Source of the DNA: Janibacter limosus | GTDB lineage: Bacteria > Actinomycetota > Actinomycetes > Actinomycetales > Dermatophilaceae | Length of the DNA stretch: 64,000 nucleotides | Assembly (NCBI RefSeq): GCF_004295485.1 | Contig: NZ_CP036164.1 | Location: 868,001-932,000, forward strand | Direction: 5' to 3' | Shown here: piece by piece, positions 1 through 64,000 of the stretch | How the letters are laid out: each line of letters starts with the position of its first letter | Position numbering within the stretch: position 1 is the first letter of the stretch | Position numbers and translations under genes: made by a program | The notes under the pieces: model-generated | Database searches by the model: none | Seen by the model: the letters and a program-made list of their open reading frames with translations, nothing else | Told to the model about the DNA's origin: nothing

Positions 1-1
1 C

Positions 2-889
2 GTGGCCGCGGGTACGCGTGCCAAGGAGATGCTCGGGCGCACCCCGGGTGCGCTGCGGGCGGTGCGCCCCTTGCGGGCCGGGGTCATCAACGAGCCCGAC
101 GCCACCGAGCAGATGCTGCGGTGGTTCACCGACCGGGTCGGGATCTCGAGCGTCTTCCGTCCCCGGGTCGTCGTGTGCATCCCGAGCGACATCACGGGTG
201 TCGAGCGGCGCGCGGTCGAGGAGGCCGCCCTGCGGGTCGGTGCCCGCCGGGTCTACCTCGTCGAGGAGCCGATGGTCGCGGCCATCGGCGCCGGCCTGCC
301 CGTGACGGACACCGAGGCATCGATGGTCGTCGACATCGGCGGCGGCTCGACGGATGTCGCCGTCATCGCCCTCGGTGGCATCGTCGCCTCGCGCAGCACC
401 CGCACGGCCGGTGACGCCGTCGACGACGCGATCGCCGAGCACGTGCGGCGCAACCTCTCCCTGCTGCTGGGGGAGCGCAGCGCCGAGCACATCAAGGTCG
501 AGGTGGGGTCCGCGTTCCCGCTCGCCCGCGAGGTGACCACACGCGTGCGCGGTCGTGACCTCGTCACCGGCCTGCCCAAGACCGTCGACGTCGGCTCGGC
601 CGAGATCCGTCGGGCCATCTCGCGACCCGTCGGGGAGATCGTCGTCCTCGTGCGGGACGTCCTCGACCGCTGCCCGCCCGAGCTGGCCGGCGACGTCCTC
701 GAGCGGGGCATCACCCTCACCGGTGGCGGCGCGCTGCTGCGCGGCCTCGACGCGCGGCTGCGGCACGAGCTCGGGGTCCCGGTGCGCGTGGCCGAGGCAC
801 CCCTGCGCGCCGTGGTGCGCGGCGCCGGCCGCTGCGTCGACGACTTCGCCGCGCTGCAGCCGGTCCTGGTCGACGGGCACCGGTTCTGA
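2..889 (+). CDS. mreB: Rod shape-determining protein MreB (5' end missing)
   Basis: Actin-like ATPase that forms membrane-associated filaments and guides lateral wall synthesis. The open frame runs in from the left edge, so the usual N-terminal phosphate-1 segment (about 45-50 residues) lies outside the window; 295 residues are visible against about 340 in the family. Visible motifs are the AKEMLGRTPG segment, the phosphate-2 loop VVDIGGGSTDVAV and the adenosine-site TGGGALLRGL near the C-terminus. The stop codon shares one base with the mreC start (TGATG), so translation is coupled. The apparent GTG at base 2 is internal and is not the true start. Confidence 0.95.
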   Translation: MAAGTRAKEMLGRTPGALRAVRPLRAGVINEPDATEQMLRWFTDRVGISSVFRPRVVVCIPSDITGVERRAVEEAALRVGARRVYLVEEPMVAAIGAGLPVTDTEASMVVDIGGGSTDVAVIALGGIVASRSTRTAGDAVDDAIAEHVRRNLSLLLGERSAEHIKVEVGSAFPLAREVTTRVRGRDLVTGLPKTVDVGSAEIRRAISRPVGEIVVLVRDVLDRCPPELAGDVLERGITLTGGGALLRGLDARLRHELGVPVRVAEAPLRAVVRGAGRCVDDFAALQPVLVDGHRF

Positions 890-1665
890 TGCGTCGCCGG
901 ATCCTGCCGGTCCTGCTGGTCCTCACCCTGCTCGTCCTCCTCGCCGACCTCGCCGGCGCGCCCCTCGGTCCGGTCCGCGGGGTCGGCGACGCCGTCCTCG
1001 GCCCGGTGGAGCGGCTCGTCGCCCCCGGCGGTGGCGAGGGCGACCGCCTCGAGCGCGACAACATCGCCCTGACGCAGGAGGTGCGCCGGCTGCGCGACCG
1101 TCAGGGCGTCACCGACCAGCTCGGCGACCTCGACACCGGCGACCTGCCGAGCGTCACGGCCCGCGTCGTCGCACTCGATCGGGCCGGCGCCTCGGGGCCC
1201 GAGCGGATCACCCTGGACGTCGGCCGTCGTGACGGCGTGCACCGCGACAGTGCCGTCATCGCCCCCGGTGGGCTCGTCGGCCGGGTCGTCTCGGTGGGCG
1301 AGTGGAGCGCGGACGTCGAGGTCATCGGCTCGGGCGGCTCCGGCGTCGGTGTGCGCACGGGGGCGAAGGGAGTCATCGGCACCCTCTCGGGGTCGGACCC
1401 CACGACCGCGCACGCTGCGGACGAGCTCGTCATCACCCAGCTCACCCGGGACCGCGTGGCGGCCGGGGACGCTGTCACCACCCTCGGCAGCCCGGGCTCT
1501 CGCCCCTACCCTCCCGGCATCCGGGTCGGCACGATCAGCCGGGTCGCCAAGGCCCCCGGGGCACTCACCGACACGGCGGTCGTCGAGCCGGCTGTCGACC
1601 TGGCCACGGTCGACGTCGTCGCGGTCGTCACCGGTCCGGGTCGTACCGCGAAGCGCGCGACATGA
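889..1665 (+). CDS. mreC: Rod shape-determining protein MreC
   Basis: Bitopic elongasome scaffold linking MreB and MreD to PBP2. The 258-residue product has one N-terminal membrane segment (about residues 5-25, ILPVLLVLTLLVLLADLAG), a short coiled coil around residues 55-75 (DRLERDNIALTQEVRRLRD) and the periplasmic beta-domain typical of MreC. It starts one base inside mreB and its stop overlaps the mreD start (ATGA), as expected for a single mreBCD transcript. Length and context are normal for the family. Confidence 0.95.
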   Translation: MRRRILPVLLVLTLLVLLADLAGAPLGPVRGVGDAVLGPVERLVAPGGGEGDRLERDNIALTQEVRRLRDRQGVTDQLGDLDTGDLPSVTARVVALDRAGASGPERITLDVGRRDGVHRDSAVIAPGGLVGRVVSVGEWSADVEVIGSGGSGVGVRTGAKGVIGTLSGSDPTTAHAADELVITQLTRDRVAAGDAVTTLGSPGSRPYPPGIRVGTISRVAKAPGALTDTAVVEPAVDLATVDVVAVVTGPGRTAKRAT

Positions 1666-2150
1666 CCGGGCTGCGGTGGCCGGTGAGGGTGCTGCTCCTG
1701 GTCGTCGCACTCGTCGGAGTGCTCGCCCTGGGCGCCCGCGGGGTGCTCACCCCACCGGACCTCGTCCTGATCGTCGTCGTCGGCGTCGCCCTGTCCGCCG
1801 GGCCCGGTCCCGGCGCGATCACCGGCCTCCTCGGCGGCTGGCTCGTCGACCTCGCGCCACCGGTCGCCGTGCCCCTGGGGCTCTCCGCCCTGGGGTACGC
1901 CGCGGCCGGCTGGGTCGCCGGGCTGGCCCACCGTCGCTCCGGCCATCCGTGGTGGTGGTCGGTCCCCGTCGTCGCGGCCGCGGTCCTCGTCACCCGGGCC
2001 GCGCCGGTGCTCGTCGACCTCGCCAGCGCCCGCCCGGTCGCGTGGGGTGCCATCGCGTGGCAGGTCCTGGCCACCGCCACCATCGGCCTGGTCCTCGTCG
2101 CGGTCGTCGAGCGGCTCGAGGCGGGCCTCGTGCGGAGGCGGTGGGCATGA
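1662..2150 (+). CDS. mreD: Rod shape-determining protein MreD
   Basis: Small polytopic membrane protein of the cell elongation complex, 162 residues, beginning MTGLRWPVRV. It is almost entirely hydrophobic, with about five predicted membrane segments. The ATG overlaps the mreC stop and the final TGA overlaps the ATG of the PBP2 gene. Sequence conservation in this family is poor, so the call rests on membrane topology, size and its place between mreC and mrdA. Confidence 0.9.
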   Translation: MTGLRWPVRVLLLVVALVGVLALGARGVLTPPDLVLIVVVGVALSAGPGPGAITGLLGGWLVDLAPPVAVPLGLSALGYAAAGWVAGLAHRRSGHPWWWSVPVVAAAVLVTRAAPVLVDLASARPVAWGAIAWQVLATATIGLVLVAVVERLEAGLVRRRWA

Positions 2151-4138
2151 GGCGCCGCGCTCCACGGTTGCAGGCGCGCATGCTCGCGTCGCTCGCCGTG
2201 CTCACGCTCCTGGCCGGGGTCCTCATCGGGCGACTCGGCCAGCTCCAGCTGACCGACCACCCCGCGGGCGATGACCGCGTCGCCCTCCCGGGCAGCTCGC
2301 GCGTCGCCCTCCCGGCACTGCGCGGGCGCATCCTCGATCGTGACGGGCGGCCGCTCGTGGACAACGCCGTCCGCACCGATGTCACCATCGACCGCCAGTC
2401 CCTCGCCGACGCCCGCGACGGGGGTCGGGCCACGGTGCGCCGCCTCGCCACGGCGCTGGACCTCCCCTTCGACAGCCTGTGGGGGCGCACCACCTTGTGC
2501 GGTGCGCCCGGTGCGGCGGACCGGCCGGACTGCTGGCCCGGCTCCGCGCTCGTCCCGGTGCCGATCGCGGTTGGCGTCGAGCCGGCCGCTGCCGCCAGCC
2601 TCACCGAGCGTCCCGAGCTCTACCCCGGCGTGGCCGTGACCAGCCAGCCGGTGCGTGACTACCCACGGGCGAAGGGAGGCGGTGCCCCGCAGACCACCGG
2701 GTACCTCACCCGCCCCGACGCCGAGACCATCGAGGCCTCCGACGGCGCGATCACCGACGCCGACCTCGTCGGCGCCGGTGGACTGGAGCAGCAGTACGAC
2801 GAGCTGCTGCGGGGCACCCCCGGCTACAGCGAGGTGCGCGTCGACGCGCGTGGCGTCGCCGTCGAGGAGACGAGCCGCACCGAGCCGGTCGCCGGCTCCG
2901 ACCTCGTCACGACCCTCGACCTGCCGGTGCAGCGAGCGACCGAGGCGGCGCTCGCCGACGGCGTGCGGCAGGCACGCGACCAGGGACATCGCGCCGACAG
3001 CGCCGCAGCCGTCGTGCTCGACCTGCGCGACGGCGGGATCCTCGCCTCCGCGAGCGTGCCCACCTATGACCCGTCGGTCTGGTCCGCCGGAGTCACCCAG
3101 GAGAAGTACGAGCAGCTGACCACGGGGGACCGCAGCCCGCTCATCGACCGGGTGACCGGTGTTGCCCAGCCACCCGCCTCGACCTTCAAGGCGGTCTCGC
3201 TGCCCGGGGCCGTCGCCGCCGGCACCGACCTGCGCGACGACGTCAGCTGCTCCTCGTCCTACCGGATCGGGGACCGGACCTTCAACAACTTCGAGTCCCG
3301 CGCCTACGGCCGGATCAGCTGGCGGGAGGCGATCAAGGTCTCCTGCGACACCGTCTTCTACCGGGTCGCCCACCAGGTCTGGCGCGACCAGGGTGGGCTG
3401 TCGGCCGACGACTCCGGCGATCCGCTCATCGACACCGCCCGGGAGCTCGGGCTGGGTGCCGCGACCGGGGTCGACCTGCCAGCAGAGTCCTCCGGGCGCA
3501 TCCCCGACCGCGCGTGGAAGCGCGAGTGGTGGGACGCGACCAAGGACGCCTCCTGCCGCGAGGCTCGCCGGGGGCACCCCGAGATCGCCGACCGCACCCG
3601 CCGCGCGTACCTCACCGCACTGGCCAGGGAGAACTGCTCGAGCGGCTACCAGTTCCGCCCCGGCGACGAGGCCAACTTCTCGATCGGGCAGGGCGACGTC
3701 ACCGCGACGCTGCTGCAGATGGCCCGCGTCTTCGGCACCATCGCCCAGGACGGGAGCGCGCCCAGCCCGCACCTTGGTCGTGCGAGCATCGCGCCCGGCG
3801 GCGCCCGCACGCCCGTGGACCTCCCGACCGCCCAGCGGGTAGACCTGCCGGGCCGGTCGGGCAGCCTCCTGCGGGCGGCGCTGACGGACGTCGTGGCCGC
3901 GCCGGGCGGGACCGCCCACTCGGCCTTCGCCGGCTTCCCCCTTCGTCAGTGGCCGGTCGCGGGCAAGACCGGCACGGCGGAGGTCTACGGCAAGCAGGAC
4001 ACCGCGTGGTTCGTCTCCTATGCGCCGGCCACGAAGCCGCGCTATGTCGTGGCCGTCGTCGTCTCCCAGGGCGGAACCGGTGGTGCCACCGCCGCGCCCA
4101 TCGCCAGAGCGATCCACGAGGAGCTGCGGACGCAGTGA
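2147..4138 (+). CDS. mrdA: Penicillin-binding protein 2, peptidoglycan transpeptidase
   Basis: Class B PBP that cross-links lateral-wall peptidoglycan; 663 residues, membrane-anchored by one N-terminal helix (about residues 13-32). A PBP dimerisation domain is followed by the transpeptidase domain. The catalytic SxxK is STFK with the serine near residue 345, and the KTG box appears as AGKTGTAEV. The second motif reads SCD rather than the common SxN. It overlaps mreD by four bases. In many genomes rodA follows immediately; here the next frame is the unrelated lpdA behind a strong hairpin, so the glycosyltransferase partner must be elsewhere. Confidence 0.94.
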   Translation: MRRRAPRLQARMLASLAVLTLLAGVLIGRLGQLQLTDHPAGDDRVALPGSSRVALPALRGRILDRDGRPLVDNAVRTDVTIDRQSLADARDGGRATVRRLATALDLPFDSLWGRTTLCGAPGAADRPDCWPGSALVPVPIAVGVEPAAAASLTERPELYPGVAVTSQPVRDYPRAKGGGAPQTTGYLTRPDAETIEASDGAITDADLVGAGGLEQQYDELLRGTPGYSEVRVDARGVAVEETSRTEPVAGSDLVTTLDLPVQRATEAALADGVRQARDQGHRADSAAAVVLDLRDGGILASASVPTYDPSVWSAGVTQEKYEQLTTGDRSPLIDRVTGVAQPPASTFKAVSLPGAVAAGTDLRDDVSCSSSYRIGDRTFNNFESRAYGRISWREAIKVSCDTVFYRVAHQVWRDQGGLSADDSGDPLIDTARELGLGAATGVDLPAESSGRIPDRAWKREWWDATKDASCREARRGHPEIADRTRRAYLTALARENCSSGYQFRPGDEANFSIGQGDVTATLLQMARVFGTIAQDGSAPSPHLGRASIAPGGARTPVDLPTAQRVDLPGRSGSLLRAALTDVVAAPGGTAHSAFAGFPLRQWPVAGKTGTAEVYGKQDTAWFVSYAPATKPRYVVAVVVSQGGTGGATAAPIARAIHEELRTQ

Positions 4139-4231
4139 GGTCACCCCGGTCGTTCACCCGCTCGACCGCGGGTCGAGCAAGGAGCTCTTCGGCGCCGGGC
4201 GGCGCTGACCGGCGGTCCACTCCCTTCGCTC

Positions 4232-4278
4232 CACGTCGAAACCCGCACGGCCCCCTGGGCGGTGCGGGTTTCGACGTG
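4232..4278 (+). terminator. Strong hairpin terminator after mrdA
   Basis: Perfect 17-bp inverted repeat (arms 4232-4248 and 4262-4278, 13-base loop) with no downstream T-run, as usual in GC-rich actinobacteria. It separates the mre operon from lpdA. Confidence 0.8.
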
Positions 4279-4317
4279 TGACCCGGACTACCTGTTCGAA
4301 GGTCGCCCCGGTGTGGC

Positions 4318-4323
4318 TAGGCT
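4318..4323 (+). promoter_or_regulatory. Leaderless -10 box of lpdA
   Basis: TAGGCT, 7 nt before the ATG. The usual initiation point about 7 nt after a -10 would put the transcript start at the start codon, and no Shine-Dalgarno sequence is present. Confidence 0.6.
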
Positions 4324-4330
4324 GTCGCAC

Positions 4331-5728
4331 ATGGCTGATTTCGACGTCGTTGTGCTCGGTGCTGGACCCGGTGGCTATGTGGCGGCGATTCGTGCCGCCC
4401 AGCTCGGCAAGAGCGTTGCCGTGGTGGAGAAGAAGTACTGGGGCGGTGTCTGCCTCAACGTCGGGTGCATCCCCAGCAAGGCCCTCATCAAGAGCGCCGA
4501 GCTGTCGCACACGCTGACCCATGACAAGAAGAAGTTCGGCATCGAGGGCGACGCCACGATGTCCTACGGCCCGACGCACGCACGCTCTCGCCAGGTGAGC
4601 GACGGCATCGTCAAGGGCGTCCACTTCCTGATGAAGAAGAACAAGATCACCGAGATCGACGGCTGGGGCACGATCACCTCCGCCACCACGGTCGACGTGG
4701 CGCTCAACGACGGCGACAAGAAGCAGATCAGCTTCGACAAGCTGATCATCGCCACCGGTGCCACCACCCGCATGCTGCCGGGTGTCGAGGTGAGCGACAA
4801 CGTCGTCACCTACGAGGAGCAGATCCTCGACGCCGACCTGCCCGGCTCGATGATCATCGCCGGCTCCGGTGCCATCGGTGTCGAGTTCGCCTACGTCATG
4901 AAGAACTTCGGCGTCGACGTCACGATCGTCGAGTTCCTCGACCGCATGGTCCCCACCGAGGACCCGGCCATCTCCAAGGAGCTCGCCAAGCACTACAAGA
5001 AGCTCGGCGTCAAGGTGATGCTCTCCACCAAGGTCGACTCCGTGGAGGACACCGGCTCGGGCGTCAAGGTCACCGTCACCCCGGCGAAGGGGGGCGACGC
5101 CCAAGTCCTCGAGGCGGACAAGCTGCTCTCCGCGATCGGTTTCGCACCGCGGGTCGAGGGCTTCGGCCTGGAGTCGATCGGGGTCGAGCTCACCGAGCGC
5201 GGCGCGGTCGCGATCGACGAGTACTGCCGCACCAATGTCGAAAATGTCTACGCGATCGGTGACTGCACCGCGAAGCTCATGCTCGCGCACGTCGCCGAGG
5301 CGCAGGGTGTCGTCGCCGCGGAGCACATGTCCGGTGCTGACACGATGCCGGTCGAGTACGACTTCATCCCGCGTGCGACCTACTGCCACCCGCAGATCGG
5401 CTCCTTCGGCTACAGCGAGGACCAGGCGAAGGAGAAGGGCTACGACGTCAAGACGGCGACCTTCCCCTTCACCGCCAATGGCAAGGCGATGGGTCTGGGC
5501 GACCCGGTCGGCTTCGTCAAGGTCGTCGCCGACGCCGAGCACAACGAGATCCTCGGCGCGCACATGATCGGTCCCGATGTCACCGAGCTGCTGCCCGTCC
5601 TCACCCTCGCGCAGAAGTGGGACCTCACCGCGGACGAGGTCGCGCGCAATGTCTTCGCGCACCCGACGCTGTCCGAGGCGGTCAAGGAGGCCGTCGAGGG
5701 CATCGCGGGGCACATGATCAACCTCTGA
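4331..5728 (+). CDS. lpdA: Dihydrolipoyl dehydrogenase (E3)
   Basis: FAD flavoprotein that reoxidises dihydrolipoamide in the 2-oxoacid dehydrogenase complexes, passing electrons to NAD+. It has 465 residues, normal for E3. The N-terminal FAD dinucleotide fold [10 protein letters not shown] spans residues 10-19, the redox-active disulfide is Cys41/Cys46 in GVCLNVGC, a second NAD fold lies around [10 protein letters not shown], and the C-terminal dimerisation domain holds the catalytic HPTLSE motif. The ATG was chosen because [10 protein letters not shown] matches the family start and sits just after a leaderless -10 box. It stands alone, without E1 or E2 genes. Confidence 0.96.
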
Positions 5729-5927
5729 CGCACTCCCTTCGCCCGCCCCCGGGCCCTGAGGAGGCGCGCCAGCGCCGTCTCGTAGGGTCGCCGCTGATTA
5801 GGGGAGTGCCCGAGGACGCTGGTAGCCTGCTCGGGTTGCCGTTAGATCGGCCGCGGATCCACAGAGCCCCGGTGAACCAGCCCGGGCGCGCCGCGCAACA
5901 ACCCAAGAAATGGAGCAGTGCCACCGC

Positions 5928-6197
5928 ATGCCGCTGACCGCTGAAGTCAAGAAGCAGATCATGTCCGACTACGGGACCGTCGAGGGTGACACCGGTTCCC
6001 CCGAGGTGCAGATCGCGATGCTCACGCAGCGCATCCTGGACCTCACCGAGCACTCCCGCGAGCACAAGCACGACCACCACAGCCGTCGTGGTCTGCTGCT
6101 CCTCGTGGGTAAGCGTCGCCGCCTCCTGCGCTACCTGGAGAGCACCGACGTCGAGCGCTACCGTGCGCTGATCAAGCGCCTCGGCCTTCGCCGATAA
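5928..6197 (+). CDS. rpsO: 30S ribosomal protein S15
   Basis: Primary 16S rRNA-binding protein of the small subunit platform. It has 89 residues, exactly the family length, when started at [10 protein letters not shown]; a GGAG lies 12 nt upstream. The conserved core [12 protein letters not shown] and the basic C-terminus are present. It precedes pnp, the normal actinobacterial arrangement, with a hairpin in the gap. Confidence 0.97.
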
Positions 6198-6203
6198 GTA
6201 CGT

Positions 6204-6244
6204 CGCGAAAAGCGGTTCCCGACTCTGGGGGCCGCTTCTTCGCG
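6204..6244 (+). terminator. Hairpin between rpsO and pnp
   Basis: Arms CGCGAAAAGCGG (6204-6215) and CCGCTTCTTCGCG (6232-6244) pair with one bulged base. Its position suggests a partial terminator or an RNase III processing site, as described for rpsO-pnp in other bacteria; the role here is inferred. Confidence 0.6.
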
Positions 6245-6364
6245 TATCCGGGGGTCAGTTGGACCGCCGGCAAACAGTAGGACAACTGAAGATGGTCATC
6301 ACCGAAGACAACACCGGGGCACAACGACGATGCGCCCGGCACGTAGAGAGAAAAGGAGGACCCG

Positions 6365-8797
6365 ATGGAGGGTCCTGAGATCACATTCGCCGAGGCCACG
6401 ATCGACAACGGTCAGTTCGGCACCCGCACCATCCGGTTCGAGACCGGCCGTCTGGCCCAGCAGGCGGGTGGCGCCATCGCCGCCTACCTCGACGGCGAGA
6501 CCATGCTCCTGTCGACCACCACGGCCGGCAAGACCCCCAAGGACCACTTCGACTTCTTCCCCCTGACGGTGGACGTCGAGGAGCGGATGTACGCCGCCGG
6601 TCGCATCCCCGGAAGCTTCTTCCGCCGTGAAGGCCGTCCCGGTACGGACGCCATCCTCACCTGCCGCCTCATCGACCGCCCGCTGCGCCCGACCTTCAAG
6701 AAGGGTCTGCGCAACGAGGTCCAGGTCGTCATCTCCGTCCTGTCGGTCCACCCGGACCACCAGTACGACGTCCTCGCGATCAACGCCGCCTCGCTGTCGA
6801 CGCAGATCTCCGGTCTGCCCTTCTCGGGTCCGATCGGCGCCGTGCGCGTCTCGCTCATCGACGGCCAGTGGGTCGCCTTCCCCAACTTCAGCGACATCGA
6901 GCGCTCGACCTTCGACATGGTCGTCGCCGGCCGGGTCGTCGATGGGGACGACGTCGCGATCATGATGGTCGAGGCGGAGTCCACCGAGTCCACCTGGGAC
7001 CTCGTGAAGAACCAGGGCAAGACCGCCCCGACCGAAGAGGTCGTCGCCGAGGGCCTGGACGCCTCCAAGAAGTTCATCAAGCAGCTGTGCGACACGCAGG
7101 CCGAGCTGGCCGCCAAGGCCGCCAAGCCGGTCGAGGACTTCCCGATCTTCCTCGACTACCAGGACGACGCCTACGCCGCCGTCGAGGCTGCCACCTCCGC
7201 CGACCTGTCGACCGCGCTCACCATCGCGGGCAAGCAGGAGCGCGAGGGCCGTCTGGACGAGATCAAGGACGCCATGAAGGCCTCCCTCGCCGGCACCGAG
7301 GACGCTCCCGGTGAGTTCTTCGGCCGCGAGAAGGAGCTCTCCGCTGCCTTCCGCTCCGCGCAGAAGGCGCAGGTCCGCCAGCGCATCCTGCGCGACAAGG
7401 TCCGCATCGACGGCCGTGGCCTCGCCGACATCCGCGCCCTCGGCGCCGAGGTCGAGGTCCTGCCGCGCGTGCACGGCTCGGCGCTCTTCGAGCGCGGCGA
7501 GACCCAGATCATGGGTGTCACCACGCTCAACATGCTCAAGATGGAGCAGCAGATCGACTCGCTGAGCCCCGTCACCAAGAAGCGCTACATGCACAACTAC
7601 AACTTCCCGCCCTACTCGACCGGTGAGACCGGCCGTGTCGGTAGCCCGAAGCGCCGCGAGATCGGTCACGGAGCGCTTGCCGAGCGCGCGCTCCTGCCGG
7701 TGCTGCCCTCCCGCGAGGAGTTCCCGTACGCGATCCGTCAGGTCTCCGAGGCCCTCGGGTCCAACGGCTCGACCTCGATGGGCTCCGTCTGCGCGTCCAC
7801 GATGTCGCTGCTCAACGCCGGCGTGCCGCTGCGTGCCGCTGTTGCCGGCATCGCCATGGGTCTGGTCTCCGACCAGGTCGACGGTGAGACCCGCTACGCC
7901 GCGATGACCGACATCCTCGGCGCCGAGGACGCGTTCGGCGACATGGACTTCAAGGTCGCCGGTACCCGCGAGTTCGTCACCGCCATCCAGCTCGACACCA
8001 AGCTCGACGGCATCCCCGCCTCGGTGCTCGGTGGCGCGCTGACCCAGGCCCGCGACGCTCGTCTGCACATCCTCGACGTCATGAACGAGGCCATCGATGC
8101 TCCCGACGAGATGGCCCCCACGGCGCCGCGGATCATCACGGTCAACGTCCCCGTCGACAAGATCGGTGAGGTCATCGGCCCGAAGGGCAAGATGATCAAG
8201 CAGATCCAGGAGGACACCGGCGCCGACATCAGCATCGAGGACGACGGCACCGTCTTCATCGGTGCGGTCGACGGCCCCTCCGCGGAGGCTGCGCGCAACG
8301 CGGTCAACGCGATCGCCAACCCGCAGATGCCCGAGATCGGCGAGCGCTTCCTCGGTACCGTCGTCAAGACGACCACCTTCGGTGCGTTCGTCTCCCTGAC
8401 CCCCGGCAAGGACGGCCTGCTGCACATCTCCGAGGTGCGCAAGCTCGTCGGTGGCAAGCGGATCGACGCCGTCGAGGACATCCTCGGCGTGGGCCAGACC
8501 GTCCAGGTCGAGCTCAAGGAGATCGACCCGCGCGGCAAGCTGAGCCTCGCCGCCGTCCTCAGCCCCGAGCAGGAGGCCGAGCTGGCCTCCAGCCCGAAGG
8601 GTGATGACGAGGGTGGCCGTGGCGGTCGCCGTGACGGCGGTCGTGAGGGTGGCCGCGACGGTGGTCGTGAAAGCGGTCGTGAGGGTGGTGGCCGCGAGGG
8701 CGGGCGTCGCCGTCGCCGCCGCGACGACTCCTCGTCCAGCGACTCCTCGTCCAACGAGAACGGCTCCTCCGAGTCCAGCGACTCCCAGGACGACTGA
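6365..8797 (+). CDS. pnp: Polyribonucleotide nucleotidyltransferase (PNPase)
   Basis: Phosphorolytic 3'-to-5' exoribonuclease, which may also act as a 3'-end polymerase in actinobacteria. It has 810 residues: two RNase PH-like domains joined by a helical linker, a KH domain ([13 protein letters not shown] with the GxxG loop) and an S1 domain ([13 protein letters not shown]). A very strong AAAGGAGG site lies 5 nt before the ATG. The last 70 or so residues form a low-complexity tail: Gly-Arg repeats ([10 protein letters not shown] type), an Arg cluster, then a Ser/Asp/Glu-rich acidic end. RG-rich tails favour RNA binding; the acidic end is less usual. Confidence 0.97.
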
Positions 8798-8816
8798 CCC
8801 CTCTGGGTCCTTCGAC

Positions 8817-8850
8817 GGGGCCGGCTCTCCTTCACGGGAGGGCCGGCCCC
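8817..8850 (+). terminator. Terminator after pnp
   Basis: GC-rich inverted repeat with a GGGGCCGGC arm at 8817 and its complement ending at 8850, loop TTCAC, followed by TTCGT. Confidence 0.7.
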
Positions 8851-8912
8851 TTCGTCATCCCCCTGTGGATACTCGGCGGGCGAGGTCGCCGGATCCGGCT
8901 TACGGTGGTCCG

Positions 8913-8930
8913 GCACCGTTGGGACGGTGC
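8913..8930 (+). promoter_or_regulatory. Small hairpin in the leader of the 542-aa membrane protein
   Basis: Perfect 7-bp stem (GCACCGT/ACGGTGC, loop TGGG) just after a TACGGT -10-like hexamer (8901-8906) and before a short run of CACACACGC repeats. It may be a leader structure or an operator. Confidence 0.35.
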
Positions 8931-8973
8931 GGTGCACACGCCACACACGCCACACACGCAGGGGGACATCTTC

Positions 8974-10602
8974 ATGAAGGCCGCGCGCATCCTCGCCGGG
9001 ATCATCGCCGTCGTACTCGTCGTCGTCGGGGCCGCGGTCGCGGTCCTGCTCGGACCGGACGACACGTGGGGTGGTGAGCCGACGGCCCTGCCCGACGGTG
9101 CGGCCCCGATCGTCGCGACGGCGCCCAGACTGCTCAACGTCGCCGGGGTCGACCTCGTGGTCAGCGCCACGGCGGCAGAGGGTGAGGCCTTTGTCGGGGC
9201 GGGCCACCCCGTGCACGTGCAGGACTACCTGGGCGAGGTCACGCGTACCGAGATCACCGGGCTGTCGGCCGACGGGATCGGCGGCTCGCAGCAGCTGGCA
9301 GGGGAGCGGGACTACCCGGCCGCACCTCCGTCGCGGCTCGACGTCTGGGACCAGCAGGACCAGGGCCGTGAGGCGGCGATCGAGGTCCCGCTCACGCCCG
9401 ACGCCCCCGTCCAGATCGCGGCGCTGCCGGCCACGGCGAAGGGAGCAGCCCCCCAGGTCGGGATCGGCTACCAGCTGCCCGGGGCCTTCGTCGCCGGTGT
9501 CGTGATGGCGCTCGTCGGTCTGCTGCTGCTGGCGGCAATGATCCTCTGGGGCCGCCGGGCCCGGCGCGCGGCCGCCCGCCGAGCCGAGGCCCGATCGGTC
9601 GAGCGGCCTGTCGAGCAGGCGGTCGCCCCAGCGAGCCTCTCCCGCAGTGCCACCCGGGTCGCCCTCGTCGGCACGATCGCAGTGCTCTCGACAGGCTGCA
9701 CGGTCCCGCAGGAGGTCGACCACGGGGACTCTTCCGGGGTCGTGCCCCTCGAGCAGGCCGATGCCCAGGCGATGCTCGACGACTACGACGTGCGCAACAA
9801 CGCCGCGATCAAGAAGTCACACACGGGTGACGGCAGCCTGTGGAAGACCGCCGACACGGGTCCGATGCTCGCCCAGGACGAGCTGTCGGCGCGCTTCGAC
9901 GCCTACGACAAGCCCAAGGGCGCGGCAAAACCCCTCACCCATGAGGGCGGACGGGTCTACGCGCCCGTGCAACAGGCCTACCCGCTGTGGGCCGCGGTCG
10001 AGATGAAGCCCGCCAAGCCCGCCAAACCTGCCAAGGACGGCGCGGAGACGCTCTACGTCTACACCAAGGACCACGCGGCCGGCGAGTGGAAGGCCAGCTC
10101 CTCCATGTCCTTGGCCGACGGTCTGCCGACGGCGCTGGGCCCCGAGGAGGCCGCTCCGTCGTCGCAGGACCTGGAGCGTGCAGAGGACGTGGACACCCTG
10201 CTGGAGACGTGGGCGGAGAGTGGCGCGGTCAACGGGTTGGTCGTGGACCAGGACATGAAGGATGCGCGCACCGAGCTGCACAAGAAGGCCAAGGGCGTCG
10301 AGCGCATCGCCGACTCGGCCGACTCGTGGGGCGGTACCCGCGACACGGGTGACGCGCAGCCCGCCGTCCGGGCGATCCGGGTGAAGGAGGGTCTCCTCGT
10401 GCTGAGCGAGATCCGCTGGACCAGCAGCCACTACCTCAAGGCCGACTGGACGTGGAACCCGTCGAAGCGGGAGCAGGCGGTCTACGGGAACCGTGCCAAC
10501 GGCAATGTCTCGCACCGGCGCTGCTCGCTCGTCGCAGCGACCCTCGTGCCGGACACCGGGGACGCGCGGGTCCTCGGCTCGAGCACGTCCTGGGTCCTCT
10601 AG
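8974..10602 (+). CDS. Uncharacterised bipartite membrane/lipoprotein-like protein
   Basis: 542 residues, family not recognised. The start MKAARILAGI is set by a GGGGGA site. An N-terminal membrane helix (about residues 8-28) is followed by an extracytoplasmic domain of about 140 residues, a second helix (about 172-195, LVGLLLLAAMILWG) and a basic cytosolic-like stretch. A third hydrophobic stretch then ends in LSTGC with Cys242, looking just like a lipoprotein signal with lipobox. The remaining 300 residues are soluble, with a PAKPAKPAK linker. The whole reads as a membrane protein fused in frame to a lipoprotein. It is monocistronic between pnp and the Liv block. No function is assigned. Confidence 0.8.
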   Translation: MKAARILAGIIAVVLVVVGAAVAVLLGPDDTWGGEPTALPDGAAPIVATAPRLLNVAGVDLVVSATAAEGEAFVGAGHPVHVQDYLGEVTRTEITGLSADGIGGSQQLAGERDYPAAPPSRLDVWDQQDQGREAAIEVPLTPDAPVQIAALPATAKGAAPQVGIGYQLPGAFVAGVVMALVGLLLLAAMILWGRRARRAAARRAEARSVERPVEQAVAPASLSRSATRVALVGTIAVLSTGCTVPQEVDHGDSSGVVPLEQADAQAMLDDYDVRNNAAIKKSHTGDGSLWKTADTGPMLAQDELSARFDAYDKPKGAAKPLTHEGGRVYAPVQQAYPLWAAVEMKPAKPAKPAKDGAETLYVYTKDHAAGEWKASSSMSLADGLPTALGPEEAAPSSQDLERAEDVDTLLETWAESGAVNGLVVDQDMKDARTELHKKAKGVERIADSADSWGGTRDTGDAQPAVRAIRVKEGLLVLSEIRWTSSHYLKADWTWNPSKREQAVYGNRANGNVSHRRCSLVAATLVPDTGDARVLGSSTSWVL

Positions 10603-10621
10603 CCGCAGCCGTCCCGGCCGA

Positions 10622-11839
10622 TCAGTCCCACACCCGGGTGTCGAGGATCGGGCCCTCGGCGGGCGTCAGCCGGTCGACCGCCACGACCTCTGCGCTGAAG
10701 CGCAGCCCCTCACGGATCCGCTGGGTGACCTGCTGCACCTGGTCCGCGGGGTCGGTGCCCGGAGCCAGGACGACCTCGCAGCGCAGGGTGTCGAGGTGGT
10801 CGGTGCGGCCGATGACGAAGCGGTGGTCGACGACGGACGGGAGCCGGGACATGACCGACGCGGTCTGCGCCGGGTGGAGGAACATCCCCTTCACCTTCAC
10901 CGCCGAGCCGGTACGACCCAGCACACCCCGCAGACGGAGCGAGCCGTCCGGCCCGAGCATCCACCCCGACAGGTCGCCGGTCCCGAACCGGACCAAGGGA
11001 TAGTCGGGACGCAGCACGGTGACGACGACCTCCCCTTCGCTCTCGTCCTCGATCGGCTCCCCGGTGCCGATGTCGCACACCTGCACCAGGACGCCGTCGG
11101 CCAGAACCAGGCCGGCACCGTCGCCCACCTCGTAGGCGAGCAGACCGGTCTCGCCGGTGCCGTAGGCCATGCACACCGAGTCGACGCGGGCCGTGAGTGC
11201 GGCTCGCAGCGAGTCCGGGAGTGGCTCCGCCGTGACCATGGCCCGGCGCAGCTGCCACGCCTGCGGCGGCAGCCCGAGCTCGTCGAAGCGGTCGATGAGT
11301 GCCTTGAGGTAGCTCGGCAGACCGCTGTACGTGCTCACCCCCAGGTCCGCGATGGCCCGGGCCTGCAGGTCCTGGTTGCCGATGCCTGCGGGGAGCACCG
11401 CTGCGCCGGTGGCGAGCAGGCCCTCCTCCATCATCGCGCCAGCGGGGGAGAGGTGGTACCCGAAGCAGTTGATCGCCGTGTCCCCGGACCCGACGCCGAG
11501 GTGGGTGAAGACCTGCCCCCAGCGCCAGTAGTCGGGGGCGTCCAGCTGGGGTTCGTACAGCGGGCCGGGCGACTGGAAGACCCGCTGCACGGCCGCACCG
11601 GGAGCGAGCAGACCACCGAAGGGGGGAGTGCTCGCCTGCTCGGCGACGAGGTCGTCCTTGGACAGCACGGGCAACGCGCTCAGGTCGGCCACCGAGCGGA
11701 CCGATCCGGGGTCGATCCCGGCCCGGTCCAGTCGTGCGGCCAGGCCCGGGACCGCCCCGGCACGGGTGATCAGGTCCGTGACGGCCTGATCCATCGCGCG
11801 GTGGGCGAGGTGCTCACCGATCGCAACGTGGAGGGACAT
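10622..11839 (-). CDS. PaaK-like AMP-forming ligase homologue (degenerate P-loop)
   Basis: 405 residues, related to phenylacetate-CoA ligases of the adenylate-forming superfamily, last gene of the Liv operon. The adenine-binding region is recognisable (VCMAYGTGETGLLAYEVGD), as is the C-terminal hinge area (FGTGDLSGW, GRTGSAVKVKGMFLHP). The position of the normal SSGTTGKPT phosphate loop instead reads FQSPGPLYEP, and no clear catalytic lysine motif follows the hinge. GAGGAGCT lies upstream of the ATG. It may be a divergent CoA ligase, or it may bind acyl substrate without adenylation. Activity is unproven. Confidence 0.8.
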   Translation of the reverse strand: MSLHVAIGEHLAHRAMDQAVTDLITRAGAVPGLAARLDRAGIDPGSVRSVADLSALPVLSKDDLVAEQASTPPFGGLLAPGAAVQRVFQSPGPLYEPQLDAPDYWRWGQVFTHLGVGSGDTAINCFGYHLSPAGAMMEEGLLATGAAVLPAGIGNQDLQARAIADLGVSTYSGLPSYLKALIDRFDELGLPPQAWQLRRAMVTAEPLPDSLRAALTARVDSVCMAYGTGETGLLAYEVGDGAGLVLADGVLVQVCDIGTGEPIEDESEGEVVVTVLRPDYPLVRFGTGDLSGWMLGPDGSLRLRGVLGRTGSAVKVKGMFLHPAQTASVMSRLPSVVDHRFVIGRTDHLDTLRCEVVLAPGTDPADQVQQVTQRIREGLRFSAEVVAVDRLTPAEGPILDTRVWD

Positions 11840-11879
11840 GACAGCTCCTCGTGGAGGTCCGGATGGGGAAGGGGGTGGG

Positions 11880-12722
11880 TCACAGCCAGCGCTTGCGGCG
11901 CTTGTAGTGCTTGACGTCCCGGTAGCTCTTGCGGCTGCCCTCCTCGCCGAGGCCGAGGTAGAACTCCTTGACGTCAGGGTTCTCGCTCAGCTCGGCTGCG
12001 GGTCCCTCGAGGACGATCCGGCCCTGCTCCATGATGAAGCCGTGGTCGGCGATCTCGAGGGCCCGTCGAGCGTTCTGCTCGATGACCAGGACGGTCAGCC
12101 CCTGCTCGACGTTGAGCCGCTTGATGTACCCGAAGATCTCCTGGACGAGCAGCGGAGCGAGACCCAGTGAGGGCTCGTCGAGCATGAGCAGCTTGGGCCG
12201 CGCCATCAGGGCACGCCCGATGGCCAGCATCTGCTGCTCACCGCCCGAGAGGTAGCCGGCGATCCGGGCCCGCATGTCGGCGAGCTTGGGGAAGAACTCG
12301 TAGACGAGCTCGAGGTCCTCCTTGCTCTCCTTGCGTGTGTAGGCGCCGGCCACGAGGTTGTCGGCGACGGTCAGGTGCGAGAAGACGTGACGGCCCTCCA
12401 TGCACAGGCTCATCCCACGTCGCACGCGCTCGGCAGCGTCCATCGAGGTGATGTCCTCGCCGGCGAAGGTCACCGAGCCGTCGGTGACGGCCCCGCGCTC
12501 GCTCGGCAGGAGCCCGGACACGGCCTTCAGCGTCGTGGACTTGCCGGCGCCGTTGGAGCCGAGGAGGGCCACGACCTGGCCCTCGGGTACGGACAGGGAG
12601 AGTCCGCGCAGCACCAGGATGACGTCGTCGTAGATGACCTCGACGTTGTTCAGGGTGAGCAGGCCCCCCGCGGGGGCGTCCGAGGACGCCCCCGCGAGCT
12701 GCTGAGCGGCGACCTGGCTCAC
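11880..12722 (-). CDS. livF: Branched-chain amino acid-type ABC transporter ATPase LivF
   Basis: One of the two cytosolic ATPases of a HAAT-family importer. It has 280 residues: Walker A GSNGAGKSTT, ABC signature LSGGEQQ, Walker B LLMLDEPSLGLAP and the H-loop. The LivF-type body is followed by a basic tail (about residues 262-280, ending HYKRRKRWL) absent from classical LivF. The GTG start overlaps the stop of the binding-protein gene (GTGA). Together with LivG, LivH, LivM and the lipoprotein it forms a complete importer. Confidence 0.93.
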   Translation of the reverse strand: MSQVAAQQLAGASSDAPAGGLLTLNNVEVIYDDVILVLRGLSLSVPEGQVVALLGSNGAGKSTTLKAVSGLLPSERGAVTDGSVTFAGEDITSMDAAERVRRGMSLCMEGRHVFSHLTVADNLVAGAYTRKESKEDLELVYEFFPKLADMRARIAGYLSGGEQQMLAIGRALMARPKLLMLDEPSLGLAPLLVQEIFGYIKRLNVEQGLTVLVIEQNARRALEIADHGFIMEQGRIVLEGPAAELSENPDVKEFYLGLGEEGSRKSYRDVKHYKRRKRWL

Positions 12723-13915
12723 GGCGTCGCGCCTGCCTTGACCTCGACCATCTTGCCGCCCTTGGCCGTGTAGATGCCGGTGGCGGAGGAGCCGCGGTGG
12801 CTCTCCGCGGTGAACTCCACGGTGCCGTTGCCGACGACGCCGCCGGTGTCCTGGCCGCCCATGGTCTCCAGCGACTTGCGGATGTTGGCGCCGGTCAGCT
12901 CGTCACCGTCCTTGAGGGTCTTCTCCATGCCCCCGGCCATGATGGCCATCGCGTACCAGCCCTGGACCCACGACGTGCCGACCTTCTTCTCGTCGATGCC
13001 CTTGGCCTTGATGTACTCGCTGATGACTTTGTGGCCCTCCTTGTCCGCAGACATCGGGGCGAAGGGCTGGATGAGCATGTGGCCCTCGGCGATCTTGGGT
13101 CCGGCCGAGTCGATGAAGAGCTCGTTGGCGCACCAGTTGAGGCAGACGATCTTCATGTCCAGCTTCTGCGCGGCGATGTCCTTGGCGACCAGCGCGGCAG
13201 GGGAGGCGACGTTCTGGATGACGATGTACTTCGCCCCCTGCTTCTTGGCCTGGGCGAGCAGGCCCACGTAGTTCTGCTGGCCGCCCGGCATCGCGTAGGA
13301 GGTGTAGCCGAGGTCGAGCTTCTTCTCGCCGATCCACTTCTTGCCGTCCGCGACGGGAGCGGTACCGAAGGGGCTGTCGTTGTGGAAGACCGCGACCTCG
13401 CTCTTGCCGCCGGCGTCCTCGGCGATCCAGTTGAGGGCGATGCGCATCTGGTCGGAGTACGTGGGTGCCACGACGAAGTTGTACGGCGCCTCCTTGGGGT
13501 CGGTCAGCGGCTCGGCGAAGGAGCCCGACATGAAGGGCAGCTCGTCCTTGCCGACGCTGCTCGAGAGCGCCTCGGTGTCACCGGTGCCCCAGCCCTGGAT
13601 GGCCACGACCTCGTCGTTCAGGTACTGCTTGTACAGCGTCTCGGCCTTGGGGACCTCGTAGGCGTAGTCGTTGGACAGCGCCTCGATCTTGCGGCCCTCG
13701 ATGCCCCCTTCGCTGTTGCGCCAGTCGATGTAGGCCTTCATGCCCTCGTTGTAGGGCGTCCCCACGTCACCGGTGGCGCCGGTGAGGTCGGCGATGATGC
13801 CGACCTTGATGGGCGAGCTGGAGTCGGCTCCGTCGGAGCCGCCACCGCCGCAGGCGGACAGCAGCAGGGCCGAGGCGGCGGCCATCGCGGCGAGTGAGCG
13901 AGTTCGTGCAGACAT
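12719..13915 (-). CDS. ABC transporter substrate-binding lipoprotein (Leu/Ile/Val-type fold)
   Basis: Extracytoplasmic binding protein of the importer, type I periplasmic fold (Peripla_BP_6). The start MSARTRSLAA has AAGGAG at the right distance; longer in-frame starts lack this. The signal peptide ends in the lipobox LLSAC, so Cys25 should be lipidated. The mature protein opens with SPIKVGIIADLTGATGDVG, typical of this fold. The product has 398 residues. The ligand cannot be read from sequence; the linked acyl-CoA synthetase suggests a carboxylic acid rather than an amino acid. Confidence 0.93.
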   Translation of the reverse strand: MSARTRSLAAMAAASALLLSACGGGGSDGADSSSPIKVGIIADLTGATGDVGTPYNEGMKAYIDWRNSEGGIEGRKIEALSNDYAYEVPKAETLYKQYLNDEVVAIQGWGTGDTEALSSSVGKDELPFMSGSFAEPLTDPKEAPYNFVVAPTYSDQMRIALNWIAEDAGGKSEVAVFHNDSPFGTAPVADGKKWIGEKKLDLGYTSYAMPGGQQNYVGLLAQAKKQGAKYIVIQNVASPAALVAKDIAAQKLDMKIVCLNWCANELFIDSAGPKIAEGHMLIQPFAPMSADKEGHKVISEYIKAKGIDEKKVGTSWVQGWYAMAIMAGGMEKTLKDGDELTGANIRKSLETMGGQDTGGVVGNGTVEFTAESHRGSSATGIYTAKGGKMVEVKAGATP

Positions 13916-13966
13916 CGTTGTCTCCTTCATGGGGTGGGGCACAGATCCAGTGGGTGTGGCGGGTGA

Positions 13967-15031
13967 TCAGTAGCGGAAGGGCCAGAACCTGACGTACTCC
14001 TTCATCCGTTGCCAGATGCGGTCGAGACCGCGTGGCTCGATGATGAGGAAGAGGATGATGACCAGACCGAAGGTGGCATTGCGCACGGCCGGCAGCTGGT
14101 CGGTGAGGAAGGGCATCGAGGAGCCCAGCGAGTTGGCGACCTGGCGGATGACCTCGGGCAGGAGCGTCATGAAGATGGCTCCGTAGACGGCCCCGGCGAT
14201 GCTGCCCAGCCCGCCGACGATGATCATCGCGAGGTAGAGGATCGACACGTCGAGGGTGAACTTCTCCCACGACACGACCTCGCTGTAGTGGGCGGTGAGG
14301 GCGCCGGCGAGGCCGACGAAGCCGGACGAGATGGCGAAGGCGGTCAGCTTGACCCGGGCCAGGTTGACCCCGATCGCCTCGGCGGCGATGTCCTGGTCAC
14401 GCACCGCCATGAAGGAGCGACCCAGTCCGGTCCGGAAGAGGTTGCGTGCGGAGAGCACCGTCAGCGTGGCGAGGACGAGCAGGATCCAGTACCACTGCTG
14501 CTCGAAGACGGCCCGTGCGCCGACCTGGAAGCCGAAGACCTCGAAGCGGTCGACGTTGAGGTAGCCCTGGCCCTCGGTCAGCCACGACCAGCGGCGGATG
14601 ACGAACTCGATGATCATCTGGCTGGCGAGCGTGGCGATCGCCAGGTACAGGCCCTTCAGGCGCAGGCCGGGGAGTCCGAAGAAGGTCCCGACGGCGGCGG
14701 AGAGCAGGACGGCTCCGATGATCGCCAGGGGTGTCGGGAGCCCGATGCGGTCGGAGAAGATCGCCGAGCTGTAGGCGCCCACTGCCATGAAGCCGCCCTG
14801 GCCCAGGGAGATCTGACCGGTGTACCCGACGAGGATGTTCAGCCCCACGGCGCCGATGACGGCGATGAGGATCAGGTTGGCCTGGGAGAGCCAGTAGTTG
14901 TCGAGGACGAAGGGCAGGACGAGCAGCAGGACCGTGAGCAGGCCCAGACGGAAGTACTCGGCACGCGTGGCCCGCAGGCGCAGCTCGGAGACATAGGTGC
15001 GGTGGTGGATACCGGTGGCGGTGGCGGCCAT
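13967..15031 (-). CDS. livM: Branched-chain amino acid-type ABC permease LivM
   Basis: Membrane permease subunit, 354 residues, eight or more hydrophobic segments, with the family hallmark LNILVGYTGQISLGQGGFMAVGAY and the coupling region EAIGVNLARVKLTAFAIS. The C-terminus carries a charged extension ending RFWPFRY. It begins 7 nt after livH, and a 51-nt gap separates it from the binding-protein gene, long enough to hold the strong ribosome site of that highly needed subunit. Confidence 0.94.
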   Translation of the reverse strand: MAATATGIHHRTYVSELRLRATRAEYFRLGLLTVLLLVLPFVLDNYWLSQANLILIAVIGAVGLNILVGYTGQISLGQGGFMAVGAYSSAIFSDRIGLPTPLAIIGAVLLSAAVGTFFGLPGLRLKGLYLAIATLASQMIIEFVIRRWSWLTEGQGYLNVDRFEVFGFQVGARAVFEQQWYWILLVLATLTVLSARNLFRTGLGRSFMAVRDQDIAAEAIGVNLARVKLTAFAISSGFVGLAGALTAHYSEVVSWEKFTLDVSILYLAMIIVGGLGSIAGAVYGAIFMTLLPEVIRQVANSLGSSMPFLTDQLPAVRNATFGLVIILFLIIEPRGLDRIWQRMKEYVRFWPFRY

Positions 15032-15038
15032 CGTCAGG

Positions 15039-15911
15039 TCACACCCTCTCGATCCGGGTCTCGCCGAAGATCCCGTACGGACGTACGAGCAGGATCAGGA
15101 CGAGAGCGATGTACGGGATGACGGTGGCGAGACCCGGGTCGAGGTACCCACCGGTGAACTGCTGCAGCAGGCCGATGACCAGTCCGCCGACGATGGTCCC
15201 GGGCACGGAGTCGAGCCCGCCCAGGATGACGACGGGGAAGACGAGCAACCCGAAGGACGCGATGTTCTGGTCGACCGCGGAGATGTCACCGACGAGCACC
15301 CCCGCGATCAGGGCGCTGACGCCGGCCAGCGCCCAGGCGAGGGCGAAGATCCGGCGTACCGAGATCCCCATCGTCATGGCGGCCTGCTGGTCATCGGCGA
15401 CGGCCCGCATGGCGATGCCGTGCCGGGACCGTCGGAAGAAGATGGTGAAGGCGGTCAGGACGATGCCGGCGATGAGGATCGCCAACAACCTGTTGATCGG
15501 CACGCTGGCGCCGAGCAGGCTGAGCGATCCGGTGGGCAGGATCTTCGGCTGGCTCTTGGGCGCGGTGCCGAAGAAGGCCTGGACCAGCGCGTTGAGCAGC
15601 GCGGACAGCCCGATCGTCACCATGATGATGCTGATCGGGTTCTCGCCCACCATCGGCCGCAGGATGAAGCGCTCGACGACGACCCCGATCACGATCGCGA
15701 CGAGGACCCCGATGAGCGCGGCGGCGATGAGTGGGAGCTGCAGCACGACGAAGGCGGTGTAGAAGGTGTACGCCCCGACGAGCAGGAACTCTCCCTGGGC
15801 GAAGTTGATGACGCCGGTCGCCTTGTAGATCAGGACGAACCCGAGGGCAGCAAGGGCGAGGATGGATCCATCGGCCAACCCGTAGATCAGCTGGTTGAGG
15901 AAGGTGCTCAT
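15039..15911 (-). CDS. livH: Branched-chain amino acid-type ABC permease LivH
   Basis: Membrane permease subunit partnering LivM; 290 residues starting MSTFLNQLIYGL. Family hallmarks are GLADGSILALAALGF and TGVINFAQGEFLLVGAYTF, and the segment MRAVADDQQAAMTMGI is the ATPase-coupling loop. The ATG overlaps the stop of the upstream acyl-CoA synthetase (ATGA), so importer and activating enzyme are translationally coupled. Confidence 0.94.
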   Translation of the reverse strand: MSTFLNQLIYGLADGSILALAALGFVLIYKATGVINFAQGEFLLVGAYTFYTAFVVLQLPLIAAALIGVLVAIVIGVVVERFILRPMVGENPISIIMVTIGLSALLNALVQAFFGTAPKSQPKILPTGSLSLLGASVPINRLLAILIAGIVLTAFTIFFRRSRHGIAMRAVADDQQAAMTMGISVRRIFALAWALAGVSALIAGVLVGDISAVDQNIASFGLLVFPVVILGGLDSVPGTIVGGLVIGLLQQFTGGYLDPGLATVIPYIALVLILLVRPYGIFGETRIERV

Positions 15912-17893
15912 CGGCGACCACTCCAGACGGGTCGGCGGCCCCGGCCTGGCGGGACCGAGTAGGTGGTCAGGTCGAAGATGGTCAGCTCCAGCTCGCGGTC
16001 GATGCTCGAGCCGTCCTGGTAGGTCACGCGGCTGCGCACCGAGACCTGCTCGTCGCCGCGCCCGAGGGCGGCGATGATGTCGCCGTAGCGGTCGGCGATG
16101 ACCGAGCGGCGCACCTTGCGGGTACGGGTGATCTCGTCGTCGTCGGGGTCCAGCTGCTTGTGCAGCAGGACGAAGCGCTCGACCCGGATCCCCTCGGGGA
16201 GGTCCTCGTTGGCCCGGGTCGCCTCCTCCGCGACCAGCTCCTGCACCTCGGGCTTGGCGGCGAGGTCGGTGAAGGTCGTGTAGCTCAGGCGCTCGTGCTC
16301 GGCCCAAGCGCCCACGGTCGCCGGGTCGATGATGATCAGTGCGGTCATGCCCTGCCGCTCTCCGCTGGGCGCGAAGACCACGGCCTCCTCGATGTACGGC
16401 GAGAACTTCAGCTTGTTCTCGATGAAGGCGCTGGAGTACCGGGTGCCGTCGGGGGCGGTCAGGACGTCCTTGGCCCGGTCGATGATGACCAGGTGCCCGG
16501 CGTCGTCGAGGTACCCGGCGTCGCCGGTGCTGAGCCAACCCTCGGCGTCGACGACCTTGGCGGTCTCCTCCGGCTGACGGTGGTAGCCGCGGAAGACGGA
16601 CGCCGAGCGCAGCAGGACCTCGCCCCCTTCGTCGATCCGCAGCTCGGTCCCCGGGATCGGGGTGCCGACGGTGTTGAAGGGGACGTCGTCGTCGCGGTGG
16701 AGCACCGCGATCCCGCAGATCTCGGTCTGACCGTAGATCTGCTTGAGGTTGACGCCGATGGCGTGGAAGAAGCGGAAGACGTCCGGTCCCAGTGGCGCCC
16801 CGCCGGTGTAGCAGCGTTGGATCCGCGCCAGACCCAGCTGGTCGCGGACCGGTCGGGTCGCGACGGCGTCGGCCACCTTGTGGGTCAGCGCCAGGAGCGG
16901 TCCGGGCTTGCGCCCGCTGACCCGCATCGCGGCCACCTTGTCCCCGACGCCGTAGCCCCAGCCGAAGATGCGTCGCTTGAACCAGTCCGACTCGTCGATG
17001 CGCACCTGGACCTCGGAGAGCATCGACTCCCAGATCCGGGGTGGCGAGAACATCAGGTCCGGCCCGATCTCCCGCATGTCGCTGCGCTGGGTGGAGGCGT
17101 CCTCGGGGAAGGAGATCGTCAGGCCGTGCGAGAGCCCGCAGGCGACGGCGAGCATCTGCTCCCCGATCCAGGCGAAGGGGAGGAAGGAGACGTAGCGGTC
17201 CTTGGTCGAGACCGGGTCGATGCTGGTCAGGTGCTCGGCCATGGCCAGCAGGTTGCGGTGGGAGAGCTCGGCCAGCTTGGGCTTGGAGGTCGTCCCGGAG
17301 GTGGTGCAGATGATCGCGATGTCGTCCGCGTCGCCCTGCTCCACCTGCCCTGCGAGCCAGTGCGGCAGCTCGACGGCCCGCTCGACGCCCGTGGCCTCGA
17401 GATCGGTGAACTCCATGAGCACGGGGTCGGTGTACTGCTCGAGGCCGTGCGGGTCGTAGTACACGATCCGCTCGATGTGCAGGGGTGCAGCGTCCGCGGG
17501 CGCCTCCTCGGCGAGCAGCCGCAGCAGCTTGTCGACCTGCTCCTGGTCCTCCGCGACAACGACCCGCGCCCGCGAGGTGGCCAGGATGTGGTGCAGCTCC
17601 TCGCCGATGGACGTGGGGTAGATGCCGACGACGGCGGCGCCGATGCTCTGCGCGGCCAGCTCGGCGATGAGCCACTCGGGACGGTTGTCGCCCAGGACGG
17701 CGATGACCTCCCCGCGCTCGACGCCCAGAGCCGCCAGCCCGTGGGCGGTCGCGTGGACCCGCTGGGCGTACTCGGACCAGGTGAGCGGCTGCCAGATGCC
17801 GTAGAGCTTCTCCTGCATGGCGACGGCGTCGGGACGAGTCGCTGCGAGGCCGGCGAGCAGCCTCGGGAAGGTGTCCGCGGACGGGTCAGACAT
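15908..17893 (-). CDS. Long-chain-type acyl-CoA synthetase (FadD-like)
   Basis: AMP-forming ligase that would activate a carboxylic acid to its CoA thioester on the cytosolic side. It has 661 residues. The phosphate loop TTSGTTSKPK is intact, YGQTE marks the adenine site, and GDAGYLDDAGHLVIIDRAKD supplies the hinge aspartate. The C-terminal domain is complete, followed by an extra tail ending VPPGRGRRPVWSG. It sits inside the Liv operon, overlapping livG by 8 nt and livH by 4 nt, so import and activation are made together. The substrate (fatty, aromatic or terpenoid acid) is not readable from sequence. Confidence 0.92.
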   Translation of the reverse strand: MSDPSADTFPRLLAGLAATRPDAVAMQEKLYGIWQPLTWSEYAQRVHATAHGLAALGVERGEVIAVLGDNRPEWLIAELAAQSIGAAVVGIYPTSIGEELHHILATSRARVVVAEDQEQVDKLLRLLAEEAPADAAPLHIERIVYYDPHGLEQYTDPVLMEFTDLEATGVERAVELPHWLAGQVEQGDADDIAIICTTSGTTSKPKLAELSHRNLLAMAEHLTSIDPVSTKDRYVSFLPFAWIGEQMLAVACGLSHGLTISFPEDASTQRSDMREIGPDLMFSPPRIWESMLSEVQVRIDESDWFKRRIFGWGYGVGDKVAAMRVSGRKPGPLLALTHKVADAVATRPVRDQLGLARIQRCYTGGAPLGPDVFRFFHAIGVNLKQIYGQTEICGIAVLHRDDDVPFNTVGTPIPGTELRIDEGGEVLLRSASVFRGYHRQPEETAKVVDAEGWLSTGDAGYLDDAGHLVIIDRAKDVLTAPDGTRYSSAFIENKLKFSPYIEEAVVFAPSGERQGMTALIIIDPATVGAWAEHERLSYTTFTDLAAKPEVQELVAEEATRANEDLPEGIRVERFVLLHKQLDPDDDEITRTRKVRRSVIADRYGDIIAALGRGDEQVSVRSRVTYQDGSSIDRELELTIFDLTTYSVPPGRGRRPVWSGRR

Positions 17894-18764
17894 TGACGGC
17901 CCCTTCTTCTTCGGCGCCCAGGTAGGCCTCGATGACGGCCGGCTCGGCCATCACCTCCGCAGGTGTCCCGTCGGCGATGAGGACCCCGAAGTCCAGGACG
18001 CTCACCCGGTGCGAGATGTCCATGACGACGTTCATGTCGTGCTCGATGAGCACGACCGAGACCTTGGCCAGCTCGTTGACATCGAGGATGTAGCGGGCCA
18101 TGTCCTCCTTCTCCTCGGCGTTCATGCCGGCCATCGGCTCGTCGAGCAGGAGGAGCGAGGGCTGCAGGCACAGGGCCCGGCCGAGCTCCACGCGCTTCTG
18201 CACGCCGTAGGCCAGCGAGCCGACCGGCTTGGTCCGCACCGACTGCAGCTGCAGGAGGTCGATGACCTCCTCGACGAGCTGTCGGTGGGCGATCTCCTGT
18301 CGCCTGGCCGGGCCGAACCACAGCATCGACTGCAGGACGCTGTGGCGCATGTGGATGTGCCGGCCGAGCATGAGGTTGTCCAGCACGCTCATCGCGTGGA
18401 AGAGCTCGATGTTCTGGAAGGAGCGGGCGACGCCGAGGCGCGCGATCCGGTGCGGCGCCAAGGTGGTCAGCTCGTGCTCGTGCCGAGAGCCGGCCTCTCC
18501 GTCGCTGCCCTCGTCCGCGGTGTGCAGGCGGATGCGCCCGTCCTGCGGGTGGTAGAGCCCGCTGATGCAGTTCAGCAACGAGGACTTGCCGGCACCGTTG
18601 GGCCCGATGACGGCGTGGATGTGTCCCTCGGTGACCCGGAAGGACACCTCGCTCAAGGCGGTGACGCCCCCGAACCGCAGAGTTGCCTCCTCGATGTCGA
18701 GGAGTGGCTCTCCCGCCGGGAGATGACCGCCTCGCAAGGAGTGCTTGTAGGACCTGGTCAGCAC
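17886..18764 (-). CDS. livG: Branched-chain amino acid-type ABC transporter ATPase LivG
   Basis: First gene of the operon and second ATPase of the importer; 292 residues. A GTG start is chosen because AGGAGGG lies 3 nt before it; an upstream ATG in frame would run through the promoter. Walker A is GPNGAGKSSL; a LivG-type signature region (GSLAYGVQKRVELGRAL) and Walker B LLLLDEPMAGMN are present. An insert rich in Asp/Glu/His (about residues 90-110) departs from standard LivG. Expression is likely controlled from the palindrome-bearing promoter upstream. Confidence 0.93.
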   Translation of the reverse strand: MLTRSYKHSLRGGHLPAGEPLLDIEEATLRFGGVTALSEVSFRVTEGHIHAVIGPNGAGKSSLLNCISGLYHPQDGRIRLHTADEGSDGEAGSRHEHELTTLAPHRIARLGVARSFQNIELFHAMSVLDNLMLGRHIHMRHSVLQSMLWFGPARRQEIAHRQLVEEVIDLLQLQSVRTKPVGSLAYGVQKRVELGRALCLQPSLLLLDEPMAGMNAEEKEDMARYILDVNELAKVSVVLIEHDMNVVMDISHRVSVLDFGVLIADGTPAEVMAEPAVIEAYLGAEEEGAVNV

Positions 18765-18809
18765 TGACCCTCCTGATCGCCGCTTCGACAGTGAAACCGG
18801 AACGATCCG

Positions 18810-18839
18810 ACAATACGTTTTCACTATGTGAAAGCGCAA
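18810..18839 (-). promoter_or_regulatory. Promoter of the liv/acyl-CoA synthetase operon
   Basis: On the minus strand TTGCGC (18839-18834) is followed after 18 nt by TATTGT (18815-18810), a fair sigma-70-type promoter for livG. The region is AT-richer than its surroundings. Confidence 0.55.
18819..18833. promoter_or_regulatory. Candidate IclR operator (palindrome in promoter spacer)
   Basis: TTTCAC-TAT-GTGAAA, a perfect 6+6 palindrome lying entirely within the spacer of the livG promoter and between the divergent livG and iclR genes. A further GTGAAA occurs at 18791-18796. A bound dimer would block polymerase; assignment to the adjacent IclR protein is inference. Confidence 0.55.
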
Positions 18840-18923
18840 TACCTTCTACGGAAATGTTCAACGGACTGTGGTTGACTGCATGACACAAAGAAACTGTCGA
18901 CATCAACAGGCGGAGGAGGTCGC

Positions 18924-19688
18924 ATGGCAGGCGGTCGAGCGAGCGAGGGCAGCGTCGGGCGAGGTGGACTCGGGACCGTCCGCAACGCAGTCGTCCTGCT
19001 GGACCTGCTGGGCGAGGGACCCGCCCTGCAGCACCTCACCGACCTCGCCGAGCGCTCGCAGATGTCGATCCCCACGGTCCATCGACTCCTGCGCTCGCTC
19101 GTGCTGGCCGACCTCGTGGTCCAGGACCCCCAGTCCTCCCGCTACGGCCTCGGGCCAGAGCTGACCCGGTTGTCCAACCACTACCTCTCGCGGCTGCCGC
19201 TGCTCGGCGCCCTCAGCCCCTACCTGTCCCAGCTGCGCGACGAGCTGGGCCGCACCGTGCACGTCCAGATCCTCGTGCACGGCGAGGTCATCTACGTCGA
19301 CCGCGTCGACGGCGCCGAGCGGGACCCCTACCGCGAGACCCACCGGGTGGGTTCGGCCCTGTCCTGCGCCGGAGGTCGCATCATCGCCGCCCGGGCGAGC
19401 GATGACGAGTGGCGACAAGCGCTGGCACGGGCGACGCGGGAGGACCGCGAGGTGGCGACCGACGCCGAGCGGGCCCGATGGGCCTCGCTCGAGCACCTGG
19501 CTCTCACGCCCGCCGACCCGGCGCTGCCCGCAGAGGTCGCCGTGGGCCTGGTGGACGGACAGGGGTTGACGGTGGCGGCGCTCGCTGCCACCGTCCCTGA
19601 TGCTGCCGACACCGAGGCCGTCACCAAGGCGGCCGTCCATCTGGGCCGAGCGGCTCGGGCAGCGGGGAGGACGCTGGGACATGCCTGA
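18924..19688 (+). CDS. IclR-family transcriptional regulator
   Basis: 254 residues: an N-terminal winged helix-turn-helix (HLTDLAERSQMSIPTVHRLLRSL, about residues 33-55) followed by an effector-binding GAF-like domain (VHVQILVHGEVIYVDRVDG onwards). A GGAGGAGG site precedes the ATG. It is divergent from the liv operon and co-transcribed with the Acs-like gene, which starts 8 nt before its stop. IclR proteins commonly control aromatic or fatty acid degradation, which suits this locus. The effector is unknown. Confidence 0.92.
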   Translation: MAGGRASEGSVGRGGLGTVRNAVVLLDLLGEGPALQHLTDLAERSQMSIPTVHRLLRSLVLADLVVQDPQSSRYGLGPELTRLSNHYLSRLPLLGALSPYLSQLRDELGRTVHVQILVHGEVIYVDRVDGAERDPYRETHRVGSALSCAGGRIIAARASDDEWRQALARATREDREVATDAERARWASLEHLALTPADPALPAEVAVGLVDGQGLTVAALAATVPDAADTEAVTKAAVHLGRAARAAGRTLGHA

Positions 19689-21549
19689 TCGTGAGCCGTA
19701 CCCGGGGAGCACGCCGCCGGACCCGGCGTGGGCGGAGATCGCCGGGCTCATCGACTTCGACCACCCGTACGCCGCGCTCTGGACCCCGGGTCCGCGGTCG
19801 GGGCGCTGGTTCGCCGATGCGATGGCCAACCTGTCGACCAACTGCATCGACCGCCACCTCGTCGACGGCGCCGACCGGGTCGCTCTGCACTGGGAGGGAG
19901 AGCCGGGCGACCGGCGCTCGCTCACCTACGCGGACCTGCACCAGCAGGTGGTCGTCCTCACCCGTGCCCTGCGCGGGATGGGGGTCGGGGTCGGCGACCG
20001 GGTGGGCCTGCACCTGGGCTGGTTGCCCGAGACGGTCGTGGCCATGCTCGCCTGTGCGCGCCTGGGGGCGATCCACGCGGTCCTGCCCGCTCCGCTGCCG
20101 ATCGAGCCCCTCGCCGACCGGTTGGGCGCGCTGGACCTCAAGGTGCTCTTCACCCAGGACGGCGCCTGGCGGCACGGGACCGTGCTGCCGACCAAGGCGC
20201 GTGCTGACGAGGCGCTGCTGGCCAGCGGGTCGGTCGAGCACACCATCGTCGTGCGCCGCACCGGCATGGACGTGGCCTGGTTCGAAGGGGATCGGTGGTA
20301 CCACGACATCGTCGGACCAACCCGACGCACGCCGGCGGAGTCTGGCGAGGACGAGGGCGACCTCGGCGCACCCGTGTCCCTCCCGGCGGACCACCCCATC
20401 TCCATCGTCCCGCTGGCCACCAAGGGCGGACAGCCCGTGTCCGTCCTCCATGGGGCCGCGACGATGTTGGCCGGTGCGCTCGCCGTCCACCGGCGGCTGC
20501 GGACCGGCGGCGTCTTCTGGTGCGCCGGGGACATCTCCTGGGCCGTCACCCAGTTCCACGGCATCTACGGCCCGCTCGCCTACGGGGACACGGCGGTCAT
20601 GTACGAGGGGACGCTCGACCAGCCGGCTCCGACCCGGGCCTGGGAGATCATCGCGCGCTACGGCGTGGAGAGCATGGTGTCCACGCCCTCCGTCATGCGC
20701 ACAGTGCGGGGCTGGGCGCGGGAGCTGCCCGAGGTCTCGCGCATCCCGTCCCTGCTGCGGGTGACCACGGCCGGTGAGCCCGTCGAGAGCGACCTCGCCG
20801 AGTGGCTGACGCAGGCCTTCGGGGCCAAGGACCTGCAGGTGCTCGACGCCTGGGGCCAGCTCGAGCTCAGCGGGATCGTGCGGGTGATGGACACCGCGGA
20901 CCCCGGGCTTGGCGGAGCAGGAGGGGAGACGGCCCTGCCCGACTGCGACCTCGACATCGTCGATGCTGCCGGCGAGCCCACGCCCCCGGGGCGTGCGGGC
21001 GAGGCCGTGCTGCGCCTCCCGTGGGCGGGCACGCTCGTCGACGTCGAGGGCGACCACGCCGATGTCGCGCAGTCGCACTGGACGCGCCACCCCGGGTGCT
21101 ACGCCACCGGTGACCTCGCGTCGCGGGACGAGCGTGGCCACATCGCCTTCCTCGGTCGTACCGACGGGGTGGTCTCGATCTCCGGTCAGCTGGTGTCGCT
21201 CCGAGAGGTCCGCGAGGTCCTCGAGGACCACCCCTACGTCTCGGCCGCGGAGGTGACCTGGCGCAAGGACGCCGAGCTGGGTCGCGCGCTCGTCGCCGCG
21301 GTCGTCCTCGATCCCCAGGTCGGCCCCGACCCGGACCTGGACGAGGTGGCAGTGGGACTGATGAACGCCGTGCGGGAGATCATGGGCGGCCTTGCGCGCC
21401 CGCGCTCCCTGCTGGTCATCGACCGATTCGGCGACGAGCTCGGTCGGCTCGAGCGGGCCCGGGCGATCGCCACCCTGGCCACGCCCGACCGGGTCGGTGC
21501 GCCTCGCGAGGTCACGTGGTCACAGGTCCTCGCCGCCGCCGGCCAGTGA
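19681..21549 (+). CDS. Acetyl-CoA synthetase-like protein with degenerate catalytic motifs
   Basis: 622 residues, clearly of acetyl/propionyl-CoA synthetase ancestry (VFWCAGDISWAVTQFHGIYG, and the hinge-region GRTDGVVSISGQLVSLREV). Key positions are altered. The phosphate loop expected as TSGSTGxPKG reads LATKGGQPVS, the adenine motif WWQTE reads AWGQLE, and the C-terminal catalytic-lysine motif (RSGKIxR type) reads FGDELGRLERAR with no lysine. It is translated overlapping the IclR gene. It may be a non-adenylating acyl-binding sensor or a pseudoenzyme partner; alternatively it is a divergent ligase. Confidence 0.85.
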   Translation: MPDREPYPGSTPPDPAWAEIAGLIDFDHPYAALWTPGPRSGRWFADAMANLSTNCIDRHLVDGADRVALHWEGEPGDRRSLTYADLHQQVVVLTRALRGMGVGVGDRVGLHLGWLPETVVAMLACARLGAIHAVLPAPLPIEPLADRLGALDLKVLFTQDGAWRHGTVLPTKARADEALLASGSVEHTIVVRRTGMDVAWFEGDRWYHDIVGPTRRTPAESGEDEGDLGAPVSLPADHPISIVPLATKGGQPVSVLHGAATMLAGALAVHRRLRTGGVFWCAGDISWAVTQFHGIYGPLAYGDTAVMYEGTLDQPAPTRAWEIIARYGVESMVSTPSVMRTVRGWARELPEVSRIPSLLRVTTAGEPVESDLAEWLTQAFGAKDLQVLDAWGQLELSGIVRVMDTADPGLGGAGGETALPDCDLDIVDAAGEPTPPGRAGEAVLRLPWAGTLVDVEGDHADVAQSHWTRHPGCYATGDLASRDERGHIAFLGRTDGVVSISGQLVSLREVREVLEDHPYVSAAEVTWRKDAELGRALVAAVVLDPQVGPDPDLDEVAVGLMNAVREIMGGLARPRSLLVIDRFGDELGRLERARAIATLATPDRVGAPREVTWSQVLAAAGQ

Positions 21550-21560
21550 TCGGAGCATGA

Positions 21561-21596
21561 GCAGGCCCCCGTCACCGTGTGGTGTCGGGGGCCTGC
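21561..21596. terminator. Bidirectional terminator
   Basis: Perfect 11-bp stem, arms 21561-21571 and 21586-21596 (GCAGGCCCCCG and its complement), between two convergent genes. Confidence 0.75.
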
Positions 21597-21619
21597 GTGC
21601 TGGGGGAGCCGAGGCTCGG

Positions 21620-21781
21620 TCAGGCGGCGTGGCGGGCAGCGCGGTGGGCGGTCTCGTCGGCCGCGGCCCAGCGCATCTCCATCCGAGTCCGGCCGTCGTC
21701 GCCGCGTACGGCGACCCACGTGCAGGTCAGCTTCGGAGCGGGTCGAGAGGTCTCGGCCTTCTTCAGTGTCGTCACGGTCAT
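21620..21781 (-). CDS. Small conserved-looking protein, 53 aa
   Basis: MTVTTLKKAETSRPAPK... ending in HRAARHAA, 53 residues, pI basic, no membrane segment. A textbook AGGAGGTG lies 9 nt before the ATG, and a -10-like TAATGT (21823-21818) with -35-like TTCACC overlaps a four-half-site dyad upstream. A central stretch (LTCTWVAVRGDDGRTRMEMRW) looks like a two-strand beta hairpin. The family is not recognised. The ribosome site and the elaborate upstream region argue that it is a real, regulated gene. Confidence 0.7.
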   Translation of the reverse strand: MTVTTLKKAETSRPAPKLTCTWVAVRGDDGRTRMEMRWAAADETAHRAARHAA

Positions 21782-21794
21782 GGTGGACACCTCC

Positions 21795-21849
21795 TGTTCA
21801 TGTCTTGTTCACTTACAACATTAGCACGAAGGTGAACAGAAGGTGAACG
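21795..21849. promoter_or_regulatory. Four-half-site dyad between the 53-aa gene and dapB
   Basis: TGTTCA at 21795 and 21806 (11 nt apart) is mirrored by TGAACA at 21833 and TGAACG at 21844 (11 nt apart), giving a symmetrical array on one helix face. It covers the predicted promoter of the 53-aa gene. The binding regulator is not identified. Confidence 0.6.
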
Positions 21850-21883
21850 ACACGTCGGTGCTCGTCGCGGGTCGCCCCCTTCG

Positions 21884-21889
21884 TAGGCT
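21884..21889 (+). promoter_or_regulatory. Leaderless -10 box of dapB
   Basis: TAGGCT, 6 nt before the ATG, no Shine-Dalgarno sequence. Confidence 0.6.
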
Positions 21890-21895
21890 GTGCCC

Positions 21896-22636
21896 ATGAC
21901 GACGAAGGTGGCAGTGATCGGCGCCAAGGGGCGCATGGGTGCGACGGCGTGCGAGGCGGTGGAGGGTGCTGAGGACCTCGAGCTCGTCGCACGCTTCGAC
22001 GACGGCGACGACCTGGGTGACCTCGGTGGCGCGCAGGTCGTCGTGGACTTCACCGTCCTGGCGGCCAGCGAGCGCAATGTCCGCCACTGCGTCGAGCGCG
22101 GCGTCCACGTCGTCGTCGGCACCTCGGGCTGGACCGATGACAAGGCGAGCGAGCTGCGCGGCGAGGTCGAGGCGAAGGGGGGCGTGGGCGTGCTCATCGC
22201 ACCCAACTTCGCGATCGGGGCCGTGCTGATGATGCAGTTCGCCAAGCAGGCGGCCCGCTTCTACGAGTCCGTCGAGGTCGTGGAGCTGCACCACCCGCGC
22301 AAGGTCGACGCGCCCAGTGGCACCGCCACGCGCACCGCCGAGCTGATCGCCCGCTCTCGCGCCGAGGCCGGACTGGGTGCCGTCCCTGACGCCACCACCG
22401 ACGACCCGGATGGCGCTCGCGGGGCGAACGTCGAGGGCATCCCGGTGCACGCGGTCCGCCTGCGGGGACTGGTCGCACACCAGGAGGTCCTCCTGGGCAA
22501 CGAGGGGGAGATGCTCACGATCCGTCACGACTCCTTCGACCGCGTCTCCTTCATGCCCGGCGTCCTCACGGGCGTGCGTGAGGTCGGCAAGCACCCGGGG
22601 GTCACCGTGGGTCTGGAGCACGTCCTGGGTCTGTAG
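21896..22636 (+). CDS. dapB: 4-hydroxy-tetrahydrodipicolinate reductase
   Basis: NAD(P)H-dependent reductase of the diaminopimelate/lysine pathway, supplying the cell-wall cross-linking residue. It has 246 residues. The dinucleotide fold GAKGRMG covers residues 8-14, and the substrate and catalytic loop is HHPRKVDAPSGTA. The ATG at 21896 was preferred over a GTG two codons earlier because it matches the family start (MTTKVAVIGA) and the leaderless -10. dapA lies 7 kb downstream on the same strand. Confidence 0.95.
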   Translation: MTTKVAVIGAKGRMGATACEAVEGAEDLELVARFDDGDDLGDLGGAQVVVDFTVLAASERNVRHCVERGVHVVVGTSGWTDDKASELRGEVEAKGGVGVLIAPNFAIGAVLMMQFAKQAARFYESVEVVELHHPRKVDAPSGTATRTAELIARSRAEAGLGAVPDATTDDPDGARGANVEGIPVHAVRLRGLVAHQEVLLGNEGEMLTIRHDSFDRVSFMPGVLTGVREVGKHPGVTVGLEHVLGL

Positions 22637-22666
22637 GCCCGGGTCGCTCGGCCCGTCGGCCCGCGG

Positions 22667-22987
22667 TCAGCCCCAGCCCAGCGCTCGCAGCGCGGCGGCG
22701 AGGGCGGCCGCGGCGAGGACGACGATGACGAAGTTGGCCCGCAGCCACAGCAGGACGACGGCCAGGGCGACGGCGACGAGCCGGGCATCGAGCACGATGC
22801 CCTCGTCGCCGCCGACCGTCTGCGTGACGACGAGGCCGGCGAGCAGGGCGACCGGCAGCAGGCCGATGACCCGCGAGCGTCGAGGCCCGTCGACGAGCGT
22901 CTCGGGGACGAGGTGACCGAGGTACTTCGTCGCGAAACCCAGGACGCAGGCGGCCAGGACCGCGGCCCACAGCACGGTGGTGCTCAC
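22667..22987 (-). CDS. azlD: Branched-chain amino acid exporter small subunit AzlD
   Basis: 106-residue membrane protein with four hydrophobic segments, AzlD family. It forms an exporter with AzlC. Starts at GTG overlapping azlC by four bases (GTGA). Last gene of a minus-strand set echA-GNAT-azlC-azlD. Confidence 0.88.
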   Translation of the reverse strand: MSTTVLWAAVLAACVLGFATKYLGHLVPETLVDGPRRSRVIGLLPVALLAGLVVTQTVGGDEGIVLDARLVAVALAVVLLWLRANFVIVVLAAAALAAALRALGWG

Positions 22988-23706
22988 AGCAGGTCTCCCT
23001 CGGGCTGCTCGAGGTCGCGGGCGCGGCTCGGTGCGGAGGAGATCAGGCCGACGACGACGGCAGCGAGTGCAGCGAGGAGCACCGGGACGCCGGCGGGCGT
23101 CGGCCCGAAGGCGATGAGCGCGATGGCCGCGGCCAGGGCCGCGGTCACCCGACCCGTGCGGTCCCGCAGCCGTGGCCAGATGAGCCCGACGAAGGCGGCG
23201 GCAGCCGCTGCGTCGAGCCCCCACACCCGTGGGTCCCCGATGGCGTTGCCGACGACGGCGCCGACGAGGGTCGAGAGGTTCCAGAAGGTGAAGACACCCA
23301 GTCCGCCGGCCCAGAAGCCGGTCCGCTGGACGGCGGGGTCCTGCTGGGCGAGGGCGACGGCGGTCGACTCGTCGATCGTCAGATGGGCGGCAGCGGCCCG
23401 GCGCCAGCCCGTCAGGCGCAGGACCCGTGCGAGCTGCAGACCGTAGAGGCCGTTGCGGATCCCGAGGAGGGTCGAGGTGACGACAGCGGTGACGGGGTTG
23501 CCGCCGGCGCTGATGATGCCGATGAAGGCGAACTGGGACCCGCCGGTGAAGAGCAGCAGCGACAGGGCCACGGTCTGCCACAGGTCGAGCCCGGCAGCGA
23601 TCCCCAGCGCTCCGAAGCTCACGCCGTAGATGCCGGTCGCCAGGCCGACGGAGAGTCCCTGACGACGTGCTGCGGCGTGCTCGACGACCAGTGGGTCAGT
23701 CGTCAC
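22984..23706 (-). CDS. azlC: Branched-chain amino acid exporter large subunit AzlC
   Basis: 240-residue permease with the AzlC hallmark GVSFGALGIAAGLDLWQTVALSLL and LLFTGGSQFAFIG. It pairs with AzlD to export branched-chain amino acids or analogues. The GTG start overlaps the GNAT stop by 11 nt; starting at the valine before TTDPLVVEH gives the normal length. Confidence 0.9.
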   Translation of the reverse strand: MTTDPLVVEHAAARRQGLSVGLATGIYGVSFGALGIAAGLDLWQTVALSLLLFTGGSQFAFIGIISAGGNPVTAVVTSTLLGIRNGLYGLQLARVLRLTGWRRAAAAHLTIDESTAVALAQQDPAVQRTGFWAGGLGVFTFWNLSTLVGAVVGNAIGDPRVWGLDAAAAAAFVGLIWPRLRDRTGRVTAALAAAIALIAFGPTPAGVPVLLAALAAVVVGLISSAPSRARDLEQPEGDLL

Positions 23707-24250
23707 CCGGCTCCTCCACGAGGGTGGCGACGAGGCGCACCTCGCGGGCGGTGTCCTCCTCCGGCGAGATGACCCGGTCGCGGAAGGCGCCGTCGGGGGT
23801 GAGCCCTGAGCCGGTGAGGAAGGCGCGCAGCGACTCGTGCTCGACCAGGCACCAGATTGCCACGTGCTCGGCCCCCGCCTCACGCAGGATGTCGACGGCG
23901 GCGTTGACCAGGCGTGAGCCGTGGCCCTGCCGGCGGTGCATCGGGTGCACGCCCAGCGCGGTGATCTCGCCCGTCGTCTGGCCGGCGTCCGGGTCCTGGC
24001 TCGGTCCGATCGCGACGAACCCGACGACCGCGTCGCCTGCACAGGAGACGAGGAGGCGGTGGACCCCCTCCGGTGGGGTGCGAAGGGAGTCCCTCCAGCC
24101 GGCCGCGAAGGCCTGCGGGTCGAAGGCGGCATGCACCTGTGGCGGGACGATGCCGTCGTAGGCCTCCTGCCAGACGAGGGCCTGGGTCTGCCCGACCGCG
24201 GGCGCGTCGTTGACCGTGGCGCTGCGGACGCTCGCGTCGGCGGAGGTCAT
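23696..24250 (-). CDS. GNAT-family N-acetyltransferase
   Basis: 184 residues with the acetyl-CoA binding motif A, LGVHPMHRRQGHGSRLV, and the following helix AAVDILREAG. It is most like small-molecule or peptide acetyltransferases; the substrate is unknown. Its ATG shares one base with the stop of the upstream crotonase gene, so it is coupled to it. Linkage with azlCD hints at amino acid metabolism, but that is inference. Confidence 0.9.
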   Translation of the reverse strand: MTSADASVRSATVNDAPAVGQTQALVWQEAYDGIVPPQVHAAFDPQAFAAGWRDSLRTPPEGVHRLLVSCAGDAVVGFVAIGPSQDPDAGQTTGEITALGVHPMHRRQGHGSRLVNAAVDILREAGAEHVAIWCLVEHESLRAFLTGSGLTPDGAFRDRVISPEEDTAREVRLVATLVEEPGDD

Positions 24251-24972
24251 CAGCGCCCCTCGAAGGACGGGGTGCGCCGCTCGCCGAAGGCGCGCTGGCC
24301 CTCGACGAGGTCCTTGCTGGCCCAGGCCCGGGCGAAGGCCTCGGAGTAGACGGCATCGGGGGCGGGGATCGCGCCCATGCCGAGCTTTGACCCGGACTGC
24401 GACAGCGGGGCGAGCGGTACTGCCCGGCGGGCCAGGTCGATGGCGACGTCGAGGTCGCCGCGCTCCTGGGCGAAGCCGAGGCGCCAGGCGTCGTCGTCGG
24501 TGAGCACGGCGGCGGTCAGGACCATGTGGCGAGCAGCGCCCTCGCCCCAGAGGCGGGCGACCCGGTCGAGCGTCCACTTGTCGACCATGAGCCCCAGCTT
24601 TGCCACGGGGACGGCGAAGCGAGCGGGGGAGTCGACGACCCGCAGGTCGCACGCGACGGCCAGCTGCATGCCCAGGCCCATGCACGACCCGGAGATCGCG
24701 GCGATGGTGGTGATCGGTGCGGCGGCGAGGTGCTGCAGGACCTCGGCGAGACGCTCGGTGAAGGAGACGTCCTCGAGCTCGGTGAGGTCCGCTCCGGCGC
24801 AGAAGTGCCCCTCGGCGCCCGTCAGCACGAGCGCGCGCGACCCGGCGTCGAGGGCCGTGACGACCGCTGCGTGGAGCTCCTCCAGAGCCGTCAGGTCCAG
24901 CGCGTTGCGGCGGTGGGTTCGGTCGATGGTCACGACGGTGACGGCATCGGTGGTCTCGCTGAGGATGGGCAC
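24250..24972 (-). CDS. Enoyl-CoA hydratase/isomerase-family protein lacking both catalytic glutamates
   Basis: 240-residue crotonase fold. The CoA/oxyanion segment FCAGADLTEL is present. In classical hydratases one glutamate lies in GGG.EL and the other in PE..LG; here the two places read MGLGMQLA and PVAKLG, so neither glutamate is there. It may be an isomerase, decarboxylase or thioesterase-type crotonase, or a non-hydratase. The GTG start has a leaderless -10 (TATGCT, 24984-24979) 6 nt upstream and the promoter is divergent from the SMP-30 gene. Confidence 0.88.
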   Translation of the reverse strand: MPILSETTDAVTVVTIDRTHRRNALDLTALEELHAAVVTALDAGSRALVLTGAEGHFCAGADLTELEDVSFTERLAEVLQHLAAAPITTIAAISGSCMGLGMQLAVACDLRVVDSPARFAVPVAKLGLMVDKWTLDRVARLWGEGAARHMVLTAAVLTDDDAWRLGFAQERGDLDVAIDLARRAVPLAPLSQSGSKLGMGAIPAPDAVYSEAFARAWASKDLVEGQRAFGERRTPSFEGR

Positions 24973-24978
24973 CGAGCC

Positions 24979-24984
24979 AGCATA
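24979..24984 (-). promoter_or_regulatory. Leaderless -10 box of the crotonase gene
   Basis: TATGCT on the minus strand, 6 nt before the GTG start. Confidence 0.5.
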
Positions 24985-25035
24985 CGGAGCGGCGAAGGGG
25001 GTGCCGCAGCCCTCCCTTCGGCAGGGTGGAGGGCC

Positions 25036-25041
25036 TAGGTT
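25036..25041 (+). promoter_or_regulatory. Leaderless -10 box of the SMP-30-like gene
   Basis: TAGGTT, 6 nt before the ATG. Confidence 0.55.
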
Positions 25042-25047
25042 GAGCGC

Positions 25048-26037
25048 ATGGACACAGGCTCACCGACACAGGTCGCGCTCACCCGGGTGCCGGTCCCCGG
25101 GACCGGTGCCGAGGACGTGCTCGTCGGCCCGGACTCGCGGGTGTGGACGGGCACGGTGGACGGCGCGATCATCGCCGTCTCCCCGGACGGACGGCACAGC
25201 GAGCGGGTCGTCGAGACCGGAGGCCGGCCGCTGGGCCTGGAGTGGCTGCCCGACGGCCGCCTCCTCGTGTGCGACGCCGTGCGCGGCCTGCTCGCGGTCG
25301 ACGTCGACGGGGACGGTGGCGTCGAGGAGCTCGTGACCCATGTCGACGGCACGGCGATGCTCTTCACCAACAACGCGGCGGTGGCCGCCGACGGCACGAT
25401 CTGGTTCAGCGACTCCTCGCGCCGGTGGGGCATCGACGCCTGGAAGTCCGACCTCGTCGAGCACACCCGCAGCGGGCGCCTCCTGCGGCGCGACGTCGAT
25501 GGCACGGTGACCACCGTCCTCGACGGGGTGGCCTTCGCCAACGGGGTGGCGCTCGCCAGGGACGAGAGCATGGTCCTCGTCGCCGAGCTGGCCCGGCGTC
25601 GGATCCGACGGGTGCGGTTGAGCGATGGTCGGCCGATGGCCGGCCACGTCGTCGCCGAGGTGGGGAGCGAGGTCGAGCCCGCGCAGGACGAGGTCTTCGT
25701 CAGCGGCCTGCCCGGGTACCCCGACAACATCTCCCGCGGGTCGGACGGACTGATCTGGTCGGCCATCGCGTCGCCGCCCGACCCGGTGCTGGGGCTGCTC
25801 CAACGCGGACCGCAACGGCTGCGCGACCTGGCGCTGCGCCTGCCGGAGGCACTCAAGCCCAGCCCGCAGCGCACCGTGCGCGTGACCGCCCACGACGACG
25901 AGGGGAGGCTCGTCCATGACCTGTGTGCGGACGCCACGCAGTGGCACATGGCGACCGGGGTGCGTGAGCACGACGGGCGGGTCTGGCTGGGCAGTCTCGT
26001 CGAGCCCGCGATCGCGTATATCGACGTGCCGCGCTGA
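25048..26037 (+). CDS. SMP-30/gluconolactonase or strictosidine-synthase-like beta-propeller
   Basis: 329 residues, six-bladed propeller family. Repeated blade patterns such as VWTGTVDGAIIAVSPDG, LLVCDAVRGLLAVDVDGDG and IWFSDSSRRWGID are visible. The family includes calcium-dependent lactonases; the central NNAAVAADGTIWFSDSS segment fits the metal-site strand. The sequence favours the strictosidine-synthase-like branch (SGLPGYPDNISRGSDGLIW), whose bacterial members have no settled function. It is monocistronic and convergent with the SatD pair. Confidence 0.85.
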   Translation: MDTGSPTQVALTRVPVPGTGAEDVLVGPDSRVWTGTVDGAIIAVSPDGRHSERVVETGGRPLGLEWLPDGRLLVCDAVRGLLAVDVDGDGGVEELVTHVDGTAMLFTNNAAVAADGTIWFSDSSRRWGIDAWKSDLVEHTRSGRLLRRDVDGTVTTVLDGVAFANGVALARDESMVLVAELARRRIRRVRLSDGRPMAGHVVAEVGSEVEPAQDEVFVSGLPGYPDNISRGSDGLIWSAIASPPDPVLGLLQRGPQRLRDLALRLPEALKPSPQRTVRVTAHDDEGRLVHDLCADATQWHMATGVREHDGRVWLGSLVEPAIAYIDVPR

Positions 26038-26058
26038 CCGTGGCCGCGACGCTGGGGC

Positions 26059-26823
26059 TCAGGAGGCGAGCACGAGGGCGGTCATCGCCACCAGCCAGCT
26101 GACGAAGCTGCCGACGAGGAAGTACTCGGTGACCTTGTCGATGTCCGACGGTCGGCGGCCGTCCTCGTCGGTCCTGGAGTGCGACTTCAGCTCGGGCCAG
26201 CGGATGAGCCCCTTGGCCGCGATCACGAGTCCCGCCGCGGTGAGCTCACCGGCCAGACCCAGTCCCAGGATGAAGATGCGCTCGAGGGGGCCGAGCAGCC
26301 GACCGCCGCGCAGCTCGCCGTCGGCCCCGCCGGCGAGCGGCCCCGGGGGGAGCGCGCCGGTGGTGACCAGGACGAGTCGGACGACCCGGTTGCCCGTGGC
26401 GAGCTGGACGAGCACGAGCCCGGCGAGCAGCAGGGCCCGGTCCGGCTCCGGCTGCCAGGGCAGCTGGCTCCAGGTCAGCCACCGCGCGAGCCACCCGGTG
26501 ACCGGCGGTGCCCAGCCCGACCCGAGGAGCTGGACGAGCAGGGCTCCGGCGAAGACAGCCAGGGCCCGCCGGTGGCCGGTGCCGCGGTCGGCCTCCTCGG
26601 CGCAGATCAACCAGGCGACGAGGCCGATGACCGCCAGGGTCGTCAGCACCACACCGCCCCACGTCGCGAGGAGCCCGCAGGTCGCAGCGATGACGACGAG
26701 CACGAGCACACCGGCGATGGGGACCCAGCGGATCTCGCGCGCGGAGGCGGCCGGCCGGGGATGCAGGCTGCGCAGCAGGTCGGCGAGACCGATCGCGACG
26801 AGGAGGGCTGACAGGACGGTCAC
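26059..26823 (-). CDS. Membrane protein paired with SatD
   Basis: 254 residues, about seven hydrophobic segments. The C-terminal third ([43 protein letters not shown]) resembles the C-terminal part of DUF3307 proteins, which often neighbour satD; the N-terminal DUF3307 domain itself is not seen. The GTG start overlaps the satD stop (GTGA). Function is unknown; the coupling argues that it works with SatD. Confidence 0.8.
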   Translation of the reverse strand: MTVLSALLVAIGLADLLRSLHPRPAASAREIRWVPIAGVLVLVVIAATCGLLATWGGVVLTTLAVIGLVAWLICAEEADRGTGHRRALAVFAGALLVQLLGSGWAPPVTGWLARWLTWSQLPWQPEPDRALLLAGLVLVQLATGNRVVRLVLVTTGALPPGPLAGGADGELRGGRLLGPLERIFILGLGLAGELTAAGLVIAAKGLIRWPELKSHSRTDEDGRRPSDIDKVTEYFLVGSFVSWLVAMTALVLAS

Positions 26824-27449
26824 GGCAGGGCCTCCAGCTCGGTGTCGAGGGTGACGATGTGGTCGAGGGCGTCGCGGTGGACCCGGCGGGAGACGGCGGT
26901 GGGGGAGATCTGCTCGGCCTGCGCCAGGGCCTTCTGGGTGGTGCCGGCGAGCAGCCCGCGCAGCAGGCGTCGGGACCGGTCGTCGAGGTCGGCGAGGAGC
27001 AGGTCCCGGTGCTGCAGCGCGGCATCGAGCACCAGTCCGACGGAGGAGTCCTCGCGCCACCGGGTGCGCACGAGACGGCTGTCCGCGCGGGCGGAGCCCT
27101 CGGCCCCCTTCGCCAAGGTGATGGCCTCGCGGGCCCGCCACCATCCGGGGCCGTCCTGCACGCTGCCGTCCTCGCTGAGGGAGGCGACCTCGCCGTAGGA
27201 CAGGCCGTAGCGGGTCTCGACCTCGGGCAGCAGCCCGGTGCGCAGGAGCAGGGCGGCGTGCGAGGCCTGGCCACGGCGCTCCCACGCGCCCTGGAACTCG
27301 TCGCCGACGGTGATCCGGACCGGGTGCACCGGCTGGGTGGCCACGTTGACCTCGGCGATGACCTCCTCGAGACGGGCATGCAGCTGCCCGCGGTCGGCTG
27401 CCGTGCGGGAGCCGACGACGTCGCCGATGAGGGTGGCCATCATGGTCAT
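26820..27449 (-). CDS. SatD-family protein
   Basis: 209 residues, SatD family. The N-terminal part has the typical IGDVVGSR and ITVGDEFQG motifs reminiscent of nucleotidyl-cyclase-like folds. The C-terminal part (QKALAQAEQISPTAVSRRVHRDAL) is a helix-turn-helix. It could therefore sense something and bind DNA. The leaderless -10 TAGGGT lies 6 nt before the ATG, and a 9-bp inverted repeat lies just upstream. It is downstream of the DHFR gene on the same strand but has its own promoter. Confidence 0.85.
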   Translation of the reverse strand: MTMMATLIGDVVGSRTAADRGQLHARLEEVIAEVNVATQPVHPVRITVGDEFQGAWERRGQASHAALLLRTGLLPEVETRYGLSYGEVASLSEDGSVQDGPGWWRAREAITLAKGAEGSARADSRLVRTRWREDSSVGLVLDAALQHRDLLLADLDDRSRRLLRGLLAGTTQKALAQAEQISPTAVSRRVHRDALDHIVTLDTELEALP

Positions 27450-27455
27450 CTGAAC

Positions 27456-27461
27456 ACCCTA
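27456..27461 (-). promoter_or_regulatory. Leaderless -10 box of satD
   Basis: TAGGGT on the minus strand, 6 nt before the ATG. Confidence 0.55.
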
Positions 27462-27464
27462 GCG

Positions 27465-27511
27465 TGATTCACCAACAAATAAACCTGTGGAGTCGATCCA
27501 AGGGTGAATCA
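27465..27511. promoter_or_regulatory. Inverted repeat upstream of satD
   Basis: TGATTCACC (27465-27473) and GGTGAATCA (27503-27511), 29 nt apart in an AT-rich patch. The promoter-proximal arm abuts the satD -10; the distal arm ends on the DHFR stop codon. It is a candidate operator with looping geometry, possibly for SatD's own helix-turn-helix. Confidence 0.5.
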
Positions 27512-28471
27512 ACCAATGACGTTACGTTCGTAGGTGACGAAGTCGAAGCCGTCACGCGGGTCGCGGCGGACCTCGCGCCACACCTGCGGGTCGATCTGCG
27601 GGAAGAAGACCTCGGCGTCGGGCGACGCGTCGATCTCGGTCAGCTCGAGCCGGGAGGCCAGGTCGATCGTCTGTCGGTAGATCTCGCCGCCGCCGACGAC
27701 GAAGACCTCACCGGGCCCGCCGACGACGAGGGCCTCCGCCAGGGAGTGCACGGCAATGGCGCCCGGAGCGCTCCAGTCGTGGTCGGAGGTGATGACGACC
27801 GTCGTCCGGCCGGGCAGGGCCCGGCCGATCGAGTCCCAGGTGCGCCGCCCCATGAGCATCACGCCACCCATCGTGAGCGCCTTGAAGTGCTTGAGGTCCT
27901 CGGGGAGGTGCCACGGCATGCCGCCGTCGACCCCGATGGCGCGGTTGGCTCCCAGCGCGGCGACGAGGACGAGCCGCTGGTCGTGACCCATCTCGACGAA
28001 GGGGGGCAGCCCCCCGTCGCGCAGCCCCTCGAGCACGAGGCGCTCGTGCGGCACGACCCGCTCGGGCAGCTGCGCCAGCGGCCACCAGCGCAGCTCGGCC
28101 GCCTTGTCGGGCTCGCGCAGGGTGGGCTCGCCGGACCACTGCGTGACGTGGAAGAAGAAGTCGGCGCGCTGCTCACGCGGGCCGGCGAGCGTGCTGCGCT
28201 GGACCGTGGTGAGCGGGGCCGCGGCGAGGACCCGGACCCCGAGCTCCTCCTCGACCTCACGGTGCAGGGCCTCGACGGGTGAGCCCGCGTCCTCGATGTG
28301 ACCGGCGGCGCCGCAGGCCCACCAGCCGTCCATGAAGCCGGTGCCCTGCCGCAGCTGCAGCAGGACCTCGACGCCCTCGTCCTCGCTCGTCCGGGTCATC
28401 ACGGCGTAGGACGCGGCGAGGAGCGGGACCCTGCCCCGCAGGCTCTCGGGAGTCGGTCGCGGCAGCCTCAT
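27509..28471 (-). CDS. Nudix hydrolase-dihydrofolate reductase fusion
   Basis: 320 residues with two domains. Residues 1 to about 157 form a Nudix domain; its box has G-x5-G rather than G-x5-E but retains REVEEELGV. From residue about 160 ([14 protein letters not shown]) a full DHFR domain follows: [18 protein letters not shown] with the catalytic aspartate, [16 protein letters not shown] and [12 protein letters not shown] regenerates tetrahydrofolate after thymidylate synthase, whose gene overlaps it upstream by four bases (ATGA). The Nudix half might act in pterin or nucleotide clean-up. A separate dfrA start at the internal methionine is possible. Confidence 0.92.
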
Positions 28472-29277
28472 ACGGCGATCGGTGCCTTGATCGTGGGCGC
28501 GGCCTCGTACCCGACGAGGGTGAAGTCGTCGAGCTCGTAGGCGTCGATCGAGTCGCGCGGCGTGATCTCCATGCGCGGCAAGGGGCCGGGGGAGCGGGTC
28601 AGCTGCAGGTCGGCCTGCTCCAGGTGGTTGCTGTAGAGGTGCGCGTCACCGAGGGTGTGGACGAACTCACCCGGGTCCATGTCGACCTGCTGGGCGACCA
28701 TCATCGTCAGCAGGGCGTAGGAGGCGATGTTGAAGGGCACGCCAAGGAAGATGTCGGCGCTGCGCTGGTAGAGCTGGCAGGACAGCTTCGCCCGGTGACC
28801 GTCCTGAGCCGGCGTCACGTAGAACTGGAACATCGTGTGGCACGGGGGCAGGGCCATCTCGCCGACCTCCGCGACATTCCACGCGGAGACGATGTGACGG
28901 CGGCTGTCGGGGTTGGTGCGCAGGGCATCGATGACCTGGCTGATCTGGTCGATGGTCGACCCGTCGGGCGCCGGCCAGGAGCGCCACTGGTGGCCGTAGA
29001 CCGGACCGAGGTCACCCTGCTCGTCGGCCCACTCGTCCCAGATGGAGATCCCGCGCTCCTGCAGCCACCGGACATTGGTGTCACCACGCAGGAACCACAG
29101 CAGCTCACCGATGATCGATCGCAGGTGCAGCTTCTTGGTCGTCAGGGCCGGGAAGCCCTGCGACAGGTCGAAGCGCATCTGGTGACCGAAGACGCTGCGG
29201 GTCCCCGTACCGGTGCGGTCGGACTTGTCGACCCCGTGGTCGCGGACGTGCTCGAGGAGGTCGAGGTACTGGCGCAT
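28468..29277 (-). CDS. thyA: Thymidylate synthase (ThyA)
   Basis: Methylates dUMP to dTMP with methylene-tetrahydrofolate, producing dihydrofolate for the adjacent DHFR. It has 269 residues, normal for ThyA, starting [15 protein letters not shown]. The catalytic cysteine lies in [13 protein letters not shown], and the folate/dUMP-site segments [17 protein letters not shown] and [12 protein letters not shown] are intact. A leaderless -10 (TATCGT) is 6 nt before the ATG. It is divergent from dapA across a 43-bp gap. Confidence 0.96.
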
Positions 29278-29283
29278 GGCGTC

Positions 29284-29289
29284 ACGATA
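29284..29289 (-). promoter_or_regulatory. Leaderless -10 box of thyA
   Basis: TATCGT on the minus strand, 6 nt before the ATG. Confidence 0.5.
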
Positions 29290-29307
29290 GACGCCCCCAC
29301 CGACGGC

Positions 29308-29313
29308 TACGCT
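29308..29313 (+). promoter_or_regulatory. Leaderless -10 box of dapA
   Basis: TACGCT, 7 nt before the ATG. It lies 18 bp from the thyA -10 on the other strand, so the two promoters share one short region. Confidence 0.55.
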
Positions 29314-29320
29314 GACCAGC

Positions 29321-30217
29321 ATGACGACTTCCCCCTTCGGCAGGGTGATCACCGCGATGGTCACCCCCATGAACCCTGACGGCTCGGTCGACACCCAGGG
29401 TGTGGCCGCTGTCGTCGAGCACCTCGTCGCGACCGGGCACGACGGCGTCGTCGTCAACGGCACGACCGGCGAGTCCCCGACGCTGAGCTCCGCCGAGAGC
29501 ATCGCGATGGTCGAAGCCGTCAAGGCCGCCGCCGGCGACCGTCTCGCCGTCACGGCCGGAGTCGGGTCCAACAACACGGCGCACGCCATCCAGATGGCCG
29601 GCGAGGCAACTCGCGCCGGCGCCGACGGTCTGCTCGTCGTCTCCCCGTACTACAACAAGCCCACCCAGTCCGGTCTGCTCGCCCACACGCGCGCCATCGC
29701 CGACGCTGCCGAGCTGCCGATCATGCTCTACGACATCCCGGGGCGCACCGCGACCCCCTTCGCCGTGGAGACGCTCGTCGCGCTGGCCGACCACGAGCGG
29801 ATCCTCGCCGTCAAGGACGCGAAGGGAGACCTGTGGGCCTCCTCGCAGGTCATGGCCGCGACCGATCTGCTCTGGTACTCCGGCGCCGACGAGCACAACC
29901 TCGCGCACCTCGCGCAGGGCGCCCACGGCATCGTCTCCGTCGTCGGCCATGTGGCCGGGCGCCAGTACGCCGACATGGTCGCCGCAGTCGACGCCGGCGA
30001 CCTGGCGACCGCCCGGTCGATCCACCACCGCCTCATCCCGGTCGTCAATGCCCTGATGTCGACCTCGCAGGGCGCGATCATGGCCAAGGCCGCGCTCGTC
30101 GAGCTCGGGGTCATCGCGCACGCGACCGTCCGGCTGCCCTACGTCGAGGGCCCGCCGGAGCACCTCGAGGTCCTGCGCGCCGGTCTGTCCGCCTCCGGGA
30201 TCGGGGTCGCTGCGTGA
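29321..30217 (+). CDS. dapA: 4-hydroxy-tetrahydrodipicolinate synthase
   Basis: Condenses aspartate semialdehyde with pyruvate, first step of the DAP/lysine branch. It has 298 residues and a TIM barrel. [12 protein letters not shown] holds the conserved Thr-Thr pair, the catalytic tyrosine is in LYDIPGRT, and the Schiff-base lysine is in [10 protein letters not shown]. Its stop overlaps the GTG of rnj, the usual dapA-rnj coupling. Confidence 0.96.
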
Positions 30218-31899
30218 GCCACCCGCACCCGGACCTCGCGTCTCCTCCACCGCTGGAGCCGGGCGCGGTGCGGGTCGTCGCGCTGGGCGGCCTGGGCGAG
30301 GTCGGGCGCAACATGACGGTCATCGAGCACGAGGGGCAGCTGCTCGTCGTCGACTGCGGGGTCCTCTTCCCGGAGGACCACCAGCCCGGCGTCGACCTGA
30401 TCCTCCCGGACTTCGAGTACATCCTCGACCGTCTCGACGACATCCAGGCGATCGTGCTGACCCACGGGCACGAGGACCACATCGGCGCGGTGCCCTACCT
30501 GCTGCGTCACAAGCCCGACATCCCGCTCGTCGGGTCGATGCTCACGCTGGCGCTCATCGAGGCCAAGCTCAAGGAGCACCGGATCAAGCCCTTCACCCTC
30601 GGGGTCAAGGAGGGCGGGCGCGAGTCCTTCGGAGTCTTCGACTGCGAGTTCATCGCCGTCAACCACTCGATCCCCGACGCCCTGGCCGTCTTCGTGCGCA
30701 CCGCGGGCGGGACCCTGCTGCACACGGGCGACTTCAAGATGGACCAGCTGCCGCTGGACAAGCGGCTGACCGACCTGCGCGCCTTCGCCCGGGTCGGCGA
30801 GGAGGGGGTCGACCTCTTCCTCACCGACTCCACCAACGCCGAGGTGCCCGGCTTCACGACCCCCGAGCGGGAGATCGCGCCGGCGATCGACACCGTCTTC
30901 CGCACGGCCCAGCGCCGGATCATCGTGGCCTGCTTCTCCAGCCACGTGCACCGCGTCCAGCAGGTGCTCGACGCCGCCGAGCGCAACGGCCGCAAGGTCG
31001 CGATGGTCGGACGCTCGATGGTGCGCAACATGGGCATCGCCGCCGACCTGGGCTACCTCCACGTCCCCGACGGCGTGCTCGTCGACGTCAAGAAGCTCGA
31101 CACCTTCCCCGACGACGAGATCGTGCTCATCTGCACCGGCAGCCAGGGCGAGCCGATGGCGGCACTGTCACGGATGGCCAACCGCGACCACCGCATCGAC
31201 GTCGGCGACGGCGACACCGTGCTGCTCGCCTCCAGCCTCATCCCCGGCAACGAGAATGCCGTCTACCGCGTCATCAACGGCCTGATGCGGCTCGGCGCCG
31301 ACGTGGTCCACAAGGGCAACGCCAAGGTGCACGTCTCGGGCCACGCGAGTGCCGGCGAGCTGCTCTACTGCTACAACATCGTCAAGCCGCGCAATGTCAT
31401 GCCGGTCCACGGCGAGTGGCGCCACCTCGTCGCCAATGCCGATCTGGCGATGCAGACCGGCGTCGACCCCGACCATGTCGTGCTCGCCGAGGACGGTGTC
31501 GTGGCCGACCTCGTCGACGGGCGCGCCCGGATCGTCGGGTCCGTGCCGTGCGGCTACGTCTACGTCGACGGCTCGAGCGTCGGCGGGGCCACCGAGGACC
31601 TGCTCAAGGACCGCCGCATCCTGCGCGACGAGGGCTTCATCTCCGTGACCATCGTCGTCGACTCCTCGACCGGCAAGGTCATCGCCGGTCCGGAGATCAC
31701 CGCCCGCGGCTTCGCCGAGGACGACGAGATCTTCACCCAGGTCAAGCCCACGATCATCGCGGCCCTCGACGAGGCCGCGAGCAAGGGCACGACCGACACC
31801 CACCAGCTGCAGCGCGTCGTGCGCCGCGCCATCGGTGGCTGGGTGGGCGGCAAGATCCGCCGGCGCCCGATGATCATCCCGGTGGTCATCGAGGCCTGA
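30214..31899 (+). CDS. rnj: Ribonuclease J
   Basis: Metallo-beta-lactamase/beta-CASP RNase with 5'-3' exo- and endonuclease activity, needed for rRNA maturation and mRNA decay. It has 561 residues. The zinc motif HGHEDHIG is present, the beta-CASP histidines are at HVSGHASAGE and PVHGEWRH, and the C-terminal domain is complete. The GTG start overlaps the dapA stop. A 13-bp hairpin follows. Confidence 0.95.
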   Translation: MSHPHPDLASPPPLEPGAVRVVALGGLGEVGRNMTVIEHEGQLLVVDCGVLFPEDHQPGVDLILPDFEYILDRLDDIQAIVLTHGHEDHIGAVPYLLRHKPDIPLVGSMLTLALIEAKLKEHRIKPFTLGVKEGGRESFGVFDCEFIAVNHSIPDALAVFVRTAGGTLLHTGDFKMDQLPLDKRLTDLRAFARVGEEGVDLFLTDSTNAEVPGFTTPEREIAPAIDTVFRTAQRRIIVACFSSHVHRVQQVLDAAERNGRKVAMVGRSMVRNMGIAADLGYLHVPDGVLVDVKKLDTFPDDEIVLICTGSQGEPMAALSRMANRDHRIDVGDGDTVLLASSLIPGNENAVYRVINGLMRLGADVVHKGNAKVHVSGHASAGELLYCYNIVKPRNVMPVHGEWRHLVANADLAMQTGVDPDHVVLAEDGVVADLVDGRARIVGSVPCGYVYVDGSSVGGATEDLLKDRRILRDEGFISVTIVVDSSTGKVIAGPEITARGFAEDDEIFTQVKPTIIAALDEAASKGTTDTHQLQRVVRRAIGGWVGGKIRRRPMIIPVVIEA

Positions 31900-31915
31900 G
31901 CGGGTACCTCCTGCC

Positions 31916-31952
31916 GAGGCGAAGGGAGCCTGCCGGGACCTCCCTTCGCCTC
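31916..31952. terminator. Terminator between rnj and the aminotransferase gene
   Basis: Perfect 13-bp stem GAGGCGAAGGGAG/CTCCCTTCGCCTC between convergent genes. Each arm contains one copy of the over-represented heptamer CGAAGGG. Confidence 0.8.
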
Positions 31953-31969
31953 GCCCGAGGAGGGCTCGG

Positions 31970-33184
31970 TCAGAGGGCGCGCAGCGCGGCCAGGAGCCGG
32001 TCGATGTGCTCGGGGGTGCTCCCGAGGCCGGCGCTGATCCGCACGGCGCTGTCCTGCTCGTGCTCCGAGAGCAGGTCGTCGACGAGCAGGTGGGCGCAGA
32101 ACTTGCCGTCCCGCACGCCGATGCCGTGGTCGTCGCCGAGGATGCGCGCGACCTCACCGCTGTCGTACCCGTCGACGGTGATCGACGCGACGGGAGCGCC
32201 GTCCCCACCACCGAAGAGGGTGTGCACGTGCACGCCCTCGATCCCGGCGAGGCCCGCGAGGAGTCGGATGCGCAGTGCCTGCTCGTGGTCGACGATGGCC
32301 CGCTCGTGCTCGGCGATGATCTCGCAGGCCGTGGCCAGCGCGACGGCGCCGAGGACGTTGGGGGAGCCGGCCTCGTGGCGGGCCGGGCCGCAGGCCCACT
32401 CGGTCGTGTCGGGCCCGACGTGGGCCGACGCGCCGCCGCCGGCGAGGTAGGGGTCGGCGGCGTCGAGCCAGTCCCTGCGGCCGACGAGCACCCCGGCGCC
32501 GAAGGGGGCGTAGATCTTGTGACCGCTGAAGGCGACCCAGTCGATGCCGAGGGCCTCGATGTCGACCCGGCGGTGGGGCGCGACCTGGGCGGCGTCGAGG
32601 GCGAAGCGGGCGCCGTGCTGGCGGGCCAGCGCCGAGAGCCGCTCGATCGGCCAGTGCTCACCGGTGACATTGGAGGCGCCGGTCGCGACGACCAGTCGGT
32701 GCTCGGCAGGGTGGTTGCGCAGGGCCTGGTCGAGCAGGTCGACGGCCTCGTCGTGGCTGTGCGGCACCGGCAGGCGCAGCGCATCGCCCCACGGGAGCAG
32801 CGCGGCGTGGTGCTCGGAGGCGAAGACGAAGACCTTGGTCCCCTCGGGCAGTGCCCGCGCCAGCAGGTTGAAGGAGTCGGTCGTGTTGCGGGTGAAGACG
32901 ACCTGGTCGTCCTCGCGCGCCCCGACGAAGTCGGCGACGCTCTCGCGGGCCTGCTCGTAGCGTGAGCTGGTCACGCGCGAGGCGAAGCCTGCGCCGCGGT
33001 GCACGGAGGAGTAGGTCACCGCAGCGGCGGCCACCTCCTGGGCGACGGCGGCGAAGGCGGGCGTGGTGGCGCCGTGGTCGAGGTGGGCGTACTCGACGAC
33101 CGAGCCGTCCTTGTCGCGGTAGCTCAGCCCGGCGGAGACGAGCTCGGGCAGGAGGGTGGTGGTGTGCACATCGGAAACGGTCAT
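31970..33184 (-). CDS. Class V aminotransferase / cysteine desulfurase-like PLP enzyme
   Basis: 404 residues, fold type I PLP enzyme of the SufS/selenocysteine-lyase group. Seen are YAHLDHGATTPA, TRNTTDSFNLLAR, the aspartate in FALDAAQVAPH and the PLP lysine in FSGHKIYAPFGAG. The start MTVSDVHTT has AGGAGC 9 nt upstream. The leader carries a SAM-IV riboswitch, so the gene should respond to S-adenosylmethionine, and a role in sulfur amino acid metabolism (for example cysteine or Se/S mobilisation) is likely. The exact substrate is unknown. Confidence 0.9.
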   Translation of the reverse strand: MTVSDVHTTTLLPELVSAGLSYRDKDGSVVEYAHLDHGATTPAFAAVAQEVAAAAVTYSSVHRGAGFASRVTSSRYEQARESVADFVGAREDDQVVFTRNTTDSFNLLARALPEGTKVFVFASEHHAALLPWGDALRLPVPHSHDEAVDLLDQALRNHPAEHRLVVATGASNVTGEHWPIERLSALARQHGARFALDAAQVAPHRRVDIEALGIDWVAFSGHKIYAPFGAGVLVGRRDWLDAADPYLAGGGASAHVGPDTTEWACGPARHEAGSPNVLGAVALATACEIIAEHERAIVDHEQALRIRLLAGLAGIEGVHVHTLFGGGDGAPVASITVDGYDSGEVARILGDDHGIGVRDGKFCAHLLVDDLLSEHEQDSAVRISAGLGSTPEHIDRLLAALRAL

Positions 33185-33223
33185 GACAGTGCTCCTGGGT
33201 CCTGTGGACCCGAGCGTCGCCAC

Positions 33224-33340
33224 GGGTCCGCGCTTGCCGGGCAACTGGTCGTCGCCGGCCAGGTCGTCACCCGGAGCACCCCACCGCGGAAGGAGGGTTG
33301 CCGACCAGCTAGCCGGGGCTTGTCGCTGGTACTCGTGACC
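33224..33340 (-). promoter_or_regulatory. SAM-IV riboswitch
   Basis: The minus-strand leader matches the SAM-IV consensus segment by segment: GGTCACGAGTACCAGCG, AAGCCCCGGCTAGCTGG, CGGCAACCCTCC, CCGCGGTGGGGTG, CCGGGTGACGACC and the 3' element GGCAAGCGCGGACCC. SAM-IV is an actinobacterial SAM-binding aptamer. Downstream, GGGTCC (about 33211-33206) can pair either with the aptamer's terminal GGACCC or with a second GGACCC next to the ribosome site, suggesting a translational switch. Confidence 0.9.
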
Positions 33341-33414
33341 TTGGGTCAGGACAGTAGCGCACCGGTTCGGGGGGCTGTCGAGCGCTCACCGAGGTCGTCT
33401 CGCAACGTGGGACA

Positions 33415-34059
33415 TCAGGCCAGGGCGATGGCCAGGACCGCGCCGGCGACGAGCCAGGGGCCGAAGGCCAGCTGCGTCGAGCGGGTCGCCCGCCGGGCGA
33501 GCAGCAGTGCGAGAGCGACGATCCCGCCGAGGACGAAGCCCAACCAGATCCCCACGACGAGCTGCGCCCACCCCAGCCACGCCAGGGTCGGGGCGATCGA
33601 GACGAGCAGCTTGGCGTCGCCCATGCCGATGGATCGGCCGTGGAGGAAGAAGGCCAGGAGGATTGCCACGCCGCCGACCAGGACCGCTGCGACGGTGGCC
33701 CTGGCCAGAGCACCCCAGTCGCCGGTCGCGGCGGAGGCTCCGGTGAGCAGGACCGCGGCGACCGGGACGAGCGGCACGGTGAGCGCGTTGGGCAGGCGGT
33801 GGACGTCGGCGTCGACTGCCGCGAGGACCAGGCCGACGAGGCCGAGGGTCAGGGGGGCGAGCAGCACCGGCCAGGGGCGGTCCGTCAGCGAGCGCTCCAC
33901 GGCCAGCCCGACGAAGGGAGCGAGCGCCGGGACCCAGAGATGGCGGGGGAGGGGACCCCCTTCGCCCGGTCGTCGGTAGGTGCCGGCGCGCAACCACTGC
34001 CACCCGACGAGACCGCAGGCGAGCGCCGCGAGCACGACGAGCGGGGTGCGGGGGTCCAT
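33415..34059 (-). CDS. A24-family prepilin peptidase
   Basis: 214-residue polytopic membrane aspartyl protease. The two catalytic aspartates are in AAVDADVHRLPN and GMGDAKL. It lacks the N-terminal cysteine-rich methylase domain of classic PilD, so it probably only cleaves prepilins, as in Flp/Tad or competence-type systems. No pilin gene is visible nearby. The leaderless -10 TAGCGT (34071-34066) is 6 nt before the ATG. Confidence 0.88.
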   Translation of the reverse strand: MDPRTPLVVLAALACGLVGWQWLRAGTYRRPGEGGPLPRHLWVPALAPFVGLAVERSLTDRPWPVLLAPLTLGLVGLVLAAVDADVHRLPNALTVPLVPVAAVLLTGASAATGDWGALARATVAAVLVGGVAILLAFFLHGRSIGMGDAKLLVSIAPTLAWLGWAQLVVGIWLGFVLGGIVALALLLARRATRSTQLAFGPWLVAGAVLAIALA

Positions 34060-34065
34060 GCGGCG

Positions 34066-34071
34066 ACGCTA
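34066..34071 (-). promoter_or_regulatory. Leaderless -10 box of the prepilin peptidase gene
   Basis: TAGCGT on the minus strand, 6 nt before the ATG. Confidence 0.5.
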
Positions 34072-34156
34072 CTGGGCGCACGAGCCGCGCGCCGACGGAT
34101 ACCCACAGGTTGGCCCTGTTGCGCGTGTGACGCGTGTGTCAGGGGTGGCTTTCGCC

Positions 34157-34162
34157 TACCCT
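34157..34162 (+). promoter_or_regulatory. Leaderless -10 box of ftsK
   Basis: TACCCT, 7 nt before the ATG. Confidence 0.55.
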
Positions 34163-34169
34163 GCGGAAC

Positions 34170-37031
34170 ATGGCCACTCGTCCGTCGACCACCTCGCGCA
34201 GCACCAAGGGCGCCTCGTCGCGCCCCAAGGGCAGCACCCGCCCAGCGGGTCGCAAGGCCCCTGCCAAGACCGCTGCCAAGGGGAAGACCTCCGCCTCCCG
34301 CACCTCATCGGCTTCAGGGGGCGGCCTGCCCCTGCCACTGGCCGCGGTGCACAAGACCTGGATGGGCGTCGCCCACGCGACCGGCTCGGGAGTGCGGCGG
34401 ATCGGCCACAGCGCCAGCCAGATCGAGCCTGAGCACCGCCGCGACGGGTGGGGCTTCCTCGCCCTCGCGCTGGCGCTCGTCGTGGCCGTGCGCGAGTGGT
34501 GGGGCCTGTCGGGCACCTTCGGTGACATCGTGCACGCCGTCTTCGCCGGCACCTTCGGTCGGGTGGCCTACGCCCTGCCCATCGTCCTGCTCCTCCTCGG
34601 CGTGCGTCTGCTCCGCTCCGAGGGCGACTCCGCAGCCGACGCCCGCCTGGGGTTCGGCGCGATCATGGGCCTCTTCGCCGCCTCCGGGCTGACCCACATC
34701 GCCAAGGACATCCCGCAGCCGCCCGACGGCGCCGGTCCGATGCGCGACGCCGGTGGCATCTTCGGCTTCCTCGCCTCCGACCCGCTGGCCACCGCGGTCA
34801 CGCCGTGGCCGGCCACCATCCTGCTCGTCCTGCTGGGGCTCTTCAGCCTCCTGCTCCTCACGGGGACCCCGCTGCACGAGGTCCCGCAGCGCCTGGCCTA
34901 CGTGCGGGCAGCCTTCACCGGAGAGGTTCCGAGCCACGTGACCTCGGCCGAGGTCGACGCGCGCCAGGACGCGCCCAAGGCCGCGGTCACCCGGGCCCGC
35001 CGGCGCCGGGTCATCGACCCCGCCGACGACGCGCTCTCGGGCGAGCGTGACGGCGACACCGCCTTCGACCAGGCCGCGGTCGTGCAGCCGGTCGGCAGGG
35101 GCCGCAAGCGCCGCGGCGCCGCCGACGCAGGCTCCACCACGGCGGCGACCGCGGAGGTCGACGAGAGCGCCGAGACCGCGCAGGCGGAGGCGGGCGGTCC
35201 CCGCCCGGGAGAGAAGCGACCGACCAAGAACCCCGTCGTCGCCCCGATCAAGCCGACCGACAAGACGGTCCTCGAGGCACCGCCGACGACGCAGCTGCCG
35301 CAGCGGGTCGAGCAGCTGGCCCTCGCGGGGGACGTCACCTACACCCTCCCCGACAGCAGCCACCTCAAGCCGGGGGCTCCGCACAAGGAGCGCTCGGCGG
35401 CCAACGACAAGGTCGTCGAGGCCCTCACCAACACGCTGGACGAGTTCGGCATCGACGCCCACGTCACCGGCTTCCACCGCGGACCGACCGTCACCCGCTA
35501 CGTCGTCGAGCTCGGCCCGGGTGTCAAGGTCGAGCGGGTCACCGCGCTGTCCAAGAACATCGCCTACGCCGTCGCCTCGGCGGACGTGCGCATCCTCAGC
35601 CCGATCCCGGGCAAGTCCGCCATCGGCATCGAGATCCCCAATGCCGACAAGGAGATGGTCTGCCTCGGCGACGTGCTGCGCTCGGACGTCTCGCGCAACA
35701 ACGAGCACCCGATGGTCATGGGTGTCGGCAAGGACGTCGAGGGCGGCTACGTCATCGCCAACCTGGCCAAGATGCCCCACCTCCTCGTGGCCGGCGCCAC
35801 CGGCTCGGGCAAGTCCTCCTTCGTCAACTCGATGATCACCTCGATACTCATGCGCTCCACGCCCGACGAGGTGCGCATGGTGCTCGTCGACCCCAAGCGC
35901 GTGGAGCTGACGGCCTACGAGGGCATCCCGCACCTCATCACCCCGATCATCACCAACGCCAAGAAGGCCGCCGAGGCGCTGCAGTGGGTCGTGCGCGAGA
36001 TGGACATGCGCTACGACGACCTCGCCAGCTCCGGCTACAAGCACGTCGACGACTACAACAAGGCCGTCCGGGCGGGCAAGGTACAGCCGATCCCGGGCAG
36101 CGAGCGGGTCATCCAGCCCTACCCCTACCTGCTGGTGATCGTCGACGAGCTCGCCGACCTGATGATGGTCGCCCCGCGCGATGTCGAGGACTCGATCGTG
36201 CGCATCACCCAGCTGGCCCGTGCGGCCGGCATCCACCTGGTGCTGGCGACCCAGCGCCCGTCCGTGGACGTCGTGACCGGTCTGATCAAGGCCAACGTGC
36301 CCTCGCGGATGGCCTTCGCGACCTCCTCGCTCGCCGACTCCCGGGTCGTCCTCGACCAGCCGGGCGCGGAGAAGCTGCTCGGCCAGGGTGACGCGCTCTT
36401 CCTGCCGATGGGCAAGTCCAAGCCGATGCGTGTCCAGGGCGCATGGGTCACCGAGTCCGAGATCGAGGACGTCGTCGCGCACGTGACCGGCCAGCTCAAG
36501 CCGGTCTACCGCGAGGACGTGGCCCCGGTGGAGGCACCCAAGAAGCACATCGACGAGGACATCGGTGACGACCTCGACGTGCTGCTGCAGGCGACCGAGC
36601 TCGTCGTCACGACGCAGTTCGGCTCGACGTCGATGCTCCAGCGCAAGCTGCGGGTCGGCTTCGCCAAGGCCGGGCGCCTCATGGACCTGCTCGAGTCGCG
36701 CGGCGTCGTCGGCCCCTCCGAGGGGTCCAAGGCCCGCGACGTGCTCATCACGCCCGAGGAGCTCCCGACCACCCTCGCCCTGATGAAGGGGGAGGAGCCG
36801 CCGCCCCTCGAGGAGCCCACGGCCGAGGCCGAGGACGACGAGCCGATCGAGTCGGTCGACGCCGCACCGCCGGTGCCGGTCACCGACGACACCGCAGTCA
36901 TCGACGTGCGCACGGGGCCACCCGCGCAGCCCTACAACCGTTACCCCGAGGACCCGATCGGGACCGAGGTGGTCGAGGAGTGGAGCGAGGACGACGACGA
37001 GGACGCCTGGTCGCTCACTGACCGGGGCTGA
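34170..37031 (+). CDS. ftsK: DNA translocase FtsK/SpoIIIE
   Basis: Septal DNA pump that moves chromosome ends out of the division plane. It has 953 residues: a basic Lys/Ala/Ser-rich leader (about 1-60), four membrane segments (about 85-235), a charged Ala-rich linker, then the motor (Walker A GATGSGKSSF, Walker B LLVIVDELADLMM, LATQRPSVDVVTG). A gamma winged-helix domain (LLQATELVVTTQFGSTSMLQ) and an acidic tail follow. The ATG giving MATRPSTTSR fits the leaderless -10. Its last 17 bases overlap the convergent MauE-thioredoxin gene. Confidence 0.95.
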   Translation: MATRPSTTSRSTKGASSRPKGSTRPAGRKAPAKTAAKGKTSASRTSSASGGGLPLPLAAVHKTWMGVAHATGSGVRRIGHSASQIEPEHRRDGWGFLALALALVVAVREWWGLSGTFGDIVHAVFAGTFGRVAYALPIVLLLLGVRLLRSEGDSAADARLGFGAIMGLFAASGLTHIAKDIPQPPDGAGPMRDAGGIFGFLASDPLATAVTPWPATILLVLLGLFSLLLLTGTPLHEVPQRLAYVRAAFTGEVPSHVTSAEVDARQDAPKAAVTRARRRRVIDPADDALSGERDGDTAFDQAAVVQPVGRGRKRRGAADAGSTTAATAEVDESAETAQAEAGGPRPGEKRPTKNPVVAPIKPTDKTVLEAPPTTQLPQRVEQLALAGDVTYTLPDSSHLKPGAPHKERSAANDKVVEALTNTLDEFGIDAHVTGFHRGPTVTRYVVELGPGVKVERVTALSKNIAYAVASADVRILSPIPGKSAIGIEIPNADKEMVCLGDVLRSDVSRNNEHPMVMGVGKDVEGGYVIANLAKMPHLLVAGATGSGKSSFVNSMITSILMRSTPDEVRMVLVDPKRVELTAYEGIPHLITPIITNAKKAAEALQWVVREMDMRYDDLASSGYKHVDDYNKAVRAGKVQPIPGSERVIQPYPYLLVIVDELADLMMVAPRDVEDSIVRITQLARAAGIHLVLATQRPSVDVVTGLIKANVPSRMAFATSSLADSRVVLDQPGAEKLLGQGDALFLPMGKSKPMRVQGAWVTESEIEDVVAHVTGQLKPVYREDVAPVEAPKKHIDEDIGDDLDVLLQATELVVTTQFGSTSMLQRKLRVGFAKAGRLMDLLESRGVVGPSEGSKARDVLITPEELPTTLALMKGEEPPPLEEPTAEAEDDEPIESVDAAPPVPVTDDTAVIDVRTGPPAQPYNRYPEDPIGTEVVEEWSEDDDEDAWSLTDRG

Positions 37032-38043
37032 TCTCCCCGGCCTCCACGACACCCGCCTCGACCAGCTCGGCGTGCACGTCGTCGACGAAGGCCAGCACCT
37101 CGGTGCTGCCCTGCACCGGACCACCTGCCAGCAGGCCGTCACCACCCAGCAGCACCGCGCCGGGGGTGCCGATGCCGAAGATCCGCGCCAGGGTCGCCTG
37201 CGGGTCGTGCAGGATGCGCTCGGCCAGGTGCGGCACCGCGGCCAGCGTCGTCTCGAGCGGTAGCGACACGACGGCTCGCACCGCCACCGGGCCGAGCAGC
37301 TCGTCCCACGCGGGGATCCGCTCGATCGGCGTCGCGCAGGGCCCACAGCCGGGGGAGACGAAGACGAGCATCGTCGCGCCGTTGCTCACCAGGGAGCGCA
37401 GCGACAGGGACTGGCCGGTCTCGTCCTCGAGCGCGGCGTAGGGCAGGGGCTGGCGGGCGTAATCCACGATCTCGCCCTCGGCAGCGTCGTCGGTGGCGAT
37501 GGGGGACGCGAGGGGCCCTCCCTTCGTCCCGCCGAAGGTCACGACGACCACGGCGACCGTCAGCACCACGAGCGCCAGCCACAGCCAGGTCTCGGCCCGG
37601 GCCGTCGCGAGCCGCACGACGACGGAGTCCGGTGCGGTGGCCGACCAGACGGCGAGCAGCGCCAGGACGACGAGCAGGACATTGCGCACGGCCGTGCGTC
37701 GGGTGACCTCGCCCAGTCCCAGCCGACCGAAGCAGCTGCAGGTGACCGGGTAGCCGAAGCCCAGCGCCCGCACGATCACCACGAGGTAGGAGACGAAGAG
37801 CGCCAGCGCCACGACCGCGACCACCACGGCGAAGGGGGCCGGGACCGCCAGCAGGGCGAGGGCCAGGACGATCTCGGCCCACGGCAGGACCCGCGGGGCG
37901 GGGCTGTCGGTGAGCAGTCCGGGCAGGCGCAGCTGGCTGAAGGCGCTGCGCGTCTCCTCGGGGTGACGCACCTTGGCGGCACCACTGATCAGCAGGAGGA
38001 CCGCGATGAGCAGCGGCGGGAGGATGAGGGGGCTGTCGGGCAC
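37015..38043 (-). CDS. MauE-domain membrane protein fused to thioredoxin-like domain
   Basis: 342 residues. The N-terminal part (about 1-140) is a four-helix MauE/DoxX-type membrane domain with VTCSCFGRLG, a conserved Cys pair near its third helix. The C-terminal part has a TlpA/AhpC-like thioredoxin fold with the active site FVSPGCGPCATPIE. This resembles MauE-MauD pairs that help form disulfides in exported proteins, here as one chain. The GTG start has a leaderless -10 (TAGACT) overlapping that of the next gene. It is convergent with ftsK, overlapping by 17 bases. Confidence 0.88.
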   Translation of the reverse strand: MPDSPLILPPLLIAVLLLISGAAKVRHPEETRSAFSQLRLPGLLTDSPAPRVLPWAEIVLALALLAVPAPFAVVVAVVALALFVSYLVVIVRALGFGYPVTCSCFGRLGLGEVTRRTAVRNVLLVVLALLAVWSATAPDSVVVRLATARAETWLWLALVVLTVAVVVVTFGGTKGGPLASPIATDDAAEGEIVDYARQPLPYAALEDETGQSLSLRSLVSNGATMLVFVSPGCGPCATPIERIPAWDELLGPVAVRAVVSLPLETTLAAVPHLAERILHDPQATLARIFGIGTPGAVLLGGDGLLAGGPVQGSTEVLAFVDDVHAELVEAGVVEAGEISPGQ

Positions 38044-38065
38044 GGTGCGAGTCTAGGGTTGCCCC
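38044..38065. promoter_or_regulatory. 22-bp bidirectional leaderless promoter core
   Basis: TAGACT on the minus strand (38055-38050) and TAGGGT on the plus strand (38054-38059) overlap by two bases, and each lies 6 nt before its start codon (GTG 38043, ATG 38066). The -35 regions must lie inside the opposite genes, and both promoters cannot be occupied at once. Confidence 0.6.
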
Positions 38066-38770
38066 ATGACGAAGGCCTGGTACGAGCTGGACAGCCGCCC
38101 GACCGGAACCCGGTACTGGGCCGCGGTCGTCCGCAAGCAACCGTCGGCGATCCTCGTGAGCATCCAGCTCCTGGCGATCCTGCTGCTCCCGTGGGTGGAG
38201 TCCGCGTACTGGGGTCGGGCGGTCATCACCAGCCTGTCCCTCGTCGCCGTGACCTTCGGGATCTGGGTCGTGCGCTCCACCCCGGGACTGACCTGGCTGG
38301 CCCTGCTCATCGGCCTGCCCGCCTTCATCTTCGAGGTCTGGTCGGTGATCGACGAGGACAACACCGCCGTGGCCTTCCTCGCCTACTTCTTGCTCGCCAT
38401 CTTCTACATGTACGTCGCCTACGGCCTCGTGGCCTACATGTTCGCCGACTCGTGGGTGACCAAGGACGAGATGTTCGCCGTCGGGGCGGCCTTCACCGTC
38501 CTCCTCTTCGCCTTCGCCTACCTCTACGGGGCGATCCAGACGCTGGCCCCCGGCTCCTTCGTCGGCTTCGCGCCGGGGGAGCACCGCAGCTTCCTGGAGC
38601 TGTTGTCCTTCTCGGCGGCCAACCTGGCCGGTGTCGGGCTGTCGGACATCGCGGCCGTCGAGCCGCAGGCACGAGCCGCTGTGATCCTCGAGCAGCTCGG
38701 TGGGGCCCTCTACGTCGCCATGGTCATCTCCCGTCTCGTGGCCATGGCCGTGATGCGTTCGCGCAACTGA
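38066..38770 (+). CDS. Ion-channel-like membrane protein with altered filter
   Basis: 234 residues with about six membrane segments. The last two helices look like a two-transmembrane potassium-channel pore (pfam Ion_trans_2), with FLELLSFSAANLAGVGLSDI followed by ARAAVILEQLGGALYVAMVI. The selectivity filter normally reading TVGYGD is LAGVGLSD here, so classical potassium selectivity is doubtful. The gene is leaderless and divergent from the MauE-thioredoxin gene. Function is unknown. Confidence 0.8.
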   Translation: MTKAWYELDSRPTGTRYWAAVVRKQPSAILVSIQLLAILLLPWVESAYWGRAVITSLSLVAVTFGIWVVRSTPGLTWLALLIGLPAFIFEVWSVIDEDNTAVAFLAYFLLAIFYMYVAYGLVAYMFADSWVTKDEMFAVGAAFTVLLFAFAYLYGAIQTLAPGSFVGFAPGEHRSFLELLSFSAANLAGVGLSDIAAVEPQARAAVILEQLGGALYVAMVISRLVAMAVMRSRN

Positions 38771-38784
38771 CCCGGCCCGCCGGT

Positions 38785-38806
38785 GGCCGACGGACCTGCG
38801 TCGGCC
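38785..38806 (+). terminator. Hairpin between the channel gene and rimO
   Basis: Perfect 8-bp stem GGCCGACG/CGTCGGCC with a 6-base loop, ending 3 nt before the rimO -10 box, so it overlaps the rimO -35 region. Confidence 0.6.
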
Positions 38807-38809
38807 GCC

Positions 38810-38815
38810 TAGAGT
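38810..38815 (+). promoter_or_regulatory. Leaderless -10 box of rimO
   Basis: TAGAGT, 6 nt before the ATG. Confidence 0.55.
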
Positions 38816-38821
38816 GGGGGC

Positions 38822-40228
38822 ATGTCCGTCCCCTCCCGCAGCGTCGCCCTCGTCACCCTGGGCTGTACCCGTAACGACGTGGACTCCGAGGAGCTCGCCG
38901 GCCGCCTGTCCGCCGAGGGTTGGACCCTCGTCGACGATGCTGCGCAGGCCGATGTCGCCGTCGTCAACACCTGCGGCTTCATCGAGCAGGCCAAGAAGGA
39001 CTCGATCGACGCGATCCTCGAGGCGAGTGACCTGCGCGAGCACGGCAGGACGCAGAAGGTCGTGGCCGTCGGCTGCCTCGCGGAGCGCTACGGCAAGGAG
39101 CTGGCCGACGAGCTGCCCGAGGCCGACGCCGTGCTCGGCTTCGACTCCTACGCCGACATGTCCAGCCACCTGCGCGCCGTCCTCGACGGTCACGCACCCG
39201 AGGCGCACACGCCCGGCGACCGTCGCAAGCTGCTGCCCATCTCCCCGGTCGACCGCGACGCCAGCGACGTCGCCCTCCCGGGGCACAACACGGGCGGCGA
39301 CCTGCCCCGGGCCCGGCTCGACGACCGGCCCTGGGCCCCGCTCAAGATCGCCTCGGGCTGCGACCGCCGCTGCTCCTTCTGCGCCATCCCGACCTTCCGC
39401 GGGGCCTTCGTCTCACGTCGCCCGAGCGATGTCGTGGCCGAAGGGAGGTGGCTCGCCTCCCAGGGGGTGCGCGAGCTCTTCCTCGTCAGCGAGAACTCCA
39501 CGTCCTACGGCAAGGACCTCGGCGACCTCGACCTGATGGAGGCGCTGCTGCCCGAGCTGGTGGCCATCGAGGGCGTCGAGCGGGTGCGGGTGTCCTACCT
39601 GCAGCCCGCCGAGATCCGTCCCGGGCTGCTGCGGGCCATGGCGAGCATCCCCGGGGTCGTCCCGTGGTACGACATCTCCTTCCAGCACGCGTCGGGGCCG
39701 CTCCTGCGCCGGATGCGGCGCTTCGGCGACACCGACGCCTTCCTCTCGCTCATCGACGGCATCCGTGAGCGCCAGCCTGAGGCCGGTATCCGCTCCAATG
39801 TCATCCTCGGCTTCCCCGGCGAGACCGAGGCCGATGTCGACGAGCTCGAGCGCTTCCTCCTCGCCGCCCGCCTCGACGTCGTGGGCGTCTTCGGGTACTC
39901 CGACGAGGACGGCACCGAGGGCGAGCTGCTCGACGGCAAGATCGACGCGGACACCATCGCCGAGCGCGTCGAGCGCATCCGGGACCTCGTCGAGGAGCTG
40001 ACCGCCCAGCGCGCCGAGGAGCGCATCGGCGAGGTCCTGCAGGTCCTCGTCGAGGAGGTCGACGCGGAGACCGGCGAGATGAGCGGCCGGGCCGAGCACC
40101 AGGGACCCGACGTCGACGGGGTCACGCTGCTCGCCGGTGACCTCTCCGGGGTCGAGGTGGGTGCGCTCGTCACCGCGGTGGTGGTCGGCACCGAAGGCAT
40201 CGACCTCGTCGCAGAGGTCAACCGGTGA
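38822..40228 (+). CDS. rimO: Ribosomal protein S12 methylthiotransferase RimO
   Basis: Radical-SAM enzyme adding a methylthio group to the S12 aspartate. It has 468 residues. The MTTase N-domain cysteines are in LVTLGCTRN and VVNTCGF, the radical-SAM cluster is [12 protein letters not shown], and a C-terminal TRAM domain follows. A Pro/Gly/Asp-rich insert (about 150-165, [15 protein letters not shown]) precedes the SAM motif. RimO rather than MiaB is indicated by the CAIPTFRG sequence; true miaB lies at 60.5 kb. Its end overlaps pgsA by four bases. Confidence 0.94.
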
Positions 40229-40875
40229 GCACCCAGGACTCCGACGGCATCTCCATGCCCGTCCCCGAGCCGAGCCCGTGGAACCTGCCCAACGCCCTGA
40301 CGGTGATGCGCATCCTCCTCGTCCCGGTCTTCGTGTGGCTCGTCCTGAGCGACGGCGGCCAGGACACCGGCACCCGCTGGTGGGCATGGGGCGTCTTCGC
40401 CGTCGCGATCATCACCGACCGCATCGACGGGGACATCGCGCGGGCCAAGGGACTGGTCACGACCTTCGGCAAGGTCGCCGACCCCATCGCCGACAAGGCG
40501 CTCACGGGCGCCGGCTTCATCACCTTGTCGATGATCGACGAGATCCCGTGGTGGATCACCGTGGTCATCATCGCCCGCGAGCTCGGCATCACGGCCATGC
40601 GCTTCTGGGTCATCCGGCACGGCGTCATGCCCGCCAGCCGCGGGGGCAAGATCAAGACCTTCCTCCAGGCCCTGGCGATCGGCCTCTTCGTCATCCCGCT
40701 GGACACCCTGCCGCTCGAGTGGCTCTGGCGCGGCCTGGCGTGGGCCATCCTGATCGCGGCCCTCGTGGTCACGATCGCCACGGCGGCCGACTACGTCATG
40801 AAGGCACTGACCCTGCGCTCGACGAGCGACCGCGCCCGGCTGAAGCGAGAGCGCAAGGCCGCGCGTGAGCGCTGA
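40225..40875 (+). CDS. pgsA: CDP-diacylglycerol--glycerol-3-phosphate 3-phosphatidyltransferase
   Basis: Membrane enzyme making phosphatidylglycerol phosphate. It has 216 residues. The CDP-alcohol phosphotransferase signature is intact in [12 protein letters not shown]...[10 protein letters not shown], spacing D-x2-DG-x2-AR-x8-G-x3-D-x3-D. The GTG start overlaps rimO by four bases and the end overlaps cinA by 11, in the conserved rimO-pgsA-cinA-clgR order. A basic tail follows the last helix. Confidence 0.95.
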
Positions 40876-41341
40876 CGCCGCAGCACTGCTCGCCCTCCTC
40901 GCCGAGCGGGGATGGACGCTCGCGACCGCGGAGTCGCTCACCGGTGGCCTCGTCGCCGCGACGCTCGTCGAGGTGCCCGGCGCGTCGCGGGTCTTCACCG
41001 GCTCCGTGGTCGCCTACGACCCCGCGATCAAGATCTCGCTCCTCGACGTCGATCCCGACCTGGTCGAGCGGGTCGGCACCGTCGACGAGCAGGTCGTCAC
41101 CCAGATGGCGAAGGGGGCACAGCGTCGCCTCGGCGTGGACGTCGCCGTCGCGACGACCGGCGTGGCCGGTCCCGGCCCCAGCGAGGGACATCCCGCGGGG
41201 ACCGTGTGGCTGGCCTGCGCGACGCCGTCAGGAATCACGACCCGTCGGCTGGCGTTGACCGGAGGGCGAGCGACCGTGCGTGTCGCAGCCGTGGTCGCGG
41301 TGATCGACCTCGCTCACGGGGCCGTCATGGGCGCGTCCTGA
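40865..41341 (+). CDS. cinA: Nicotinamide-nucleotide amidase (CinA C-terminal type, PncC)
   Basis: 158 residues, only the CinA C-terminal amidohydrolase domain, which deamidates nicotinamide mononucleotide. Seen are TAESLTGGLVAATLVEVPGAS (nucleophile serine), AYDPAIK and TTGVAGPGPSEGHPAGTVW. The GTG start overlaps pgsA by 11 nt, so the two are translated together. Confidence 0.94.
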   Translation: MSADAAALLALLAERGWTLATAESLTGGLVAATLVEVPGASRVFTGSVVAYDPAIKISLLDVDPDLVERVGTVDEQVVTQMAKGAQRRLGVDVAVATTGVAGPGPSEGHPAGTVWLACATPSGITTRRLALTGGRATVRVAAVVAVIDLAHGAVMGAS

Positions 41342-41422
41342 CCCTGTGCGGGACTCCTCCTGACGGTTGACGGTGGAGCGTTGTACCGTGGTGCCAGACG
41401 ACGAGGCAAGGAGGTGGACCTG

Positions 41423-41722
41423 ATGGTGTTGCTACGCGAGGAGCTCGGAGACGTGCTGCGTGACGCACGCCGTGGGCAGGGGCGCACCCTGCGCGACATC
41501 TCCGCCAGGGCCTCGGTCTCCCTGGGCTACCTGAGTGAGATCGAGCGCGGCGAAAAAGAGGCCAGCTCCGAGCTGCTCGCCTCGATCTGCTCCGCCCTCG
41601 ACATGCCGCTGTCGATCGTCTTCACCGAGGTCGCCCACCGGGCCCGCAGGGTCGAGCGCGCGAGCGCGCCCGTCACCCTGCCCGTGCCCACCCGGTCCGA
41701 GGACGTCGTCTCCGCCGCCTGA
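41423..41722 (+). CDS. clgR: ClgR-type transcriptional activator
   Basis: 99-residue XRE-family protein that in actinobacteria activates clp protease and other stress genes. The helix-turn-helix is [23 protein letters not shown], directly followed by [19 protein letters not shown]. The ATG at 41423 has AAGGAGG 9 nt upstream, so a GTG-type upstream extension is not needed. The C-terminus ends in Ala-Ala, as for unstable, protease-regulated ClgR. Next in the usual order would be recA; it is displaced by 13.5 kb here. Confidence 0.93.
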
Positions 41723-41789
41723 GTTGTCGGCCGAGCCCCACCCCGCCTCGCCTCACATCACTTCCCGTCACACCCGCATCCCCGGCACC

Positions 41790-41842
41790 GCATCTCCTTG
41801 AGGTCATGCGCAGGTGGGGCGCATCTCCTTAAGGTCGTGCGC
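41790..41842. repeat. Tandem 22-bp direct repeat at the end of the glycosylase gene
   Basis: Two copies (41790-41811 and 41821-41842) differ at only two positions and are 31 nt apart. On the minus strand each reads GACCT(C/T)AAGGAGATGCG. The second copy contains the TAA stop of the glycosylase gene. Confidence 0.75.
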
Positions 41843-42692
41843 GTCGACGTGCACCCAGCGGGGCCTGTGGCCGTCCGTCGTCCGTGGGGGCGAGACCGCC
41901 CTGGCACTGCGGGCAGGAGAAGAAGACCCGGTCCGGACCCAGCCGGCCCAGCGGAGCCACTCGCACGGTCTCGCCGCAGCGCCGGCAGGGACGACCGGAG
42001 CGAGCGTGGACCCACGAGCGCGCATCGTTGCGCAGGATGCCGGTCGAGGACTGGATCGCATGCTCCCGACCGCGCAGCATGAGCTCGTGGACCCGCGCGA
42101 CGAGGGCATCGGCCTCCTCCGGTGACAGGGCGCTCGCCTCGCGCCAGGGGTGCAGTCGCTGCACGAAGAGCGCCTCGCTCGCCCAGAACGTCCCGACCCC
42201 GGCCAGGACCCGCTGGTCGAGGAGTGCCGCGGCAATCGAGGTGCCGGCGCTCGACCCGAGGATGCGTCGGGCCGCGTCGGCCGGGTCCCAGTCGGCGCCC
42301 AGCACGTCCGGGCCGAGGTGACCGACGAGCAGGTGCTCGTCGGTGCGGCGCACGACGTCGAGCTCGCCCAGTCGCAGCCCGAGGGTGGTCCAGTCGTCGT
42401 TGCCGATCGCAGCGCGCAGGTCGGGTCGTCGCAGGGCGCGGGCGGCTGCGTCCGACCCGGCGGCCTCGACCCGCCACGACCCCTCCATGCGCAGGTGCGT
42501 GTGGAGGGTCCATCCCGAGTCGAGTCGGTGGAGCAGGTGCTTGCCGCGCGGCACCACCTCGTCGACGACGGCGCCGCGCAGGGGCGCCTCGTCGACCTCG
42601 CCCCACCGGATGTCCACGAGCGTCGCCGGCCGCCCGGCCAGGGCGGCGTGGAGCCGCTGCGCGGTGCGCCAGACGGTGTCTCCCTCGGGCAC
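41829..42692 (-). CDS. Endonuclease VIII-like DNA glycosylase (Nei2/Fpg family)
   Basis: Base-excision repair glycosylase/AP lyase, 287 residues. After removal of the initiator the N-terminal proline and glutamate (PEGDTVWRTAQRL) form the catalytic pair, with the Nei-type D-T-V. The helix-two-turn-helix lies around VLAGVGTFWASEALF, and the zinc finger CRRCGE...FSCPQC closes the protein. A GTG start 3 nt after the lhr stop places both in one repair operon, the common actinobacterial lhr-nei2 pair. Confidence 0.93.
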   Translation of the reverse strand: MPEGDTVWRTAQRLHAALAGRPATLVDIRWGEVDEAPLRGAVVDEVVPRGKHLLHRLDSGWTLHTHLRMEGSWRVEAAGSDAAARALRRPDLRAAIGNDDWTTLGLRLGELDVVRRTDEHLLVGHLGPDVLGADWDPADAARRILGSSAGTSIAAALLDQRVLAGVGTFWASEALFVQRLHPWREASALSPEEADALVARVHELMLRGREHAIQSSTGILRNDARSWVHARSGRPCRRCGETVRVAPLGRLGPDRVFFSCPQCQGGLAPTDDGRPQAPLGARRRARP

Positions 42693-42695
42693 CGG

Positions 42696-45600
42696 TCAGC
42701 CCCGCCCGCCGGGCCGAAGTCGCAGGCCGCGGGGCGTCATCGTGAAGCCCGCACCGGTCAGGGCCTGGGCGAGCGGGTCGTCGGACCCGAGCACGGGGGC
42801 GCCATCGGCGCGCTGCACCGTCAGGCGCCCGAGCGCCCCACGGTGGACGGCGTCGGCGAGACCACGCGCGGCCAGGGACAGCGAGTCCTCGTCGCTCTCC
42901 CAGGAGAGCAGGGTGCGACCACCTCGCTCGACATAGAGGACGAGCTGCCCGTCGACGGCGACGACGAGTGCGCCGGCCTTGCGCCCGGGTTGGTGCCCCG
43001 AGTCCCGCTCGGGCCAGCGCAGCGCGGCCCCCCACGGGTTGGCCGGGTCCGTGGCCGCCAGGACCACGGCACCCTCGGGCGCGCGGGACGAGCGCACCTC
43101 GTCGACTGCGCCGGGGACGGCGAACTGCGAGGCGCCCAGACCCTCGATGAAGTACCCGCGTCGCACCTGACCGGCTTCCTCGGCGGCGCCGAGCACCCGG
43201 TGGACGGCGGCGAACCCGCCCTGGACCTCCTCGGCGACGACGGCCCCGCGCGTCACGACGCCGTGGCGGTCGAGCAGCCCCTCTGCCGTGGCGTGGAGCC
43301 GGAGGGTGGGGTCGGTCTCTGCGGCCGGGAGCACCGACCATCGTCCGGCCGCACGTGGGGGTCCGCTGCGCTGCGGCAGGCTGGCGCGGCCCAGCCTCGG
43401 TCGACCGCCGTAGCGACCGCGGGCAGCCGGCCGCCGTTGCGGCTTGTGGGCCGTCCGCCCGCCGGCGAGCAACCCGCGCACCGGGGCGAGTGTGTCCCCG
43501 GTGACGAGTCCCCGGTGGGCCAGCGACCACAGGACGTCGGCGAGCGCGTCGTCGTCGACGGGGTCCTGGCCCTCGACCCGATCGCGGGCGACGGCGTCGG
43601 ACAGGTCGCGGAAGAAGTAGGCGCCGCCGCCCGAGAGGGCCGCGAGCACCCGTGCCTCCACGTCGGTCAGGTCCGTGGTGTCGGCGGCCGGCAGTGTCGT
43701 CTCGGCTCCGTCGGCGAGGTGCAGGCTGATCCACGCGTCGTCGCCGGGGAGGCTGCCGTGACCTGCCCACAGCACCTGGCCGGTCGCCATGAGGTCGTCC
43801 AGCAGTGGGCCGACGGTGTCGTCGATGCGGGCCGGCAGGACGAGTGACTCCAAGGCGCTGGCCGGCACACGCACGCCGCTCAGCTGCTCGACGACCCGCA
43901 GCACGCCGTCGCGGCCGCGCATGCGGGTCCCGACTCCCTGCCAGGCCGGCAGGAAGCGCGCGTACTGGCGAGGCTCGACGGGCTCGACCTCGTGCCGTAG
44001 TGCAGCCAGAGAGCGCCGGCGCAGGGTGCGCAGCACCTCGGCGTCGCAGAACTCCCCGCCGCGCCCGCCGCACTCGACGGGCAGCAGGTCGCCCTCGACG
44101 AGGCGCCCGGTCTGCACCAGACGGCGCAGCGCGTCGGTGGCGACCGCACGACCGATGCCGTAGTGCGCGGCCAGGTCGGTCGCGGCGAAGGGGACGTGGG
44201 TGCGGGCGTAGCGGCTGGTGAGCTCGCCGAGGGGGTCACCCGACGGTGCGAGCATCGAGTCCGCGAGTCCCTGCGGCAGGCTCACGCCGAGGGCGTCGCG
44301 CAGCCGGGCGCCGTCCTCGGTGCTCGCCCAGCGGTCCTCGCCGGCCACCCTGACGGGGATGACCTGGCGACTCGCCTCGAGGTCGGTGAGCGCGGCGCGG
44401 ACCGCGGCCTCGTCGAGCCGGCTGCGCCGGTCGAGCTCGGGGACGCCGAGCGGTCCGAGGACCCGCAGCAGGTCGAGCAGGTCCTCACCGTCGCGGGCGG
44501 CACGCTCGGGGGTCAGGCACTGCAGCTCGGCGGCGGTGCGCTCCACGGCGGCGGGGTCGAGCAGGTCCGCGAGGGCCAGCTGCTCGCCGCGGCCCAGCAG
44601 GTCGGCGAGCAGGCTCGGGTCGAGGGTCAGCGCGGCGGCCCGTCGCTCGGCGAGAGGGGAGTCGCCCTCGTAGAGGAACTGAGCGACATAGCCGAACATC
44701 AACGACGCGGCGAAGGGGGAGGGGCGCTGGCTCTCGACGTCGACGAGGGTGACCCGCCGTCCTGCGATGTGGGTCATCAGCTGGGTGAGGGCGGGGACGT
44801 CGAAGACGTCCTGCAGGCACTCGCGCACGGCCTCCAGGACGATCGGGAAGTCGGAGTGGCCGCTCGCCACCTGGAGCAGCGCGGCGGACCGCTGGCGCTG
44901 CTGCCACAGCGGTTGTCGTCGGTCGGGGCGACGTCGGGGGAGCAGCAGAGCACGTGCTGCGCACTCGCGGAAGCGCGCGGCGAAGAGCGCCGATCCGCCG
45001 ATCTCCTCGGTGACGGCCCTCTCGACGTCGGCCGGGTCGAGGGTGATCAGGTCGAGGACCTCGGCGAAGCCGGTGGGGTCCAGCTCGAGGTCCGGCAGCC
45101 GCAGCACGATCCCGTCGTCACCGTGCATCGCCTGCACGTCGATGCCGAAGTGCTGGCGCATGCGGCCGGCGATGGCCAGCGCCCACGGGGCGTGGACCTG
45201 CGCGCCGAAGGGCGAGTGCAGGGCGACCCGCCAGTCGCCGATCTCGTCGCGGAAGCGCTCGACGACGATCGTGCGGTCGTCGGGCAGGTGACCGGTGGCG
45301 GTGCGCTGCTCCTCGAGGTAGGCGAGCAGGTTGTCGCGGGCCCAATCGTCGAGGCCGGCCTGCTCGAGGCGCGCGTGGGCTCCCTTCGCCGGCAGTGCGC
45401 CGACCTCGCGGACGAAGGCGCCGACCGCGGCGCCCAGCTCGGCCGGTCGCCCCAGCTGGTCGCCGTGCCAGAAGGGCAGTCGGCCGGGCTGACCGGGGGC
45501 GGGCGTGACGAGGACCTGGTCGTGGGTGATGTCCTCGATGCGCCAGCTGCTCGTGCCGAGGGTGAAGACGTCACCGACGCGGGACTCGTAGACCATCTCC

Positions 45601-47303
45601 TCGTCGAGCTCGCCGACCCGTCGTCCGGGACCGTCGCCGGAGGCGAGGAAGACGCCGTAGAGCCCGCGGTCAGGGATGGTCCCGCCGCTCGTCACCGCGA
45701 GCCGCTGCGCCCCACGCCGGCCGACGATCGTGCCGGCGACCCGGTCCCACGTGATGCGTGGTCGCAGCTCCGCGAAGTCCTCGGACGGGTAGCGCCCGGC
45801 CAGCATGTCGAGGGTCGCGTGCAGCAGCGTGCTCGGCAGGGAGGCGAAGGGGGCCGCCCGCCGCACGAGCGCCTCCACCTCCTCGACCTGCCAGTCGTCG
45901 AGGGCGCACATCGCGACGACCTGCTGGGCGAGCACGTCGAGCGGGTTGGCCGGGACGTGCATGGCCTCGATCTCGCCGGCGCGCATCCGCTCGACGACGA
46001 CGGCCGACTGGACGAGGTCGCCGCGGAACTTGGGCAGCACGACGCCGTGGCTCACGGCGCCGACCTGGTGCCCGGCGCGACCGACGCGCTGCAGGCCCGA
46101 GGCCACCGAGGGCGGTGACTCGATCTGGATGACGAGGTCGATGGCGCCCATGTCGATGCCGAGCTCCAGGCTCGACGTCGCGACGACGCAGGGCAGGCGT
46201 CCGGCCTTGAGGTCCTCCTCGATGAGGGCCCGCTGCTCCTTGCTCACGGACCCGTGGTGGGCACGGGCGAGGACGGGCGGCGCACCGGTGGAGGTACCCG
46301 ACTGGGCCATGATCTCTGCGGGCGGTCTGCCGGGGGTGGTCGCCCCGGTGGCCTCGACCGCTTCCGGCGGCGTCGTCCTCTCGGCGTGGATCTCGTTGAG
46401 CCGTCCGGTGAGGCGCTCGCCGAGGCGACGGGAGTTGACGAAGACGAGGGTCGATCGGTGCTGCTCGACGAGGTCGACGACCCGTTCCTCGACGTGCGGC
46501 CAGATCGACGCCCGGCGCTCCTCGCCGGCCGCCGCGCCGGAGAGGTCACCGGTCGACTCGCCGAGCTCGGTGAGGTCGGCGACGGGGACGACGACGTCGA
46601 GCTGCCACGACTTGGTCGAGGTGGGCTGGACGATCTCGACGGGTCGGCCGCCCGCGAGGAAGCGGGCGACCTCGTCGACCGGGCGGACCGTCGCGGACAG
46701 CCCGATGCGCTGGGCGGGGGAGTCGAGCAGCGCGTCGAGACGCTCCAGCGACAGCGCCAGGTGGGCACCGCGCTTGGTGCCCGCGAGGGCGTGGATCTCG
46801 TCGATGATGATCGTGTCGACCCCGCGGAGCGCGTCGCGCACCCCGGAGGTGAGCATGAGGAAGAGCGACTCCGGTGTCGTGATGAGGACGTCGGTCGGGG
46901 TCCTGGCGAAGGCGCGACGCTCGCTCGCCGGGGTGTCGCCCGAGCGGACCGAGACCGAGACCTGCGGCGCCGGGAGCCCCAGCCGGTCCGCGGCGTGGCC
47001 GATGCCCACGAGCGGTGCTCGCAGGTTGCGCTCGACGTCGACGGCCAGCGCCTTGAGCGGGGAGATGTAGAGGACCCGGCAGCGGGCCTTGGGGTCCTCG
47101 GGTCGGGGAGCCGAGGAGAGCCGGTCGAGGGCGGAGAGGAAGGCGGACAAGGTCTTGCCCGAGCCGGTCGGCGCGACGACTAGTGCATGACTGCCGGCGT
47201 TGATCGCGCTCCAGGCCCCCACCTGCGCAGGGGTGGGCGCGGCGAAGCTGTCGCGGAACCACGTCGCGGTCGCGGGGGAGAAGCTGTCGAGGACGTCTGT
47301 CAT
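42696..47303 (-). CDS. lhr: Lhr-type DEAD/DEAH-box DNA helicase (large)
   Basis: Giant superfamily 2 helicase, 1535 residues, the Lhr-L size. Walker A is APTGSGKTL, Walker B is IIDEIHAL, motif III SATVRPVDEV and motif VI QRVGRAGH. A winged helix and beta-barrel Lhr core follow, with a long C-terminal domain of about 700 residues typical of the family. The start MTDVLDSFSP is preferred over an in-frame GTG 23 codons upstream, which lacks support. It is transcribed with nei2, suggesting DNA repair. An IS110 element sits just upstream of its start. Confidence 0.95.
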   Translation of the reverse strand: MTDVLDSFSPATATWFRDSFAAPTPAQVGAWSAINAGSHALVVAPTGSGKTLSAFLSALDRLSSAPRPEDPKARCRVLYISPLKALAVDVERNLRAPLVGIGHAADRLGLPAPQVSVSVRSGDTPASERRAFARTPTDVLITTPESLFLMLTSGVRDALRGVDTIIIDEIHALAGTKRGAHLALSLERLDALLDSPAQRIGLSATVRPVDEVARFLAGGRPVEIVQPTSTKSWQLDVVVPVADLTELGESTGDLSGAAAGEERRASIWPHVEERVVDLVEQHRSTLVFVNSRRLGERLTGRLNEIHAERTTPPEAVEATGATTPGRPPAEIMAQSGTSTGAPPVLARAHHGSVSKEQRALIEEDLKAGRLPCVVATSSLELGIDMGAIDLVIQIESPPSVASGLQRVGRAGHQVGAVSHGVVLPKFRGDLVQSAVVVERMRAGEIEAMHVPANPLDVLAQQVVAMCALDDWQVEEVEALVRRAAPFASLPSTLLHATLDMLAGRYPSEDFAELRPRITWDRVAGTIVGRRGAQRLAVTSGGTIPDRGLYGVFLASGDGPGRRVGELDEEMVYESRVGDVFTLGTSSWRIEDITHDQVLVTPAPGQPGRLPFWHGDQLGRPAELGAAVGAFVREVGALPAKGAHARLEQAGLDDWARDNLLAYLEEQRTATGHLPDDRTIVVERFRDEIGDWRVALHSPFGAQVHAPWALAIAGRMRQHFGIDVQAMHGDDGIVLRLPDLELDPTGFAEVLDLITLDPADVERAVTEEIGGSALFAARFRECAARALLLPRRRPDRRQPLWQQRQRSAALLQVASGHSDFPIVLEAVRECLQDVFDVPALTQLMTHIAGRRVTLVDVESQRPSPFAASLMFGYVAQFLYEGDSPLAERRAAALTLDPSLLADLLGRGEQLALADLLDPAAVERTAAELQCLTPERAARDGEDLLDLLRVLGPLGVPELDRRSRLDEAAVRAALTDLEASRQVIPVRVAGEDRWASTEDGARLRDALGVSLPQGLADSMLAPSGDPLGELTSRYARTHVPFAATDLAAHYGIGRAVATDALRRLVQTGRLVEGDLLPVECGGRGGEFCDAEVLRTLRRRSLAALRHEVEPVEPRQYARFLPAWQGVGTRMRGRDGVLRVVEQLSGVRVPASALESLVLPARIDDTVGPLLDDLMATGQVLWAGHGSLPGDDAWISLHLADGAETTLPAADTTDLTDVEARVLAALSGGGAYFFRDLSDAVARDRVEGQDPVDDDALADVLWSLAHRGLVTGDTLAPVRGLLAGGRTAHKPQRRPAARGRYGGRPRLGRASLPQRSGPPRAAGRWSVLPAAETDPTLRLHATAEGLLDRHGVVTRGAVVAEEVQGGFAAVHRVLGAAEEAGQVRRGYFIEGLGASQFAVPGAVDEVRSSRAPEGAVVLAATDPANPWGAALRWPERDSGHQPGRKAGALVVAVDGQLVLYVERGGRTLLSWESDEDSLSLAARGLADAVHRGALGRLTVQRADGAPVLGSDDPLAQALTGAGFTMTPRGLRLRPGGRG

Positions 47304-47439
47304 GGCAGCCCCAGCCTGCCACCGACCCCCGACACTGATGATGGAATCAGGGTCCGAGGGGTCGTGACTCACCCTCCGACTGGCGCCCTGTTGGGTTGCC
47401 TTCCAGTTGATCTGTCCGGCCCCTCGGGCTCGCCGCCGG

Positions 47440-47550
47440 CCGGGGCGGTCATGACCTGATAAGAGCTTGGCAGTTCCTCACCAGTGTCCTGTCTGACCGC
47501 CCACGGCCGACGTCACCCAGTCGACGACAGCCGAGAAGGGCGCTTCCAGC
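47440..47550 (+). ncRNA. Possible IS110 bridge RNA region
   Basis: IS110-group elements are known to transcribe a bridge RNA, which specifies both target and donor DNA, from the non-coding part before the recombinase gene. The stretch from about 47440 to the ATG occupies that place. I could not derive its two internal loops by eye, so this is a positional call only. Confidence 0.3.
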
Positions 47551-48777
47551 ATGACAGCAGCAGCACCGACATACCCAGACCACGAAGCCGTGGAGGAGGT
47601 CGTCGGCGGCATCGACACCCACGCCGACACCATCCACGTGGCCGTGGTGACCGTTGTAGGGCGCGATGTCGCCGACGAAGAATTCCTCACCACGCTCGCC
47701 GGGTACCGCGCAGCGACCGACTTCCTTCAGGCCCATGGCGTGATCGAGCGTGTCGGGATCGAGGGCACCAGCTCCTACGGGGCAGGCATCGCCCGGGCCT
47801 GCGCCGCGGCCGGTATGGACGTGCGGGAAGTCCTGCGACCCGACAAGACCGTGCGCCGCAAACAAGGCAAGTCCGACCCCATCGACGCCTACCACGCAGC
47901 CCGCGCCGTGCTGTCGGGGCGATCGACCTCGGCGCCCAAGGACGAGAAGATCCTCGGTCTGCGCGCCCTGCACACCGCGCGACGCTCAGCCGTCAAGGCC
48001 CGCACCGCGACGATCCACCAGATCCAACAACTCCTGATCACCGCCCCCGACGGCATCCGGGAGAAGTACCGCGACCTGAACAACGCTCGACTGGTCGAGA
48101 CACTCGCTCGCTGTCGCCCCAACCGGGATGACCTGGTCGGTGGCGCCGTGCTGCGAGCGATGAAAGACCTCGCCGCCCGCCACGCCTTCTTGGACGAGCA
48201 GGCCAGCGACCTCGAAGCCGACATCACGGCCATCGTCCGCACGCTCAACCCCGGCCTGCTCGGCGCCCACGGCGTCGGCCCGGACACCGCAGCACAACTG
48301 CTGATCACCGCCGGGGGCAACCCCGAACGCCTCAGCCACGAGGCGTCGTTCGCCGCGCTGTGTGGGACTGCGCCCGTACCCGCGTCCTCGGGCAAAACCA
48401 ACCGCTACCGGCTGTCGCGAGGAGGAGACCGCGCGGCCAACAGCGCACTACACCGCATCGCTCTGGTGCGCATGGTCAGCCACGCCCAGACCCGCGGCTA
48501 CGTCCAGCGACAACGCGACAAAGGCCGCTCCAGCAAGGAGATCCTGCGCCGCCTCAAGCGAGCCATCGCCCGCGAGATCTTCAAATACCTCACCCGGACC
48601 ATCACCGTGCCCGCCATCGACGACCTACGACCGATGAGACAGGCCAAGAACATCACCTTGACCAGCGCCGCCCAACACTTCGGCGTCTGGCCCGCACGCA
48701 TCTCCACCCTCGAACGAGGCACCAGACGAGACGACGACCTCGCCAACGCCTACCGCGCCTGGCTCACCGCCGCTTGA
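47551..48777 (+). CDS. IS110-family recombinase with C-terminal HTH extension
   Basis: 408 residues. The RuvC-like DEDD domain supplies GGIDTHADTIHVAVV (D), VGIEGTSSYG (E) and SDPIDAYHAA (D, D). The Tnp domain has HGVGPDTAAQLLITAG and the catalytic serine in APVPASSGKTNRYRLSRGGDR. Unlike minimal IS110 enzymes it carries about 50 more residues (LTSAAQHFGVWPARISTLERG...YRAWL) that read as an XRE-type helix-turn-helix. The frame is intact, so the element may still be active. Confidence 0.93.
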   Translation: MTAAAPTYPDHEAVEEVVGGIDTHADTIHVAVVTVVGRDVADEEFLTTLAGYRAATDFLQAHGVIERVGIEGTSSYGAGIARACAAAGMDVREVLRPDKTVRRKQGKSDPIDAYHAARAVLSGRSTSAPKDEKILGLRALHTARRSAVKARTATIHQIQQLLITAPDGIREKYRDLNNARLVETLARCRPNRDDLVGGAVLRAMKDLAARHAFLDEQASDLEADITAIVRTLNPGLLGAHGVGPDTAAQLLITAGGNPERLSHEASFAALCGTAPVPASSGKTNRYRLSRGGDRAANSALHRIALVRMVSHAQTRGYVQRQRDKGRSSKEILRRLKRAIAREIFKYLTRTITVPAIDDLRPMRQAKNITLTSAAQHFGVWPARISTLERGTRRDDDLANAYRAWLTAA

Positions 48778-48837
48778 CAATCAATAGGAGCATCAACCAC
48801 GCCCTGACACTGGCTGAGGTGCGGGTCCCTCCGCGGC

Positions 48838-48857
48838 GAGCCTCGACGCCGAGGCTC
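48838..48857. terminator. Hairpin downstream of the hydrolase gene / IS end
   Basis: Perfect 8-bp stem GAGCCTCG/CGAGGCTC with loop ACGC. It could end transcripts from either side. Confidence 0.55.
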
Positions 48858-48863
48858 CGAGGT

Positions 48864-48932
48864 TCAGCGCTTCAGGAGGTCCAGCACGTGGGCGATCTGG
48901 GTCGCGAGCGAGTCGACCTTGCCCAAACGCAC
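48864..48932 (-). pseudogene. Possible short ORF or gene remnant (22 codons)
   Basis: Minus-strand frame VRLGKVDSLATQIAHVLDLLKR followed by a stop, open further upstream into the next gene's end but with no Shine-Dalgarno sequence. It has an amphipathic helix look and could be the tail of a gene broken when the IS110 element arrived. It may equally be chance. Confidence 0.25.
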
Positions 48933-48935
48933 ATC

Positions 48936-48944
48936 TGTGGACAA
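48936..48944 (-). promoter_or_regulatory. Perfect DnaA-box sequence
   Basis: TTGTCCACA on the minus strand, identical to the actinobacterial DnaA box. It is a single copy, so not an origin. Confidence 0.4.
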
Positions 48945-48947
48945 CCG

Positions 48948-49484
48948 TCAGCGGTGCCTGTCCGGCTCCAGCCTCAGCGTCATGAGCGTCGTCGCGAGCA
49001 TGTCGTAGTGACCGACGAGCAGGAGCAGCTCGATCGCCTCGCGCTCGGTCGTCACCGAGCGCAGCCGCTCCCACTGCGCGTCGTCGAGGTCCTGGGTGCG
49101 CACGAGCACCTGCGCGCTCTCGCGCAGCACCGCCTCACGGGGGCTCAGGCTGTCGACGACGGTGTTGGCGAGGACCGCCTCGATCTCGGCAGTCGTCAGC
49201 CCGGCACGCCGGCCGAGCAGGCGGTGGTGCTCGCGCTCGTAGTCGCAGCCACGCTCGGTGGCGACGGTGAGGATGACCAGCTCGGACTCCCTTCGCTGCA
49301 GTGAGCCGAAGGGCATGAGCCGACCGGCGAAGTGCAGCCAGCCGGTGAACAGGCCCTTGGTCCGCCCGAGCGTCGTGAAGATCGCCGGCGGCTCGGTCCC
49401 CGTCACCCGACCGGCGGCGCGAGCGAAGCCCCAGCGGACCGGCCCGAGCTCGCGGAGGGTGCCCGGGGCGATCCGGGCCGTCAC
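48948..49484 (-). CDS. Carboxymuconolactone decarboxylase/AhpD-family protein
   Basis: 178-residue all-helical protein of the AhpD/CMD superfamily (LQRRESELVILTVATERGCDYEREHHRLLGRRAGLT). The usual redox C-x-x-C is missing, with Cys-Asp-Tyr-Glu-Arg-Glu-His in its place, so a peroxidase role is unlikely; this matches the decarboxylase-type branch often found beside SDR genes. The GTG start overlaps the SDR stop (GTGA). Confidence 0.85.
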   Translation of the reverse strand: MTARIAPGTLRELGPVRWGFARAAGRVTGTEPPAIFTTLGRTKGLFTGWLHFAGRLMPFGSLQRRESELVILTVATERGCDYEREHHRLLGRRAGLTTAEIEAVLANTVVDSLSPREAVLRESAQVLVRTQDLDDAQWERLRSVTTEREAIELLLLVGHYDMLATTLMTLRLEPDRHR

Positions 49485-50341
49485 TTTGGCTGCTCCGTCG
49501 TGTACTCGACCTGCTCCGTGCGCGCGATCTCGAGGGACTCCACGAGGTGGGGCAGCGGCTTGAGCTCGACGACCCGCTGCGCGACATGACGAAGGGGGAC
49601 GACCGGGCCGACCCAGGCCGGGGCCGTGATCCGACGGCTGCGCCGGGCGATGCCGCGCTCGAGGGCACGCAGGCCGGCCTCGATGGGCGCAACACCGCTG
49701 ACGGTGCCGCCACCGGTCAGCTTCTTGCCGGCCGTCGTCGCGAAGCCGCGGCTGGTCATGTCGGTCTCCAGCTCGGAGTAGTAGGCCACGCCGACCTTGG
49801 CTCCGCTGGGCTTGATCTCCTGGCGAAGGGTGTTGCCGATCGCCTCCACCGCAGCCTTGCTCGCGCTGTAGGCCCCCAGGAGAGGGACGTGTACCGCGCC
49901 GCCGAGCGAGGAGGTCGCCATCGCGTAGCCGCTGGGGTGCGAGATGTGGGGACCCGTCGCGCGCAGGGTGTAGAAGACACCCAGGGTGTTGACCCGCAGG
50001 TGGGCCTCCATGACATCGGGCTGGCCGCCGATGATCGGCAGCTGCTTGGCCAGACCAGCGTTGGCGATGACGACATCGAGTCCGCCCAGCTCGGTGACCA
50101 GCTCCTCCACGGCCCGGTCGACCGCGTCGGGGTCGGAGACATCGCACTCTCGCCATGGGGCGTTGTTGCGGCGAGCGACCTCGGCCAGCAGCTCGGGCTC
50201 GAGGCCGGCGAGGGCGACACGAGCGCCGTGGGCGGTCAGGAGGTCGGCGATCCCGGCCCCGATGCCGCGCGCTGCCCCCGTGATGAGGACGCGACGGCCA
50301 CGCAGGGCCGGGGTGTACTTGGGGCGAGGGGAGAGGGGCAT
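49481..50341 (-). CDS. Short-chain dehydrogenase/reductase
   Basis: 286-residue Rossmann-fold oxidoreductase. The cofactor motif GAARGIG spans residues 22-28, NAG follows at VIANAGLA, and the catalytic residues are Ser in ATSSLGG and YSASK. The C-terminal extension (SLEIARTEQVEYTTEQPK) is basic-acidic. The absence of an acidic residue at the end of the second strand (ALAGLEPELL) does not decide NAD or NADP. It is leaderless (TACCGT 6 nt before ATG) with a palindrome over the start. The substrate is unknown. Confidence 0.9.
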   Translation of the reverse strand: MPLSPRPKYTPALRGRRVLITGAARGIGAGIADLLTAHGARVALAGLEPELLAEVARRNNAPWRECDVSDPDAVDRAVEELVTELGGLDVVIANAGLAKQLPIIGGQPDVMEAHLRVNTLGVFYTLRATGPHISHPSGYAMATSSLGGAVHVPLLGAYSASKAAVEAIGNTLRQEIKPSGAKVGVAYYSELETDMTSRGFATTAGKKLTGGGTVSGVAPIEAGLRALERGIARRSRRITAPAWVGPVVPLRHVAQRVVELKPLPHLVESLEIARTEQVEYTTEQPK

Positions 50342-50354
50342 TACCAGACGGTAA
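50341..50354. promoter_or_regulatory. Palindrome over the SDR start codon (TetR-like operator)
   Basis: TTACC-AGAC-GGTAA spans the -10 box (TACCGT, 50353-50348) and touches the ATG of the SDR gene. TTACC/GGTAA half-sites are typical of TetR-family operators; no TetR gene is adjacent. Confidence 0.5.
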
Positions 50355-50380
50355 CAACGAACGCAGTCGGTGGCGACCCC

Positions 50381-51067
50381 TCAGGACTCGTCGCGCAGCC
50401 CGTGCACGAGCAGCGCGAGCGCCGCCGTGTAGGTCGAGAGGATGACGCCGGACGAGATCGCCTGCGCCCGAGGCGTGCTCGCGAAGCGCTCCCCGACGAT
50501 GATCGCGGCGTCGGAGACCAGGAAGAGGGCGCCGCCGAGGGCGATGGTGCGACCGTGGCGGGGTCTGCTCCCTTCGCCCATCGCCAGCGCGGACATCGAG
50601 CCGAGCAGCAGGCCGTACCCGGTGAGCACGGGGTCGGGGGCGCCGCCGTCGGCGTCGAGCACCGCGAGCCCGGCGAGCGTCGTCACCGCCATCGCGGTCG
50701 GGAGGCCTCGAGGCCTGGCGCCATCGGCGACGAGCAGGCCGATGAGGCCGGTCTGCTGCATGGCGAAGGCGCTCGCGCCCACGCGCATCAGCGAACGGGA
50801 CGTCTGACCCTCGGAGCGGCTCGATCGGTACATGAACCAGTCGCCGACGGTCGACCCGGCCAGGGCGGCCAGCAGCGTCCCGGTCCTGGTGGGGGTCCGC
50901 TGGTCGCGTGTCGCCACCACCCCGGCTGCGAGCGTCGGAGCCAGGAGCACCTTGGTCGCGGCATGGGTGCGGTCGCGACCCGCGACGTCGGCCAGGGTCG
51001 TCGCGACAGCGAGCGGGACGTAGGCGAGCAGGTCAGCGCGTGAACGGATCGCTGGCAAGGCGCTCAC
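50381..51067 (-). CDS. YhhN-family membrane protein (lysoplasmalogenase-like)
   Basis: 228 residues, about eight membrane segments. The YhhN pattern is seen at GSTVGDWFMY and GALFLVSDAAIIVGERF, each with a conserved aspartate. Characterised relatives hydrolyse the vinyl-ether bond of lysoplasmalogens. Starts at GTG overlapping the agmatine deiminase stop (GTGA). Confidence 0.82.
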   Translation of the reverse strand: MSALPAIRSRADLLAYVPLAVATTLADVAGRDRTHAATKVLLAPTLAAGVVATRDQRTPTRTGTLLAALAGSTVGDWFMYRSSRSEGQTSRSLMRVGASAFAMQQTGLIGLLVADGARPRGLPTAMAVTTLAGLAVLDADGGAPDPVLTGYGLLLGSMSALAMGEGSRPRHGRTIALGGALFLVSDAAIIVGERFASTPRAQAISSGVILSTYTAALALLVHGLRDES

Positions 51068-52110
51068 GACGACTCCGGCTGCTGCTGGGTGATGCAGTGG
51101 ATCCCCCCACCGCGGTCGAAGAGGGGGCGGGCGTCGACCGTGACGACCTCACGCCCGGGGTAAGCCTCACGCAGCACCTCGAGCGCGCGCTCGTCGTGCG
51201 GGTCGTCGAAGGAGCAGGCGACCACCCCGCCGTTGCACACGAGGTGGTTGACGTAGGACCAGTCGACCGGGCCCTCGTCGTCGGTGAGGGTCCGGGGCGC
51301 GGGGATGCGGGTGACCTCGAGGGAGCGGCCCGCGGAGTCGGTGGCGGCCAGCAGCAGGGCCTCGACCTCCCGGCTGACCGCGTGGTCGGGGTGCGACTCG
51401 TCCTCCTGCCAGTGCAGCAGCACGTGGCCGGGCTCGGTGAAGGTCGCGACGATGTCGACGTGCCCGCGTGTGCCGAACTCGCCGTAGTCGCGGGTCAGCC
51501 CACGCGGCAGCCAGATGAAGGTGTCGACGCCGAGGAGCCGTCCCATCTCGGACTCGATGTCGCCCTTCGTCGCTCCGGGGTTGCGGCCCGGGTCGAGCTG
51601 GACCGTCTCGGTGAGGAGGATGGTGCCCTCCCCGTCGACGTGCAGGCCACCCCCTTCGCCCACGATCGACGACGGGATGTGGTGGGCCCCCGCCGCATCC
51701 GCCACCTGCGAGGCGATCCGTGCGTCGAACCCCCAGGTGGCCCAGGCCTGCCCGCCCCAGCCGTTGAAGATCCAGTCGACCCCACCCAGCTCGCCGTCCG
51801 GGGCGAGGACGAAGGTCGGTCCGATGTCGCGCATCCACGCGTCGTCGAGGTCGGCGATGACGATGTCGATCGGGTGGCGCGTGTCGTTGCGGATGTACTC
51901 GCGGCACAGGTGGATGTCGTTGGGGGGCACGACGATCGTCACGGGCTCGAAGCGCGCGACGGCGCGCGCCACGTCCGTCCAGGTGCGCCGGGCGATCTCG
52001 GCATCGGCGGGGGTCTCGCCGAGCGTGTAGCCGTTGCTCGGCCACGCCATCCACGTGCGCTCGTGGTCGGCCCACTCGGCGGGCATCCGCCATTGGGTCG
52101 TCAGGCCCAT
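51064..52110 (-). CDS. aguA: Agmatine deiminase
   Basis: Converts agmatine to N-carbamoylputrescine and ammonia, the first step of the agmatine route to putrescine. It has 348 residues of the PAD-fold guanidine-modifying family. Substrate loops DDAWMRDIGPTF and GEGGGLHVDGEGT are intact and the catalytic cysteine is in GGGIHCITQQQP near residue 340. AGGAGGG stands before the ATG. No carbamoylputrescine amidase is adjacent, so the second step is encoded elsewhere. Confidence 0.93.
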   Translation of the reverse strand: MGLTTQWRMPAEWADHERTWMAWPSNGYTLGETPADAEIARRTWTDVARAVARFEPVTIVVPPNDIHLCREYIRNDTRHPIDIVIADLDDAWMRDIGPTFVLAPDGELGGVDWIFNGWGGQAWATWGFDARIASQVADAAGAHHIPSSIVGEGGGLHVDGEGTILLTETVQLDPGRNPGATKGDIESEMGRLLGVDTFIWLPRGLTRDYGEFGTRGHVDIVATFTEPGHVLLHWQEDESHPDHAVSREVEALLLAATDSAGRSLEVTRIPAPRTLTDDEGPVDWSYVNHLVCNGGVVACSFDDPHDERALEVLREAYPGREVVTVDARPLFDRGGGIHCITQQQPESS

Positions 52111-52172
52111 CGGGCGCCCTCCTAGGTCGTCGTGGCTGCAGTATGCCGTCCCTCGCCGTCCTGCGTGGCACC

Positions 52173-52178
52173 TACACT
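52173..52178 (+). promoter_or_regulatory. Leaderless -10 box of the DUF3046 gene
   Basis: TACACT, 7 nt before the GTG. Confidence 0.5.
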
Positions 52179-52185
52179 GCAGGGC

Positions 52186-52440
52186 GTGCGAGTCAGCCGA
52201 TTCTGGACCCTCATGGAGGACGAGTTCGGGGAGACCTATGCCCACACGCTCGCGCGTGGCCACGTCGTGCAGGCCCTCGGGGACCGCACCGTGACCGTCG
52301 CGCTGGACGAAGGGGAGTCGCCCCGCCGGGTGTGGGAGACGCTCTGCGAGGACCTCGACATCCCCAGCCACCGCCGTCTGGGCCTCGACCGGCCACCGGT
52401 GGAGGTCCCGCCCGAGATCGCCAACGAGGGGCCGGGGTGA
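52186..52440 (+). CDS. DUF3046 family protein
   Basis: 84-residue actinobacterial protein of unknown function, normally found immediately upstream of recA. The start VSRFWTLMEDEFG is typical. Here it stays syntenic with recA, but a three-gene ABC-2 exporter is inserted between them. Its stop overlaps the GTG of the ABC ATPase by four bases (GTGA), so the exporter is now driven from this promoter. Confidence 0.9.
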   Translation: MRVSRFWTLMEDEFGETYAHTLARGHVVQALGDRTVTVALDEGESPRRVWETLCEDLDIPSHRRLGLDRPPVEVPPEIANEGPG

Positions 52441-53372
52441 ACGACGTCCTGCTGAGCGCCAGAGGACTGACCAAGACCTTCGGTGACTTCACCGCCGTCG
52501 ACGGGATCGACGTGCAGGTGACCAGTGGGGAGTCCTTCGGGTTCCTCGGACCCAACGGCGCCGGCAAGTCCTCGACGATGAAGATGGTCGCTGCGACCTC
52601 CCCGCCCAGCGGTGGCGAGCTGCGCATCTTCGGGCTCGACCCGGTGACCGAGGGCGCCGCCGTGCGCGCCCGCCTGGGCAACTGCCCCCAGCAGGACAAC
52701 CTCGACGAGGAGATCACCGTCGAGGAGAACCTGCACGTCTACGGGCGCTACTTCGGCCTGCCGCGCAAGGTGATCCGCGAGCGCACCGACGAGCTGCTCG
52801 ACTTCGCCCAGCTGACCGAGCGGCGGGGGGACAAGGTCGAGCCGCTGTCCGGCGGGATGAAGCGCCGGCTGACGATCGCCCGGTCCCTCATCAACAACCC
52901 CGAGATCCTGCTGCTCGACGAGCCCACGACCGGCCTGGACCCGCAGGCGCGGCACGTGCTGTGGGACCGGCTCTTCCGGCTCAAGCGGCAGGGCGTCACG
53001 CTCATCATCACGACCCACTACATGGACGAGGCCGAGCAGCTGTGCGACCGGCTCGTCGTCATGGACCACGGCCGGATCGTCGCCGAGGGCTCGCCGCGCT
53101 CGCTCATCGAGCAGCACTCCACCCGTGAGGTGCTCGAGCTGCGGCTGCCGCTGGACGAGCGCGCCGACCACTCCGACGTCGTCCACCTGGTCGACGGCGT
53201 CGGCAGCTATGTCGAGGCGCTGCCCGACCGTCTGCTCGTCTACACCGACCACGGCGACGGCGCCCTCGAGGCCGTGCACGCCCGCGGTCTGCAGCCGATC
53301 ACCTCGATCGTGCGTCGCTCGACCCTCGAGGACGTCTTCCTGCGCCTGACCGGGCGCACCCTGGTCGACTGA
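52437..53372 (+). CDS. ABC-2-type exporter ATPase (DrrA/NodI-like)
   Basis: 311 residues: Walker A GPNGAGKSST, signature LSGGMKRRL, Walker B ILLLDEPTTGLDP and the C-terminal domain (STREVLELRLPLDE) found in DrrA/NodI subfamily ATPases. It energises the two following permeases. Drug, polysaccharide or lipid substrates are known in this family; nothing here fixes the cargo. Confidence 0.92.
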   Translation: MNDVLLSARGLTKTFGDFTAVDGIDVQVTSGESFGFLGPNGAGKSSTMKMVAATSPPSGGELRIFGLDPVTEGAAVRARLGNCPQQDNLDEEITVEENLHVYGRYFGLPRKVIRERTDELLDFAQLTERRGDKVEPLSGGMKRRLTIARSLINNPEILLLDEPTTGLDPQARHVLWDRLFRLKRQGVTLIITTHYMDEAEQLCDRLVVMDHGRIVAEGSPRSLIEQHSTREVLELRLPLDERADHSDVVHLVDGVGSYVEALPDRLLVYTDHGDGALEAVHARGLQPITSIVRRSTLEDVFLRLTGRTLVD

Positions 53373-54187
53373 TGACCGCAGTCTCCCGCCACGTCCACGG
53401 CGAGCGGACCCCCCTTCGTCCCGCGGAGCGCGTCCGGGCCGTCGCCGGCTACTTCCTCGTCGTCTACAAGCGGACCTGGCAGGGCTCGCTCTTCAGCCGC
53501 TTCGTCTCGCCGCTCCTCTTCCTCCTGGCGATGGGCCTGGGACTCGGCTCGCTCGTCGACGGCGCGTCCGGGGGAGTGGACGGCGTCCCCTACCTGCTCT
53601 TCGTCGCGCCCGGGATGGTCGCCGTCCAGGCGATGCTCAGCGCGGTCAGCGAGTCGACCTACCCGGTCTACGGCCTCTTCACGTGGAACCGGATGTACCA
53701 CTCGATGCTCGCCACGCCCCTGACCGTCAGCGACATCCTGCTGGGCCACCTCGGCGTCATCGCGGCACAGGGCGGCCTCGCCGCCGCGGCCTTCGTGCTC
53801 GTGGCGGCCCTCTTCGGCAGCTTCACGTCGTGGTGGGTGCAGCTCGCGGTCCCGGTCGGGGTCCTCGTGACCCTCGCCTTCGCCGTGCCGCTCTTCGGGT
53901 TCACCGCGCGGGCGAAGGGGGACTCCTCCTTCAACGTCGTCTACCGGCTCGTCATCACGCCCCTCATGCTCTTCTCCGGCGTCTTCTTCCCCGTCGACCG
54001 GCTGCCGATCGTCCTCGAGGCGCTCGCCTGGGTGACGCCGCTGTGGCACGGCGTGGAGCTGGTGCGCTCGTCCGCCCACGGGAGCTTCGCCCCCTTCGAC
54101 CTCGTGCACCTGGTGGTGCTGCTGGTCTTCATCGCCGTCGGGTGGGTCTACGCCCGCACCGGGATGACCGCGAGGTTGGTCTCATGA
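53372..54187 (+). CDS. ABC-2-type exporter permease 1
   Basis: 271 residues, six membrane segments of the ABC-2/NodJ type (LLFVAPGMVAVQAMLSAVSE, FSGVFFPVDRLPIVLEALAW). The ATG shares one base with the ATPase stop. It forms a heterodimer with the next gene product. Confidence 0.9.
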   Translation: MTAVSRHVHGERTPLRPAERVRAVAGYFLVVYKRTWQGSLFSRFVSPLLFLLAMGLGLGSLVDGASGGVDGVPYLLFVAPGMVAVQAMLSAVSESTYPVYGLFTWNRMYHSMLATPLTVSDILLGHLGVIAAQGGLAAAAFVLVAALFGSFTSWWVQLAVPVGVLVTLAFAVPLFGFTARAKGDSSFNVVYRLVITPLMLFSGVFFPVDRLPIVLEALAWVTPLWHGVELVRSSAHGSFAPFDLVHLVVLLVFIAVGWVYARTGMTARLVS

Positions 54188-54975
54188 GTGCCAGTGGTGT
54201 CCTGACGCCCGGCCTGGCGATGTGGCGCTCGGTCGTGGAGCGCAATGTCGTGAGCTTCCGGCGGCAGTGGGCGGCATTCGTCACCGGCTTCGCCGAGCCG
54301 GTCTTCTACCTCTTCTCCCTCGGCATCGGTGTCGGGTCGCTCGTCCCCTTCGTCATGACCGACGGGGGGTCGCAGGTCTCCTACGCGGCCTTCGTCGCGC
54401 CGGCCATGCTCGCCAGCTCGGCGATGAACGGCGCGGTCATGGACTCGACCTTCAACGTCTTCTTCAAGCTGAAGTACGCGCGGATCTACGACGCCATGCT
54501 CGCCACCCCGTTGGCTCCTCGCGACATCGCGGTCGGCGAGGTCGTCTGGTCGCTGATCCGGGGCGGGGTCTACGCGCTCGTCTTCTACCTCGTCGCGCTC
54601 GCGGTCGGGGTCGTCGAGTCGTGGTGGTCGCTGCTCGCGGTACCTGCGGCGATCTTCATCGGCCTGGCCTTCGCCGCGGTCGGCATGTTCGCCACGACCT
54701 TCATGCGCTCCTGGGTCGACTTCGACTGGATCATGCTCGTCATCCAGCCGCTCTTCCTGCTGTCGGCGACCTTCTTCCCGCTGGCCACCTACCCGGGATG
54801 GGCGCAGCCGATCGTGCAGGCGACGCCGCTCTACCACGGGGTCGCGCTGGAGCGTGGGCTCATGCTCGGCGAGGTCGGCTGGGGCCTGCTGTGGCACGTC
54901 GGCTACCTCGTCGTGCTGGGTGTCGTCGGGGTCTGGGCGACGTCGCGTCGGATCGAGACGCTGCTGCGGTCCTGA
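54184..54975 (+). CDS. ABC-2-type exporter permease 2
   Basis: 263 residues, six membrane segments, homologous to the preceding permease (AAFVAPAMLASSAMNGAVMD, LSATFFPLATYPGWAQ), so the pair arose by duplication. The ATG overlaps the previous stop (ATGA). It ends the exporter operon 245 bp before recA. Confidence 0.9.
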   Translation: MSASGVLTPGLAMWRSVVERNVVSFRRQWAAFVTGFAEPVFYLFSLGIGVGSLVPFVMTDGGSQVSYAAFVAPAMLASSAMNGAVMDSTFNVFFKLKYARIYDAMLATPLAPRDIAVGEVVWSLIRGGVYALVFYLVALAVGVVESWWSLLAVPAAIFIGLAFAAVGMFATTFMRSWVDFDWIMLVIQPLFLLSATFFPLATYPGWAQPIVQATPLYHGVALERGLMLGEVGWGLLWHVGYLVVLGVVGVWATSRRIETLLRS

Positions 54976-55030
54976 GGGGCGAGCAGGACGAAGGGGGGAG
55001 CCGCGGCGTGTCGGCGCGCCGCTCCCACCC

Positions 55031-55046
55031 TCGAACACGTGTTCGG
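55031..55046. promoter_or_regulatory. LexA-binding SOS box
   Basis: TCGAAC-ACGT-GTTCGG, one base off the perfect actinobacterial palindrome TCGAAC-N4-GTTCGA, 175 bp upstream of recA. Confidence 0.85.
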
Positions 55047-55113
55047 GTAACGTCGTCCACAGGTGCTCGACCGATGACACCGGTGTCCACAGCCTCAGGG
55101 CAGCTGCGGACCG

Positions 55114-55136
55114 TTGTCGGTGGTGGCTCCTAGCGT
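55114..55136 (+). promoter_or_regulatory. RecA-NDp (PafBC-type) promoter
   Basis: TTGTCGGTG, 8 nt, then TAGCGT: an exact fit to the TTGTCRGTG-N8-TANNNT motif of LexA-independent DNA-damage promoters in actinobacteria, here 85 bp upstream of recA. Confidence 0.85.
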
Positions 55137-55220
55137 CTGACCAGACAGCACGAGACGTCCCACTGTGCAGATCTGGTCGCCGGTGGACGCGCCCGACACG
55201 ATGAATCAGGAAGGTGTGGC

Positions 55221-56294
55221 ATGGCTGACGTCACCGCCATCGACAGCAAGCTCCAGGAGCAGAAGCTCAAGTCCCTCGACAATGTCATGGGCCAGATCGA
55301 GAAGGCCCACGGCAAGGGCGCGGTCATGCGCCTCGGCGACGACATCCGTCCCCCGATCGCGGTCATCCCCACCGGATCGATCGCGCTGGACGTGGCCCTC
55401 GGCATCGGCGGGCTGCCTCGCGGCCGCGTCGTCGAGATCTACGGTCCGGAGTCCTCCGGAAAGACGACCGTCGCCCTGCACGCCGTCGCCAGCGCCCAGC
55501 GGGCCGGTGGCATCGCGGCCTTCATCGACGCCGAGCACGCGCTCGACCCCGACTACGCCAAGAAGCTGGGCGTCGACACCGATGCCCTCCTCGTCAGCCA
55601 GCCGGACACCGGTGAGCAGGCGCTCGAGATCGCCGACATGCTCATCCGCTCCGGTGCGCTCGACATCATCGTCATCGACTCCGTCGCCGCGCTCGTGCCC
55701 CGCGCCGAGATCGAGGGCGAGATGGGTGACAGCCACGTCGGTCTCCAGGCCCGTCTGATGAGCCAGGCCCTGCGCAAGATCACGGGTGCGCTGAGCACCT
55801 CGGGCACCACGGCGATCTTCATCAACCAGCTCCGCGAGAAGATCGGCGTCATGTTCGGCTCGCCCGAGACGACCACGGGTGGCAAGGCGCTGAAGTTCTA
55901 CGCCTCGGTCCGCCTCGACGTGCGTCGCATCGAGACGCTCAAGGACGGCACCGACGCGGTCGGCAACCGCACCCGCGTCAAGGTCGTCAAGAACAAGGTC
56001 TCGCCGCCCTTCAAGCAGGCCGAGTTCGACATCCTCTACGGCCAGGGCATCTCCCGCGAGGGCGGTCTGATCGACATGGGTGTCGAGCACGGCTTCGTCC
56101 GCAAGGCCGGCGCCTGGTACACCTACGAGGGCGACCAGATGGGCCAGGGCAAGGAGAATGCCCGCAAGTTCCTCAAGGACAACCCGCTGCTCGGCGAGGA
56201 GATCGAGGCCAAGATCAAGACCAAGCTCGGCATCGGTGTCCGGCCGGTCGACGAGTCGGCCGACGAGCCGGCCGAGGTCCCGGTCGACTTCTGA
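55221..56294 (+). CDS. recA: Recombinase RecA
   Basis: Strand-exchange ATPase and LexA co-protease. It has 357 residues. Walker A is GPESSGKTT (residues 75-83), the L1/L2 loops are [12 protein letters not shown] and [22 protein letters not shown], and the C-terminal domain is full. No intein interrupts it. AGGAAGG lies upstream of the ATG. Two damage-responsive elements stand upstream: a LexA box and a RecA-NDp promoter. Confidence 0.97.
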
Positions 56295-56302
56295 GCCGCG
56301 AC

Positions 56303-56983
56303 ATGAGCACTGACGAGGCTGCCGCCGCACGCACGCTCGAAGGGCGCCGTCCTGAGGTGCGAGGAGCGCCAGCGACGAGCCTCGAAGGGCTGCGTGCGGC
56401 GGTCTCCGCTGTCGAGGCGGGCACCGCGATCCCGCAGCCGGCCGTGCAGCAGCCGTCTCGACGGATCCCGCCGCCCGACCCACAGGCCAAGGATGCGGAC
56501 GCGGATGCGTACGCCGTCGCGCGCGCCGTCGTCCTGCGGCTGCTCACCGGGGCGCCCAAGTCGCGCTCCGAGCTGGAGAAGGCCCTGCGCCGCAAGGGCT
56601 GTCCCGACGACGTGGCGGCCGAGGTCCTCGACCGCTTCGAGCAGGTGGGGCTGGTCGACGACGAGGCCTACGCGCAGGCCTTCGTCCGGTCCAAGCAGGC
56701 CGGGAGAGGTCTGGCGCGCCGGGCGTTGTCCCACGAGCTGCGCAAGAAGGGCGTCAACGACGAGCTCGCGCAGGCGGTGCTCGACGAGGTCGACCCGCAG
56801 GACGAGCGGGAGCGTGCGCACGAGCTCGTGGCCAAGCGGCTGCGCTCCATGCACGGCCTGGACCGCACGGTCCAGACGCGCCGCCTGGCGGGCATGCTCG
56901 CCCGCAAGGGATACGGCAGCGATGTCACCAGGGTCGTCATCGCCGAGGCTCTCGACGCCCAGCCGGAGCACCAGCGCGACTGA
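56303..56983 (+). CDS. recX: RecX regulatory protein
   Basis: Inhibitor of RecA filaments. It has 226 residues: a variable Pro/Ala-rich N-terminal part of about 65 residues, then three RecX three-helix repeats (KSRSELEKALRRKGC, GRGLARRALSHELRKKGV, DRTVQTRRLAGMLARKGY). It begins 8 nt after recA and so shares its promoters. Confidence 0.93.
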   Translation: MSTDEAAAARTLEGRRPEVRGAPATSLEGLRAAVSAVEAGTAIPQPAVQQPSRRIPPPDPQAKDADADAYAVARAVVLRLLTGAPKSRSELEKALRRKGCPDDVAAEVLDRFEQVGLVDDEAYAQAFVRSKQAGRGLARRALSHELRKKGVNDELAQAVLDEVDPQDERERAHELVAKRLRSMHGLDRTVQTRRLAGMLARKGYGSDVTRVVIAEALDAQPEHQRD

Positions 56984-56995
56984 CGCCCAGCGGTG

Positions 56996-57010
56996 CGGGC
57001 TCCGAGCCCG
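56996..57010 (+). terminator. Possible terminator after recX
   Basis: CGGGC-TCCGA-GCCCG forms a short GC hairpin 12 nt after the stop. Three overlapping CCGCACCG units follow (57030-57050). Confidence 0.35.
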
Positions 57011-57079
57011 GCGCGGTACGTGCTCGTCGCCGCACCGCCGCACCGCACCGCAACGCGGCGACCGGGGCGCTCGCGTGCG

Positions 57080-57085
57080 TAGTGT
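57080..57085 (+). promoter_or_regulatory. Leaderless -10 box of the ATP-grasp operon
   Basis: TAGTGT, 7 nt before the GTG. Confidence 0.5.
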
Positions 57086-57092
57086 GGGCGCC

Positions 57093-58706
57093 GTGACGGA
57101 CAACGACTCTCTCTTCGGGACCTACGCCCGCGGCGCGGCATGGGACGAGATGCTGGACGAAGGGGGCGATCCCCGCCAGCCCTACAAGCCGATCCACCAC
57201 ACCCTTCGCTCCATGGAGCCGCAGGAGCTGAAGGACCGCGCGGATGCTCTGGCCCGGATGTTCTTCGAGCAGGGCGTGACCTTCGACCACGCCGGCGAGG
57301 AGCGACCCTTCCCGCTCGACGCGGTCCCACGCGTCATCGACGCCGAGGCCTGGCACGATGTCGAGCTCGGTGTCGCCCAGCGGGTCAAGGTGCTCGAGGC
57401 CTTCCTCGACGACATCTACAGCCGGCCGAGCGGTCTGCCGCGAGCGGTCGAGGACGGCATCGTCCCGTGGAAGCTCATCTCCACCTCCAGCCACTACCAC
57501 CGCGCCGTGACCGGGCTGCGCCCGCCCAACGGTGTCCGGGCCCACGTGAGCGGCATCGACCTGATCCGCGACGAGGAGGGCACCTTCCGCGTCCTCGAGG
57601 ACAACGTGCGGGTACCGTCCGGCGTCTCGTACGTCATCGCCAACCGTCGCGCGATGACCAATGTCTTCCCCGAGGCCTTCGCCACCATGCGCATCCGGCC
57701 GGTGCACGACTACCCCCGGATGCTCCTGCAGGCGCTGCGCGCCTCGGCTCCCGAGGGGAGGGCCGACCCGACGGTGGTCGTGCTCACCCCCGGCGTCTAC
57801 AACAGCGCCTACTTCGAGCACACCCTGCTCGCCCGGATGATGGGCGTCGAGCTCGTCGAGGGTCGCGACCTCGTCGTCCGCGGGGGCGAGGTGCGCATGC
57901 GCACGACCCATGGCGAGGAGCGGGTCGACGTCATCTACCGACGCATCGACGACGACTTCCTCGACCCGGTGCACTTCCGGCGCGACTCGATGCTCGGGGT
58001 GACCGGTCTGATCTCAGCGGTCCGCGCCGGTCGGGTGACACTCGCCAATGCCATCGGCAACGGCGTCGCCGACGACAAGCTCGTCTACTCGTACGTGCCC
58101 GACCTGACGCGCTACTACCTCGACGAGGACCCGATCCTGCCCAATGTCGACACCTACCGCCTCCAGGAGCCCGAGGCCCTGCGGGAGGTGCTGGGCCGGC
58201 TCGACGAGATGGTGACCAAGCCGGTCGACGGCTCCGGCGGCAAGGGCCTGGTCGTCGGTCCCGCCGCCAGCAGCCGGGAGCTCGACGACCTGCGAGCCAA
58301 GCTCACGGAGGACCCACGCGGCTGGATCGCCCAACCGGTGGTGCAGCTGTCGACGGTCCCCACCCTCATCGACGGCAAGCTGCGACCCCGGCACGTGGAC
58401 CTGCGGCCCTTCGCCGTCAACGACGGCAACGACGTGCAGGTGCTTCCGGGTGGACTCACCCGTGTGGCCCTGCCCGAGGGCCAGCTCGTCGTCAACTCCA
58501 GCCAGGGCGGTGGGTCCAAGGACACCTGGGTCCTCGCTGGTCGCTACAACCGCCTGTCCCACACGGCCGACGACGAGCGTGAGGTCATCTTCCTCGGCAC
58601 CGGCACGGGGACGCACGAGCTCGATGCCGAGCCGGAGCCGGAGCCGGAGCCGACTCAGTCCCAGTCCCAGTCGCAGTCCCAGACCCCGAGCGAGGAGGAG
58701 CTGTGA
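57093..58706 (+). CDS. Circularly permuted ATP-grasp protein
   Basis: 537 residues of the CP-ATPgrasp family, whose order of ATP-grasp modules is permuted. Recognisable are GIDLIRDEEGTFRVLEDNVRVPSG, the metal/ATP loop VIYRRIDDDFLDP and TKPVDGSGGKGLVVGP. ATP-grasp enzymes join carboxylates to amines, so this one may modify a peptide or amino acid. The tail is odd: EPEPEPEP then QSQSQSQSQ. It opens a three-gene operon with alpha-E and transglutaminase proteins, a conserved set of unknown pathway. Confidence 0.92.
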   Translation: MTDNDSLFGTYARGAAWDEMLDEGGDPRQPYKPIHHTLRSMEPQELKDRADALARMFFEQGVTFDHAGEERPFPLDAVPRVIDAEAWHDVELGVAQRVKVLEAFLDDIYSRPSGLPRAVEDGIVPWKLISTSSHYHRAVTGLRPPNGVRAHVSGIDLIRDEEGTFRVLEDNVRVPSGVSYVIANRRAMTNVFPEAFATMRIRPVHDYPRMLLQALRASAPEGRADPTVVVLTPGVYNSAYFEHTLLARMMGVELVEGRDLVVRGGEVRMRTTHGEERVDVIYRRIDDDFLDPVHFRRDSMLGVTGLISAVRAGRVTLANAIGNGVADDKLVYSYVPDLTRYYLDEDPILPNVDTYRLQEPEALREVLGRLDEMVTKPVDGSGGKGLVVGPAASSRELDDLRAKLTEDPRGWIAQPVVQLSTVPTLIDGKLRPRHVDLRPFAVNDGNDVQVLPGGLTRVALPEGQLVVNSSQGGGSKDTWVLAGRYNRLSHTADDEREVIFLGTGTGTHELDAEPEPEPEPTQSQSQSQSQTPSEEEL

Positions 58707-59626
58707 TGCTCAGCAGGATCGCGGACTCACTCTTCTGGATCGGCCGCTACATCGAGCGCGCCGACGGCACCGCCCGGATCGTCGACGTGCTGCGCCTGCA
58801 GCTGCTCGAGGACCCGGCAGCGGACGAGCAGACCGCCTGCACGATGGTCCTGCGCGGGATCATGGGCTACGAGGACGTCGGCGAGGTCGACTATCTCGGG
58901 ACCAGTCGCATGCTCGTCTTCGACGCCGGCAACCCCAACGCCGTCTCGGGGTCCTGGCACCAGGCTCGCGAGAACGCCCGTCGCGCCCGCGAGACGGTCT
59001 CCACCGAGATGTGGGAGGCGATCAACACGACCTACCACCGGTGGAACGCCTTCACCCCGGGCCGGGCCACCCAGCACCACCTCGGATGGGTGCGCGAGCG
59101 AGCCGCCCTCCTCGACGGGCTGACCGACACCACGATGAGCCACGACGACGCCTGGGACTTCCTCGTGCTGGGTCGCGCGCTGGAGCGCGCCGACATGACC
59201 GCCCGCCTCGTGGCGACGGGGGCCAGCGACTTCGGTCCCGGGTGGGGCTCGGTCCTGGCCAGCTGCGGTGCGCAGCAGGCCATGCTGCGCACGATGCGTG
59301 GCGTCGTCACCGACCGCACGGCCGCGGCCTTCCTCACGCTGGACCGACGCTTCCCGCGGTCGGTCATCGCCGCGCTCAAGGAGGCCGAGGACCGGCTGAT
59401 CAACCTGTCGCCGGACAAGGACCGGGTGGGCTTCTCCGACGAGGCCCGCCGCATCCTCGGGCAGATCCGCACGTCGCTGGAGTTCAGCAACCCCGCCACG
59501 GTGCTGCACGACCTGCCCGAGCGGATGCAGCTGGTGCAGGAGGCCGTCACGGCGGCATCGGACGCGATCGGAGCGCGCTACTTCATGTCCGCGCCGGTCC
59601 AGGAGTGGACGGGAGAGATCGTATGA
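58706..59626 (+). CDS. Alpha-E domain protein
   Basis: 306 residues, all-helical, beginning MLSRIADSLFWIGRYIERADG, the hallmark of the alpha-E family that always accompanies the permuted ATP-grasp protein. Biochemical role unknown; it may be a partner subunit. The ATG shares a base with the preceding stop. Confidence 0.92.
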   Translation: MLSRIADSLFWIGRYIERADGTARIVDVLRLQLLEDPAADEQTACTMVLRGIMGYEDVGEVDYLGTSRMLVFDAGNPNAVSGSWHQARENARRARETVSTEMWEAINTTYHRWNAFTPGRATQHHLGWVRERAALLDGLTDTTMSHDDAWDFLVLGRALERADMTARLVATGASDFGPGWGSVLASCGAQQAMLRTMRGVVTDRTAAAFLTLDRRFPRSVIAALKEAEDRLINLSPDKDRVGFSDEARRILGQIRTSLEFSNPATVLHDLPERMQLVQEAVTAASDAIGARYFMSAPVQEWTGEIV

Positions 59627-60471
59627 GCAGCAGGCGCCACCGCATCGTCCACCGCACGACGATGCGCTATGACGGCGAGGTCACCGCAGCGCACAACGAG
59701 CTGCGGATGATCCCCGTGAGCGAGCCGGGGCAGGCGACCCTCGAGGCCCGCGTCCGCGTGCGCCCGCTCACCTGGAGCAATGTCTACGAGGACCACTGGG
59801 GCACCCAGGTCATGGCGATGGAGTCACAGACTCCTCACGACGTCCTCGAGATCGAGGCCACGAGCACGGTGGAGCGCTCGGAGCTGCCCGTCGAGGCCGA
59901 GGACGTCGGCTGGGAGGCCGTGCGCGCGCCCCGCACGGTCGATGACCTGAGCGAGTTCCTCGCGCAGACCGAGCGGACCGACCCTCCGGAGGAGGTCGCT
60001 GCACTCGCCCGCGAGTACGCCGAGGCGCCGACGCCCCGCGCTGCCGCCATGGACATCGTCGCCCGGGTCCACGAGGCACTGACCTACGAGAGGGGCATCA
60101 CCGGGTGGCAGGCCACCGCGGCCGAGGTCTGGGAGCGCCGTGGTGGCGTCTGCCAGGACTTCGCCCACCTGACGCTCGGCGCCCTGCGGAGCGTCGGGAT
60201 CCCGGCCCGCTACGTCAGCGGGTACCTCACCGTCGAGGACGGCGAGGTCGCCCGCGGCGCCACGGTCCAGGCCCGTAACCACGCGTGGATCGAGCTGTGG
60301 GACGGCGGGTGGCACCCGCTCGACCCGACCAATGTCGGCCCGGTGGGGTTGGACCACGTGGTCGTCGGCCGTGGGCGTGACTACGACGATGTCTCTCCCT
60401 TCCGTGGGATGTTCGTCGGACCGGAGATCACCGACCTCGAGCTGGAGATCACCTACACCCGCCTCGGGTGA
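59623..60471 (+). CDS. Transglutaminase-like cysteine protease domain protein
   Basis: 282 residues. An N-terminal beta domain (RIVHRTTMRYDGEVTAAHNE) is followed by the transglutaminase core with the catalytic triad Cys in GGVCQDFAHL, His in ARNHAWIEL and Asp in PLDPTN. Members of this arrangement may act as peptidases or amide-transferases on the product of the ATP-grasp partner. It overlaps the alpha-E gene by four bases. Confidence 0.92.
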   Translation: MSSRRHRIVHRTTMRYDGEVTAAHNELRMIPVSEPGQATLEARVRVRPLTWSNVYEDHWGTQVMAMESQTPHDVLEIEATSTVERSELPVEAEDVGWEAVRAPRTVDDLSEFLAQTERTDPPEEVAALAREYAEAPTPRAAAMDIVARVHEALTYERGITGWQATAAEVWERRGGVCQDFAHLTLGALRSVGIPARYVSGYLTVEDGEVARGATVQARNHAWIELWDGGWHPLDPTNVGPVGLDHVVVGRGRDYDDVSPFRGMFVGPEITDLELEITYTRLG

Positions 60472-60478
60472 GCCGACG

Positions 60479-60484
60479 TACCCT
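60479..60484 (+). promoter_or_regulatory. Leaderless or near-leaderless -10 box of miaB
   Basis: TACCCT, 9 nt before the ATG. Confidence 0.4.
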
Positions 60485-60493
60485 TGACGGGCC

Positions 60494-62032
60494 ATGACTG
60501 CGACGCCCAAGACCTATGACGTGCGCACCCACGGGTGCCAGATGAATGTCCACGACTCCGAGCGGTTGGCCGGTCTCCTCGAGACCGCCGGCTACGTGGA
60601 CCTCGCGAGCCTGCCCACCGACGACCGGGGTGAGGTGGCCGACGTCGTCGTCTTCAACACCTGTGCCGTGCGGGAGAACGCCGACAACAAGCTCTACGGC
60701 AACCTCGGCCAGCTGCGCCAGCTCAAGCAGCGCAACCCCGACCTGCAGATCGCCGTCGGCGGTTGCATGGCGCAGAAGGACCGGGCGACGATCGTCGACA
60801 GGGCGCCCTGGGTCGACGTCGTCTTCGGCACGCACAACATCGGCTCCCTGCCGGCGCTCCTGGACCGGGCGCGGCACAACGAGGAGGCGCAGGTCGAGAT
60901 CCTCGAGTCCCTCGAGACCTTCCCCTCGGCCCTGCCCACCCGACGCGACTCCGCCTACTCGGGCTGGACGTCGATCTCGGTCGGCTGCAACAACACCTGC
61001 ACCTTCTGCATCGTCCCCGCCCTTCGCGGCAAGGAGAAGGACCGCCGGCCGGGCGAGATCCTCGCCGAGGTCGAGGCGCTCGTCGCCCAGGGCGTCCTCG
61101 AGGTGACCCTGCTGGGGCAGAACGTGAACAGCTACGGCGTCGAGTTCGGCGACAAGCTCGCCTTCGGCAAGCTGCTGCGCGCCTGCGGTGCCATCGAGGG
61201 GCTGGAGCGGGTGCGCTTCACCAGCCCCCACCCGGCTGCCTTCACCGACGACGTCATCGAGGCCATGGCGCAGACGCCCAATGTCATGCCCAGCCTGCAC
61301 ATGCCGCTGCAGTCCGGCTCCGACAAGGTCCTCAAGGACATGCGCCGCAGCTATCGCTCGGCGAAGTTCCTCGGCATCATCGACCGCGTGCGCGAGCAGA
61401 TCCCGGACGCGGCGATCACGACCGACATCATCGTCGGGTTCCCGGGCGAGACCGAGGAGGACTTCGCCGAGACGCTGCGCGTGGTGCGCGAGTCGCGTTT
61501 CAGCTCCGCCTTCACCTTCCAGTACTCGATCCGTCCGGGCACGCCGGCCGCGACGATGGCCGACCAGGTGCCCAAGGAGGTCGTCCAGGAGCGCTACGAG
61601 CGTCTCGTCGCCCTGCAGGAGGAGGTCTCCTGGGCCGGCAACCGTGAGCAGGAGGGACGCGAGCTCGAGGTCCTCGTCGCGACGGGCGAGGGGCGCAAGG
61701 ACTCCGCGACCGCTCGCCTGAGCGGGCGGGCCCGCGACAACCGCCTCGTCCACTTCTCGCTGCCGCCGGACCTGCCCGAGGCAGAGCGCCCTCGGCCGGG
61801 CGACATGGTCACCGTCGGCGTCACCTACGGCGCTCCGCACCACCTCGTCGCCGACTCGGCACTCGAGGGCGGCGCCTTTGCCGTCCGCCGGACGAAGGGA
61901 GGCGACGCCTGGGCGGCGCTGCAGGACCAGGGTGGCGACGGGGTCGTCGTCAAGCCCAGCGTCTCGCTCGGCATGCCGCGCATCGGGGCCCCCGACCCCG
62001 TCGAGGTCAGCGCACCCGCCTGCGGGGCCTGA
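60494..62032 (+). CDS. miaB: tRNA-2-methylthio-N6-dimethylallyladenosine synthase
   Basis: Radical-SAM methylthiotransferase acting on tRNA A37 after MiaA. It has 512 residues. N-domain cysteines are in [17 protein letters not shown] and GGCMAQKD; the SAM cluster is [16 protein letters not shown]; a C-terminal TRAM domain and an extra tail of about 60 residues ([16 protein letters not shown]) follow. The gene for its partner miaA starts 1.7 kb downstream, as in other actinobacteria. Confidence 0.95.
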
Positions 62033-62048
62033 GCGCACCCGGGCATGG

Positions 62049-62089
62049 CGAAGGGGGTCGGTCACCGTGATGGTGACCGACCCCCTTCG
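62049..62089. terminator. Terminator after miaB
   Basis: Perfect 18-bp stem with a 5-base loop (arms 62049-62066 and 62072-62089). Each arm begins with the heptamer CGAAGGG or its complement. It lies between convergent genes. Confidence 0.85.
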
Positions 62090-62106
62090 TCGTCAGGAGC
62101 GGAAGC

Positions 62107-62286
62107 TCACTCGCCGATCTTGCCGTCGAGGAACTCCCGGCCCTGGTCGGTCTTCTCGGCGTCGAGGCCCTTGCCCTCGGCGAACTCGCCGGCCTTGTCC
62201 AGGCCTTGGTCGCTGAACTGCTCGACCTTGTCGCTGTTCTCGCCGAGAGCGTCGGTGGCCTTGCCCGTCAGATCGTCGAACCCCAT
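62107..62286 (-). CDS. Small antitoxin-like protein (Rv0909/MT0933-type)
   Basis: 59-residue, highly charged, alanine/glycine-rich helical protein (MGFDDLTGKATDALGENSDK...). It resembles the small Rv0909/MT0933-like antitoxin family, which also looks like CsbD-type stress proteins. AAGGAG stands 6 nt before the ATG. No toxin gene is beside it, so a toxin-antitoxin role is not supported by context. Confidence 0.75.
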   Translation of the reverse strand: MGFDDLTGKATDALGENSDKVEQFSDQGLDKAGEFAEGKGLDAEKTDQGREFLDGKIGE

Positions 62287-62405
62287 GGTGTTCTCCTTCT
62301 GTGGTGAGTCGCCCGGTGTGGGCCGTACCCGTACAGCGAAACATGGCATCCCTCGCGCTTCAACCGGAAGCGAGGCAGGATGAGGTGTGGTTGAAAAACC
62401 AATAG

Positions 62406-62434
62406 TTGACACGACAACCAAAAGCCTCTAGTGT
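62406..62434 (+). promoter_or_regulatory. Promoter of yceI with overlapping operator
   Basis: Consensus -35 TTGACA (62406-62411), exactly 17 nt, then TAGTGT (62429-62434). The inverted repeats GTTG-ACACGA-CAAC (62405-62418) and TGGTTG/CAACCA (62388-62420) surround the -35, a pattern seen for MarR-type repressors. Confidence 0.7.
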
Positions 62435-62479
62435 CGTGCTTGTTCCTCACACCACCTGATCACCCCCAAGGAGCTCCAC

Positions 62480-63043
62480 ATGACTGACGTCACCACCACC
62501 GCCCTGCAGGACCTCGCCGCCGGCACCTACGTCGTCGACGTCAGCCACAGCGAGGCCGGCTTCGTCGCCCGCCACGCGATGGTCACCAAGGTCCGCGGCT
62601 ACTTCCGCGACCTCGAGGGCGCGATCACCGTCGCCGACGACTTCGCCGCCTCAACCGCGAGCGCCACGATGAAGACCGCGTCCGTCGAGACCGGCTCCGC
62701 CGACCGTGACGGCCACATCAAGTCCGCCGACTTCTTCGACGTCGAGAACCACCCGGAGATCACCTTCGTCTCCACCGGCATCTCCAACGTCGACGGCAAC
62801 GAGTTCGACCTCGCCGGTGACCTGACGATCCTCGGTGTCACCAAGCCGGTCGTCCTCAAGGCCGAGTTCGAGGGCACCGCCCAGGACCCCTTCGGCAACC
62901 TGCGCGCCGGCTTCAGCGCCTCCACCGTCGTCGAGCGCGAGGACTGGGGCCTGACCTGGAACGCCGGCCTCGAGACCGGTGGCGTCCTCGTCTCGAAGAA
63001 GGTCACCCTGAACCTCGAGATCTCGGCCATCAAGCAGGCCTGA
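62480..63043 (+). CDS. YceI-family protein
   Basis: 187-residue lipocalin-like beta-barrel of the YceI family, members of which bind polyisoprenoid or other lipid ligands. It starts MTDVTTTALQDLAAGTYVVDVSHSEAG; VRGYFRDLEGAI and the later strands fit the family. No signal peptide is present, so it should be cytosolic. AAGGAG lies 5 nt before the ATG. The strong promoter with inverted repeats predicts induction, probably by oxidative or lipid stress, but this is inference. Confidence 0.9.
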   Translation: MTDVTTTALQDLAAGTYVVDVSHSEAGFVARHAMVTKVRGYFRDLEGAITVADDFAASTASATMKTASVETGSADRDGHIKSADFFDVENHPEITFVSTGISNVDGNEFDLAGDLTILGVTKPVVLKAEFEGTAQDPFGNLRAGFSASTVVEREDWGLTWNAGLETGGVLVSKKVTLNLEISAIKQA

Positions 63044-63061
63044 GTCTCGACCTCCCGCGGA

Positions 63062-63093
63062 GCCGGGAACCGGAACCCCTGTCCGGTCCCGGC
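63062..63093 (+). terminator. Terminator after yceI
   Basis: GCCGGGAACCGG pairs with CCGGTCCCGGC (one bulged base), followed by TTCGT. Confidence 0.7.
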
Positions 63094-63120
63094 TTCGTCA
63101 TGCCCGGGCGTGGTGCCGCA

Positions 63121-63126
63121 TAGGAT
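63121..63126 (+). promoter_or_regulatory. Leaderless -10 box of def
   Basis: TAGGAT, 7 nt before the ATG. Confidence 0.55.
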
Positions 63127-63133
63127 CCCCTCC

Positions 63134-63745
63134 ATGACGATCCACCCCATCACCATCACGGGTGAGCCGGTCCTGCACACCCGTGCGGAGCCGGTCACCG
63201 AGTTCGACGCGCAGCTGCGCACCCTCGTCGAGGACATGTACGCCACGCAGGAGGCCGCCCACGGCGTCGGCCTGGCCGCACCCCAGATCGGGATCGGCCT
63301 GCGGATCTACACGTGGAGCATGGCCAACGACGACGGCGTCCCCACCCTGGGCCACGTCATCAACCCGTACGTCAAGGCCGCGAAGCCGGCCGTCGGCGAG
63401 CCGGACCGCGACCACGAGTCCGAGGGCTGCCTGTCCGTCCCCGGGTACTCCTTCCCCCTTCGTCGGGGGGAGAGCGCCGAGGTGACCGGGTACGACTGGG
63501 ACGGCAACGAGATCGCCTTCGGTGCCACCGGCTGGTTCGCCCGCTGCATGCAGCACGAGTACGACCACCTCAACGGCTTCCTCTACGTCGACCGGCTGGG
63601 CGACAAGTGGAAGAAGAAGGCCCGCAAGGCCGTCAAGGCGGAGGGCTGGGGCGTCCCCGGTCTGACCTGGCTGCCGGGGGAGGGGCCCGACCCCTTCGGT
63701 CACGACGACCCGGACCTCGACGACCCGGACCTCGACGGCGAGTGA
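63134..63745 (+). CDS. def: Peptide deformylase
   Basis: Metalloenzyme removing the formyl group from nascent proteins. It has 203 residues. All three motifs are intact: GVGLAAPQ (residues 44-51), EGCLS with metal-ligand Cys99, and HEYDH with His141, Glu142 and His145. The C-terminal tail is acidic and repetitive ([11 protein letters not shown]). The leaderless -10 supports the ATG at 63134 over an upstream start. Confidence 0.95.
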
Positions 63746-64000
63746 TCCCCCAGGTCATCGCGGTCGTCGGCGCGACCGCGACCGGCAAGTCCGATCTCGC
63801 GCTCGACCTCGCCGAGGAGCTCGGTGGCGAGGTCGTCAACGCCGACGCCATGCAGCTCTACCGCGGCATGGACATCGGCACCAACAAGCTGCCGGCCGAG
63901 CAGCGGCGCGACATCCCGCACCACCTCCTCGACGTCCTCGAGGTGACCGACGAGGCGACGCTGGCCGACTACCAGTCGCGGGTCGAGACGACCATCGTCG
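63742..64000 (+). CDS. miaA: tRNA dimethylallyltransferase MiaA (3' end beyond window)
   Basis: First 86 residues only. P-loop [16 protein letters not shown] and the substrate segment [18 protein letters not shown] identify MiaA, which adds the isopentenyl group to A37 of tRNA. The GTG start overlaps the def stop (GTGA). It supplies the substrate for MiaB. Confidence 0.95.

Follow-up and report, generated by a model that had tools for sequence, protein, structure and literature searches.

A conserved importer and acyl-CoA synthetase cassette in Janibacter limosus and a candidate pseudoenzyme sensor encoded beside its IclR-family regulator

What does an importer of the LivFGHMJ type carry when its operon also encodes an acyl-CoA synthetase, and how might such an operon be controlled? 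The question is raised by a window of 64,000 nucleotides of the Janibacter limosus genome (NZ_CP036164.1, positions 868,001 to 932,000), in which nine genes form a cassette: livG, ACS1, livH, livM, a lipoprotein gene, livF and a gene for a PaaK-like protein, with iclR and acs2 transcribed divergently (Table 1). The importer gene set is complete, comprising two permeases, two ATPases and a Peripla_BP_6 binding lipoprotein. The original prediction, made from the sequence of the window, was of uptake and CoA activation of an acid, rather than amino acid transport, with three adenylate-forming proteins to activate it.

Organization and history of the cassette

Coordinates and profile matches bear out the positions and families first assigned to the nine genes. 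The seven minus-strand genes do overlap or nearly abut, with overlaps of 4 to 8 bp and gaps of 7 to 40 bp. From the coordinates livG and ACS1 overlap by 8 bp, ACS1 and livH by 4 bp and the lipoprotein gene and livF by 4 bp; gaps of 7, 24 and 40 bp separate livH from livM, livM from the lipoprotein gene (measured to its longest frame) and livF from the PaaK-like gene. The real start of the lipoprotein may perhaps be an internal Met codon ahead of the signal peptide. The livG frame from 18839 crosses the operator-like palindrome, hence the likelier start given in Table 1. The adjacency of iclR and acs2 also stands, with the acs2 start moved; it had been placed at 19600 and, judging from the sequence, is most likely 19681, where the two genes share 8 bp (ATGCCTGA).

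Table 1. Features of the cassette, in window coordinates
Feature	Position	Strand	Evidence or remark
PaaK-like protein, 405 aa, probable pseudo-ligase	10622..11839	-	AMP-binding 34.5 bits; SPGP at P-loop
livF-type ABC ATPase	11880..12722	-	ABC_tran 5e-30
Substrate-binding lipoprotein	12719..13942	-	Peripla_BP_6 3e-53; lipobox LSAC
livM-type permease	13967..15031	-	BPD_transp_2
livH-type permease	15039..15911	-	BPD_transp_2
ACS1, acyl-CoA synthetase	15908..17893	-	Closest NCBIfam model is FadD11, score well below its cut-off; every catalytic motif checked is present
livG-type ABC ATPase	17886..18839 (listed frame)	-	Likelier start GTG at 18764
Operator-like palindrome TTTTCACTATGTGAAAG	18818..18834	+	livG-iclR divergent region
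IclR-family regulator	18924..19688	+	HTH_IclR and IclR_C; full IclR fold in model
Acs2, acetyl-CoA-synthetase-derived probable pseudoenzyme	19681..21549	+	Start overlaps iclR stop by 8 bp

Sixty-one loci from named genomes, mostly Actinobacteria, were collected with two peptide patterns from the PaaK-like family, which biases the sample towards close relatives. The full nine-gene order is identical in 42 of the 61, a recurrence that places the arrangement far from chance, and a partial cassette is present in 15 more, with the locus cut off at one end in 13 cases. Taking the acs2 start as that nearest the aligned window start, the 8-bp overlap with iclR recurs at 51 of the 56 other loci; setting aside seven second copies of the same genomes leaves 44 of 49. 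Second genome copies and short rows were removed before the protein counts given below (seven rows for Acs2, nine for the PaaK-like protein and ten for ACS1, including loci L138 and L122). The neighbours of the cassette differ in genera other than Janibacter. Clustering of 394 flanking frames from the Actinobacterial loci gave no catabolic family that recurs beside the cassette, as judged by eye; the recurring clusters, their sequences likewise read by eye, are lineage-specific and housekeeping in appearance.

The predicted location between pnp and dapB is correct, except that an unrelated 565-residue frame (8905-10602), with no Pfam match, adjoins pnp. Comparison of the same locus in relatives, put forward as a check on an insertion there, was informative in part: orthologues of the PaaK-like protein and Acs2 are absent from four of nine Janibacter genomes, two of which have dapB about 0.55 kb past the aligned end of pnp. 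Of the other two, one has the order pnp-g8905-dapB and in the second the contig ends. In a tree made by a quick method with no bootstrap, the five cassettes from Janibacter group as one clade, and pnp identity to that of the window is 92% for carriers G126 and G138 as against 95, 94, 94 and 90% for the non-carriers. On these grounds the sequences fit a single ancestral gain with later losses. Insertion is thus tenable as an old acquisition followed by losses and in no other sense, given that four genomes lack the cassette and the carriers are one clade.

The three adenylate-forming proteins

Of the three, ACS1 alone retains every catalytic motif checked. It has the P-loop TSGTTxxPK, YGQTE and C-terminal lysine motif of an acyl-CoA synthetase; across copies the P-loop and [YF]GQTE are each present in 56 of 56 and the lysine motif, TRTRKVRR, in 55 of 56. 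A C-terminal tail, RRPVWSGRR, is common to many of them. Against the FadD11 model NF038343 the score is 326 bits where the cut-off is 950, and the protein is FadD11-like only. FadD11 is of the long-chain type, which counts against the idea of a branched acid discussed below.

The fold of Acs2 is that of acetyl-CoA synthetase (Acs), the AlphaFold2 model having a pLDDT of 85.8 and a Foldseek match to Acs with E 6e-62 and TM 0.84. We aligned 48 copies to four canonical Acs sequences as reference, the same four as in the tree described below. Thr264, Ser265, Gly266 and Lys272 of the P-loop are retained in none of the 48, and what remains of the region is Gly269 (32 copies) and Pro271 (35 copies). 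The column of the catalytic Lys609 holds lysine in one copy, with a lysine no more than three columns away in three. Much else is kept: Glu388, Trp413, Gln415 and Arg191 in all 48, Asp411, Asp500 and Arg515 in 47. The pocket-capping Trp414 is replaced by glycine and Thr412 by alanine or glycine in every copy, Arg526 by leucine in 47, while Thr416 is retained in three, Glu417 in 33 and Pro389 in 36. In Acs, Thr416 and Arg526 are reported contacts of the acyl-adenylate phosphate, and since both are mostly lost an acyl-adenylate is the less likely ligand of Acs2. With its catalytic motifs gone, Acs2 is probably a pseudoenzyme. The available parts of two reports describe Trp416 of Acs as setting the acyl range, a glycine variant accepting branched acids and acids of up to seven carbons (PMC10455477, PMC8383264). 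With the glycine that Acs2 has at the pocket-capping position, this is one hint of a branched acid for the cassette.

The PaaK-like protein has SPGP at the P-loop position in 65 of 65 copies and the canonical [ST]SG[TS]TG in none; a pattern for SSGTTG matched 13 of the 16 relatives of PaaK taken from the family genomes. It scores 94 bits against the PaaK model, for which the cut-off is 646. By sequence it is, after Acs2, another conserved and non-canonical representative of the superfamily, probably without ligase activity; a part in carrying or modulating acyl-CoA or ACS1 is a guess. These P-loop counts, 0 of 48 for Acs2 and 0 of 65 here, speak against the notion that three proteins activate the acid. 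The labels 'AMP-binding protein' and 'PaaK' at such loci include proteins that are probably without ligase function.

The regulator and the plasmid-borne relatives

The IclR protein matches HTH_IclR (43 bits) and IclR_C (39.7 bits), both above cut-off. The IclR_C match covers profile positions 2-92 of 174 only, which gave rise to the idea that the effector domain had been lost; this was ruled out by the complete fold seen in the predicted model. Having an effector domain of its own, IclR may respond to a ligand unaided by Acs2, which runs against a sensor role for the latter. So does the fact that Acs2 and IclR are separate proteins in the cassette, and a complex between them is putative.

The palindrome occurs, with up to four mismatches, in 40 of 51 livG-iclR divergent regions (those left after removal of seven second copies and one cut locus) compared with about 0.3% in block shuffles, the consensus being derived from the same sequences that were scored and the shuffle preserving base composition in 20-bp blocks only. 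Allowing one mismatch, it is found once per genome in eight of eight carriers, with none for the reversed control; the same search for a regulon gave no site in these eight genomes besides that of the cassette.

Operons with homologous genes are carried on plasmids. In two annotated Azospirillum regions the operon order of the cassette is accompanied by a divergent gene in which an IclR helix-turn-helix (HTH) is fused to an AMP-binding domain, and 13 of 13 Azospirillum records matched have this fusion. The P-loop of the AMP-binding domain is broken and its C-terminal domain absent. Full-length fusions were not found outside Azospirillum in a search of 398 genomes of the phylum with about three candidates scored per genome; there were matches in 34 genomes, and none of the 36 listed begins before query residue 87. 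Thirty relatives of the AMP-binding domain from among these 36 all retain TSGT[TV]G and the C-terminal lysine. In a tree with flagged long branches and small samples, where 10 of 30 proteobacterial rows and four of five canonical Acs were chosen by P-loop pattern so that their P-loops were preset, the 25 Acs2 rows fall in one clade (100/100), which groups with canonical Acs (94/87), and the Azospirillum domain lies away from Acs2 among other synthetases (99/98). From this separation the pairing of IclR with a degenerate synthetase seems, on sequence grounds, to have had two origins. A dead sensor is not universal, as the divergent synthetase of Deinococcus taeanensis, where the operon order is present and no annotated IclR adjoins, is intact by its motifs. 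Several other plasmid operons have TetR, LysR and other regulators nearby.

The plasmid regions were the top-ranked matches, not a random sample, and the relatives share about 35-46% identity. SPGP is present in nine of ten aligned plasmid copies of the PaaK-like protein. Valine/leucine genes or B12 acyl-CoA mutases lie directly beside five of the 12 annotated operons. The other seven have no directly adjacent branched-acid genes. Among them is the Methylibium operon, with a mutase-family gene about 18 kb distant. The mutase in Xanthobacter may be a pivalyl-CoA mutase and the Methylibium region a 2-hydroxyisobutyrate region, names on which the argument does not depend.

Function of the cassette and comparison with known systems

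The cassette probably serves self-contained scavenging of a carboxylic acid, most likely short to medium in length and perhaps branched, as far as its gene content and relatives indicate. The part of the original prediction that favoured acid uptake and CoA activation over amino acid transport gains from the conserved order and from the related operons on plasmids, several of which adjoin genes of acyl-CoA catabolism. The branched acid is drawn from those relatives, because the Actinobacterial loci have no recurring catabolic neighbour. Phenylacetate was considered and is a poor fit as substrate in Janibacter, where PaaA (TIGR02156) is over cut-off in none of nine genomes (five carriers, four non-carriers); it is over cut-off in six of eight carriers outside the genus. 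PaaA is thus no constant partner of the cassette, though phenylacetate may be the acid in carriers other than Janibacter.

The best explanation of the locus as a whole, one we judge evenly balanced between right and wrong, is acid uptake and activation with Acs2 as a pseudoenzyme ligand sensor for IclR. The importer would bring the acid into the cell and ACS1 would trap it as acyl-CoA. IclR, as a dedicated regulator, would bind the palindrome in the divergent region. Acs2, unable to adenylate, would accommodate either the acid itself or the CoA ester in a widened Acs pocket and pass its ligand state to IclR, so that the operon is induced with the acid present. The sensor role is suggested by the 8-bp overlap with iclR and by the Azospirillum fusion.

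The same two features argue against a reading in which Acs2 tunes or stabilizes ACS1, or the PaaK-like protein, and is merely co-transcribed with iclR: the overlap is with iclR and not with ACS1, and a comparable domain is fused to an IclR HTH in Azospirillum. Such a role is improbable, though it has in its favour that Acs2 derives from an acyl-CoA synthetase and accompanies one in 42 of 42 full cassettes, and that IclR has a complete effector fold itself. An enzyme with altered chemistry, restricted for example to the thioester half-reaction or hydrolysing acyl-adenylate or acyl-CoA, would explain the conservation of much of the pocket and of an arginine at the CoA-phosphate position; we consider it distinctly unlikely given the losses at Arg526 and Thr416 and a P-loop as variable as a site without catalytic demand.

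Activation of the imported acid by all three proteins draws on AMP-binding matches over cut-off in each of them and is very unlikely in view of the P-loops of Acs2 and the PaaK-like protein. We give hardly any more credence, indeed marginally less, to a branched-chain amino acid importer of the usual kind that happens to have unrelated neighbours. The importer components do carry an amino acid transporter annotation and five other PF13458 loci occur in the same genome. Yet the synthetase lies inside the operon in both the cassette and the plasmid-borne relatives, and stretches of 20 kb spanning the five other loci yielded Liv homologues of 28-47% identity and no homologue of ACS1, Acs2 or the PaaK-like protein at E 1e-10.

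A wider proposal goes beyond acid uptake with Acs2 as a sensor, and we hold it tentatively, its chances falling somewhat short of even: there may be a class of transcription control in bacteria where a dead acyl-CoA synthetase, as a subunit or as a domain, does the ligand sensing for an IclR-type regulator. It would have evolved at least twice in front of uptake operons of one kind, in Actinobacteria through a partner gene that overlaps iclR and in Azospirillum through direct fusion. The cell would then detect the acid through a pocket related to the one that activates it. If true, nature has turned metabolic enzymes of the ANL superfamily into transcriptional sensors, and the locus would offer a one-operator, one-operon regulator pair in which to study how a pseudoenzyme communicates with DNA. 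Acid biosensors could then be modelled on it, and it would point to a substrate for a transporter-synthetase cassette whose components carry a branched-chain amino acid transport annotation. Sensors built from ANL enzymes by engineering with fluorescent proteins are described in the available part of one report (PMC10590383). A literature search, covering subscription papers only in part, gave no description of the cassette or of an IclR/ACS sensor.

How does the cassette compare with systems already known? With HAAT (LivFGHMJ-type) ABC importers it shares the full set of paired permeases, paired ATPases and Peripla_BP_6 lipoprotein, and it differs in having an acyl-CoA synthetase in the operon and two degenerate ANL proteins. 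The plasmid-borne liv-ACS-PaaK operons of Azospirillum, Xanthobacter Py2 and Roseovarius have a homologous importer, ACS1 and PaaK-like protein but other regulators or the IclR fusion, some with catabolic genes adjacent. Acs2 resembles Salmonella Acs (1pg4/5jrh) in fold and in pocket residues Glu388, Asp411, Trp413, Gln415, Asp500 and Arg515; it lacks the P-loop residues and Arg526, in most copies Thr416 too and in nearly all Lys609, and Trp414 has become glycine. The PaaK-like protein is homologous overall to the phenylacetate-CoA ligase PaaK (2y4o, 4r1l; profile E 2e-39), with SPGP in place of SGTTG and a score far under the PaaK cut-off. The regulator has the HTH, full fold and divergent palindromic site of the acid-catabolism regulators PcaR, PobR and BlcR; unlike theirs, its gene overlaps one derived from a synthetase and, in Azospirillum, is fused to one.

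Organization, history and distribution of the cassette

The genome carrying the window is a single contig of 3.5 Mb. Family matches for all nine genes agree with the original prediction in gene set and strands: livG, the in-operon acyl-CoA synthetase ACS1, livH, livM, a binding lipoprotein, livF and the PaaK-like gene follow one another on the minus strand, their junctions being overlaps or short gaps, and an IclR regulator then the Acs-like protein Acs2 lie on the plus strand. Just past dapB lie frames with matches to AzlD and AzlC, which form an export pair for branched-chain amino acids.

The closest named relatives by way of the PaaK-like gene are Janibacter, at 87-93% identity. The location between pnp and dapB is borne out in five of nine Janibacter genomes; of the four others, two have dapB approximately 0.55 kb past the aligned end of pnp, one reads pnp, a 565-residue frame, dapB, and in one the contig ends. 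In the window that frame adjoins pnp and has no Pfam hit. Among 13 other genomes searched it matches two cassette-carrying and one cassette-free Janibacter, with 56-84% identity. A six-protein tree places the five Janibacter cassettes in a single group, and pnp of the carriers G126 and G138 (92% identity to that of the window) is less window-like than that of three non-carriers (94-95%), the fourth non-carrier giving 90%. On these grounds we read the history as a single old gain followed by losses. The predicted insertion would then stand as a single old event, with cassette-free Janibacter explained by loss afterwards. The flanks differ in other genera, where no recurring catabolic family was noted by eye.

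Clear orthologs of the PaaK-like protein (at least 55% identity, next match at most 33%) occur in 14 of 149 genomes of the family and those of Acs2 (at least 46%, next 39%) in 15, with both together in 13. At an E value of 1e-60 the PaaK-like protein matches 11 of 396 phylum genomes, that of the window included. Scanning 84,980 species genomes turned up 61 loci. The nine genes have identical order and orientation in 42 and a matching partial run is seen in 15, of which 13 start no more than 100 bp from one end of the stretch. Among the carriers are Ornithinimicrobium, Brevibacterium, Yaniella, Haloechinothrix, Phytoactinopolyspora and Nitriliruptoraceae. Four loci deviate, namely an Arenicellales contig with another order and three Chloroflexi-labelled contigs (L127, L129, L131) with a PaaK-like protein carrying SPGP at the P-loop site but no cassette, so this SPGP family extends beyond the transporter operon. 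In the latter three a frame resembling, by eye, enoyl-CoA hydratase is nearby. Two plasmids encode SPGP proteins inside acyl-CoA dehydrogenase/CoA-transferase clusters with no adjacent importer.

Coordinates of features in the window and in plasmids outside it
Feature	Sequence	Position	Strand
565-residue frame	window	8905-10602	plus
ACS1	window	15908-17893	minus
Palindrome, candidate operator (only site in the genome at no more than one mismatch)	window	18818-18834	
acs2, probable start	window	19681	plus
AzlD and AzlC frames	window	22667-24132	minus
Operon with cassette order	Deinococcus taeanensis plasmid L166	9371-19392	
SPGP protein	Sulfitobacter plasmid L159	10034-11230	
SPGP protein	Roseovarius indicus plasmid L164	10986-12182	

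Candidate operator and the proposed partner of IclR

A palindrome with consensus TTTYCACTATSTGRAAR is present in the livG-iclR divergent region, with up to four mismatches at 40 of 51 loci (block shuffles approximately 0.3%) and up to five at 47 (approximately 3%). Allowing one mismatch, each of eight carrier genomes has one site; the reversed control gave none in all eight. The other seven carriers also have it inside the divergent region, in some cases, as in the window, falling among the opening codons of the longest livG match. Since at up to one mismatch the site occurs once in each of these eight genomes and always in this region, the regulator looks dedicated to the cassette.

The probable start of acs2 is at 19681, where in ATGCCTGA it overlaps the end of iclR, stop codon included, by 8 bp; such an overlap is seen at 51 of 56 loci. 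Two annotated Azospirillum plasmid regions carry a homologous operon (livG, synthetase, livH, livM, binding protein, livF, PaaK-like) and, divergent from it, a single gene in which an IclR helix-turn-helix is fused to an AMP-binding domain. Of 69 records giving any match at all, 13 were from Azospirillum, and all 13 have the fusion; no full-length fusion appeared among 36 matches from 398 further phylum genomes, with about three candidates scored per genome. The fused domain has a broken P-loop and lacks the C-terminal domain; in synthetase relatives, TSGT[TV]G and the C-terminal lysine are both present in 30 of 30 looked at. In a tree with long branches flagged, the Acs2 copies cluster in one clade (100/100), to which canonical Acs joins (94/87); the fused domain groups with other synthetases (99/98). 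Because the two fall in different groups, it seems that the pairing of an IclR-type helix-turn-helix with a degenerate synthetase arose twice. In the D. taeanensis operon, whose PaaK-like protein lacks SPGP, the divergent AMP-binding gene encodes, judging from its motifs, an intact enzyme, and no IclR is annotated; this counts against such pairing as a general rule.

Synthetase-like proteins and the probable substrate

Three adenylate-forming proteins had been predicted; catalytic motifs are kept in ACS1 alone, where the P-loop, YGQTE and TRTRKVRR persist in 55-56 of 56 copies. The ACS1 C-terminal tail RRPVWSGRR, common to many actinobacterial copies and outside the AMP-binding match, is a possible docking site. 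The PaaK-like P-loop site, placed by PaaK structure alignment, reads SPGP in 65 of 65 copies and [ST]SG[TS]TG in none. Acs2 aligns to nearly the whole of Salmonella Acs, whose numbering we use, and is modelled with the Acs fold (pLDDT 85.8, Foldseek TM 0.84). Thr264, Ser265, Gly266 and Lys272 of the P-loop are kept in 0 of 48 copies, leaving Gly269 (32/48) and Pro271 (35/48) as remnants, and the Lys609 column has lysine once in 48. Glu388, Asp411, Trp413, Gln415, Asp500, Arg515 and Arg191 are each kept in 47-48 copies and Glu417 in 33. We count ACS1 as an enzyme and the other two as probable pseudoenzymes.

The position of Arg191 reportedly contacts the CoA phosphates (PMC10455477). The adenylate phosphate is reportedly touched by Arg526 and a threonine equivalent, by our own count from the tryptophan, to Thr416 (PMC10455477 and PMC8383264). 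As position 526 is leucine in 47 of 48 Acs2 and Thr416 is kept in three, a free acid or CoA ester appears a likelier ligand than an acyl-adenylate.

Plasmid searches with the PaaK-like protein and ACS1 provided 16 regions from the top-ranked matches. Twelve of the 14 annotated have importer and synthetase, Deinococcus among them, the Methylibium operon being annotated in part. Branched-acid genes directly adjoin five of the twelve. Isobutyryl-CoA and isovaleryl-CoA dehydrogenases and hydroxymethylglutaryl-CoA lyase neighbour the Azospirillum brasilense operon, branched-acid genes are directly beside that of Peteryoungia, and B12 acyl-CoA mutases are beside those of Xanthobacter Py2, Roseovarius THAF8 and Diaphorobacter, a stretch with no PaaK-like gene annotated. 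In Methylibium a mutase-family gene is approximately 18 kb away. The remaining six show no branched-acid genes directly alongside, three having general beta-oxidation-type genes and three none clearly related. Trp414, which caps the acetate pocket, is glycine in 48 of 48 Acs2; the pocket tryptophan is described as setting acyl range, with a glycine variant taking longer and branched acids (PMC10455477 and PMC8383264). Given these neighbours and this change, a short, branched acid is our best, if tentative, guess. For Janibacter, phenylacetate is an unlikely substrate; for other carriers it is less unlikely.

The importer would bring the acid in and ACS1, judging from the families, would make the acyl-CoA. 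IclR would sit on the palindrome, and Acs2, as the gene overlap and the Azospirillum fusion suggest, may hold acid or acyl-CoA and signal to IclR. The main weakness of this sensor proposal is that IclR is predicted to keep a full fold of its own. No published account of the cassette was found in the literature searched, which left out most subscription papers. Acs2 resembles Salmonella Acs in fold and part of the pocket, but differs in the P-loop residues, Arg526 and the capping tryptophan.
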